Shown here piece by piece: positions 1 through 37,527 of a DNA stretch of 37,527 nucleotides. How positions within the stretch are numbered: the first letter of the stretch is position 1; each line of letters starts with the position of its first letter. The notes beneath the pieces are model-generated. The model saw only the letters and a list, made by a program, of their open reading frames with translations, searched no databases and was not told the DNA's origin. This DNA is from Candidatus Cloacimonadota bacterium (GTDB taxonomy: Bacteria > Cloacimonadota > Cloacimonadia > Cloacimonadales > Cloacimonadaceae), in contig JAJBAV010000028.1 in NCBI GenBank assembly GCA_020532085.1, positions 1 to 37,527 on the forward strand, in the 5' to 3' direction. The position numbers and the translations under genes were made by a program.

Positions 1-1028
1 AGAAAGCCATTGCGGAAGGCGGCCAGGATATGTTGACTATCCTCTGTAAAGGCAAGTGAAGCTCCCACCGGATAACGGCTTGCCCAGTCCAGTACCAGAA
101 TCAGCATCATCCGCTTTGCCTTTCCGGTTTTGGGGTCAAGGATATCAAGGGCAAGCTTGTGTCCATCCGCCACCCAGACATCACCAACCCTGAGTAAGCT
201 GCTGTCTCTGTGGATGGTCTTGATGATATGCTCTGCCACGAACTTACTGCCCATGCGAGCCTGTTGCCAGATATCGGGATTGTTATTCCTGAAGTCTGTA
301 CACCACCTTCTCAGGGTGGGAATGCTACTCCCCGAATCAAAGTAACCAAGCCGGGCTTGGGCTTTTAGCAGTTTGATGGCAGAGCCGATCTTAACCCGAT
401 TGGGATGCAGCAGCATGCTCAGCAGAATTTGACTCTCAAGCTCTGATACCTTGCGTTTACGGATAGTGTTCCAATTGCTGTGGACGAGAGCAAACATGTT
501 GTAGTCCGATTGCAGATATTGCTCTATCCAGGTGCGGATAGTTCTCTCACAGCGTTTATCACGCATCTGATACAGCTCCGGCACCAGTAATCCGTTGTTG
601 TAATCAAGCACTATCTGTTTCCATTCCTCAGTTCTGGACTCACAATCACGCAGCCGGTTCAGCACAACAGTGCAGAAATGTCCCAGCAGCTTTGCCTCTT
701 CCAATCTACGCAAAGGCAGATTGGCATCTTTACTCAGATCCGGATACTCCGTTACCGAGTGAACTTTGTCCGCAGCAGTGATATCTGGATGAGCGTCCTG
801 TGACAAAGTTGGATCACTACACAAGCCCATCTTGGGTTCATCAATACCTGGCACTGTGACACATTTCTCGGGAGATAAATTGTCACAGCGCTCAAAGCCT
901 CTCCCATTCAGCATCTCCGGCATTTCATGCTCTTCCTGAACCACTGTGACACCTGTCACGGTGCCTAATTTGTCACAGTGGTCTTGCCATAAACCGCCCT
1001 GCCGATGAGCTTCAAAAGTCGCTTTCAT
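1..1028 (-). CDS. MuA-type DDE transposase, N-terminal part (truncated by window edge)
   Basis: Reading from the ATG at 1028 with an AGGGAGG ribosome site, an open frame of about 342 codons runs off the left edge. Its C-terminal half closely matches the prophage transposase at 5580-8066. Shared stretches include ADGHKLALDILDPKTGK against GDGHVIGNDIINPLTGK, then DWASRYPVGASLAFTEDS against DWASRYPVGASLAYTEDS. The first catalytic Asp is the D of VADGHK; the second Asp and Glu lie beyond the edge. Unlike its relative it lacks the N-terminal LTVKEYAAIKG helix-turn-helix and starts with a low-complexity linker. That linker DNA is full of TGTCACAGTG motifs. The protein would catalyse strand transfer at the element ends. 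Confidence 0.85.
   Translation of the reverse strand, partial: MKATFEAHRQGGLWQDHCDKLGTVTGVTVVQEEHEMPEMLNGRGFERCDNLSPEKCVTVPGIDEPKMGLCSDPTLSQDAHPDITAADKVHSVTEYPDLSKDANLPLRRLEEAKLLGHFCTVVLNRLRDCESRTEEWKQIVLDYNNGLLVPELYQMRDKRCERTIRTWIEQYLQSDYNMFALVHSNWNTIRKRKVSELESQILLSMLLHPNRVKIGSAIKLLKAQARLGYFDSGSSIPTLRRWCTDFRNNNPDIWQQARMGSKFVAEHIIKTIHRDSSLLRVGDVWVADGHKLALDILDPKTGKAKRMMLILVLDWASRYPVGASLAFTEDSQHILAAFRNGF
798..983. repeat. Cluster of end-like TGTCACAGTG motifs inside the transposase gene
   Basis: Six copies or near-copies of the element's terminal site lie inside the first codons of the transposase. They are at 798-806, 851-862, 880-890, 941-953, 952-963 and 970-983, in both orientations. They are read in different codon frames, encoding for example CDK, VTV and LSQ, so the conservation is at DNA level rather than protein level. 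By analogy with the internal operator/enhancer of phage Mu, they may bind transposase or a repressor and control transposition or expression. Confidence 0.6.
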
Positions 1029-1047
1029 CAGCGCCTCCCTTATTATA

Positions 1048-1064
1048 ATAGTAGGTTCTACTAT
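1048..1064. promoter_or_regulatory. Perfect palindrome upstream of the transposase gene (candidate operator)
   Basis: ATAGTAGGTTCTACTAT is a perfect 7-bp inverted repeat around a 3-bp centre. It lies 20 bp upstream of the transposase ATG, next to its ribosome site and an AT-rich stretch. Such a position suits an operator for an element repressor. No regulator gene for it is visible in the window. Confidence 0.5.
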
Positions 1065-1324
1065 CCTGTACTGCAATATGTTGGGAAGTCCTTTCTGTTG
1101 TAAATGCGCTGAAAATGCAAGAAATCTGCCAACCAAATCCTGCTTAGCGATTCGACCATCTTTTATCTATAAGCCCTGCCTCTTTTATCTCCCAAGAACC
1201 AGACAGAATCAAATGAACCATTGAAGCAAACCCCTGTTCAAAGCCCAACACAAGTAGCATAAAGACTTTTCCCAAAGCGCTTTAGACCGGATTCAGACTT
1301 GTTCCAGTTCTCCCACACCACCCA
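1065..1324. other. Non-coding stretch of the second element
   Basis: Between the palindrome and the innermost terminal site I see no convincing gene. The short frames here have neither a ribosome site nor coding character. On the minus strand this is the 5' region of the transposase gene and probably holds its promoter. Confidence 0.4.
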
Positions 1325-1523
1325 GCACTGTGACAATAAAAGCGTTAACAAATCTGATGAGTTCTCCCAAAAATCTGATCATCCGAAACCAGTCCATAAA
1401 CAGAGCAAATTTGCAATAATCGTGATACAAAACGTCCAGAAACGTCCAAAGACCACTGTGACACAAACCAAAGCCAGTCTTATCTATCTCTCTGCCTGAT
1501 AAGCCAATAAGACCACTGTGACA

Positions 1524-1691
1524 CGTGATACTGATTTGAAGGTTTGGGTGAGAACTTATATCCAGTCTCGTCGGCAAGTGTCAAGGTTGGGACTGGACTT
1601 GCCTGCCGGTTAAAGCTCCGTCCTTGCTTAGGTTTGGTGATAGCTTCCCTCCTCCGCTCCGGTTTCGGGGATCATCCTCTACGCAAACTAA
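1524..1691. other. Host flank between the second element and the CRISPR array
   Basis: About 170 bp of trailer-side sequence follows the leader-distal end of the array. I see no gene, promoter or repeat in it. If the element ends at 1523, CGTGA at 1524-1528 is the expected target duplication and should recur at the element's other end. Confidence 0.4.
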
Positions 1692-2310
1692 TGCCACATC
1701 CCCTCGAACGGGTCATGGGTATTCAGATGGTTACCATACTGTTCCTGCTCATTGCTCACCTTGTCTCAATCCCCTCGAACGGGTCATGGGTATTCAGATT
1801 TTGAGGCTCTCGTCAAGTCCGCACAATGCAAGTATTATGGTCTCAATCCCCTCGAACGGGTCATGGGTATTCAGATCTAACCATCCACCGCCATAAGCCC
1901 TCACTATCCGGTCTCAATCCCCTCGAACGGGTCATGGGTATTCAGATTTGTACGCAAACGTTAGCTCCACCCACACCTACGGGTCTCAATCCCCTCGAAC
2001 GGGTCATGGGTATTCAGATTATATGATTATTCTGGCTCTTGCCCAAGCGATCTATGTCTCAATCCCCTCGAACGGGTCATGGGTATTCAGATGACTATCA
2101 GCCTGAGAACTATATGCAGATTTGGCAGAGTCTCAATCCCCTCGAACGGGTCATGGGTATTCAGATTCAATACATCCCACGCGTTATAGCGTCGCAGAAC
2201 GGTCTCAATCCCCTCGAACGGGTCATGGGTATTCAGATTCAATACATCCCACGCGTTATAGCGTCGCAGAACGGTCTCAATCCCCTCGAACGGGTCATGG
2301 GTATTCAGAT
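1692..2310 (-). CRISPR. CRISPR array, nine 37-bp repeats, eight spacers
   Basis: On the plus strand the repeat begins GTCTCAATCCCC and ends GGGTATTCAGAT. Copies start at 1692, 1763, 1840, 1911, 1983, 2056, 2130, 2202 and 2274. Spacers are 34, 40, 34, 35, 36, 37, 35 and 35 bp. The copy at 1692 is degenerate over its first six bases, marking the leader-distal end, so the array is read on the minus strand from 2310 downward. In that sense the repeat ends GATTGAGAC, giving an 8-nt crRNA tag ATTGAGAC close to the ATTGAAAC seen with many type III and some type I systems. The two leader-proximal spacers (2167-2201 and 2239-2273) are identical. By eye I found no match between the spacers and the rest of the window. 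Confidence 0.98.
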
Positions 2311-2444
2311 AGCAGCGTTTTTAGCTCATTGCAGGACAGAGGCTTGCAAAGGCGTTTCGGACGGCGACGGGTTTTCTGATCTCCGGGGGGTGGGGGCATG
2401 TTTTTTCGCGTCTCGCAAATACTTGTCTTGCAGTGAGTTGTAAA
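2311..2444 (-). promoter_or_regulatory. CRISPR leader
   Basis: This segment abuts the conserved, undegenerate end of the array and so is the side where spacers are added. On the minus strand it contains GCGAGACGCG, A-rich and C-rich tracts (CCCCCACCCCCC) and TGAGCTAAAAACGCTGCT just before the first repeat. No coding frame here is credible. It should hold the array promoter and Cas1-Cas2 integration signals. Exact promoter boxes are not obvious to me. Confidence 0.7.
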
Positions 2445-2536
2445 AAGGACGGTGATTTGGCCAAGGACAGAGGTCAAATCCCTCTCCCTCAACAAGTTGG
2501 GCTAATATCGCTCTATTCATCCAAATCACCGTCCTT
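2445..2536 (-). terminator. 16-bp inverted repeat with structured loop; candidate cas operon terminator
   Basis: AAGGACGGTGATTTGG at 2445-2460 is perfectly inverted at 2521-2536. On the minus strand the stem is followed by TTTTT, as in a Rho-independent terminator. The 60-nt loop has two hairpins of its own (AGAGG-TCAAATC-CCTCT and CCC.CAAC-AA-GTTG.GGC), giving a branched RNA. In the uninterrupted locus it lay about 75 bp after the cas2 stop and before the leader, so it would end the cas transcript and insulate the array. A standalone structured RNA is also possible. Confidence 0.5.
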
Positions 2537-2607
2537 GAAAACCATGTTTCTGATGTCTTACCAATATGCAAGCCACTTTTTCTGTCAAGATAAATCCGCA
2601 GCCAGGT

Positions 2608-2625
2608 TCAGACGATTATCAGTTT
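2608..2625 (-). pseudogene. cas2: Displaced 3' end of cas2
   Basis: On the minus strand, AAACT (the target duplication) followed by GATAATCGTCTGA supplies the original end of cas2. Joined to AGGAGAAACT at 32581-32590 it reads E-E-K-L-I-I-V-stop. These codons are now 30 kb from the rest of the gene because a prophage is inserted between them. Confidence 0.9.
2621..2625. repeat. Left 5-bp target-site duplication (AGTTT)
   Basis: AGTTT directly precedes the TGTAA end of the prophage. The same five bases directly follow the TTACA end at 32581-32585. A 5-bp duplication is the Mu hallmark. Confidence 0.9.
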
Positions 2626-2926
2626 TGTAAAGAGGCACCTGAATTTGCATAAGAGGTCACTGTGCAAATATTAGGTTATCTTTATGAGGGATAAGAAGTT
2701 ATTGTGATTTTGGGAGTGATTCTAATCAGGGATGATTAGGGAGTTTTAGCGGTACCTGGGTCACGATTCTTGCATAAAGACGCTGAGGAGAGAGCAAAAT
2801 AGGGGAAAAGCAGTTTGTGGTAAGTAGTAGCTGTTGTGATGTTGACAGAGAGAGGGATATGGGTTATTTTGCGGAAAAGCGGAGGTCACTAATTCTTGCA
2901 AACCGGGTCACGATTCTTGCATAAAG
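2626..2926 (+). promoter_or_regulatory. Left-end transposase binding sites
   Basis: Copies of GGTCACNATTCTTGCATA occur at 2884-2900, 2906-2926 and 2759-2779. Degenerate copies occur at 2634-2651 and about 2655-2672. The last 3 bp of the core, then AAAG, are also shared between 2759 and 2906. All are in the same orientation, pointing inward, and mirror the right-end sites. The multi-site layout matches attL of Mu-like phages. Confidence 0.8.
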
Positions 2927-2977
2927 CATAAATGTGCGTAACCTGAAGCGAACTCCTGGAACCATTTTTATGAAATA

Positions 2978-2996
2978 GTGTGGCAGGAGTGGGCAG
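2978..2996 (+). repeat. Dispersed repeat, copy A (short)
   Basis: GTGTGGCAGGAGTGGGCAG occurs here and again within the longer copies at 13721-13761 and 19378-19417. This copy lacks the upstream A-tract and the GAGGATTTGACG tail. Confidence 0.7.
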
Positions 2997-3087
2997 TAGA
3001 AGGCAGGAGCGCTGAATATAGTAGTGAATAGCCACATTATCCGGCCATACTGGCCTACATTTGGCCGGGTATTAGATCTGCGGACCT

Positions 3088-3543
3088 TCAGTTAGTCTCA
3101 ATGTACTCATGCAGCGAGGCAGCAAGAGAAGCAAACCTTGCTTCCAAAGAAGGCATGGCGTCCCTGGGGGGATATGTGCCATTTTCCAGTGTGCCCATGG
3201 TGAACGTTGTAATCACCTGGTTATCTTTGCAACCGATCTTCAAAGTATAGGACGCCCAATATGGTACATAAGCCACAGAGACCAGGATAGAAGGCTTAGC
3301 CACTAAAGTACCGGTTTCCGGTTGGCGGAGGTTAATGACCTTGTTGGCATCATCAATGTTCAGACTTAACCACTCCTCAGCAAGATAGTAGGCCGCAGCC
3401 TGTTCTTTAGTAACAGCGTTGGTATAGGTGTAAACACCTTCTCCAGGGTCAAACCCATACCGGGTTGTTACATTGGCGCAACCAGACACAGACAAGGCAA
3501 TGATGATAGCTATCAGTGTTGGGAATAGTATGTTGTAACGCAT
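3088..3543 (-). CDS. Small lipoprotein, candidate lysogenic-conversion / exclusion gene
   Basis: The 151-residue product has a signal peptide of about 21 residues ending in the lipobox L-S-V-S-G-C, with acylated Cys22, so it should be a membrane-anchored lipoprotein. A GGAG ribosome site precedes the start. It lies 10 bp after the repressor gene on the same strand and would be expressed with it in the lysogen. Known temperate phages use such lipoproteins (for example Llp or Cor types) to block receptors or exclude superinfecting phages, but I see no specific similarity here. The mature part has no motif I recognise. A role in host surface alteration is inference from location. Confidence 0.75.
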   Translation of the reverse strand: MRYNILFPTLIAIIIALSVSGCANVTTRYGFDPGEGVYTYTNAVTKEQAAAYYLAEEWLSLNIDDANKVINLRQPETGTLVAKPSILVSVAYVPYWASYTLKIGCKDNQVITTFTMGTLENGTYPPRDAMPSLEARFASLAASLHEYIETN

Positions 3544-3553
3544 GAATAGCTCC

Positions 3554-4210
3554 TTAGATGTATTTACGGATGGAGAGGACCAGAACGGCGATCAGCGCGC
3601 AGTCATCGGTGTCTCGATTAAAAGCAACGGGCTTATAGCTGGAGTTGATGGGCCAAAGCCAGGCGGTGCGGTGACGGTGATCCAGGACGTATTGCTTGAG
3701 CGTGATACCGTCCGCGGTGCGAAAGGCACAGACGCGACCATCAAGCTTGATCCCGTGCCAGTTGGTGCTGAGCACCACGTAGTCACCAGGCTGGATAACG
3801 GGCAGCATGGACTCTCCGTCCACGCGGAACACCCAGTAGGGCGGGGGCAAGGTAAGGAGGGTGGCAGGGACATCCAAAAGCTCATTCGCTTCATCCTGGA
3901 CAAACTCAAAAGGTACGCCCGCGGCAATGTCGCCCAGGACAGGCAGACGCAGGAGGTCAATACTGCCCTCGCGGGCGCGTACATTATTATACATTTGCCC
4001 TTCCCCGGTGATGAGCCAATTAAGGTTGATGTTATAGGTATTTGCTATTTTGGAAAGGTCAATATTCGAGATTGAAAGCTTCCCGGACTCATAATCAGAG
4101 ACCTTAGCCTGGCTGCAACCAAGTACTTCTGACAACTTTTTTTGGGTTGCTGAAACGCTTGTCCTGACAAGTTTTAAGCGTTGTGCAAGCCCCTCGTTAT
4201 GAGCTTTCAT
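3554..4210 (-). CDS. CI/LexA-like repressor with S24 autoprotease domain
   Basis: The 218-residue product has an N-terminal Xre-type helix-turn-helix (about residues 8-66, TQKKLSEVLGCSQAKVSDYESG). The C-terminal half is an S24 peptidase. The likely cleavage bond is Ala97-Gly98 in DIAAGVP, the nucleophile Ser134 in GESMLP, and the general base Lys172 in GITLKQY. Such repressors bind operators as dimers and cleave themselves when stimulated by RecA during DNA damage, so induction by the SOS response is expected. It is transcribed leftward from the operator region shared with the divergent 4305 gene. Confidence 0.92.
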   Translation of the reverse strand: MKAHNEGLAQRLKLVRTSVSATQKKLSEVLGCSQAKVSDYESGKLSISNIDLSKIANTYNINLNWLITGEGQMYNNVRAREGSIDLLRLPVLGDIAAGVPFEFVQDEANELLDVPATLLTLPPPYWVFRVDGESMLPVIQPGDYVVLSTNWHGIKLDGRVCAFRTADGITLKQYVLDHRHRTAWLWPINSSYKPVAFNRDTDDCALIAVLVLSIRKYI

Positions 4211-4270
4211 AGCATTATCCTATATTTTTCGCTTGACAGCATAGCGTATTGCTATATCGTGTCCTCTATA
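4209..4270. promoter_or_regulatory. Divergent operator-promoter region of the lysogeny switch
   Basis: Two related palindromes, ATAGCATTATCCTAT (4209-4223) and ATAGCGTATTGCTAT (4241-4255), share half-sites ATAGC/GCTAT. The first overlaps the repressor start. TTGACA at 4233-4238 could be a rightward -35 box; I cannot place a confident -10. They are the natural targets for the CI-like repressor and the Cro/Ner-like protein. Confidence 0.65.
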
Positions 4271-4304
4271 TATGACAAGACCCAAATACAAGAGAGGAGA
4301 AACG

Positions 4305-4550
4305 ATGTCAAGTGAAAATTTCACGCTGGCCGGGAAACAAATCAAGAAAGCCTTGATTGATCTTGATTTGAGCTACCTGGCCCTGGCGCGGGGGGTGGGG
4401 GTATCGGTGTATTACATCCGCGAAATCGTGAACGGCACGCGGAAAGCGCGGGCTGCGCGGCAGCGGATAGCCGTGTTTTTGGCGGCCCAGTACAAGAGGC
4501 AGGGGCAGCAGGTGCCGCGGGCGATCCGGGAAGAGGCGGAGGCCGCATGA
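4305..4550 (+). CDS. Cro/Ner-like helix-turn-helix regulator
   Basis: The start at 4305 is chosen because GAGAGGAGAAACG lies directly upstream; an ATG at 4272 lacks a ribosome site. The 81-residue product has a helix-turn-helix around LALARGVGVSVYYIREIVNGTRKA and a basic tail. It is divergent from the repressor, the position of Cro in lambda and Ner in Mu. It probably represses the repressor gene and tunes early transcription. Confidence 0.75.
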   Translation: MSSENFTLAGKQIKKALIDLDLSYLALARGVGVSVYYIREIVNGTRKARAARQRIAVFLAAQYKRQGQQVPRAIREEAEAA

Positions 4551-4578
4551 GCAACAATCACAAGGATGGAGGTATCCA

Positions 4579-4719
4579 ATGAAAAACATGATCAAGCGCG
4601 CCTGGGATTGGGCGCAGAGTGAGACAGGGGACATGGTAGTGGGCGGCTTTTTGCTGCTCGGCTGCCTGGGCGTCGGCTTTTGGCTGATGTGGCTTTTATG
4701 GGCCTGCGGGTGGGGGTGA
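4579..4719 (+). CDS. Tiny membrane protein
   Basis: A 46-residue frame with a GGAGG ribosome site. It has an amphipathic basic start (MKNMIKRAWDWAQ), then one hydrophobic segment (VVGGFLLLGCLGVGFWLMWLLWACG) that should cross the membrane. It sits in the early region between the Cro-like gene and the 4723 gene. No function is recognisable. Confidence 0.6.
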   Translation: MKNMIKRAWDWAQSETGDMVVGGFLLLGCLGVGFWLMWLLWACGWG

Positions 4720-4722
4720 GAG

Positions 4723-4956
4723 ATGAATTTGGATAAGATGATCAAAGGCAGCGCAGAGGAACTGAGCAAACGGCTGAACAAAGCGTTGGAAGAACACCGG
4801 GAGAAGATGCGTGAACGGGACGCTCGGATGGAGGCAATCCCGACCTTAGATAACGGCAAGGAGTATAGCCCAAGAATGTTCGGGCACAACGGGGACAAGG
4901 ACCAGCCTAAGAGTGATGCGCGAAGTCAGACAGCGTCGCAAGGGCGTGAATCATGA
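4723..4956 (+). CDS. Hypothetical charged helical protein
   Basis: A 77-residue product rich in Lys, Glu and Arg, with a predicted coiled helix over residues 5-38 (ELSKRLNKALEEHREKMRERDARM) and a polar tail. It follows the 46-residue gene by 3 bp and so is co-transcribed. Its end overlaps the end of the convergent gene by 6 bp. No family recognised. Confidence 0.55.
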   Translation: MNLDKMIKGSAEELSKRLNKALEEHREKMRERDARMEAIPTLDNGKEYSPRMFGHNGDKDQPKSDARSQTASQGRES

Positions 4957-5364
4957 TGAGGATAAGAAAAGGAACTCTTTGTCGGTCCGGACGCGTAACA
5001 AGACGAACTCAATGGTATCGGGACAGGGTATCGGGACATGGTTATCGTCAAGATAAGCCAGGTAAAGAAGTCTCTTTGGCGGAATCTGGTCAAGGCGATC
5101 CAGATTGTGGACCAAACGAACAAAGAGGCCAAACAGAATCTCAAGATCAAGGTATTGTGGCAGCTGTTTACGTGCCACAAACTCAAGCGCAGCCCGATTC
5201 ACACGGTCGTTGTCTCGCGAAGCCAAAGCTTCCAGAGCAGCTGGATCAGCTTGGGATTCAAGCTGTAGCAACTGCTCCATATATGGCAAAAACATCGCGG
5301 TGTATTGAGCGATGGATTGCTTCAAATCAGCAACTGTAATGGTTGGCAGGTTAAGAATTATCAT
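4951..5364 (-). CDS. Hypothetical protein on the opposite strand of the early region
   Basis: The frame of 137 residues starts at 5364 with GAAGGAGCG upstream. Its composition (Leu-rich amphipathic helices, e.g. DLKQSIAQYTAMFLPYMEQLLQLESQ) is protein-like, whereas the overlapping plus-strand frames are Arg/Ser-rich and lack ribosome sites. It is convergent with the 4723 gene and divergent from the transposase. No domain recognised. An accessory (moron) gene expressed in the lysogen is the most natural reading. Confidence 0.6.
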   Translation of the reverse strand: MIILNLPTITVADLKQSIAQYTAMFLPYMEQLLQLESQADPAALEALASRDNDRVNRAALEFVARKQLPQYLDLEILFGLFVRLVHNLDRLDQIPPKRLLYLAYLDDNHVPIPCPDTIEFVLLRVRTDKEFLFLSSS

Positions 5365-5579
5365 GATGGGACGCTCCTTCTATAATGGTTGTGAGACTAT
5401 GAGCAGGACTGGGGCGTCCCGCCTTTTTGTCAAGAGCAGAGTTGAAACCGGCCCCGCGCGCGAGGCCCGTTTGAGCTTTACAAACCACCTACCTACAACT
5501 CCGGGGCGGGAGAGGAGTCGACACCTCCCCGCCCTTTTTGAGAGTTTAGCGGGTGGAAATTTTAACAAGGAGCTGTAGA
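5365..5579. promoter_or_regulatory. Divergent intergenic region before the transposase gene
   Basis: No gene is visible. The region must hold the leftward promoter of the 5364 gene. It also holds the 5504-5539 hairpin and the transposase ribosome site AAGGAG at 5567-5572. Clear -35/-10 pairs were not identified. Confidence 0.4.
5504..5539 (+). terminator. GC-rich hairpin with T-tract upstream of the transposase gene
   Basis: GGGCGGG (5504-5510) pairs with CCCGCCC (5528-5534), extended by AGG/CCT with a small mismatch, and is followed by TTTTT. Its place 40 bp before the transposase start suggests early rightward transcripts are stopped or attenuated before the transposase gene. Confidence 0.7.
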
Positions 5580-8066
5580 ATGAGTGGTCAACACATTAAC
5601 GCAAACTGGCTCACGGTAAAGGAATACGCGGCCATTAAGGGGATCAGTGAGCGAGCGGTACGCAAAAACATAGCAGCTGGTAAATACGAGATTAGAGAGG
5701 TGCCGCACCCCTCCAGGAAAGATCAAGTATCTTACGAAATCTGGACCGCCGAACCAGAGTGCGGAACCAAAAGTGCGGAACCAGAGTGCGGAACTAAAAG
5801 TGCGGAACCAGAGTGCGGAACCAAAAGTGCGGAACCAGAGAGCGGAACCAAAAGTGCGGAACCAGAGTGCGGAACCAAAAGTGCGGAACCTGAGAGCGGA
5901 ACCAAAAGTGCGGAACCAGAGTGCGACAACCAGGATGAAACCTTGGGCGCGTGTGAGAGTTGTTATGCCAAAACGATGTGCCATAAAGCAGAGTGCTGTT
6001 ACGAGTGCGATGAATACAGCCACTGCAACAGCCACCAGTGCAAGTTAGCCTGGGCAGAGTCACAGCGCACGGGCAACGACTACCAGGACGTGATGGCCGG
6101 CTATCGGGATCATCGAACGAGCGCCGCGGGCGCCGTCATGGCCGAGGTAATGTGCGACGACCCCGCTCCGGAGGTGACAGAGGTTGTGAAACCTGCTCCG
6201 GGCAGAGTGGTTGAGTATGTTCCTTACCATAAGCTTGATGAGGCGCAGTTGTACGCGCTGCTGATGCAGGAGATCGAGCGGAGATTGCGGAGCGCGAGCA
6301 GCCGGGGGGCGTGTTGGGAGGAAATCACGGGCGCGTACAACGCCGGTGACCTGGTGCCTGAGCTGCGCAAGCTGCGGGGCTGTCGGAGCGAGCGGGGCCT
6401 GCGGCATTGGTGGCAGCGCTGGAGCGAGACGGGCGACATGTTTGAGCTGGTTCACAAGAATACGGCTCAGATCCGTGGGCGCAAGGTGACGCAGTTCGAG
6501 CAGGACTATTTGCTCAAGCATCTGCTTTCAGACAGCAAGGCAAGCATTGGCAGCTCGATCACGATGCTGAAGGACGAGGCGCGGGAGCTGGGGCTGGACA
6601 GCCCGAGCAGTGAGGCCACGCTCAAGCGCTGGTGCAACGACTGGGCGGCGGCGCATCCCGCGGTATGGGCGCAAGGGCGGCTCGGCGATAAGTATGTGAA
6701 GGACAACATCATAAAGAGCCTGATCCGCAACACAGACGACATCAAGTTTGGTGACGTGCTGGTGGGTGACGGCCATGTGATTGGCAACGACATCATCAAT
6801 CCGCTGACGGGCAAGCCAGCCAGGTTGACGATGATCATGTTTTACGACTGGGCCTCCAGATACCCGGTGGGGGCGAGCCTGGCCTACACAGAGGACAGCG
6901 TGCACATCCTCACGGCGCTCCGGAACGCGATATTGCAGCTGGAGTTTGTGCCCAAGTGCGTTTACCTGGATAACGGGCGGGCGTTCAAGAGCAAGCTGTT
7001 CACGCAGGCGCCGGAGGACCACGACCTGAGCGTTGAGCTGGCCGGGATACTGCCGCGGCTGGGGATCTACGCGCACTTTGCCGAGGCTTACAACGGCCGG
7101 AGCAAGGTGATCGAACGGTATTTCAAGACGATGCAGGAGCAGTGGGAGCGGTTCATGAGTGGTTTCCGGGGGAGCACGATAGCGGACAAGCCGGCACATT
7201 TGATGCGTAACGAGAAGTGGGCCAAGAAGATGTTTGAGGGCAAGCCCATGGAGTATGACGAGGCGCTGACGATGGCCTACTATTGGGTGCGCTACATGTA
7301 TGGCAACCGTCCCAACGCCCAGTTGAAGGGCCAGACACCCTACACCGTCTTCAGAGAGAGCGAGCGGCCGGCAGACCGGGCGGTGCAGATCCGCGAACTG
7401 GACATATTGATGCTGAAGGCGGAGCGCAAGCGGGTGCGTAAGGACGGGATCATGCTGATGGGCAACCGTTATTGGGCTCCTGAGCTGGTGGATCACGCGC
7501 TGCAGCCGGTGGTGATCCGGTATGATTACTGCGATCTGCGGCAGATAATGGTGTATGATGAGAGGAGTTGGCTGATCTGCGAGGCTGAGCTACGGGAGGG
7601 CGTGAACGGCATGGCCTTCTTGAGCGATAATCCATTGGCTTATCACGAGGTGAAAGCGGAGATCAAGGAAAACAAGGCCATCCACCGGATGATCCAGAAG
7701 ACGACGAAACGGACGGTGGATCGGGCCAAGGACGGCGTGGACCGCGAACTGGCCAAACACCAGGGGATTATTGAGCAGCGCAAGGCCGAGATCGAACAGC
7801 ACAATCCGCTGTTCAAAAATCCGCCCATGATGCCGCCCAGGAAGCCGAGGGCGGACGTGCATGACGACGTGGCGGCCCTGGAGAAGATCGCGCGCGAGGC
7901 TGAGAGCGAGGTGCCCGTGGTGATCGAGCTGGAGCAGGCTGTTGCCGCGGCGGCGCCGGCAATCGAGAAGACGATTGAGCTGGAGGACCTACTGGAAGAC
8001 GAGGGCAGCTTGGCCTCCACCGTGAGTTTCAAGGAAATGCAAAAAATCATTGGAATAGAGAGGTAA
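5580..8066 (+). CDS. MuA-like DDE transposase
   Basis: The 828-residue product starts at 5580, where AAGGAG is correctly spaced. Residues about 5-45 are a Mu-type helix-turn-helix (LTVKEYAAIKGISERAVRKNIAAGKY). Residues 57-115 are seven copies of an AEPECGTKS repeat. A Cys-rich segment follows (CESCYAKTMCHKAECCYECDEYSHC). The core holds the DDE triad: D397 (GDGHVIG), D464 (YLDNGRAF) and E512 (KVIERYF). The acidic, helical C-terminus is where MuA contacts MuB. It binds the terminal GGTCAC...TTGCAT sites and carries out transposition, used for both integration and replication. The Cys-rich insert is not part of standard MuA as I know it. Confidence 0.96.
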   Translation: MSGQHINANWLTVKEYAAIKGISERAVRKNIAAGKYEIREVPHPSRKDQVSYEIWTAEPECGTKSAEPECGTKSAEPECGTKSAEPESGTKSAEPECGTKSAEPESGTKSAEPECDNQDETLGACESCYAKTMCHKAECCYECDEYSHCNSHQCKLAWAESQRTGNDYQDVMAGYRDHRTSAAGAVMAEVMCDDPAPEVTEVVKPAPGRVVEYVPYHKLDEAQLYALLMQEIERRLRSASSRGACWEEITGAYNAGDLVPELRKLRGCRSERGLRHWWQRWSETGDMFELVHKNTAQIRGRKVTQFEQDYLLKHLLSDSKASIGSSITMLKDEARELGLDSPSSEATLKRWCNDWAAAHPAVWAQGRLGDKYVKDNIIKSLIRNTDDIKFGDVLVGDGHVIGNDIINPLTGKPARLTMIMFYDWASRYPVGASLAYTEDSVHILTALRNAILQLEFVPKCVYLDNGRAFKSKLFTQAPEDHDLSVELAGILPRLGIYAHFAEAYNGRSKVIERYFKTMQEQWERFMSGFRGSTIADKPAHLMRNEKWAKKMFEGKPMEYDEALTMAYYWVRYMYGNRPNAQLKGQTPYTVFRESERPADRAVQIRELDILMLKAERKRVRKDGIMLMGNRYWAPELVDHALQPVVIRYDYCDLRQIMVYDERSWLICEAELREGVNGMAFLSDNPLAYHEVKAEIKENKAIHRMIQKTTKRTVDRAKDGVDRELAKHQGIIEQRKAEIEQHNPLFKNPPMMPPRKPRADVHDDVAALEKIAREAESEVPVVIELEQAVAAAAPAIEKTIELEDLLEDEGSLASTVSFKEMQKIIGIER
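5748..5924 (+). repeat. 27-bp tandem repeats inside the transposase gene
   Basis: Six full and one partial 27-bp units start at 5748, 5775, 5802, 5829, 5856, 5883 and 5910. Each contains two near-identical halves built on AGTGCGGAACCA, so the DNA period is 13-14 bp. Units differ mainly by a TGC/AGC (Cys/Ser) change. The array occupies the same linker position as the motif cluster in the second element's transposase. Confidence 0.9.
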
Positions 8067-8070
8067 GACA

Positions 8071-8787
8071 ATGAAAGAAGGAAAACTGGCAAGGCTGGGC
8101 AACGTGGTGAAAGCGGACCAGTGTTTGGACTATTTACTTAAGCGGCCCCGGCTGGAGATGGTGGGGATGGGCCTGATCTACGGACATCCGGGCCTGGGTA
8201 AGACCACCTACGCGCAGCGGATGGCCTACAGTAAGGGCTACATTTATCTAAGACTTGAGAGCTACATGACCCCCAAAGCGTTCGCGGTGGCGCTGAAGAA
8301 TGCCCTGATGCGGCATTTGGGCGCGGGCGACCTACCCGTGACCGGGAGCGCGGCGGGGATCATGAACTCGATCATCGGTTTGCTGTGCCAGCATCCGGAG
8401 GTGGTGATCGTGGTGGATGAGATCGACTACGCCTTCCGGGAGCCGAAGATCCTGGGCGCTTTGCGCGACATTGTGGACGAGACGATGGCGGTGGTGATCC
8501 TGGTGGGGATGCAGAACGCGAAGGAGAAGTTGTATCAGATCAACCGGTATTACTTCGACAGGTGCGGGGTATTCTGCGAGTTCGAGCAGCCCAGCAAAAA
8601 GGACATCGCAATTTTGTCGGTGACGGTGATGGACGTAAAATTCGCAGAGGACATCGTGGATTACATCTATCGCCGCAACAAGGGGACGCTGCGGGACACG
8701 ATCAAGCTGATCCACAGCATCGAGAGCGTGGCGAAGAGCATGAAGCTGAGCACCATCACGGTGCATGATCTGGAGGCGCAGAAGTGA
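8071..8787 (+). CDS. MuB-like AAA+ ATPase, target-capture protein
   Basis: The 238-residue product has a Walker A motif GHPGLGKT (residues 38-45) and Walker B VVIVVDE (about 111-117). A C-terminal AAA lid follows. In Mu, the B ATPase coats target DNA, delivers it to the transposase and gives target immunity. It starts 4 bp after the transposase stop with GAGAGG upstream, the usual MuA-MuB order. It lacks the long N-terminal extension of Mu B (312 residues), like many MuB/TniB-type relatives. Confidence 0.92.
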   Translation: MKEGKLARLGNVVKADQCLDYLLKRPRLEMVGMGLIYGHPGLGKTTYAQRMAYSKGYIYLRLESYMTPKAFAVALKNALMRHLGAGDLPVTGSAAGIMNSIIGLLCQHPEVVIVVDEIDYAFREPKILGALRDIVDETMAVVILVGMQNAKEKLYQINRYYFDRCGVFCEFEQPSKKDIAILSVTVMDVKFAEDIVDYIYRRNKGTLRDTIKLIHSIESVAKSMKLSTITVHDLEAQK

Positions 8788-9254
8788 GCAAGCTGGTGGA
8801 GAATTTCGCGGCCCAGTACCGGCGTCCGTTCAACGTGGAGATATGCGGCAACCTGACCGGTGAGAGCGATGACGCCGTGACGCAAACGATGGCGCGGCTG
8901 GTGCGCGCGGGCAGGGCCAGGGAGATCGAGCCTGGAGTATGGCAGGCGACTCAGACGCACCGGATCGTGAACACCAATAGCGTGAACGGTATACGCTGGA
9001 CCTACCGCGTGAGCGTGGGCGCTAAAGTGATAGAGGTGCTGAGCCAGAAGCGGGTGGAAAGTGTGCGCGACCTGGGCCAGCACCTAAGCGTTAGCCGGCA
9101 ATACGCCTACATGTATTTGGAGGCGTTGGCGAGCCTGGGCGCGGTGACCTGGACGGGGAGCCGCTACATTGGGACGGGGCAGGACGACCTGACACTTTTA
9201 GGCTGTGTGATCGAAAAGGGGATCCTGGCCAGGCTGAAGCGGGAGGCGACGTGA
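8784..9254 (+). CDS. Winged-helix DNA-binding protein
   Basis: A GTG start overlaps the MuB-like stop as GTGA. The 156-residue product seems to hold two helix-turn-helix units, at residues about 10-50 (RRPFNVEICGNLTGESDDAVTQTMARLVRAGRAREIEPG) and 88-125 (ESVRDLGQHLSVSRQYAYMYLEALASLGAVTW). This is typical of regulators or small accessory transposition factors. Its exact role is unknown. Translational coupling to the transposition genes suggests it serves replication or early control. Confidence 0.7.
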   Translation: MSKLVENFAAQYRRPFNVEICGNLTGESDDAVTQTMARLVRAGRAREIEPGVWQATQTHRIVNTNSVNGIRWTYRVSVGAKVIEVLSQKRVESVRDLGQHLSVSRQYAYMYLEALASLGAVTWTGSRYIGTGQDDLTLLGCVIEKGILARLKREAT

Positions 9255-9652
9255 CCAGGGAAGAGAAGTGCAAGGCGCTGCGAGGCAAGATCCAGGCGCA
9301 CCGGATCAAACGGCTGGGCTGGAGCGAGCCAGTATTCAGGTTTATCTTGAAGGGACTGCAGTATCATGACCATCTGCGCGACATGGATTTGGACGAGCTG
9401 GAATCTCTTTGGAAGGTGATCTCAGGCTACCGCCGGAGCGGGCGGCCGACAGAGTGGGAATATGATTCAGCCGGGCGCTACATCTACAAGCTGCAGATGG
9501 CTGCGGGCTGGAATGACGCGATGCTGCGGACCTTTTTGGCCAACACCTATCACAAGACCCATATCAACCTTTTGACGGAAGAGGAGCGGACCGAAGTCCG
9601 GCAGCTCCTGGAGAAAATCACCCAACCACCTATTGAGGAGTACAAACGATGA
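9251..9652 (+). CDS. GemA / Mu gp16-like protein (DUF1018)
   Basis: The 133-residue product starts at GTG 9251. It fits the Mu gp16 family pattern: a basic N-terminus (KCKALRGKIQAHRIKRLGWSEPVFRFIL), a central L.D.DL.ELESLWK segment, and a Q/K-rich helix before GWNDAMLRTFLANTY. GemA of Mu modulates host gene expression and DNA topology. It is embedded in the early operon by 4-bp overlaps on both sides. Confidence 0.75.
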   Translation: MTREEKCKALRGKIQAHRIKRLGWSEPVFRFILKGLQYHDHLRDMDLDELESLWKVISGYRRSGRPTEWEYDSAGRYIYKLQMAAGWNDAMLRTFLANTYHKTHINLLTEEERTEVRQLLEKITQPPIEEYKR

Positions 9653-9999
9653 CTACAACCCTAACGTTGCCCATATGGGCACTGATCCTGCTGATCGGCT
9701 ACAGTTTGCTGTTCACGGGATTGTTCGTGATGGCCTTAGCCGCCATGGAAAGCGAGAAGGCAGCCCATGAGCGCAGCCGCATTCATTTGAAGAAGGAAGT
9801 GAGCTATTTTTGCAGGCGCATGATCTCCGCCAAACGAGATCTGAGCCAGCTGCAAAACGACGGCGGCGGCACGGGCACGCGGCACCTGGTGGGCAAGTAT
9901 GTGGAGGCCATGAACGAGGTATCGCGGGTGCGGCAGAAGCTGCGCGAGCTGGACTCGGAGCTGCTAAAACAGTTTGAAGGGCCGAAGGAGGCGTCATGA
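9649..9999 (+). CDS. Membrane-anchored coiled-coil protein
   Basis: The 116-residue product begins with a transmembrane segment (residues about 7-30, LPIWALILLIGYSLLFTGLFVMALA). Charged helical sequence follows, likely a coiled coil. It overlaps both neighbours by ATGA. A short hydrophobic anchor followed by a coiled coil resembles phage spanin or lysis-accessory proteins. The next gene encodes a possible cell-wall enzyme, but I cannot assign it. Confidence 0.6.
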   Translation: MTTTLTLPIWALILLIGYSLLFTGLFVMALAAMESEKAAHERSRIHLKKEVSYFCRRMISAKRDLSQLQNDGGGTGTRHLVGKYVEAMNEVSRVRQKLRELDSELLKQFEGPKEAS

Positions 10000-10607
10000 T
10001 CACGCTGAGTTACGACGGGCTGAAGCAAGAGTATGATGCCCGCTCTTACCCCTTTTACGCCGCTCCATATGACCTGAACCTGTTCGGGATCCGATCCGCC
10101 GAGACGCGCGCAGGCCATTTTGACGACACGCTGGGGCTGGCCTGGGTGGATGAGGAAGGCGAGCAGTGGGTGTTTCAGGTGCCGGGAACCACCGATCCCG
10201 GCGCGTATTACCTGGAGCGTCCGCTCAACTGGCGGGGGACGGCGATATTGGCGCCTGGCCATTACCCCAAGATGTACCGTCCCGGCAAGCACCGGGGCAA
10301 GTACAGGGCATTGGTGCAGGTGAGTCCATGCGTGGTGATCCGCGACAATAACCGGGACCGCGTGCTGGACTATAGCGGCAAGCGCTACACCGGACTGTAC
10401 GGAATCAATTTCCACCGCGCCCTGGCCAGAGGCATTACGCTATACGTGGGGCCGCATTCGGCAGGCTGCCAGGTGGTGAAACAAGCCCATGACCTGGATT
10501 ACACCCTCAGCCTGGTGGACAAGCAGAAGCTGTGGATCGGCAGCGATGACGTGAGCTACAGCCTGCTATACGCGCCGGAGCTGGTGACGAAGCGGGAGGC
10601 GACGTGA
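9996..10607 (+). CDS. Possible L,D-transpeptidase-like cell-wall protein
   Basis: The 203-residue product ends its conserved core with GINFHRA... followed by VGPHSAGCQV. A conserved His then S-x-G-C block resembles the YkuD-type active site (HGC), with Cys as candidate nucleophile. Upstream is a GTTDPGAYYLE...GTAILAPGHY segment. Similar proteins in phages and Bacteroidota are often annotated as peptidoglycan-active. It might be the endolysin, yet it sits in the early operon, not beside a holin. No signal peptide. Confidence 0.5.
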   Translation: MITLSYDGLKQEYDARSYPFYAAPYDLNLFGIRSAETRAGHFDDTLGLAWVDEEGEQWVFQVPGTTDPGAYYLERPLNWRGTAILAPGHYPKMYRPGKHRGKYRALVQVSPCVVIRDNNRDRVLDYSGKRYTGLYGINFHRALARGITLYVGPHSAGCQVVKQAHDLDYTLSLVDKQKLWIGSDDVSYSLLYAPELVTKREAT

Positions 10608-10813
10608 CCAGGACGATTGACGAACGAATGGCGGCGCTGGGCTTCAAGCATCTGGAGCATACCGACAGCTGGATGAAAGGGCGCTGGTGGGTGGCATGGA
10701 AGCGTAACCGCCAGCCTTGGCTGGAAATCAGCAACATGGGAATATTACGGGCCACGGTGCGGACCCTGGCCGAGGCCGCTGAATGGCTGGAGGTGCATCA
10801 TGATGAGGCTTAA
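10604..10813 (+). CDS. Hypothetical small protein
   Basis: A 69-residue frame from GTG 10604, overlapping the previous stop by 4 bp. It is Trp-rich (SWMKGRWWVAWKRNRQPWLE) and ends in an amphipathic helix (TLAEAAEWLEVHHDEA). No family recognised. Its place in the tightly coupled early operon supports it being real. Confidence 0.6.
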   Translation: MTRTIDERMAALGFKHLEHTDSWMKGRWWVAWKRNRQPWLEISNMGILRATVRTLAEAAEWLEVHHDEA

Positions 10814-11039
10814 GCTGGTGGTGATCAGCCGGTGCAGCGACTGCAACGTCGAAGGATGCGAGAATCGCGTTTGCGTGGGGCCAATCCCGGAAGAGTGCGG
10901 GCTGGAAGACGCCTTGGCCGCGAGCCTGGTGGCGCTACAGTGTCAGGAATGCCGGTGCACGTTTGAGCAGATCCCGATGGAGCAGCAGTATTGCCCGATC
11001 TGCGGAACGGGCAGGGTGGCGCTGAGGGGGGAGGAATGA
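10800..11039 (+). CDS. Small zinc-ribbon protein
   Basis: The 79-residue product has two Cys groups: C-x2-C-x4-C-x4-C near the start (CSDCNVEGCENRVC), and C-x2-C ... C-x2-C at about residues 45-70 (CQECRC...YCPICG). The second is a zinc ribbon. It overlaps its upstream gene by 14 bp. Binding of nucleic acid or protein is plausible; function unknown. Confidence 0.6.
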   Translation: MMRLKLVVISRCSDCNVEGCENRVCVGPIPEECGLEDALAASLVALQCQECRCTFEQIPMEQQYCPICGTGRVALRGEE

Positions 11040-11281
11040 AGAAGCAGAGCCAGGTGCAGACGGACCTGATCAAGCGGTTACGGACCGAAGTTTACAAGGC
11101 CTTCAAGCGCTACGGCTGGACGCGGGTGGAGGCGGAAGGCGCGCTGCTATTGTTGTGCCTGCCTCAGAACAAAGGCAGGACAATAGATCCTGGGTTGCTT
11201 GAGGCTCTAACACCACTTAGGAGAGTTGTTTGCGCGCTTATGGACGTGACATGGGAGCGAGAGAATGGAAGATCCTCTTAG
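11036..11281 (+). CDS. Hypothetical small helical protein
   Basis: The start at 11036 (ATGA overlap, GGGGGAGGA upstream) is preferred over an ATG at 10991 inside the previous gene. The 81-residue product is basic at the N-terminus and helical (DLIKRLRTEVYKAFKRYGWTRVEAEGALLLL). No known domain. Confidence 0.6.
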   Translation: MKKQSQVQTDLIKRLRTEVYKAFKRYGWTRVEAEGALLLLCLPQNKGRTIDPGLLEALTPLRRVVCALMDVTWERENGRSS

Positions 11282-11579
11282 CAAAAGGGTGATAGTAGAG
11301 CACTGCCCGAGGTGCGGAGTGAAATGGAGCAACGAACCGTATATCACCGGTGATCAAGACGGGAGGCCCGTGATCGGCCTGGTATGCGGCTGCGGGATGA
11401 AGACGGAAGTATTGCTGGAGCAAGGCATGCCTTTGCAGGTGAACCTGGCAAACGCCATCTTTGGCGCGATGTGCCAGGTGGTAAAGGTAGCCTTCATGCT
11501 TCAGCGTGACATAACGATAACAATCAACAAGGAGCAAGATATGAAAAAGACAACGAAGCCGGAGGTGGACAATGCCTAA
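11265..11579 (+). CDS. Zinc-ribbon protein
   Basis: The 104-residue product has HCPRCG near residue 12 and CGCG about 30 residues on, so probably one Cys4-type zinc site. A hydrophobic helix region follows. It overlaps the previous gene by 17 bp. No family recognised; likely an early accessory protein. Confidence 0.55.
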   Translation: MEDPLSKRVIVEHCPRCGVKWSNEPYITGDQDGRPVIGLVCGCGMKTEVLLEQGMPLQVNLANAIFGAMCQVVKVAFMLQRDITITINKEQDMKKTTKPEVDNA

Positions 11580-12096
11580 AGGCGTGAGTGAGTGCCCTGT
11601 CTGCCATGGCAAGGGGACCCTGACCGAAGACGCGCGGGGATATGAATTTGTGACGCGCGACCCGATGACGAGCCGGTGCTTGGTGTGTAGCGGGCGAGGC
11701 CACATAAATGGACGGACCAAGCTGCCCAACGGACAGGAGGCCCATACCATCCTTTCGGGAAAGCGGCTGAACGTGAGCAGGAAAGCCAGCAAGCAGATCG
11801 TGCCGGATGTGGGCATTGATTTGAGCGTACCAGCTGACATGGTGAAGGAGGTTAAAGAGGTTGAGAGCGTAGTGCGGGAGCAAGAGGGGCATTGGCCCAC
11901 ACGCTACATCATGCCCGACGGCTCGTTCCTGGTGCGCCCGACGGATCCGCAATATTTGGAGGTGCTGCGGCGCGCGCGGCAGCATGCCCGCAGCAGGGGC
12001 ACGTGGAGCAGCTATGACGAGCTGCGCTATGTGGACGTGCTGGAGGGTGTAATCGACGGGACGAACGAAATACTGAAGGAGGCGCATCATGCCTAA
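11572..12096 (+). CDS. Protein with DnaJ-type CxxCxGxG zinc motif
   Basis: The 174-residue product carries CPVCHGKG (residues about 7-14) and CLVCSGRG (about 38-45). These are the paired repeats of a DnaJ-like zinc finger. No J domain is present. The C-terminal half is charged and includes a WPTRYIMPDGSFLVRPTDPQYLEVLRRARQHAR segment. It might be an early regulatory or replication accessory factor. Confidence 0.6.
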   Translation: MPKGVSECPVCHGKGTLTEDARGYEFVTRDPMTSRCLVCSGRGHINGRTKLPNGQEAHTILSGKRLNVSRKASKQIVPDVGIDLSVPADMVKEVKEVESVVREQEGHWPTRYIMPDGSFLVRPTDPQYLEVLRRARQHARSRGTWSSYDELRYVDVLEGVIDGTNEILKEAHHA

Positions 12097-12700
12097 AATA
12101 CTGGATTACAACGGAGATAAGTACTGGATCAACGGCGACAACCAGATGGTGCTGGAACGATACGTTTCAGCCGACGACAAGAGCAGGGACAAGCTGGTGG
12201 GCGAGTTGATCAAGCGGGCGAAGCGGCTGAACAAGCTGATCATTGGCGAAAAGGAAGCGATGTCGCACGCCATCGCCGATTATCTGAACAAGGTCGCGGC
12301 GGCGAAGGGTGAGGAATGGAGCGGCGGCACTACGCTGTACAACTTCAGCGCGGACCAGGCGGTGGTGATCAAGATGGCGCGGCGGATCGTGTTCAGTGAA
12401 AAGCTGAACCTGGCCAAGCAGAAGATCGACGAGTGCATTCGGGAGTGGAGCACGGGCGCGACCGACGAGCTGAAATCGCTGGTCACCCGGGCCTTCGAGA
12501 TGGATAAACAGGGCAAGTACGACACCAAGCAGATCCTGGGGCTGCGACAGATGAAGTTCGACCACCCGCTCTGGCTGGAGGCGATGGAACTGATCGTGGA
12601 CAGCATCATCGTGCAGGGCACTAAGACCTACTTCTACTTTCAAGAAGCGAACGAGGAAGGCGCGCTGGAGAGCATCGTGCTGGACTACGCGAAGCTGTGA
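12089..12700 (+). CDS. DUF3164-family protein
   Basis: The 203-residue product matches the DUF3164 pattern found in Mu-like phages: an N-terminal YWINGDNQMVLERYVSADDKSRDKLV, a central helical stretch, and a C-terminal KQILGLRQMKFDHPLWLEAMELIVDSI followed by TYFYFQE. Members sit in the early region of transposable phages and have no proven function. It overlaps its neighbour by 8 bp. Confidence 0.8.
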   Translation: MPKILDYNGDKYWINGDNQMVLERYVSADDKSRDKLVGELIKRAKRLNKLIIGEKEAMSHAIADYLNKVAAAKGEEWSGGTTLYNFSADQAVVIKMARRIVFSEKLNLAKQKIDECIREWSTGATDELKSLVTRAFEMDKQGKYDTKQILGLRQMKFDHPLWLEAMELIVDSIIVQGTKTYFYFQEANEEGALESIVLDYAKL

Positions 12701-12709
12701 GGACGGGTA

Positions 12710-13450
12710 ATGGCCGAGATCAAGGAACTATGGATTATGGCAAGGGAGCTGCTGGGACAGGACGAACTGTCCCGGCGGTTCCGGGGCTGGATCCGGAATT
12801 TAATCCGGACGGCGCGCGTGAAGCAAAGCAGCAGAGACAGCTGGGAGCTCGACGCGGACGACGCGCAGGTGATAATCAAGGACCTCAACGACCGCACCAA
12901 GAGCAAGTTTTCGCTCACCGACAACGCGCAGGTGATGATCAGCAAGCTCTTGAGGCAAGGATATACAGTGCAGGACTTTATCCGGGTGCATGAGATCAAG
13001 ACCACGCAGTGGTGGAATGATGAGAAGATGAAGAATAATCTGCGGCCGAGCACGCTATACCGGCAGAGCCATTTTGATGAGTATTTGGGTGAATGGCACC
13101 GGCAAGAGGCAGAACGGGCGGAGCTGGCGGCGAAACGTGCAAAGCAGCAAACAGCGGCGCCGGCACGGGCGGCGGTTAAGCAGGCTGAACGGGACGCCGT
13201 GGTATCCGAACTGAACGCGCGCGCCTGGCATGATTTTGAGAGCTGGGGGGAGTTCATGCGGTGGACACTGCGGTTCCCCGACGCGAGCAGTTTGAACGCA
13301 TATTTGGAAGATGTGCCTTCCCGGCTCCGCGCAATGCGCACAGCGCCGAGGATGGGCTTCCTGGCGGCGACCAAGAATTGTCCAGACGGGGCCAAAACGG
13401 AGTATTTGAAGCTGAAAAAGGAGCATGCGCATGGAACTGTTCAAGAGTGA
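12710..13450 (+). CDS. Phage replication-type protein with Phg_2220_C-like domain
   Basis: The 246-residue product has, at residues about 55-125, LNDRTKSKFSLTDNAQVMIS...QGYTVQDFIRVHEIKTTQWWNDEKMKNNLRPSTLYRQSHFDEYL. This is the conserved C-terminal domain of many phage replication initiation proteins (LN..TG..F ... W..d..m..yLRP.TLf...kF..YL). An Ala-rich charged helix and a second region follow. In a transposable phage it may have another role, such as early regulation. Confidence 0.7.
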   Translation: MAEIKELWIMARELLGQDELSRRFRGWIRNLIRTARVKQSSRDSWELDADDAQVIIKDLNDRTKSKFSLTDNAQVMISKLLRQGYTVQDFIRVHEIKTTQWWNDEKMKNNLRPSTLYRQSHFDEYLGEWHRQEAERAELAAKRAKQQTAAPARAAVKQAERDAVVSELNARAWHDFESWGEFMRWTLRFPDASSLNAYLEDVPSRLRAMRTAPRMGFLAATKNCPDGAKTEYLKLKKEHAHGTVQE

Positions 13451-13640
13451 CCGCTGTTACCGGCCCGACGAGATCGCCACTATCCTGGGAGTGGTGATAT
13501 CAACCGTGTATCGCATGATGCGCGACATCGAGGACCCACTGCCGAGCTACCGTATCGCCGGCAAGCGGCAGTTGCGCGCGCAGGGGAAGGACCTGAACGC
13601 GTATATGGAAAGGCATCGAGTGTGCCCAGAAAATGAATGA
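13431..13640 (+). CDS. Small helix-turn-helix protein (excisionase / MerR-like fold)
   Basis: The start at 13431 is chosen because AAAAAGGAG lies 6 bp upstream; an ATG at 13425 touches that site. The 69-residue product reads CYRPDEIATILGVVISTVYRMMRDIEDPLPSYRIAGKRQL, a winged-helix DNA-binding fold of the HTH_17 type. As the last gene before the early terminator it could be a middle or late activator, as Mor and C are in Mu. Confidence 0.65.
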   Translation: MELFKSDRCYRPDEIATILGVVISTVYRMMRDIEDPLPSYRIAGKRQLRAQGKDLNAYMERHRVCPENE

Positions 13641-13646
13641 AGCTAG

Positions 13647-13671
13647 CCCCGGGTGACCCCGGGGTTTTTTT
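13647..13671 (+). terminator. Rho-independent terminator ending the early operon
   Basis: CCCCGGG at 13647-13653 pairs with CCCGGGG, loop TGAC/TGA, followed by TTTTTTT. It lies 7 bp after the last early stop codon and separates early from late genes. Confidence 0.9.
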
Positions 13672-13720
13672 GTGGAAACAGTGTTGCTTGGGCTGGATAC
13701 CGGGGGAAAGTTTGGTGACA

Positions 13721-13761
13721 GTGAAAAAAAGTGTGGCAGGAGTGGGCAGGAGGATTTGACG
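13721..13761 (+). repeat. Dispersed 40-bp repeat, copy B (candidate late promoter element)
   Basis: The sequence starts GTGAAAAAAAGTGTGGCAGG, continues AGTGGGCAGGAGGATTTGACG, and recurs at 19378-19417. Thirty bases further on, both copies have ATGGAGCCATG. It lies between the early terminator and the first late gene, where a late promoter is expected. A host-type repeat carried by the phage is the alternative. Confidence 0.6.
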
Positions 13762-13790
13762 AGATGAGGGGAGGCTGATGAAATGGAGCC

Positions 13791-14240
13791 ATGGCAAACA
13801 GTAAAGCATTCCGCGAGAAAAAAGAAGCCGCTTTTGAAGCGTTCATGGGCGGCAAGACCAATCCCATCGAGCTGGCCGCGCTGGTGGGCTGCGCCCCCAA
13901 GACGACCAACAAGTGGATCAAAGAGGGCGCGTGGGACAGGATTGAGGGGGAAGAGCGCAGATTGAACCGCAAGATCTCGGTAGCCAGGAAGAAAGCGCTG
14001 TTGACGGCGTTGGAACAATACGCCAAGGATCCAAAAAACACGGCGCTGCAGAGCCTGGTGAGCATCCTGCGGGCAGAGCAGCGGCGGCAGGAGCCGGCCA
14101 AAGAGCTGAATGACTACATTATCAAGTTCCTTGATCATACCACAGATTACATGATCGAGCGTGAGCTGGGCGGGCTGTGCAAACAGTTTCAGGCCATCCT
14201 GATGGACCTGGCCGAATACCTGCGAAACCGTAATGGATAA
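13791..14240 (+). CDS. Terminase small subunit-like protein
   Basis: The 149-residue product has an N-terminal helix-turn-helix (KTNPIELAALVGCAPKTTNKWIKEGAWDRI), then a long basic helical segment and a helical tail. This is the layout of phage small terminase subunits that recognise the packaging site. It opens the late region, with the large subunit downstream at 16950. An adhesin cassette lies between them, which is unusual. Confidence 0.75.
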   Translation: MANSKAFREKKEAAFEAFMGGKTNPIELAALVGCAPKTTNKWIKEGAWDRIEGEERRLNRKISVARKKALLTALEQYAKDPKNTALQSLVSILRAEQRRQEPAKELNDYIIKFLDHTTDYMIERELGGLCKQFQAILMDLAEYLRNRNG

Positions 14241-14281
14241 TACACCCCCATGTCCCTCCTCATACCCCTCCGTCCGACCCC

Positions 14282-14310
14282 GGCCACGCCCAGAGCTATC
14301 TGGCGTGGCC
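14282..14310 (+). terminator. Hairpin after the small terminase gene
   Basis: GGCCACGCC (14283-14291 region) is inverted as GGCGTGGCC (ending at 14310), with an 11-nt loop. No long T-tract follows, only GCTTTATGAATTATAT, so it may be a weak terminator or an RNA-processing structure. Confidence 0.5.
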
Positions 14311-14352
14311 GCTTTATGAATTATATGAACAACAGAATAACAGAGGCTTGAA

Positions 14353-14664
14353 ATGGATGATTTGCTGATCAAGATATTGTTTGCGCTTTTTGGTCTATAC
14401 AGCGCCGCGATGACTTGGATATTCAAAAGCGTATATGGCGAACATAAGAGGCTGCAGAAAGAGCACGGCGATCTGCGCGAGAAGGTGGCCTCGATTCGGA
14501 ACCAGATGATGCTGGATTGGCAGGAGACGATGAACAAGCAATTCGACCATTATCTCGAACAGATCGACGCGAAGTTAGACGCCTGGTGGAATAAGATTGA
14601 GTGTAACCTGATGAATGAGGGGCGCCTCCCTCCTCGGCGTAATAAAAAAAACCCGGAGCAATAA
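14353..14664 (+). CDS. Membrane-anchored helical protein (possible holin-associated)
   Basis: The 103-residue product has one N-terminal transmembrane segment (DLLIKILFALFGLYSAAMTWIFKSVYG). A coiled-coil-like region (KRLQKEHGDLREKVASIRNQM...) and a basic tail follow. This shape is common for small phage proteins near lysis genes. No firm family. Confidence 0.55.
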   Translation: MDDLLIKILFALFGLYSAAMTWIFKSVYGEHKRLQKEHGDLREKVASIRNQMMLDWQETMNKQFDHYLEQIDAKLDAWWNKIECNLMNEGRLPPRRNKKNPEQ

Positions 14665-14994
14665 ATGCAGAAACCCGCCGTCATCACCGCCTTCACCGGC
14701 GACACCATCGACCTCCGGATATCGCTCTACGATTCCACCGGCTCACCCCTCGCCCTCACCACCCTGGGCCTCACCGTGCCCACCCTCTCCGTGGACGGGC
14801 TGGACGAACCGATAGCTGGCTCCGTCAGCGGCAATGTTGTCTCCCTCACTGTCCCCAAGGAAACAGCTTTGGAGGCTGGCACCCACCCCTTCTACGCCCA
14901 GATCGCCGATGCCGACGCAAACACCCTCTACACCATCGCCTACGGCCATCTCATCATTAAGGACCTCCCCGTGGTCACTTTTCCCACTCCATGA
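14665..14994 (+). CDS. Beta-rich virion protein, possible receptor-binding/baseplate accessory
   Basis: A 109-residue, Thr/Leu-rich product (AVITAFTGDTIDLRISLYDSTGSPLALTTLGLTV) with an alternating beta pattern resembling BppU/immunoglobulin-like N-terminal modules of tail accessory proteins. CGGAGC precedes the start. Codon use is C-ending and C-rich, unlike the flanking terminase genes but like the distal tail genes. Confidence 0.5.
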   Translation: MQKPAVITAFTGDTIDLRISLYDSTGSPLALTTLGLTVPTLSVDGLDEPIAGSVSGNVVSLTVPKETALEAGTHPFYAQIADADANTLYTIAYGHLIIKDLPVVTFPTP

Positions 14995-16280
14995 TCGTCA
15001 CTGCCCGTCTCCAGGCCCGCCTCCACGCCCAGCACCTCACCGCCCGGATCTCCCGCGTTCCCTCCTCCGCCGCCCTGGACACCGGCCTCCGCGCCACCCT
15101 CGACCCCCTCTCTGTGGACATCCCCCTGCCCCAGTGCGCCGTCCCGGTTATCTCTCTTTCCGCGGATAATCCCATTACCACCGACAGCCTTCACTCCATT
15201 ACCTGCGCGACCCTTGGCGCCGCTATCTATTACACTACCGACGGCTCGGATCCCAGCACCGAATCCACCCCTTACACAGTCCCCTTTGCCATACCCACCC
15301 CCGGCGCCCACCAGATCAAAGCCATCGCGGCGGCTGAAGGTTACACTACCTCCGCCATCGCCGCCTCGAGCGTTTTCACGGTCACCTTGGACACCAGCGG
15401 ATATCTCAGCGCTGTAACTGGTTCTGGCGCGCCTATCCCCGTTAAAACCCAGGGCGCCTATCATTATCTGATTTTCAATCAAAGCGGCACTCTCACGATC
15501 CATACGGCAACGGAAGTGGACTATCTCTTGGTTGCCGGAGGTGGGTCCGGCGGCGTGACTAATTTAGGTTCCGGAGCTGGCGGCGGCGGCGCGGGTGGGT
15601 GTAAGTATGTGCCTGCTGCCACCGACCTAACTGTTGGCGCGTACAACGTGGCTGTCGGCGCAGGTGGCGCCGGGATTGACGGCAGCGGTGACGGCGGTGT
15701 CGGCGGCGATTCCGTGATAAATGAATATTTTACCCCTTTAGTAGATATAAACAAAACGCTGGGAGGTGGCAAAGGTCTGTATAACGGGGCCACGGCCACG
15801 GCGACAGGCGGTTCTGGTGGGGGGAACAGACACATCATTACTGCTTCTCCTTTGGGAAACGCCGGACAAGGCCACAACGGCGGTGGCGGGTATGCCAGTG
15901 GATCCAACCGCCAGGGCGGCGGAGGCGGCGGCAAAGGCAACGACGATAATCCGGCTGTCGATGGCGGCAATGGCGTAGGGCTTTCGGGCACCTCCACCGA
16001 CGGCGGTAATGGTGGCAGCGGCATTGACATGAACACCCGTTTTGGCCTCACCAACGGCGTGATAGACGATGTTGTGATTGGCGCGGCTGGCTGGTTTGCT
16101 GGCGGCGGTGGCGGCAGCGCTACCTCGACCCGACCCGACGGCATCGGCCACAGCGGCGGCACCAACGGCCGCAGTGGACTCAGCGCCCTGGCCAATACAG
16201 GATCCGGCTCCGGCGGCAACGAAGTCGCTGCCTCCGGCAACGGCGCGAATGGCGTGTTTATCATCCGCTGGGCGGCATAA
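14991..16280 (+). CDS. Glycine-rich tail fibre / adhesin with chitobiase-like C-terminal (CHB_HEX_C) domain
   Basis: The 429-residue product overlaps the previous stop (ATGA). Residues about 48-130 contain PVISLSADNPITTDSLHSITC...IYYTTDGSDPSTESTPYTVPFAIP...IKAIAAAEGYTTS. This is the FN3-like CHB_HEX_C module found in surface and phage adhesins. From about 175, VDYLLVAGGGSGGV...GAGGGGAGGCKYV opens a long Gly-rich domain of the type ending phage tail fibres, closing with NGVFIIRWAA. It probably binds the host surface. Gly-rich repeats are prone to variation. Confidence 0.8.
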   Translation: MIVTARLQARLHAQHLTARISRVPSSAALDTGLRATLDPLSVDIPLPQCAVPVISLSADNPITTDSLHSITCATLGAAIYYTTDGSDPSTESTPYTVPFAIPTPGAHQIKAIAAAEGYTTSAIAASSVFTVTLDTSGYLSAVTGSGAPIPVKTQGAYHYLIFNQSGTLTIHTATEVDYLLVAGGGSGGVTNLGSGAGGGGAGGCKYVPAATDLTVGAYNVAVGAGGAGIDGSGDGGVGGDSVINEYFTPLVDINKTLGGGKGLYNGATATATGGSGGGNRHIITASPLGNAGQGHNGGGGYASGSNRQGGGGGGKGNDDNPAVDGGNGVGLSGTSTDGGNGGSGIDMNTRFGLTNGVIDDVVIGAAGWFAGGGGGSATSTRPDGIGHSGGTNGRSGLSALANTGSGSGGNEVAASGNGANGVFIIRWAA

Positions 16281-16492
16281 TGGACAGCTACCGGCACTGT
16301 GCCGAACTCAACGAGGCCAACGTGGTGATCAACATCATCTGCTGCGACAACGTCGCCTGGGCCAACTCTCGCCTGGGCGGCACCTGGATCGCCGTAAACA
16401 CATCCTCCTGCGGCATCGGCTGGACCTGGTCCGGCTCCGAATTTATCCCGCCTTCTGATCCCGAGGAGCCCCAGGAGCCCCCATGGGATTAA
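16280..16492 (+). CDS. Small tail-fibre accessory protein
   Basis: The 70-residue product overlaps the adhesin stop (TAATG). It matches a common short phage tail domain: NVVINIICCDNVAWANSRLGGTWIAV...GIGWTWSGSEFIPP. Such domains are often at the end of tail fibres or as a separate partner. The Pro-rich tail (DPEEPQEPPWD) is typical. Confidence 0.65.
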   Translation: MDSYRHCAELNEANVVINIICCDNVAWANSRLGGTWIAVNTSSCGIGWTWSGSEFIPPSDPEEPQEPPWD

Positions 16493-16611
16493 CCCCTCCG
16501 CCCCCGCTCCGCCCCCTTCACCAGTCGTCATCCCCGCGTAAACTGGGATACAGTCCCTACACCTACCCCCATCTTACCTCACACCAATTTATCGACAATA
16601 AGGAGAACACC

Positions 16612-16920
16612 ATGAAACAACGCCTCGCCAACCAATGGAAGCATCTGCTCGGCTTCTGGATCGTCGCCACGGTCTGCGGATTCCTGCACTGGCTCATCCT
16701 CAAAGCCGACCCCAAAGCCCAGATGTACCTCTGGTGGTTCGGTGTCTGGGCCATCTTCATCTTCGCCCTGAATATCGAACGCAACCAGTTTATCCTCTCC
16801 GGCCTTTCCCTGCGCGAATACCTCCGCCGCAAATGGCTCGACACCCTCCTGGACTTCATCTGCTCCCTGGCCGGAGGCATCCTCGGCCTTCTCCCCTGGT
16901 GGTACTGGAGCGGATTCTGA
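16612..16920 (+). CDS. Polytopic small membrane protein (possible holin)
   Basis: The start at 16612 has AAGGAG upstream. The 102-residue product has three hydrophobic segments (LLGFWIVATVCGFLHWLIL; YLWWFGVWAIFIFALNI; FICSLAGGILGLLPWWYW) and basic loops. Size and topology fit a holin. It closes the adhesin cassette just before the large terminase. No motif confirms it. Confidence 0.6.
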   Translation: MKQRLANQWKHLLGFWIVATVCGFLHWLILKADPKAQMYLWWFGVWAIFIFALNIERNQFILSGLSLREYLRRKWLDTLLDFICSLAGGILGLLPWWYWSGF

Positions 16921-16949
16921 ACCCGATCATGAACCCAATGGCGTAAATC

Positions 16950-18500
16950 ATGCCTAAATTCATACAGCGCCAACACAAGGCCCTGGCCGAGATCGCGGCC
17001 AAGACCGAGCACATCAAGCCGTTTCGGCAGGATAGCCCAGCGCTGCGTGACGAACGCATTGAGAGGGCCACCGGCGAGGGCTGGGCGGCCTTCAGTTATT
17101 TCTGTGAGACCTACTTTCCACATGTGTTTACCAAGCCCTGGTGCAGCTTCCACAAGGAGATGTTCGAGCATACGCACGGATTTGTCGGGGTGATCGGGAT
17201 CACGGGATTCCGCGGTCTGGGCAAGACGGTGCTGATAGGCGTGGTTTACCCGATCTGGATGATCATCAAGGGCGAACGCTATGTGATCCACACGGCTGCC
17301 GACCTTGATCTGGCTGTTGAGCGGAGCGCTTTTACTTTGCACGAATTGCAGAACAATCGGCGGTTGCTGACGGATTGGCCTGATCTGACGCCGACAGAGA
17401 CGGAGAAGGAAGACTATTACCTCAAGAACAAGGCGAGGATCAGGGCCAGGAGCATCAAGCAGAGCCACCGGGGGACGATCAACCCAAGGACAGCGATGCG
17501 CCCCGGCTTGATCGTGTGTGACGACATCGACAAAGACGAGAACATGGGAAACCAGAGCATAGGGCGCCGGAAGATGGAGAAGATCACCCAGGAACTGGCA
17601 GGCGCCCTGGACCCGGCGGAACCGGGCGCGGTGATCTGGCTGGGCAACCTGGTACACCCCAACTACGCGATATGTCAATTTGAGGCGCTCATATCAGGCG
17701 ATATTCGGGCCGATCACCCGGAAATGGACTTGGGGCACCAAACCGCGTTAAAAACTCCACAGCGGGCAATTCTGCGCTATTCATTGGAAGATTCGCGGGG
17801 GCGCAGCCACTGGGAAGAGCAATATCCGAGTGAAAGCCTGGCCGAGCTGCGACAGAAATTCGGGCACACGGGCTACCAGCGGGAGATGCTGGGGCAGCCC
17901 GTGATTGAGGGGAACATCTTCAAAAACGATTGGTTCACGCGGTGGCGCCGGCTGCCGGAGCCGCGGAAGATGAAGCGGGTGTGGCTGTACGCGGATCCAG
18001 CCTGGGGCGAGAAGGGCTGTTATAAGGCCGTGATCTCCATAGGTTACGACGGGGAGAGGTTTTATATATTACATGCATGGGTGCGGCAGACGGAGAACAC
18101 GAAGTTTTTCAAGTACTACTACGACGCGTATCAGGAGCTGGACCGGATATACAGGGTGAAGGCGCGGGCGGCATGTGAGACCACCTTTGGCCAGGGCAGG
18201 ATCCTGGCTGATTTTGACCGCTGGGCGACGGACAACCATCTGCCTCCGATCAGCCACCGGATCAAGCGGATAGACAACAAGGAAAACAAGAATCTGCGCA
18301 TCGAGAGGACGGAGACGATCATCGAGACGGCGAAGGTGTTGTTCCCGGAGGGGCAGGACACGCCGACCCTGATCAGCCAGTACCTTACGTATCCGGATGG
18401 ATATTTGGATGGTCCGGACGCGTTGGCCGGATGCCTGGAGCGGTTCCGCGAATATGACATTGGGCGCAACCGGGTGAAGGTGCGGAGGATGAGCTGGTGA
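16950..18500 (+). CDS. Terminase large subunit
   Basis: The 516-residue product has an N-terminal packaging ATPase with Walker A GFRGLGKT (residues 86-93) and Walker B LIVCDD (D191, D192). A C-terminal RNase H-fold nuclease begins at VWLYADPAWG (D349 as metal ligand). Downstream acidic residues lie in ACETTFGQG and GPDALAG. It cuts concatemeric or integrated DNA and drives it into the head. The ribosome site is weak; an upstream coupling is not seen. Confidence 0.9.
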   Translation: MPKFIQRQHKALAEIAAKTEHIKPFRQDSPALRDERIERATGEGWAAFSYFCETYFPHVFTKPWCSFHKEMFEHTHGFVGVIGITGFRGLGKTVLIGVVYPIWMIIKGERYVIHTAADLDLAVERSAFTLHELQNNRRLLTDWPDLTPTETEKEDYYLKNKARIRARSIKQSHRGTINPRTAMRPGLIVCDDIDKDENMGNQSIGRRKMEKITQELAGALDPAEPGAVIWLGNLVHPNYAICQFEALISGDIRADHPEMDLGHQTALKTPQRAILRYSLEDSRGRSHWEEQYPSESLAELRQKFGHTGYQREMLGQPVIEGNIFKNDWFTRWRRLPEPRKMKRVWLYADPAWGEKGCYKAVISIGYDGERFYILHAWVRQTENTKFFKYYYDAYQELDRIYRVKARAACETTFGQGRILADFDRWATDNHLPPISHRIKRIDNKENKNLRIERTETIIETAKVLFPEGQDTPTLISQYLTYPDGYLDGPDALAGCLERFREYDIGRNRVKVRRMSW

Positions 18501-19375
18501 ACTACTTTGACAGCCTGATGCTGGAGTATTACCGGGTGCTGAACAACGCCTGGAAGAAGGAGCTGAGGGAGAGCGCGCTGATGGCGATCTCGATGCTGGC
18601 TGAGCTGCCGGCGGCGGAGCGGGTGGACCAGGCGCGGGTGAACGCGCTGATGGACGTGATCAACCAGAACCTTGGCAACGACTTCATGATGGCCGTGAGC
18701 CAGGAGACCAAGGCATACGTGGAGCGCAGCCTGCGACTGGGCCTGCAGGACGTGAAGACGAGCGCCCAGGAGCGGATCGGGATTGGCCTGTGGGGGATAG
18801 CGGACCAGAAGCTGGCCGCGCAGATCCAGAACCAGAACCTGTTTTGGATCGGGCAGCATTTTGGGGCGGACATCAGCCAGGACTTCAGGGACACGCTGAC
18901 CAAGGCCATCGAGCAGGGCTATACCAAGGACATGCTGGCCAACGCGCTGCGTGACCAGTTCAACGATCTGGGCCAGAAGGGAGATCTGTACTGGCAGGGC
19001 CTGGCAGAACACACGGCGCTGCGGATCCGTGAGTTTGGGCGGCTATCCGGATATGAAAAAGCTGGGGTGAAATACTACCGGCTGGTCAATCCGATGGATG
19101 ACCGCACCAGTGAGATCTGCTGGGCGCTGGTGAGCCAAAACAAGCTTTATCCGCTGGACGTGGCTTTGGAGGTGAGGGACAATCTGATGGAGATCGACGT
19201 GAACGCAGAAGGCCTGGAGGAAGCGCGGGAGCGGATCAAGGCGGTGGCACCATGGGTGAAGCCGAGCCAGATCGAGAGGGACAGGGAGGGCAATCCCACA
19301 GGCGTGAGCGGAGCGTACACGCCATTTCCGCCGTTTCACTGGAAATGCCGGACAGAAACGGAGATTGTGGAGTGA
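18497..19375 (+). CDS. Mu gpF-like head morphogenesis protein
   Basis: A GTG start overlaps the terminase stop. The C-terminal part of the 292-residue product reads YYRLVNPMDDRTSEICWAL...FPPFHWKCRTETEI, the signature of the Mu gpF / SPP1 gp7 family. These minor head proteins sit on or near the portal and aid ejection and assembly. The N-terminal part is helical. The family pattern D.RT...C......P.FHP.CR is present with W-K in place of the usual P-N. Confidence 0.85.
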   Translation: MNYFDSLMLEYYRVLNNAWKKELRESALMAISMLAELPAAERVDQARVNALMDVINQNLGNDFMMAVSQETKAYVERSLRLGLQDVKTSAQERIGIGLWGIADQKLAAQIQNQNLFWIGQHFGADISQDFRDTLTKAIEQGYTKDMLANALRDQFNDLGQKGDLYWQGLAEHTALRIREFGRLSGYEKAGVKYYRLVNPMDDRTSEICWALVSQNKLYPLDVALEVRDNLMEIDVNAEGLEEARERIKAVAPWVKPSQIERDREGNPTGVSGAYTPFPPFHWKCRTETEIVE

Positions 19376-19377
19376 GC

Positions 19378-19417
19378 GTGAAAAAAGTGTGGCAGGAGTG
19401 GGCAGGAGGATTTGACG
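19378..19417 (+). repeat. Dispersed 40-bp repeat, copy C
   Basis: Near-identical to 13721-13761 with one A fewer in the A-tract. It begins at the stop codon region of the gpF-like gene. It is followed 30 bp later by ATGGAGCCATG, as in copy B. It precedes the head-completion genes and could be a second late promoter. Confidence 0.6.
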
Positions 19418-19469
19418 CGAAGGCGTGGCCGCGGAGGAATGGAGCCATGAACAGCCAAGAGGTAACCAT

Positions 19470-19925
19470 ATGAGCGCGATCCCAATCGACGGACCCGAGC
19501 TGGTGACGATATTGAATCTGCCGGCAGACCTGTCCCGGAACCCAATATGGGGCGAGCACGCGGGCCTGGTGCTGGCCGAACTGGCTGAGCTGCTGGATGA
19601 GGACACCTACGCGGACGCGGTGGGCGACATGGCAGCCGAAGACGAAGGATACCAGGCGATCAGGGTGGCATACGCGTTTATGATGCTGAGAAGCGCGCTG
19701 GAATTTTTGAATTTGAAGACGGTGGGCGAGGGGATAGTCAAGGTTGTGGGCATGGACGCGGCGACTACCGAGCTGCTCACTGGCGGTGAGATTGACGCTT
19801 TCAAGGACAGGCTGGAACTGCGGGTGCTGAAGCAGCTGCGCACGTGGCTGAGCGCGGCGGGGCTGGAACGCCTGGACGAACTGAAGCCGCGGCAGGCGCG
19901 GATTATCCGCATAGGTGTGATCTGA
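19470..19925 (+). CDS. Head-completion / adaptor-region protein
   Basis: The start at 19470 has AAGAGG upstream. The 151-residue acidic helical product (AGLVLAELAELLDEDTYADAV...) sits between the gpF-like gene and an HK97 gp10-like gene, where Mu-like phages carry gp36-type adaptor proteins. No motif confirms the assignment. It overlaps the next gene by 1 base. Confidence 0.6.
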   Translation: MSAIPIDGPELVTILNLPADLSRNPIWGEHAGLVLAELAELLDEDTYADAVGDMAAEDEGYQAIRVAYAFMMLRSALEFLNLKTVGEGIVKVVGMDAATTELLTGGEIDAFKDRLELRVLKQLRTWLSAAGLERLDELKPRQARIIRIGVI

Positions 19926-20401
19926 TGCCCGATACGGACGAGATCATGCGCTCTATTTACCATGCGATCCTGGACGCTTTGGAAAGCAAACTGCACCTTT
20001 TAGGCGGCGTGATAGACCGGGATGCCCGGCGCGAGATTTTGAAACAGAAGATATACGACAAGGGCGATTTTTATCGCAACGCTGGTTACGTTGTTACAGT
20101 CCAGAATGACGGCATGACGCTGCAGGTTGGTTCCAACGTGGCTCACGAGCCCTATGTGCTGGGCGGCAAAGTGCCAAGCTGGACGCCTATAGCCCCATTG
20201 ATCGCCTGGGTTGAGCGCAAGAACCTGTCCTGGGCAGACAAGGCCACCGGCAAGGCGCTATCGGCTGTGCAGATGGCATACATGATCCGCGGCAAGATAA
20301 GGCGCGAGGGGATCCCGGCACGCAACGTATACCAGGAAGTGATCAACAACCGGGAGCAGTGGATATATCAGCAGCTAAACAGCATTGAGGTAAGATTGTG
20401 A
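19925..20401 (+). CDS. HK97 gp10-like neck / tail-completion protein
   Basis: The 158-residue product from ATG 19925 has a central GYVVTVQNDGMTLQVGSNVAHEPYVLGGKVPSWTPIAPLIAWVERKNL segment. This pattern occurs in phage virion morphogenesis and gp10-like proteins (V.VGSN..YA...E.GT). It probably helps join head to tail. Confidence 0.65.
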   Translation: MPDTDEIMRSIYHAILDALESKLHLLGGVIDRDARREILKQKIYDKGDFYRNAGYVVTVQNDGMTLQVGSNVAHEPYVLGGKVPSWTPIAPLIAWVERKNLSWADKATGKALSAVQMAYMIRGKIRREGIPARNVYQEVINNREQWIYQQLNSIEVRL

Positions 20402-20799
20402 CCCCGAACGAAAAGATGATTTATCAGCGCGAAGCGATCCGGCAGGCTCTCGCGACCGCCGGCCTGGCGACAGTGCTGTATAACAAAGACGACATTCCGA
20501 AGGAACTGCCCGCGGCGATAGTTATCTTGCGAGACGAGACAGGCAAGAACGGAACGGCCAGACGCTTTACCGACACGGATCTTAATTGGATCGTTTACCT
20601 GATCGTGAACGCCCAGGGAGTGAGCGACCCGGACGCCGAGATATACCGGCTTAAAGAGTCTTTTCGCGCAAGTTACCTTGAAAAGTTGGGCAGGGACCTG
20701 CCCAGGGTGGAATATTACACCAGCCGGATCGACGGCGCTCGCCTGGTGCGCGTGGCCATGATCGAGCTGCTGCGGAGCGGCACGGGGGCGGGAGCATGA
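20398..20799 (+). CDS. Tail-completion-type protein
   Basis: A GTG start overlaps the previous stop. The 133-residue product has a mixed alpha/beta pattern (YNKDDIPKELPAAIVILRDETGKNGTARRFTDTDLNWIVYLIVNAQG) like minor tail or tail terminator proteins. The position between gp10-like and portal supports a head-tail connector role. No specific family. Confidence 0.55.
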   Translation: MTPNEKMIYQREAIRQALATAGLATVLYNKDDIPKELPAAIVILRDETGKNGTARRFTDTDLNWIVYLIVNAQGVSDPDAEIYRLKESFRASYLEKLGRDLPRVEYYTSRIDGARLVRVAMIELLRSGTGAGA

Positions 20800-21983
20800 A
20801 GATTATCCGTTTGGCCGGACAACGCCTGGCCATCAGCACCGCCGCTGATCTGCTGGAGCGCAAGTATCGCAACGAGCAGCCAGATCTGAGCAAGTGCCAG
20901 CGGGTGGGCAAGCAGATCGTCAGCAAGGCCGCGGAGGCCAAGAAGACGGTGGCGAGCCCCTACAGCATGAGTAAGCTACTGGACCTCTTGGACACAGACG
21001 AGTATCACAGCGGCTGCATTGACGCGCTGACGATGGCCACGGTGATGCAGTGCGACGTGAGCGACAGCCGGATTAATGGCTGGCTGGCCAACGCGCAGTT
21101 CCCCGGCTGCGAGACATTCGCCTCGATTTTGGGCGAGCTGGTGAAGTTCTATCTGGCTTGCGGCAACGGTTTTTTAGCCAAGATGCGCAACACGGGTGGC
21201 GACTGGGTGGGCCTGGAACGCCTGTTGCCCTCTGAAATGCAGATTGTGGAGAACTATGATGAGTTCGGCTTTTTCAAACCCAATTACATCCAGGTGAAGA
21301 ACAACAAGAAGAAAGACTTTGCCTACGGCGACATCATCCACATGAAGAAGGGCACTCACAAGAGCGAGGCTTGGGGCCTGGCCGGCCTGCCCATCGCCAT
21401 GAATATCGAGATACTGGGGGAGATCAAGACCTTTGATTACAATAACTTCCTGAACGGCCTGATGATCGACTATTTCGTGATCGTGGAAGGCGGCACCCTG
21501 CGCGACGGCACCGTTACCGACGATGACGGCAACGAAGTGGAGACTGACGCCTACAGCGAGATCGAACGGGTGCTGGGCGAGGTGAAGGGCAATGCCAAGA
21601 GCCACAGCACCGTTTTGATCGAGAGCGAGAACAAAGACGTGAAGATCAGGCTGGAGCCGCTGCGGCAGCAGGACCGCGAGGGCGGGTTCATCACGTTGAA
21701 GAAAGACCTGAGAGAAGGAATCTTCGCCTATCACCGGGTACCGGCGCGGGTTGTCTCGCAGCTCATTCCCGGCCAACTCGGCGGTGATAACACGAGCGAC
21801 ATGCAGATGTTCTATTCATTTGTTGTGAAGCCTTTGCAGCAGCGGCTGGCGGGGCTGATCGCGAGTGAGTTCAAATATGAGTATGGATGGCAGACCGAGC
21901 CGGGCGCCTTTGATTTCGGCGATCTGACACAGGAACTGCAAACAACTGATGAGAGGCTCTTTAGCGGCCTCCGCAACAACTAA
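20796..21983 (+). CDS. Portal protein (PBSX/HK97-like)
   Basis: The 395-residue product has the fold-typical sequence of small portal proteins: SPYSMSKLLDLLDTDEYHSGCIDALTMAT near the N-terminus, FYLACGNGFLAKMRNTGGDWVGLERLLPSEMQIV in the wing, then GDIIHMKKGTHKSEAWGLAGLPIAMN and IPGQLGGDNTS in the clip and crown. It forms the DNA channel of the head. Its location after the head-completion genes, not right after the large terminase, is atypical. Confidence 0.88.
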   Translation: MKIIRLAGQRLAISTAADLLERKYRNEQPDLSKCQRVGKQIVSKAAEAKKTVASPYSMSKLLDLLDTDEYHSGCIDALTMATVMQCDVSDSRINGWLANAQFPGCETFASILGELVKFYLACGNGFLAKMRNTGGDWVGLERLLPSEMQIVENYDEFGFFKPNYIQVKNNKKKDFAYGDIIHMKKGTHKSEAWGLAGLPIAMNIEILGEIKTFDYNNFLNGLMIDYFVIVEGGTLRDGTVTDDDGNEVETDAYSEIERVLGEVKGNAKSHSTVLIESENKDVKIRLEPLRQQDREGGFITLKKDLREGIFAYHRVPARVVSQLIPGQLGGDNTSDMQMFYSFVVKPLQQRLAGLIASEFKYEYGWQTEPGAFDFGDLTQELQTTDERLFSGLRNN

Positions 21984-21996
21984 AAAGGAGCAAGAG

Positions 21997-23748
21997 ATGA
22001 AACTCTTACGCAAGCGGGTCCGCAAGGGCGAGCTGCGCAACGTTGAAGTGGACTTGATTAGTCTGCTATTTGACGACATGAAGCCAGCCAATCAGCGCGG
22101 AGCCGTGATCAAAAGTGCCGACGGGCGTGCCTACCGCACCATTGGCGCGACCGCCAAGAAATTCAAGGCCGAGACCGTCGGGAATGAAGGCCTGCTGTAC
22201 GTGACAGTGATGGAGCCCGACACCATCGACGCCCAGGGCGACACTTACACCACAGAAGAGGTGAAGAAAGCCGCGTATCACTTTGCCAAACAGGGCTTGG
22301 TGGGGCGCAACGATGTGAACCACAACAACCAGCCCGTCCCAGAGTTCGTGATCGCCGAGAGCTACATCCTCAAGGCCGAGGATGCCGCTCATTTCCCCAA
22401 CAGCAAGGTGGGCAGCTGGGTAGCCGTGCTAAAGTGCGAAGATTTGAGCTCGCCGCTGTGGCAGAAGGTGCAGAAAGGCCAGTTCAACGGCGTGAGCATC
22501 GCCGGCATGGCCGAGGACTCCGGCAACCTGAGAAACGCCGCCCTGGTGGCGGAATTGAAGGGTCAGCTGGAAGATATCCGGAAGAGCCTGGGCGCCAACC
22601 CCAGCGCGGATAGCGCGAAGGTGGTGGAGAGCCTGGAAAAGAGAATAAACGAGCTTGAGAACGCGGACGAGAACGCCGCGACGAAAGAGCTCATCAAATC
22701 ATTCACGAGCGAAGTCAAGGAGCTTTCCATGCAGATCCGCAAGGCCATCAGTGCCAAAATCCAGGGAGAGCCGGGGGATGGCGCGGCTATCGACCGTGAG
22801 GTGATAGTCGACGGCAATAAAGTCCTGGTCAAGGCGTCCAAAATCGAGCTTTACAAAGGCATCGCGGACGTGGACAGCGGGGCGGCCATGAACATCCTCA
22901 CCGCCAACACCACCAGTCTGTTTATCGATGAAGTGGTGGGTGGGCTGGATGATGACACCCTCAACGACATCACCGTCGTGCCTTTGATCAAGGACGAGAA
23001 GATCGACGCCGGCGTTATTGCCGATTTAGTGCTGACAAACGCACTGGATACCCCCGCGTCTGCTCAGGCTGTCGGCACTGCTGACATCACCTGCACCACC
23101 GGCATTCTGACCGGAGAGTTCAGCTTAGGCCGCGATGTGGTGGAGTTTTATAAAGACAAATACGGCGACGCCGCCTTTGGCGCTTACGTCGAGCAGCACA
23201 TTGCGAAGAAAACCTCCAAGGCGTTGCGGAAATTGCTTTTCAGCGGCAACCGCGACGCCAGCCCCGGCGTTCTGAAGGCCCTCAATGGCGTGATCCAACT
23301 CGCCACGGAAGCCTCTCCCACCGCCGTGACGGCCATCGACACCGAGCTCTACCCGCTCTATGCCGACCGCTTTGAAGCCGCCTTGTTGGCGTTCAGCGCC
23401 GACGTACTGGAGGAGCAGTCGAACTTCGTGTTCTACATTTCTCACCACGACGAGATCCGCCTACGCGCCGAGCTGGCCCGGCGTGAGACGGGGGCGGGTG
23501 ACCGCTTCCTGCTGGAAGGGGGAAAGGTCTTCTTTGGTGGAATCCCCGTGAAACCGCGCTACATGCCGGACAACTACATGATCGTGGGCCTGCCCAAGTT
23601 CATCATCCTCGGCTACCGGACAGACGCTGAACTGAAGGTAGAGCATCACGGTTCAGATTGGAAATTCCACTGGTATATCCGCGTCCGACCTGGCATCACC
23701 TACGTCGACGGCTTTGTGAAGGTATTCCTTGCAGCCGACGGCAGTTAA
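21997..23748 (+). CDS. Fused prohead protease - scaffold - major capsid protein
   Basis: The start at 21997 has AAAAAGGAG upstream. In the 583-residue product, residues about 35-175 resemble the XkdF/prohead protease family (MEPDTIDAQGDTYTTEEV...), with likely catalytic H109 (DVNHNNQ) and S167 (GVSIAG). Residues about 180-255 are a coiled coil fit for scaffolding. Residues about 265-583 are an HK97-fold capsid (LFIDEVVGGLDDDTLNDITVVPLIKDEKID ... FYISHHDEIRLRAELARRETG ... VRPGITYVDGFVKVF). No separate protease or scaffold gene exists. Self-cleavage in the linker, probably around 255-265, would free the capsid domain. Confidence 0.88.
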   Translation: MKLLRKRVRKGELRNVEVDLISLLFDDMKPANQRGAVIKSADGRAYRTIGATAKKFKAETVGNEGLLYVTVMEPDTIDAQGDTYTTEEVKKAAYHFAKQGLVGRNDVNHNNQPVPEFVIAESYILKAEDAAHFPNSKVGSWVAVLKCEDLSSPLWQKVQKGQFNGVSIAGMAEDSGNLRNAALVAELKGQLEDIRKSLGANPSADSAKVVESLEKRINELENADENAATKELIKSFTSEVKELSMQIRKAISAKIQGEPGDGAAIDREVIVDGNKVLVKASKIELYKGIADVDSGAAMNILTANTTSLFIDEVVGGLDDDTLNDITVVPLIKDEKIDAGVIADLVLTNALDTPASAQAVGTADITCTTGILTGEFSLGRDVVEFYKDKYGDAAFGAYVEQHIAKKTSKALRKLLFSGNRDASPGVLKALNGVIQLATEASPTAVTAIDTELYPLYADRFEAALLAFSADVLEEQSNFVFYISHHDEIRLRAELARRETGAGDRFLLEGGKVFFGGIPVKPRYMPDNYMIVGLPKFIILGYRTDAELKVEHHGSDWKFHWYIRVRPGITYVDGFVKVFLAADGS

Positions 23749-23767
23749 ACAAAAGGAGCATAACCAC

Positions 23768-24151
23768 ATGAAACGCACCATCCTCCTGATCCTGATCCTG
23801 GTCCTGGCTGTCGGCCTCTCCGCCCAGGCCATGTCCCTCGATTCCCGCCGCGTCCCCATCCAGGGCCCGGACAACTTCACCACCCTCACCGTGAACTGCA
23901 CCGCCGACACCGTCTATACCCGCGTTACCGTGCCGGCCTACGCCGCGGAAGCATGGATCATCCTCGGCACCGGTGCGGCCCACATCTGCGCTGATTCGCT
24001 CTACTCTGAAACAAGCGGATTGAAACGCTACGCCGCCATCCCCGCCGCCACGGCCTTCACCCTCCCGGTAAAACAGATGACTAAGTTCTACATCCGGAGG
24101 GCGGCCGCTGGCACCGCCTGCGTGGTCAACATCATTTGGAGAAAATTATGA
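23768..24151 (+). CDS. Protein with signal peptide next to the capsid gene
   Basis: The 127-residue product starts at 23768 with AAAGGAG. It begins with a clear signal peptide (MKRTILLILILVLAVGLSAQA, cleavage after about residue 21). The mature part is beta-rich (TTLTVNCTADTVYTRVTVPAYAAEAWIILGTGAAHICADSLY). Neighbours suggest head decoration, yet an export signal does not suit a cytoplasmic capsid part. It may be a surface or periplasmic protein, or decoration with an N-terminal membrane tether. Confidence 0.65.
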   Translation: MKRTILLILILVLAVGLSAQAMSLDSRRVPIQGPDNFTTLTVNCTADTVYTRVTVPAYAAEAWIILGTGAAHICADSLYSETSGLKRYAAIPAATAFTLPVKQMTKFYIRRAAAGTACVVNIIWRKL

Positions 24152-24501
24152 ACTTCATCATTGAAAACCAGGCCCTCATCATGCCCCTGCTCGGTGCCGT
24201 CATCGTCTGGATCCTCGGTCTCCTCGTCAAAAAGCAGATCGATAAGGCCAAGATTATCCAGATCCTCACCATCATCCTCGACGTCATCCAGGACATCAAC
24301 AACGAGCCCGCCACCAAATCCCTGGAGAACCACGAAAAGAAACAGCTCGCGGTAACCCGCGTCAATTCTGCCCTCCCCGCTAAGCGAAAAACCACGCTTG
24401 AAAAGGTCTTCGGCACGATCGGCGGCGCCATTGAGTTCGTTTACACCCAGCGCAAATGGCTCTTCGCCGGCGCGCAAAAACTCATCAAGGCGGTATTCTG
24501 A
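24148..24501 (+). CDS. Small membrane protein, holin-like
   Basis: The start at 24148 overlaps the previous stop (ATGA). The 117-residue product has one N-terminal membrane segment (LIMPLLGAVIVWILGLLVKKQI), a short helical hydrophobic stretch and a basic tail. This resembles some one-span holins. No lysin is adjacent. Confidence 0.55.
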   Translation: MNFIIENQALIMPLLGAVIVWILGLLVKKQIDKAKIIQILTIILDVIQDINNEPATKSLENHEKKQLAVTRVNSALPAKRKTTLEKVFGTIGGAIEFVYTQRKWLFAGAQKLIKAVF

Positions 24502-25058
24502 TGGCCATCACCACCGTCCAAAAACTCACCACCTTCCCCGCCGGCACCGATGCCGACGACCTCGCCTTCGACGAGCTCATCGAACAAATGATCGGTGACG
24601 ACGTTTACGTCGCCGAAGGCACCCTCGATGCCACCGACCTCGCCGCCATGACCGGCGACCAGGCCACCATCGCCTCCAACCTGGCCTCTTACTTCGATGT
24701 CCTCGGCGAGCTCGCCGAGGCCGCCGCCAAGGTCGAATCCAAAAATACTGCGCTTAAGACACGCAATTACAAGGTCGCGGGCAAGCGCACCACCACAGTA
24801 GAGATCAGCCTGGTGGGGATCAGCAACCTCCAAAAGGCCTTCCTGGAATCCACAGCCTTCACCGGCACCACCGTCACGATGTTCATGCAGAACACCGAAA
24901 AAGACCGCGTGATAATCTTCAACGGGATGAAATGGGCAGTCGACTGGGACGGCACCACGGACGGCCTTTGGAACGTGAAGCTGAGCACCGAGTTTACCGG
25001 CGCCACCAGCGACCGGGTGTATGTTTACAAGGACATTCCCGCCACCGCTGGCACCTGA
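24501..25058 (+). CDS. Major tail tube protein candidate
   Basis: The 185-residue product starts at 24501, overlapping the previous stop. It sits directly before the frameshifted chaperone and the tape measure, the standard position for the tail tube. Its second half is beta-rich (TTTVEISLVGISNLQKAFLESTAFTGTTVTMFMQNTEKDRVIIFNGMKWAVDWDGTTDGLWNVKLSTEFTG). No strict motif, so the call rests mainly on order and size. Confidence 0.7.
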   Translation: MAITTVQKLTTFPAGTDADDLAFDELIEQMIGDDVYVAEGTLDATDLAAMTGDQATIASNLASYFDVLGELAEAAAKVESKNTALKTRNYKVAGKRTTTVEISLVGISNLQKAFLESTAFTGTTVTMFMQNTEKDRVIIFNGMKWAVDWDGTTDGLWNVKLSTEFTGATSDRVYVYKDIPATAGT

Positions 25059-25083
25059 TAACGATGTTTGAAACGCGAACGGG

Positions 25084-25213
25084 CACCTGCCTCTCTCACG
25101 CCGCGCTAACCTCCAGGGCGCGGCGAGCGGGTGTCCTGACGCACACATTGCACTTAACCAGCCCCGGCTTACCGAGCGCCGCGCCGCCTCTATTGCGGGC
25201 GTTCAGCCGGGGC
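25084..25213 (+). other. Structured intergenic RNA region before the tail chaperone
   Basis: CGCCGCGC (25099-25106) pairs with GCGCGGCG (25118-25125). The stem is extended outward by GGCACC against GGTGTC with a wobble pair. A second stem, GCCCCGGCT (25161-25169), pairs with AGCCGGGGC (25205-25213). The two strong hairpins fill the 174-bp gap between tail tube and chaperone genes. A leaky terminator that lowers expression after the abundant tube protein is a simple reading. Confidence 0.5.
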
Positions 25214-25232
25214 ATATTATGAAGGGATTGAG

Positions 25233-25586
25233 ATGAATAAAGTGACTTACGCGCAACTGCGCGAGATACTGGCTTTGACCTTGACCACGGGCTCTATCCG
25301 GCTGAAGCTGGACCAGCTGCTGAGCGGGCAGAGCGTGGAGATCAATGAGGGCCAGGTCATTGACATGATCGTGGAATCAAACATCGACAAGGACATGATC
25401 CGGATACTATCGGGCCAGGACCCGGACGGCATGGACGCCATCGAGGCAATGGAGTACATCAGCGATTTTTTCGCATATATGAGGAGCAGTTCGCCGAAAT
25501 TCGCCGGCTGGCTAAAAAGTATAAGATCCGCGGCGAGTCCAGCGGCTCCGGCAAAGAGCAGAACCTCCTCGAAGAATTTGAAATGA
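25233..25586 (+). CDS. Tail assembly chaperone, short form (G-like)
   Basis: The 117-residue product has a helical N-terminal domain (TYAQLREILALTLTTGSIRLKLDQLL...) and a Ser/Ala-rich end after the slippery site. It directly precedes the tape measure. This is the G product in the lambda-type G/GT pair, which keeps the tape measure in solution while the tube grows. Confidence 0.8.
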   Translation: MNKVTYAQLREILALTLTTGSIRLKLDQLLSGQSVEINEGQVIDMIVESNIDKDMIRILSGQDPDGMDAIEAMEYISDFFAYMRSSSPKFAGWLKSIRSAASPAAPAKSRTSSKNLK

Positions 25587-25699
25587 CGTTGCGCGAACTG
25601 GGCTTTGGCGCGGCTGATTTTGCGGCCTTAGAACTGCCGGACCTGTATCTGCGCTTTTGCATAGCCCACCAGCGGGCCAGGAAGGCCGCGAATGGCTGA
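25233..25699 (+). CDS. Tail assembly chaperone, long form made by -1 frameshift (GT-like)
   Basis: A -1 slip at 25466-25472 joins the first 80 codons to a second frame. That frame reads RIYEEQFAEIRRLAKKYKIRGESSGSG...EEFEMTLRELGFGAADFAALELPDLYLRFCIAHQRARKAANG and stops at 25699, giving about 155 residues. The second frame has no good start of its own but is clearly protein-like, and its stop overlaps the tape measure start (25692). Confidence 0.85.
25466..25472 (+). promoter_or_regulatory. Slippery heptamer for -1 ribosomal frameshifting
   Basis: In the zero frame the sequence is GAT TTT TTC, forming T-TTT-TTC, a canonical X-XXY-YYZ heptamer. The -1 frame then reads into the 75-codon extension. 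Downstream GC-rich sequence (CGCGGCGAGTCCAGCGG) could form a stimulatory structure, not proven. Confidence 0.8.
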
Positions 25700-28628
25700 A
25701 CTGACATTTAGGCTAAGGATCGACACAGGCAACGCCACCGGCGAACTGAGGCAGGTGGAAACGGCGGCTGACGCCACCAAAAACCGCGTTGAAAGCCCGT
25801 CCATTTTGAGGGTGGACGCATCCACGGCGCTGGCCTCGATCCGCGACATCACGGTAGCCGTGGGTGGCGCCCTGGCCGCGGTGAAGGGACTGGCCACCGG
25901 AATCAACGCGCTGTTGGACGCGGAGCTCGCACAGCGCAGAGCTCTGACGCTGGCCTCGGTGGCGTTTGGCGACTCCGCCAAGGAGATGGCTGTGTACGCG
26001 TCGGAAATGCAGTCGGTGACGAACTTTGGCGATGAAGAGATGCTATCCATGTTCGCCAAGATGAGCCAGACATTCAAGCTTAGCACTGATGAGATCAAAC
26101 AGCTCACGCCCTATTTGCTCGACTTTACGGAGGCCACCGCAGCCACCGGCATGACAATGGAATCGGCCTTTGACCTCATGGGACGCGCTTTGAACGGCCA
26201 TACCGAAATGCTGGGCCGGCATGGCATCGAGCTGGATAAAGACCGCCTGGCCATTGAAGGCGTTTCCTATCTGGTGGAAAAGCTCGGTGAGGACTACGGC
26301 GGCACCGCCACAGCGCTCGCGGATCTGCGCACTCAGAACCGCAACATGTGGGGCGACGTGCAGGAAGATGTGGGTGGCATGTTGGCCCAGGTGTTCAACC
26401 CCTTGCTTAAGTGGCTTAAGGCCATCATGGATGCTTTTAACGGGCTGAATCCAGTATTGAAGGGCGTAATCGCTGGGCTGGTGATGGCCGTGCCGGTGAT
26501 CGCTACCGTGGCAACGGCGATTGTCGCGGTCACCGCCGCGGTGGTTGCTTTAAAAACCGCCATCAATCCGGTGGTGGGCATCATCTCCCTGGTTACCGGC
26601 GCAGTTACCGCCGGGGCTATGGCCTACGGCGCTTATGCTGCATCGGCGGATCAGGTGGCTGATTCACAACGGACTGTAGCCGATGAGATCACAGATGCAA
26701 ACACCCAGATATCTATCGAGGCGGAAAAGTTCAAGACATTGTCCACACGCTTGCTCGAGCTTAAATCACGGACTGACCAAACAGCTGAAAGCAAAGGTGA
26801 GATGAAGACTGTCATAAAGTCGATGAATGAACAGTATGGCGATTATCTGACCAACATAAACATGGAAACAGCATCGTACAATGAACTCGCCTCGGCTCTT
26901 TCGGCGGTGTCGGAGGCACTGGTCCAGAAGAAGGTGGCTGAAGTTTATGGCGAGAAGTACAATGCCCAGCTGAGAAAGGTCGCGGAGCTTCAAGTTGAAG
27001 TTAATGCTGGAGCGGCTGACTACAACGCAGCGATGGCCCGTAGACGAGAACTTATGGGGACGATCGACTGGGATTTTATGACCAGTGACGACAACGCCAT
27101 GGGGTTCAATCCTGCCACATACTTTGGCAACGACGGTGAATGGAACAAGCTTGATAAAAAGATCAACTCATTTGGGGCATTGACCGGCCGTTTACAAGCT
27201 GCTAAACGAGAGATGAATGAGATAGGGGAAGCTTACAGGCAGGCCATGCTGGGATTGCCAGACTTATTATCGTTTGATTCTGGAGACGGAGGCAAAGGCG
27301 GAGGTGGCGGCACGCCTATCAAGCCAATCTTAGACGCCGCTGATGCCGAGCTAAAAGAATATGAACGCATGGTTAAGGAGTTGGACGAGTATACCAAGGA
27401 CCAGACGACCAAGACTCAGGAGGAATATGAGAGACGGCTGGCGCTGATAGAAAAATACAGCGCGGAAGGTTCAGATATTCAGATCAAGGCAATCGAGGAT
27501 CTGGACCAGTGGAAACAGGACCAGGATGACAAGGTCACCGAGGAGACCAAGCGGCGTCTGTTTGAGCAGTTGGAGGCGCAAAGGGCCGCAACAGAGCAGT
27601 ACTATGAAGAGGTTAAATTCGCCGATGCTGGATATTACGAGTGGAAAAAAGACCAAATTGAGATTGAGGTAGCTAAGTTAAAGCTATCAACTGATCAGCA
27701 TAATAAGCTGGTGAAGCAGAGGATCGCCGCCCTTGACGAGGAGAAGGCTGAGTGGGGAGATCTTTCCGAGTTACAAGAGGAATTTGCGGACCGGAGTCTC
27801 GAAATATCCAACAGGTCCTATGACCTTCAGATAAAAGCCATTGAGCGCTATTATGCCCGTCGCAAGGCTAAAATGATCGCCGCCGGCATCACTGAAGAGC
27901 AGATAACTAAGCAGCAGAACGCCACCATCCTCAAGCTCAATATCGAAATGGCCGATCAGATGCTCGGTGGGGTATCCGGCATCCTGGGGGATCTTGCCAA
28001 CTCTATGGACCAGGAATCTGAAAAAGGGTTTAGGGCTTGGAAGGGGCTCGCAATCGCCCAGGCAATTGTCGATGCTCTGTCTGCGGCTAATGCCGCATAC
28101 AAAGCAATGGCTGGGATCCCAGGGGTCGGTCCCGGACTCGGCATTGCCGCCGCTGCAGCTGCCTTGGTCGCCGGCTATGTAAACGTAAAAAAGATTTCTG
28201 AAACCCAATATAAGCCCCAGGCCGCTTGGGGCGGATACCTGGTGGGTCCTGGCCACGCCCAGGGCGGCATTGATATCGAGGCGGAGGGCGGTGAGTACAT
28301 TATCCGTAAGGACCGGGTGGCAAGCTTAGGTAGAGGATTTTTTGATTTTATCAACACCGCTTCACTCGATACCATACGGACCGCTATTGCCCGTATCCCG
28401 ATGCCGGTGGTGCCGATGCCGAGCACTCCCATATTTGCGTACGCCACCGGTGGCATGGTACCCATATCCGGCGCCAACAACACTTTGATTGATGAGATCC
28501 GCGCCCTCAAAACCGCCATCCTTGGCAACCGCCCAGTCGTCAATGTCTCCGTCGACCCCCTCGCCAACCACCCCGTCAAGATCGCTGAACTTACCGAACG
28601 CGGCCAAAAGCTCCGCTCCACCTACTGA
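25692..28628 (+). CDS. Tail tape measure protein
   Basis: The 978-residue product is the longest in the phage. It starts inside the chaperone extension. Features: a helical N-terminus (residues about 40-60 SIRDITVAVGGALAAVKGLATGI), a TMP-core-like SEMQSVTNFGDEEMLSMFAKMSQ...LTPYLLDFTEATAATGMTMESAFDLMGRALNGHTEMLGRHGIEL, membrane-like segments about 255-320, and long coiled coils about 560-740. Ala/Gly-rich hydrophobic stretches lie near 790-840. It sets tail length (about 1.5 angstrom per residue, so near 145 nm by the usual rule) and helps DNA entry. The final 50 codons switch to C-rich codon use. Confidence 0.93.
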   Translation: MAELTFRLRIDTGNATGELRQVETAADATKNRVESPSILRVDASTALASIRDITVAVGGALAAVKGLATGINALLDAELAQRRALTLASVAFGDSAKEMAVYASEMQSVTNFGDEEMLSMFAKMSQTFKLSTDEIKQLTPYLLDFTEATAATGMTMESAFDLMGRALNGHTEMLGRHGIELDKDRLAIEGVSYLVEKLGEDYGGTATALADLRTQNRNMWGDVQEDVGGMLAQVFNPLLKWLKAIMDAFNGLNPVLKGVIAGLVMAVPVIATVATAIVAVTAAVVALKTAINPVVGIISLVTGAVTAGAMAYGAYAASADQVADSQRTVADEITDANTQISIEAEKFKTLSTRLLELKSRTDQTAESKGEMKTVIKSMNEQYGDYLTNINMETASYNELASALSAVSEALVQKKVAEVYGEKYNAQLRKVAELQVEVNAGAADYNAAMARRRELMGTIDWDFMTSDDNAMGFNPATYFGNDGEWNKLDKKINSFGALTGRLQAAKREMNEIGEAYRQAMLGLPDLLSFDSGDGGKGGGGGTPIKPILDAADAELKEYERMVKELDEYTKDQTTKTQEEYERRLALIEKYSAEGSDIQIKAIEDLDQWKQDQDDKVTEETKRRLFEQLEAQRAATEQYYEEVKFADAGYYEWKKDQIEIEVAKLKLSTDQHNKLVKQRIAALDEEKAEWGDLSELQEEFADRSLEISNRSYDLQIKAIERYYARRKAKMIAAGITEEQITKQQNATILKLNIEMADQMLGGVSGILGDLANSMDQESEKGFRAWKGLAIAQAIVDALSAANAAYKAMAGIPGVGPGLGIAAAAAALVAGYVNVKKISETQYKPQAAWGGYLVGPGHAQGGIDIEAEGGEYIIRKDRVASLGRGFFDFINTASLDTIRTAIARIPMPVVPMPSTPIFAYATGGMVPISGANNTLIDEIRALKTAILGNRPVVNVSVDPLANHPVKIAELTERGQKLRSTY

Positions 28629-28672
28629 TGCTCACTCCCGCCTTTCCTTTTGTCTCTGTGCCGTTGCGTTAA

Positions 28673-30193
28673 ATGAACCTCTTTAAAATTGACTTTGTCC
28701 AGGGCAAAACTGACGCCGTCGACTACCCCGACGTGGTCCACTCCCTCACGGACACCGCCGCCGATCGCAAAATCATTTCCCTCACCCTCTCCCCGGATAA
28801 ACTCGCCTCTTCCAGCTCCTACCTCCGCGAGCCCCGCCGCCTCGTCATCGAGTGTTTTCCGGACGCCTGGATCACTGAATACATCATCAGCGGAAACTAC
28901 GAACACGACCGCTATCTCTCCCACTACGAAGTCCAGGTCTACCGCGACGACCCCCTTATCTTCACCGGCGTTATCGACACCTCCGCCCTCTCCTGGTCTC
29001 CCGCCGCCGGCATCCTCACCCTCACTTGTTACGAAAAAACCAAGCTCCTTCAGCTCTTCAGTGATTTTGCCACTCTCTACATTGCCACCGGCGGCTACAC
29101 CCTCCCCCAGATCCTCCAGATGTTCATCACCAGGATTGAGCTCGACCTCTCCATCGACCTTCCCGTCTCCAGTGCGGACTTCTCCCAGCCCCTCCTGGAG
29201 CCGGATCCTGATCCCCTCGTCCTGGACACCATCGATGTCTCCGCCATCCTCACCCTGCCCCCGGACGCCGATGGCTGGGCCTACTCCTGGACCACCGGCT
29301 CCGGCGGTCTCACCACCACCGCCATGGGCTGGTACACGCCCCCCATGGGCAGCAACCGCGTCGAGTTCTATCTCCTCCTCCGCCGCTGCCAACTCGCGGA
29401 AAAAAGCGGCAATTATGACCGCTATCGCTTCCAGACCCAGGCCGTCATCATCGAGATATTCAACGGCCTCGCCTACACCAAACATACCCACACCCACAGC
29501 TCCGGCTGGGTCCTCCTCGAGGACTCCGTGGCTGCCGGAGAGGCCGCCGATTCCGCCCTGGATTCTTTTTTTGCCGAACAAAACAAGACCTGGTCCATCA
29601 TCGAACCCGACCTGGTGGATCCGGACGAATCGGTCGGCGACACCGACTACTCCCTGAATTACACCGAGGATGAGTCCGTGGCCCTGGAAGTCTCTGGCAA
29701 CCTTATCCCCACCTATTTCCACCTCGGCGATTTTTACCCCGTCGGCGCCGGTACCGAGACCACCAACTGCCTCTCCGTCCTTCACGCGGCCCTCCTCATG
29801 AACAACGCCACCGTCGTCTCGGACCCGGACGGCAATCTCCGCCTTTTGAACAAGCCCGCGCCCAGTACCACGGCCGTCACCATCGCCGCGGCGGACCTCC
29901 TCTCCCTGGAGTTATCCCGCCTCGATTACGAACCCCTCGACGAATCCCCCTTCTCCGTTCTCGCCGGCGATACCCGCGACGTTCTCTCCGCCACGGTCAT
30001 CGCCTGGCTAAACGAATATCACTCTGCCCGCTGGGTCGCCGATCTCGAGATCCTCGGCCTGGACACCTACCCGCTCAACCTTCATTCTATCCTTTCCATC
30101 GATGGCGAACTCTACGCCGTCACCGAGATCCAGCCCGACTTTGTAAACGACTCCTGGAAGATAAACGCTTGGAAACTACCGCCGCCCGATTGA
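28673..30193 (+). CDS. Distal tail / baseplate protein
   Basis: The 506-residue product follows the tape measure, where siphophages carry distal-tail and hub genes. It starts MNLFKIDFVQGKTDAVDYPDVVHSLTDTAADRK and ends with beta-rich sequence (LEILGLDTYPLNLHSILSIDGELYAVTEIQPDFVNDSWKINAWKL) typical of hub domains. The N-terminus reads ITEYIISGNYEHDRYLSHYEVQVYRDDPLIFTGVIDTSALSWSPAAGILTLTCYEK, a late-control-D-like beta pattern. No motif gives a firm family. Codon use is strongly C-ending. Confidence 0.65.
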   Translation: MNLFKIDFVQGKTDAVDYPDVVHSLTDTAADRKIISLTLSPDKLASSSSYLREPRRLVIECFPDAWITEYIISGNYEHDRYLSHYEVQVYRDDPLIFTGVIDTSALSWSPAAGILTLTCYEKTKLLQLFSDFATLYIATGGYTLPQILQMFITRIELDLSIDLPVSSADFSQPLLEPDPDPLVLDTIDVSAILTLPPDADGWAYSWTTGSGGLTTTAMGWYTPPMGSNRVEFYLLLRRCQLAEKSGNYDRYRFQTQAVIIEIFNGLAYTKHTHTHSSGWVLLEDSVAAGEAADSALDSFFAEQNKTWSIIEPDLVDPDESVGDTDYSLNYTEDESVALEVSGNLIPTYFHLGDFYPVGAGTETTNCLSVLHAALLMNNATVVSDPDGNLRLLNKPAPSTTAVTIAAADLLSLELSRLDYEPLDESPFSVLAGDTRDVLSATVIAWLNEYHSARWVADLEILGLDTYPLNLHSILSIDGELYAVTEIQPDFVNDSWKINAWKLPPPD

Positions 30194-30612
30194 TCCGCGT
30201 CCGGATCACAGGCCCCTCCTTCCTCACGCTGCCCGATTGCCGCGTGGACTACGCGCCCAAGCTGGCGTGGCGCTCCACGCCCAGCCCGGAGACCATGCCC
30301 TGGTTCAGCCACCGCGTCGGCGTCTATCACGAGGACAGCATCGACCTCACGGTTATCCTGGCCGCGTCTGATTATCAGGCTCTCGTCGACTTCCTGGCCG
30401 CCCCCGGCGCCCTCTATATAGAGTTCACCTGGGCCGGTACCGAAGTCCTCCAGCTCCCCGTCTCCGTCTCGGAACTCCCGCCCCTTCCTGATGATCTGCG
30501 CGAATACATTGCCGAAACCTCCCTTTCCCTGGTCTCCAGCTACGAGACCCTCGCGCCCATCGACTGGGATGATTACGAGGTTCCGGCCGGCATCGAGGAC
30601 ATTCACCCATGA
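30169..30612 (+). CDS. Tail-tip protein, paralogue 1
   Basis: The 147-residue product probably starts at TTG 30169, inside the previous gene, because its first residues then align with the paralogue; TTG 30190 is an alternative. It shares with the next gene: RVDY.P..., a W-F..HxV/L segment, a YIEFT..GT block and PPLPDDLREY.AET. The family is unknown. Position indicates a tail-tip or fibre attachment role. Confidence 0.65.
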   Translation: METTAARLIRVRITGPSFLTLPDCRVDYAPKLAWRSTPSPETMPWFSHRVGVYHEDSIDLTVILAASDYQALVDFLAAPGALYIEFTWAGTEVLQLPVSVSELPPLPDDLREYIAETSLSLVSSYETLAPIDWDDYEVPAGIEDIHP

Positions 30613-31274
30613 TCCCCATTACTCCCACCACCATCCGCCTTTGCCGTGTCAATCCGGACGCCTCTGCCGCCTATCTCCGCTTTGACGCCACCCGCGTGGA
30701 TTACACCCCCACCAAGCGCTACTCAGTGGAAAAGCCCAACGCCTTTGATCCCTCTTTCATTCACCGCCGCGGACCCTGGTTCGAGCATCTCGTCGACGCC
30801 ACATTTATCCTCACGGCAGCCGAATACTCCACCCTCCTAAGCTTCCTCACCGCCCCCGGCCAGCTCTACATTGAGTTCACCTACCAGGGCACCGGCCTTC
30901 TCCAATTCCCCGTCACCTGTGAGGCCCTGCCGCCCCTCCCCGATGATCTCCGCGAATACACTGCCGAAACCACCGCCCGCTTTCGCGCCGCTTGGGCCGA
31001 CGCCCCCGAGTTCATCGACTTCGACAACGTCGATCGCCTCTTTTCTTTTGCCCTCTCCGTGCCAGCCCCCACGGACGCAGTTCGCCTTTACCTGGATGAA
31101 GGGGATATGGCCTCCCTCTCCGTCCGCGCCGCCGCCGACGCAGTTCGCCTTTACCTGGATGAAGGGGATATGGCCTCCCTCTCCGTCCGCGCCGCCGCCG
31201 ACGCAGTTCGCCTTTACCTGGACGAAGGCGAGATGGCTTCCCTCTCCGTCCCTGCCCCCACCGATCCCGAATAA
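30609..31274 (+). CDS. Tail-tip protein, paralogue 2 with repeat tail
   Basis: The 221-residue product overlaps the previous stop by 4 bp. Residues 1-150 are paralogous to the 30169 gene. A C-terminal extension holds three copies of a 21-residue unit starting DAVRLYLDEGDMASLSV. The extension is absent in paralogue 1 and looks like a recent expansion. Confidence 0.7.
   Translation: MIPITPTTIRLCRVNPDASAAYLRFDATRVDYTPTKRYSVEKPNAFDPSFIHRRGPWFEHLVDATFILTAAEYSTLLSFLTAPGQLYIEFTYQGTGLLQFPVTCEALPPLPDDLREYTAETTARFRAAWADAPEFIDFDNVDRLFSFALSVPAPTDAVRLYLDEGDMASLSVRAAADAVRLYLDEGDMASLSVRAAADAVRLYLDEGEMASLSVPAPTDPE
31074..31262 (+). repeat. 63-bp tandem repeat, three copies
   Basis: Units at 31074-31136, 31137-31199 and 31200-31262. 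The first two are almost identical; the third differs at several bases (GACGAAGGCGAG for GATGAAGGGGAT). They keep the frame of the tail-tip gene, so copy-number change would only vary protein length. Confidence 0.9.
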
Positions 31275-31285
31275 AGGACTAAAAT

Positions 31286-32329
31286 ATGAAAACCTGTAAA
31301 ACCCGCATCGGCTTCCGCCAGGCCATCGACGCCCGCCTCATCATCTCCGATCTCGACGGCTCCCACCCCAGGGAGATCCGCTTTGATTCGTTTACAAACA
31401 ACTTTATCCGCCATTTTAGAAACGGCTTTGTCAAGGGAGCGTCCGGTGAAAACCTTGTCAATTCCTCCGACAGCGTCGTGGGGGTGTTCCCAGCCCAAAG
31501 CCTCACCACCGGTTACCTCAACGGCGGCATCATCCTCGGCACCGGCGCACCCTCTCGCGCCTCAACCATGTATGCCCTGGCCACCCCGCTCACCGCCGAC
31601 GATGTTGAGTTCACCCCCCTCTTCGTCGATCTGGTCGAAGACACTAATGACAACACCTCCCAGATCATATTTGCCAAGCACTTTACCAATATCTCCGGTG
31701 GCAACCTCGCCATCACCGAGATCGGCCTAACCTTCAGCGAAGGCGCCACCTACTATCTTTTCTCCCACGACAAAATCGACTACACTTTTCCGGAAGATGC
31801 CACCAAAAAATTCTCCCTGGTTATCTCTTTGTCCTCTGTCTGGCCTCGCAACTTTACCCGCATGCTGGCCAGCACTTTTTCGGCGTATATACCCACGATA
31901 AAGACCTTTGATAATGCTGACTGGACTTCCACCGGTCCGTATGACAGCAACAATTATTACCGCTGGAATTACAACATTTCTTACACTAAAACTGGCCTTC
32001 AGGTCGGCACTGGTGACGCCGCGGAGGATATTACTTTCTACGACCTGGGCACTCGCCTGACCACTGCATCGTTGGAGTTCGCTGAGACCGTGTTTGGTGC
32101 CGCTATATACGATGATAATGACCCCCGCTTTACCATGTCGCGGCTTATTAAAAACACCACTGCGGAGGCGGTGGTAATCAACGAAATAGGTATCGGAGGC
32201 CGAGCGGTTGGACGGTATTCGGGCGCGCCCGAAATACTTATATTCCGCAAAAAACTCTTGATCCCCGTCACCATCGAGGCGGGCGAATGGGCATCCTTCG
32301 AAATCACCTTCCACACTACTTTCGAATGA
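31286..32329 (+). CDS. Putative tail fibre / terminal virion protein
   Basis: The 347-residue product is the last phage gene, with AAAGGA upstream. It is beta-rich with many aromatic and Thr/Asn residues (ALATPLTADDVEFTPLFVDLVEDTNDNTSQIIFAKHFTNISGGNLAITEIGLTF). A similar half motif is repeated near the C-terminus (SRLIKNTTAEAVVINEIGIGG), suggesting an internal duplication of a beta domain. Receptor binding or fibre function is inferred from order. Confidence 0.6.
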   Translation: MKTCKTRIGFRQAIDARLIISDLDGSHPREIRFDSFTNNFIRHFRNGFVKGASGENLVNSSDSVVGVFPAQSLTTGYLNGGIILGTGAPSRASTMYALATPLTADDVEFTPLFVDLVEDTNDNTSQIIFAKHFTNISGGNLAITEIGLTFSEGATYYLFSHDKIDYTFPEDATKKFSLVISLSSVWPRNFTRMLASTFSAYIPTIKTFDNADWTSTGPYDSNNYYRWNYNISYTKTGLQVGTGDAAEDITFYDLGTRLTTASLEFAETVFGAAIYDDNDPRFTMSRLIKNTTAEAVVINEIGIGGRAVGRYSGAPEILIFRKKLLIPVTIEAGEWASFEITFHTTFE

Positions 32330-32426
32330 TGATTAACGCCAAAACGCATCTAATTTCATGGGCTCCTTCACGATGATATACTTTACATATTCTGTCATGC
32401 AAAATCACTCTCGTAAAAAAGGATGG
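32330..32426. other. Short non-coding stretch inside the right end
   Basis: No gene or clear signal is visible between the last phage stop codon and the first right-end site. Confidence 0.4.
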
Positions 32427-32580
32427 TATGCAAGAATGGTGACCTAAATTGCAAGAATCGTGACCTCGTGCCTATAGCTGCAGATGACAAAAATGCAGCT
32501 GTAGGCGGAGCTGTATCTATGGGAAAAACCCTTTATGCAAGAATGGTGACCTTGTATGCAAGAATAAGTGACCTCTTACA
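32427..32580 (+). promoter_or_regulatory. Right-end transposase binding sites
   Basis: Inverted copies of the left-end site, TATGCAAGAATNGTGACC type, occur at 32427-32444, 32449-32465, 32531-32551 and 32555-32573. The last lies 7 bp from the terminal CA at 32580. Two closely spaced pairs with a 65-bp gap mirror the left arrangement. Confidence 0.85.
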
Positions 32581-32855
32581 AGTTTCTCCTCTGTTGTGTA
32601 TGCTCCCAAACCTGATACCGCCACGTTGCGCGCGCAGTTGGCGCATAACAGGTAATAGCGGATGCTGTCCTCTTCGCGCCTGATCAGTTTGTCCAGTTCC
32701 GACTTCATCTGGGGGAATTGCCGTTCGTTCAGAAGGCATTCGAACACGCTTTTTTGCACTCGCTTTCCGTATTTGAGAAGGCATTTTACAGCCTGACGCC
32801 TGATCTTGTTTGAGACTATGTCAAAGCAAACCAGGTATAGTTTCATGTCGGCCAT
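32517..32855 (-). CDS. cas2: Cas2, C-terminus replaced by phage-end sequence
   Basis: The 112-codon frame has the Cas2 ferredoxin-like fold pattern: KLYLVCFDIVSNKIRRQAVKCLLKYGKRVQKSVFECLLNERQFPQMKSELDKLI, with the conserved Asp12 (FDI). SIRYYLLC follows. Native sequence ends at Leu92 (EEKL). After that, 20 residues beginning VRGHLF are encoded by the right end of the prophage. Without the insertion the gene reads IIV-stop, a normal 95-residue Cas2. Cas2 pairs with Cas1 to insert spacers, and the C-terminal strand of Cas2 contacts Cas1 in the E. coli complex. The new tail could impair assembly, though the fold core is complete. Confidence 0.93.
   Translation of the reverse strand: MADMKLYLVCFDIVSNKIRRQAVKCLLKYGKRVQKSVFECLLNERQFPQMKSELDKLIRREEDSIRYYLLCANCARNVAVSGLGAYTTEEKLVRGHLFLHTRSPFLHKGFFP
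32581..32585. repeat. Right 5-bp target-site duplication (AGTTT)
   Basis: These five bases directly follow the TTACA end of the prophage and match 2621-2625. They fall inside codons K-L of cas2. Confidence 0.9.
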
Positions 32856-32887
32856 TTTTTCTCCATCATCAGGCTATCTCTAAAAAC

Positions 32888-33934
32888 TTATGTCCAGGCA
32901 AAGGGGCTGTAATCTTTCTTTTTCTGACAATGCGCGGCTAGTTTTCTGGCTTGGAGAAGGAAAATGTCTTTCAGGCTCCAATCCCCCGCAGGTTGTTCCA
33001 AAGTAAAACGGGAGTTAACCATTTTGGCAAAGGATGTGATCACTATCTTCATGCCATCCTGATTAAGGGAGACCGGCAGAAGTCGAGTACCGGGATCTAA
33101 GCCATCCTCCTCTGCTTCGTCATCAGGCAAAGCGTTGTAAACAAAGTGTCCGGGTCTAATTTCTTTCCGGTTGATGATGGTGATGATCAGGTTGTCGACA
33201 AGTGGCCGGAATTCTTCCATCAGGTCCAATACGAGTGACTGCCTGCCATAGGCGATATCATGCAAAGCTCCGAAATAGGGGTCCAATCCACAAACATAAG
33301 TAGCCCCCATTACCTGGTTCATCAGGAAAGTGTAACCCAGAGACAGCAGGGCGTTGACTTCATCGCGGGGAGGGCGTCTGTTGCGGCCTGAAAAGGAGAA
33401 TCCCTCATTTGTTATCAGGACGGGGAAGGCGGTAAAATAGTTTTTTGCAGCTATTCCTTCATACCCCCGGATGCTGTCCAGGTCAATTGAGGCTCCGGTA
33501 AGCCTCTCAATGATACCCTGATTCCTAAGGATGGCCTCCGAGATCAACATGTTTTTGTTGCGTTTGAGTCTCCTGCCGAGGTGCTCCTGCATGTTGTCCA
33601 GTTTCCCCTTAATGTAGGTGGCGGCAAGTTGTTCCCGGTTAGTCTGGGAATCCAGGAACTGGTACTGAGCCACTCTCAATTGAACGTTCTTGCCGAATTC
33701 GCCCACCAGCCGGCCTTTGAATTTTCCGTAATAGGAAAGAAATACTGTGTCGATCCTGTGCTTGAGGAGATAGGTCAAGACCGGAGTGGTAAGGGTTATG
33801 TTGCCCACGATGATCATTTGTGAAATGTCTTTGGTATGAAACCAGCGCAGGAGATGGAATCCCTTGAAAACATGAAGCCTGTCCCCCCGTTTGCAAACAG
33901 AGGCTCCCTGATCGGCAATGTAAACAACTGACAT
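32888..33934 (-). CDS. cas1: Cas1 integrase
   Basis: The 348-residue product has the Cas1 signature residues: E159 (IRGYEGIAAKNYF), H225 (GLDPYFGALHDIAYGRQSLVLDL), and D237 with E240 (LVLDLMEEFRPLVDNLI) as metal ligands. The N-terminal beta domain (VVYIADQGASVCKRGDRLHVF) is present. Length is normal. It makes the Cas1-Cas2 integration complex that adds spacers next to the leader. It lies 32 bp before cas2 and 2 bp after the TPR gene, clearly in one operon. Confidence 0.97.
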   Translation of the reverse strand: MSVVYIADQGASVCKRGDRLHVFKGFHLLRWFHTKDISQMIIVGNITLTTPVLTYLLKHRIDTVFLSYYGKFKGRLVGEFGKNVQLRVAQYQFLDSQTNREQLAATYIKGKLDNMQEHLGRRLKRNKNMLISEAILRNQGIIERLTGASIDLDSIRGYEGIAAKNYFTAFPVLITNEGFSFSGRNRRPPRDEVNALLSLGYTFLMNQVMGATYVCGLDPYFGALHDIAYGRQSLVLDLMEEFRPLVDNLIITIINRKEIRPGHFVYNALPDDEAEEDGLDPGTRLLPVSLNQDGMKIVITSFAKMVNSRFTLEQPAGDWSLKDIFLLQARKLAAHCQKKKDYSPFAWT

Positions 33935-33936
33935 AC

Positions 33937-35226
33937 TCAGGCCGGGCGGATATTGACCGCTTTTTGGCTTTCCCGCTGTTTTTGAGGATCATAAGAAGCC
34001 TGGAGATGGAATCTGACAGCAAGCCCCGCAGCCAGCTTCGCGGTGGACATCCTGCAATCCCTGACCCGGAAATAGTATGAAGACTTCCCCGACAGGATGA
34101 AGCCGGCTTTACCATGCGGCAGTAGCTTGCCTATCTTTCCTGTCAACCAAGGGGTATCACGGTGGATCATATCATCCAAAGCATCCATGATCGGGCCACG
34201 CAGCGCCATAAAATGGGGCAGCGTATCCAAGGAGATGTTGTGGTCTGTTAACTCCCGCAACAGATTTTGATCGATCTTCCAGCCTTTGAATTTGCGGATG
34301 GAGGCACTCAGCTTTAACAAGGCCAGGGCAAGGTCGAACTGCTTCTCCCGGGAGACAATCTGCCTCAACAACTCCCAGAGGTGGATCTTGTTCTCGGTGT
34401 CCCCGAAAGACTGAGCGGCCCGGACAGCAAGGCTTAGCGCCTGGCTGTGACGCTTCAGCTTGAATGCCACTTCGGCGGCCTCATGCAGCAGGAACCAATC
34501 CTGCTTTATCTTGATGATGCTCTCAAACATTTCCATGGCCTGATCTAGGTCTTCCAGCCGGAAATGGCAGAGGGCTTTCCGGCGCAGTAACCAGATCCCA
34601 TTCCCCGATGAAAGTTGAATCCCGTTTTCCAGGGTTTCGCCGCACAATCTCAGGCATTCGGAATAGTCGCCAGACGAATACAGCGCCCTGGTAAGGATGG
34701 AGGTGTATTGTTCCCTTGCTGAGGGCAAATCCTTGCCTCCGTTGGGCGATGGGCAGGGCTCTGGATTGAGCATGAAGGGGTCCAATAACCGACAGAGTTG
34801 TATCACAAACACTGGGGGGAATTCAGGATGTTTTTTGAGCAGGGCAAAAACGCTTAAGGGCAGGGGATGAAGACCCTGTCTTTGAGGAAAAATAGCTTCC
34901 ATCTTTTCCAGATGCTCCACCGCGTCAGCTCCGCCTAACTGGCCTGCTCCCTTGAAATAGTGGAAATACATGCACCAGGCAGTGTTCTGGCGGATGCCAT
35001 CCCAGACGCCCGGCATAGCGCAAGCCTTGAGACCCAGCTCGATCGCCCGAGGATAATCTCCGGATTTATTCAGGGTATACAATAGCTTGTAAACTAGGGG
35101 AAAATCCCCATTGTCGCCTGATTCGCTGTACAGCTTCGAAAGAAGCTCGGCCGCCGCGGTTGGATTACCGCTGTTCGTAAGTTCCTCAGCTTGGAAGAAT
35201 AGCTCTTTGCGTTGATTAAGGTTCAT
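33937..35226 (-). CDS. TPR-repeat protein with C-terminal cold-shock-like domain, adaptation-module partner
   Basis: The 429-residue product consists of helical TPR-like repeats from residue about 5 to 300 (for example NPTAAAELLSKLYSESGDNGDFPLVYKLLYTLNKSGDYPRAIELGLKA). The last 75 residues read like a cold-shock/OB domain: GKIGKLLPHGKAGFIL, YYFRVRDCR, LAAGLAVRFHL, YDPQKQ, AVNI. That matches G.V......GFI / F / L..G..V.F.. / A..V, though the aromatic RNP positions are only partly kept. A single-strand nucleic acid binding role beside the primase and Cas1-Cas2 is inferred. It lies 2 bp from cas1 and 22 bp from the primase gene. Confidence 0.75.
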   Translation of the reverse strand: MNLNQRKELFFQAEELTNSGNPTAAAELLSKLYSESGDNGDFPLVYKLLYTLNKSGDYPRAIELGLKACAMPGVWDGIRQNTAWCMYFHYFKGAGQLGGADAVEHLEKMEAIFPQRQGLHPLPLSVFALLKKHPEFPPVFVIQLCRLLDPFMLNPEPCPSPNGGKDLPSAREQYTSILTRALYSSGDYSECLRLCGETLENGIQLSSGNGIWLLRRKALCHFRLEDLDQAMEMFESIIKIKQDWFLLHEAAEVAFKLKRHSQALSLAVRAAQSFGDTENKIHLWELLRQIVSREKQFDLALALLKLSASIRKFKGWKIDQNLLRELTDHNISLDTLPHFMALRGPIMDALDDMIHRDTPWLTGKIGKLLPHGKAGFILSGKSSYYFRVRDCRMSTAKLAAGLAVRFHLQASYDPQKQRESQKAVNIRPA

Positions 35227-35248
35227 GGTTTCATCCTTTCATTTTCTG

Positions 35249-37123
35249 CTATTTAAGTTTAAGCACCAATGAAGCATCATCAGGTTTGCCCGATCTGGTC
35301 AGAACTCCATAGGGCGTTGTTATCGCATCTACTCCGGCATCGGCAAACGCAGTCAGGATATCTGTTTCAGCCTCGCTTAACCGTTCTGAGAGAGTTTGGC
35401 TGTCTTTCTTCAACTTCAGATAGTTTGAGACCATTTCTCTCAGCTTCAGATCGTTTTCCCGCAACGGCGCGGGCCTGCGGTCTTCCAACTGCTTCAAATG
35501 TAACAAAGGAGTGGGATACATTGCTTGCGCGTCGCCAAATTCGCAGTTACATGTCCCTTTTTCGAGCAGATCCCCCAGCAGCAAACGGATCTTGGGGCAG
35601 CCCATCGAGTTGCCCCGGAAGGCCGAGCGCATGAGGTCCCGGGAATCATAGCCGGGTAATCTGCGCAGTAGGGAATTGACGATTGCCGGGCCGTTTTTCA
35701 GATATCCGCAAGTATAGCGCAGCACGTTTTTCTGTCCCGCTGTCAGTTCACTCCTGCTTTGAACCATGCTGTCTAGCTTCCAAAGGGCTTGGCAGTTTTC
35801 TTTGAGGCAAAGCCATTCGGGGTCTGTTTCCGGGTCCGCCCCAATCTCGATTGCGTCCTCCGTTCTACCGTCTTCTTGCCCCGGTTCTGCGGAAACTGAA
35901 ACATTAACAATGTCCGGATCCAAAGAATACAGCGCCGAAAGGAACGTGGAAGCTGAAACTTTGTTGGCGTTCCGCACAAAATCCTGAAAGCCAATCAGCT
36001 TGCCATCTTCGTCGAGCATAGAACTTGGCAGGCCCGTCAAGCGATGGATGCCGTAAGGCAGTTTAACTAGGTTGCCATAGTTTGCCGCTGAAGCGCGGGT
36101 CTGTTTGGGGAATATCTCTATGCCCAGCGGCAGGTTTTCCAGACTCACCTGTGCCGCTATCCTCTGAGCCAGGCTCCTGGCGAATTTTGCGGAAACCGGT
36201 TCCTCCAGCAGGATCCAGATATGATAGCCTTTGTAGCCGCTGAATTCCAGATTCATCTCCAAACCATAAGTCCGCAGCACGGCGCGGAAATTGGATGTAA
36301 CCCTCTGGTAGCCGTTCTCCAGCCAAAGCCGGAAATCCTGGTCATGCAAGTCATCTAGGTGCGACTTGTTAAGATCAAGGTCAAAGACGATCCAGTTTAC
36401 CCGGTTGGCCAGGTCCAGTTGATACACGCCGATCGTCTGGATGCCGAGTAGGTGGTTGCGTAAGTGGTTTATGTTAAGGGGTTCATGCACTGGATTGTAG
36501 CCGTGTTTTCCGTCGTCGGAGATCCACTGGCGGGCATGGCAGTTTTCTCTGCCCCGGAAGACGCGGAGCATTGTCAGCAGATCCGCCTCGGAAAAATCCG
36601 AAGTTTGCGCGTCATCTCCGGGGTTAGATTCAGCTGCTGATCTGTCTGCTGATGGCAATAACACCCCGTTTGCTGCCGCTAGTTCCTCCAATTTGCCTGC
36701 CTGTTCCCGGTCGTCATTGTCCCGGCAATGCTTCCGGCAATCAAGATAATAGGGCCGATGGTCCGGGAAGGACTCCAGGCGAGAATTGATAAATTCAAGA
36801 TAATCTGAGGCAACATGATGGAGTCTGAGTATCCTTGCCTTCTGCAAGGCGGCGGAATGGTTTTTAGGATCTTCCGAGAGAATGTCAGACAATTGGGCAA
36901 GCGCTTCGTCTATACGCCCCAGCATAAGTAACCAGCGAGCCAATTCCTCTTTTTCCGCGCCATCAAGGTCCGCAAGGTTTTGGGCCACACTGCAGGCTTG
37001 GCCAGCGTACTCCAAATCCTCAGAGAGAAAACTGCGGTTGAACCGGACCCGGCACTCGTGAAAATCGCTCGGAAGCGTGCCGGCCTGTGTACCTTGGTTT
37101 AACAACATATTGGGATTTGTCAT
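35249..37123 (-). CDS. CRISPR-associated primase-polymerase (CAPP), TPR plus AEP fusion
   Basis: In the 624-residue product, residues about 35-150 are TPR-like helices (EEELARWLLMLGRIDEALAQLSDILSEDP). Residues about 180-400 are an archaeo-eukaryotic primase: motif I VFDLDLN (D248, D250), motif II SGYKGYHIW (H301), and IEIFPKQ plus VKLPYGIHR (K354) as motif III. Residues about 436-545 hold C439, C444, C472, C509, C525 and C527 (ENC, YTC, MGCPKIR, GTCNCEF, YPTPLLH), likely a PriCT/Fe-S or zinc module. A coiled tail ends it. Prim-pols of this type next to Cas1-Cas2 are thought to make or process DNA for spacer capture. TAGGAGG precedes the ATG; it is the first gene of the operon. Confidence 0.9.
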   Translation of the reverse strand: MTNPNMLLNQGTQAGTLPSDFHECRVRFNRSFLSEDLEYAGQACSVAQNLADLDGAEKEELARWLLMLGRIDEALAQLSDILSEDPKNHSAALQKARILRLHHVASDYLEFINSRLESFPDHRPYYLDCRKHCRDNDDREQAGKLEELAAANGVLLPSADRSAAESNPGDDAQTSDFSEADLLTMLRVFRGRENCHARQWISDDGKHGYNPVHEPLNINHLRNHLLGIQTIGVYQLDLANRVNWIVFDLDLNKSHLDDLHDQDFRLWLENGYQRVTSNFRAVLRTYGLEMNLEFSGYKGYHIWILLEEPVSAKFARSLAQRIAAQVSLENLPLGIEIFPKQTRASAANYGNLVKLPYGIHRLTGLPSSMLDEDGKLIGFQDFVRNANKVSASTFLSALYSLDPDIVNVSVSAEPGQEDGRTEDAIEIGADPETDPEWLCLKENCQALWKLDSMVQSRSELTAGQKNVLRYTCGYLKNGPAIVNSLLRRLPGYDSRDLMRSAFRGNSMGCPKIRLLLGDLLEKGTCNCEFGDAQAMYPTPLLHLKQLEDRRPAPLRENDLKLREMVSNYLKLKKDSQTLSERLSEAETDILTAFADAGVDAITTPYGVLTRSGKPDDASLVLKLK

Positions 37124-37527
37124 CTATACCTCCTAATGAGTCAGGGCTGCAGATAGTTCATGGAATCTCTCCTGAAGCCCGGTTTTCAGATCTATAGCAT
37201 AGCTTGCAAGCAAATATCAGCAATAGTTGTGAACTGCTTCCACCTTTCGCCAAAGACGCAATGGCAGAAATGACAATGTTGGATCTGCCTTTCTGTTGTT
37301 TAATGTGAACAGTCTGACTTGATTCCTGACAAATTTTTATGCCTGCTCTCCAACGAAGTCGCCGCAACCCTTTTCGGACAAGCCCTCTTGGTTTTATTAA
37401 TATAAGACCTTTGCACATAATCCTCAGGGTCTGGTGAAAAAGTAAGAGCATTTAGGATCAAAAAGTAGTTTTTGAAATCTGCAAATAATTCTTGACAAAA
37501 TAGATAGGCTCATATTTTGTCACTCTA
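37124..37527. promoter_or_regulatory. Upstream region of the adaptation operon
   Basis: No credible gene is visible; a 97-codon minus frame at 37158-37451 lacks a ribosome site and protein-like composition. On the minus strand the 37124-37220 part should hold the operon promoter (TATGCTATAG near 37195 could be a -10). On the plus strand TTGACA at 37491-37496 followed by TATTTT 15 bp later could be a promoter for a gene to the right. Both are weak calls. Confidence 0.3.

Follow-up and report, generated by a model that had tools for sequence, protein, structure and literature searches.

The window, by which we mean the whole stretch of 37,527 nucleotides analysed here, carries on its reverse strand a CRISPR-associated primase-polymerase (CAPP) gene of type A1 (35249–37123), a gene for a TPR superhelix protein with a C-terminal cold-shock (OB-fold) domain, termed TPR-CSD below (33937–35226), cas1 (32888–33934; PF01867, 2.4e-82; TIGR00287, 237.8 bits against a cut-off of 71.7) and cas2 (32517–32855), together with a CRISPR array (1692–2310) and, between cas1 and the array, a Mu-like prophage of 29,955 bp (2626–32580) lying in the last codons of cas2. 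The array is made up of nine 37-nt repeats, of which the first is degenerate, and 8 spacers of 34–40 nt, and the segment between the array and the cas2 stop (2311–2611) is, from its position, presumed to be the leader. The two adjacent repeat-spacer units nearest to this presumed leader (2130–2273) are identical, 72 nt each, and represent a duplicated spacer. The spacers displayed no match to the prophage beyond chance length, and an exact match in IMG/VR was absent for the two spacers compared with it.

CAPPs are CRISPR-specific DNA polymerases, and the family aids the storage of CRISPR memory. The CAPP open reading frame of the window encodes 624 amino acids from an ATG start without internal stops, and its protein passes the curated NCBIfam model NF040561 (CRISPR-associated primase-polymerase type A1) with 281.9 bits, the cut-off being 200 bits, and matches the PADLOC PrimPol "adaptation polymerase" model at 7.5e-71, so that the identification made in a preliminary description of this DNA was borne out. 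Its domains comprise TPR repeats (about residues 31–143), an AEP/Prim-Pol domain (186–389; PF22548, AEP-TOTE, 2.2e-32), a four-cysteine module (about 440–530) and a Gam/Gp157-like tail (563–623), and the PDB search retrieved the Marinitoga CAPP domain, whose structure is solved (7nqd/7nqf), at about 4e-30. The three AEP motifs were correctly placed and described as intact in the preliminary description, namely DLD from residue 248 (D248/D250), SGYKGYH from residue 295 (H301) and KLPYG from residue 354; residues D248, D250, S295, G296, K298, G299, H301, K354, P356 and G358 are identical across eight bacterial CAPP homologues, each from a different genome. Two features had been overlooked there: E336 (IEIFPKQ), which is invariant and is likely the third catalytic acid, and the Mu_Gam/Gp157-TOTE domain PF22709 at residues 563–623, which is found in 8/8 homologues and also in both archaeal CAPPs. 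The N-terminal TPR domain claimed earlier also held, with one repeat above the Pfam cut-off and the family profile aligning with designed TPR proteins over residues 31–143 (3.4e-17), together indicating a real domain of about three repeats. Judged from the sequence, the active site is intact, and the protein is a well-preserved, ordinary member of the known CAPP family, of low novelty in itself.

The order CAPP, TPR-CSD, cas1 was observed in seven genomes of the family (the window and six others), the intergenic distances ranging from −7 to +22 bp; cas2 then follows in six relatives, found by ORF search in L035, L037, L038, L049 and L050 and by tblastn in L036, and CRISPR repeats lie close to most of these loci. 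In L035, a member of the same genus, genes for Cas6-like, Csm1/Cas10, Csm2, Csm3, Csm5 and CARF-type proteins stand immediately upstream of CAPP, a gene content by which this system is assigned to type III-A. CAPP genes directly beside cas1 without a TPR-CSD gene were found in L040 and in two archaeal genomes (L131 and L102). The Pfam names of the AEP and Gam-like domains derive from TOTE systems, and among viral contigs and plasmids the distant CAPP relatives are proteins of greater size, some of them annotated as helicases, that lack the four-cysteine module, the similarity of the plasmid relatives being confined to the AEP domain; the window protein might accordingly be read as a TOTE-type conflict-system primase that adjoins cas1 by accident. 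This reading, already disfavoured, is highly improbable, given that the type A1 model is passed and that adjacency to cas1 recurs in the seven family genomes, in L040 and in the two archaeal genomes.

The neighbouring gene had been said to encode TPR repeats as well, and a TPR superhelix was indeed seen in its AlphaFold2 model (pLDDT 91), followed by a five-strand C-terminal barrel. A PDB search with the profile of this C-terminal part retrieved the UNR cold-shock domain (4e-5) and also bacterial cold-shock proteins, and the PADLOC model PDLC01170 (TPR repeats containing protein fused to cold shock-like domain) matches residues 71–427 at 9.5e-45, while the CSD Pfam model itself matches one member of the TPR-CSD family only, below its cut-off; the domain at residues 361–428 has a cold-shock fold. 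The PADLOC entry shares with TPR-CSD the TPR repeats and the cold shock-like OB-fold, and differs in being a catalogue entry for which no functional test was found; both CAPP and TPR-CSD are thus already catalogued as CRISPR-linked, by NCBIfam and PADLOC. BLAST reported no similarity between the two proteins, and no relatives of TPR-CSD were found in viral contigs. The existence of CAPPs beside cas1 without this neighbour indicates that the partner is not obligatory. At those CAPP loci beyond the family that were examined, the TPR-CSD gene is missing, and weaker relatives lie away from cas genes, near EF-Tu and rpoB in L039 and near queH and fapA in L041, so that TPR-CSD looks like a family-specific recruitment. 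The preliminary description had the two proteins interacting through their TPR repeats; cooperation between CAPP and TPR-CSD is supported by gene order only, a direct TPR-TPR contact being a conjecture, and the position of the gene between CAPP and cas1 makes it a concrete candidate for bringing single-stranded substrates to CAPP.

Differential conservation was observed for the cysteines of the CAPP C-terminal part. The preliminary description had proposed a six-cysteine module with a metal or Fe-S site as in primase large subunits; six cysteines are present within residues 439–527 (C439, C444, C472, C509, C525 and C527), but the conserved ones number four, since C472 is unique to the window protein and C439 is common only to the nearest relative, L035, whereas C444, C509, C525 and C527 are invariant in the eight bacterial homologues and the same four recur in the two archaeal CAPPs added for this comparison (ten in total). 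The four-cysteine pattern resembles the Fe-S domain of archaeal PriL, with which the CAPP module shares four conserved cysteines, a helical module tied to AEP and a collinear alignment, and from which it differs in its last two cysteines, spaced as C-x-C. When the CAPP C-terminal profile with the archaeal CAPPs added was compared by hhalign with 30 archaeal PriL proteins, 78 columns aligned collinearly and C509 was paired with the PriL SC cysteine, at P = 0.035 and a probability of 1.5%; among column-permuted decoys 11/200 reached the real score and 0/200 reached its 78-column span. The eight CAPPs alone gave a suggestive but not significant hhalign match to PriL, PriL homology was not significant in the PDB sequence-profile search, and Foldseek with the AlphaFold2 model of the CAPP C-terminal part (pLDDT 69, medium confidence) returned no match. 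In the literature the CAPP C-terminal domain has been modelled in the role of Pri2 (primase large subunit)/PriX, and the catalytic core primes in vitro without it (PMC10345425). Homology to the PriL Fe-S domain is accordingly plausible but unproven, none of the tests run having reached significance. That the four cysteines form a structural zinc site instead of a PriL-like Fe-S cluster is possible, with the odds somewhat against it: the C-x15-C-x-C end of the module is unlike the last two cysteines of PriL, and the profile statistics, the decoys that equal the real score and the absent Foldseek match point the same way, whereas the 78-column span, the pairing of C509 and the published modelling speak for the PriL-like cluster. 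The four strictly conserved cysteines represent a candidate metal site that can be tested. No relatives of the C-terminal domain were found in phage records.

The prophage at 2626–32580 has TG...CA ends and terminal inverted repeats, and is flanked by the target-site duplication AGTTT (left copy 2621–2625, right copy 32581–32585). It encodes a MuA-type DDE transposase, a MuB-like ATPase, terminase, portal, tape measure, head protease and repressor, and its GC content is 57% compared with 50% in the flanks. It thus shares with transposable Mu-type phages the MuA-type transposase, the MuB-like ATPase, the TG...CA ends and the 5-bp duplication, which marks it as a Mu-like phage, and differs from the named ones in that its transposase is <30% identical to theirs over about half its length; one IMG/VR contig encodes a transposase 71% identical to it. 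Two repetitive segments were also seen within the prophage, 27-bp tandem repeats (GCGGAACCAGAG...) at 5748–5936 in the transposase gene, encoding a repetitive stretch, and three 63-bp-spaced repeats at 31051–31264 in a late gene. Joining the empty site restores a cas2 of 95 amino acids ending in EEKLIIV, whereas the current reading has 112 amino acids, the last 20 of them from the prophage end in place of the conserved C-terminal IIV; the Cas2 proteins of relatives end in LIII, LIIV, LIVL or close variants. The prophage has probably damaged cas2, and represents a natural case of a phage within CRISPR acquisition genes.

Csm1, Csm3, Cmr2 and the Cas10 of L035 were not found in the genome of the window itself (99.2% complete, 98 contigs). 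Taken with the altered cas2, the lack of Cas10 and Csm3 in so complete an assembly suggests that the memory-forming system is probably crippled, and the spacer-acquisition system of the window is probably defective at present. The operon might then be a decaying remnant, in which CAPP is intact only through the recency of the damage and plays no part in acquiring spacers at present, and the array, short and with a repeated spacer, would fit such decay. Also in keeping with it is L042, of the same genus, where an in-frame fusion joins the N-terminal part of CAPP, up to and including motif I, to the C-terminal part of Cas2 (L042:734–1633); this looks like a deletion of the remaining operon and could also be a misassembly. 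On the other side, none of CAPP, TPR-CSD and cas1 is truncated and their motifs are intact, and the loss in cas2 is limited to three conserved residues. The contig, moreover, extends only 404 bp beyond the CAPP start on the upstream side, just where L035 has its effector genes, so that such genes could lie in an assembly gap. We place the reading of a decaying remnant just short of an even chance.

The reading preferred for CAPP, with a probability of roughly 0.87, is that of a type A1 primase-polymerase from an operon for spacer acquisition linked to type III (CAPP, TPR-CSD, cas1, cas2, array), making or completing prespacers. Its basis is the pass of NF040561, the PADLOC match, the invariant catalytic residues, the conserved operon, the nearby repeats and the effectors of L035, while the altered cas2 C-terminus and the missing Csm1, Csm3 and Cmr2 count against a working operon, which may be in decay. 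The lack of a TPR-CSD neighbour at the CAPP loci studied in genomes outside the family also weighs against this reading. The Marinitoga CAPP has published primase, polymerase and strand-displacement activities and Cas1 binding, and yeast two-hybrid and pull-down experiments indicated that the TPR-bearing part of CAPP binds itself and that CAPP binds Cas1 and Ago (PMC8211822). By analogy with this biochemistry, the window CAPP would most likely prime on or extend single-stranded DNA fragments to yield double-stranded prespacers, and/or fill gaps after integration, and would pass prespacer DNA to Cas1-Cas2. The TPR parts may hold the complex together through partner contact, TPR-CSD would probably present single-stranded nucleic acid to CAPP through its cold-shock domain, the four-cysteine module probably binds a metal or an Fe-S cluster and would touch the primer 5' end as in PriL, and the Gam-like tail probably helps the protein to dimerise or to bind ends. 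A more specific proposal, that TPR-CSD is a dedicated third acquisition factor in the family, delivering ssRNA or ssDNA to CAPP, and that the four-cysteine module is a fused PriL-like initiation domain, is rather unlikely; if the delivery part were true, single-stranded nucleic acid of invaders could serve for the priming of spacers.

The closest described counterparts are CAPP-TPR proteins (CAPP_A, type A1), MpCAPP of Marinitoga piezophila and MsCAPP of Marinitoga sp. 1137 (PMC8211822; PDB 7nqd, 7nqf, 7p9j, 7qaz), which share with the window protein the order TPR, AEP and cysteine-bearing C-terminal domain, the cas1 neighbour and the catalytic motifs. The window differs in the TPR-CSD gene between CAPP and cas1, in the interrupted cas2 and in that no Ago gene was observed beside CAPP. 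An operon with cas1 and cas2 is present, cas1 being intact and the 3' end of cas2 being prophage DNA; Cas10 with Csm or Cmr genes was not found in the window's assembly and occurs beside CAPP in L035. The preliminary description thus holds in outline and errs in some details, and the points worth keeping are the less usual arrangement of a prophage in cas2 and the consistent TPR-CSD partner. Further gene arrangements were observed among the relatives, such as the archaeal CAPP of 942 amino acids at L102:270–3098, which combines a reverse transcriptase, TPR, AEP, four cysteines and a Gam-like tail and adjoins cas1; and, upstream of CAPP on the opposite strand at L037:1575–7227, genes for a CARF-adenosine deaminase and a SAVED protein together with two genes with PADLOC HTH and CRISPR-T matches.
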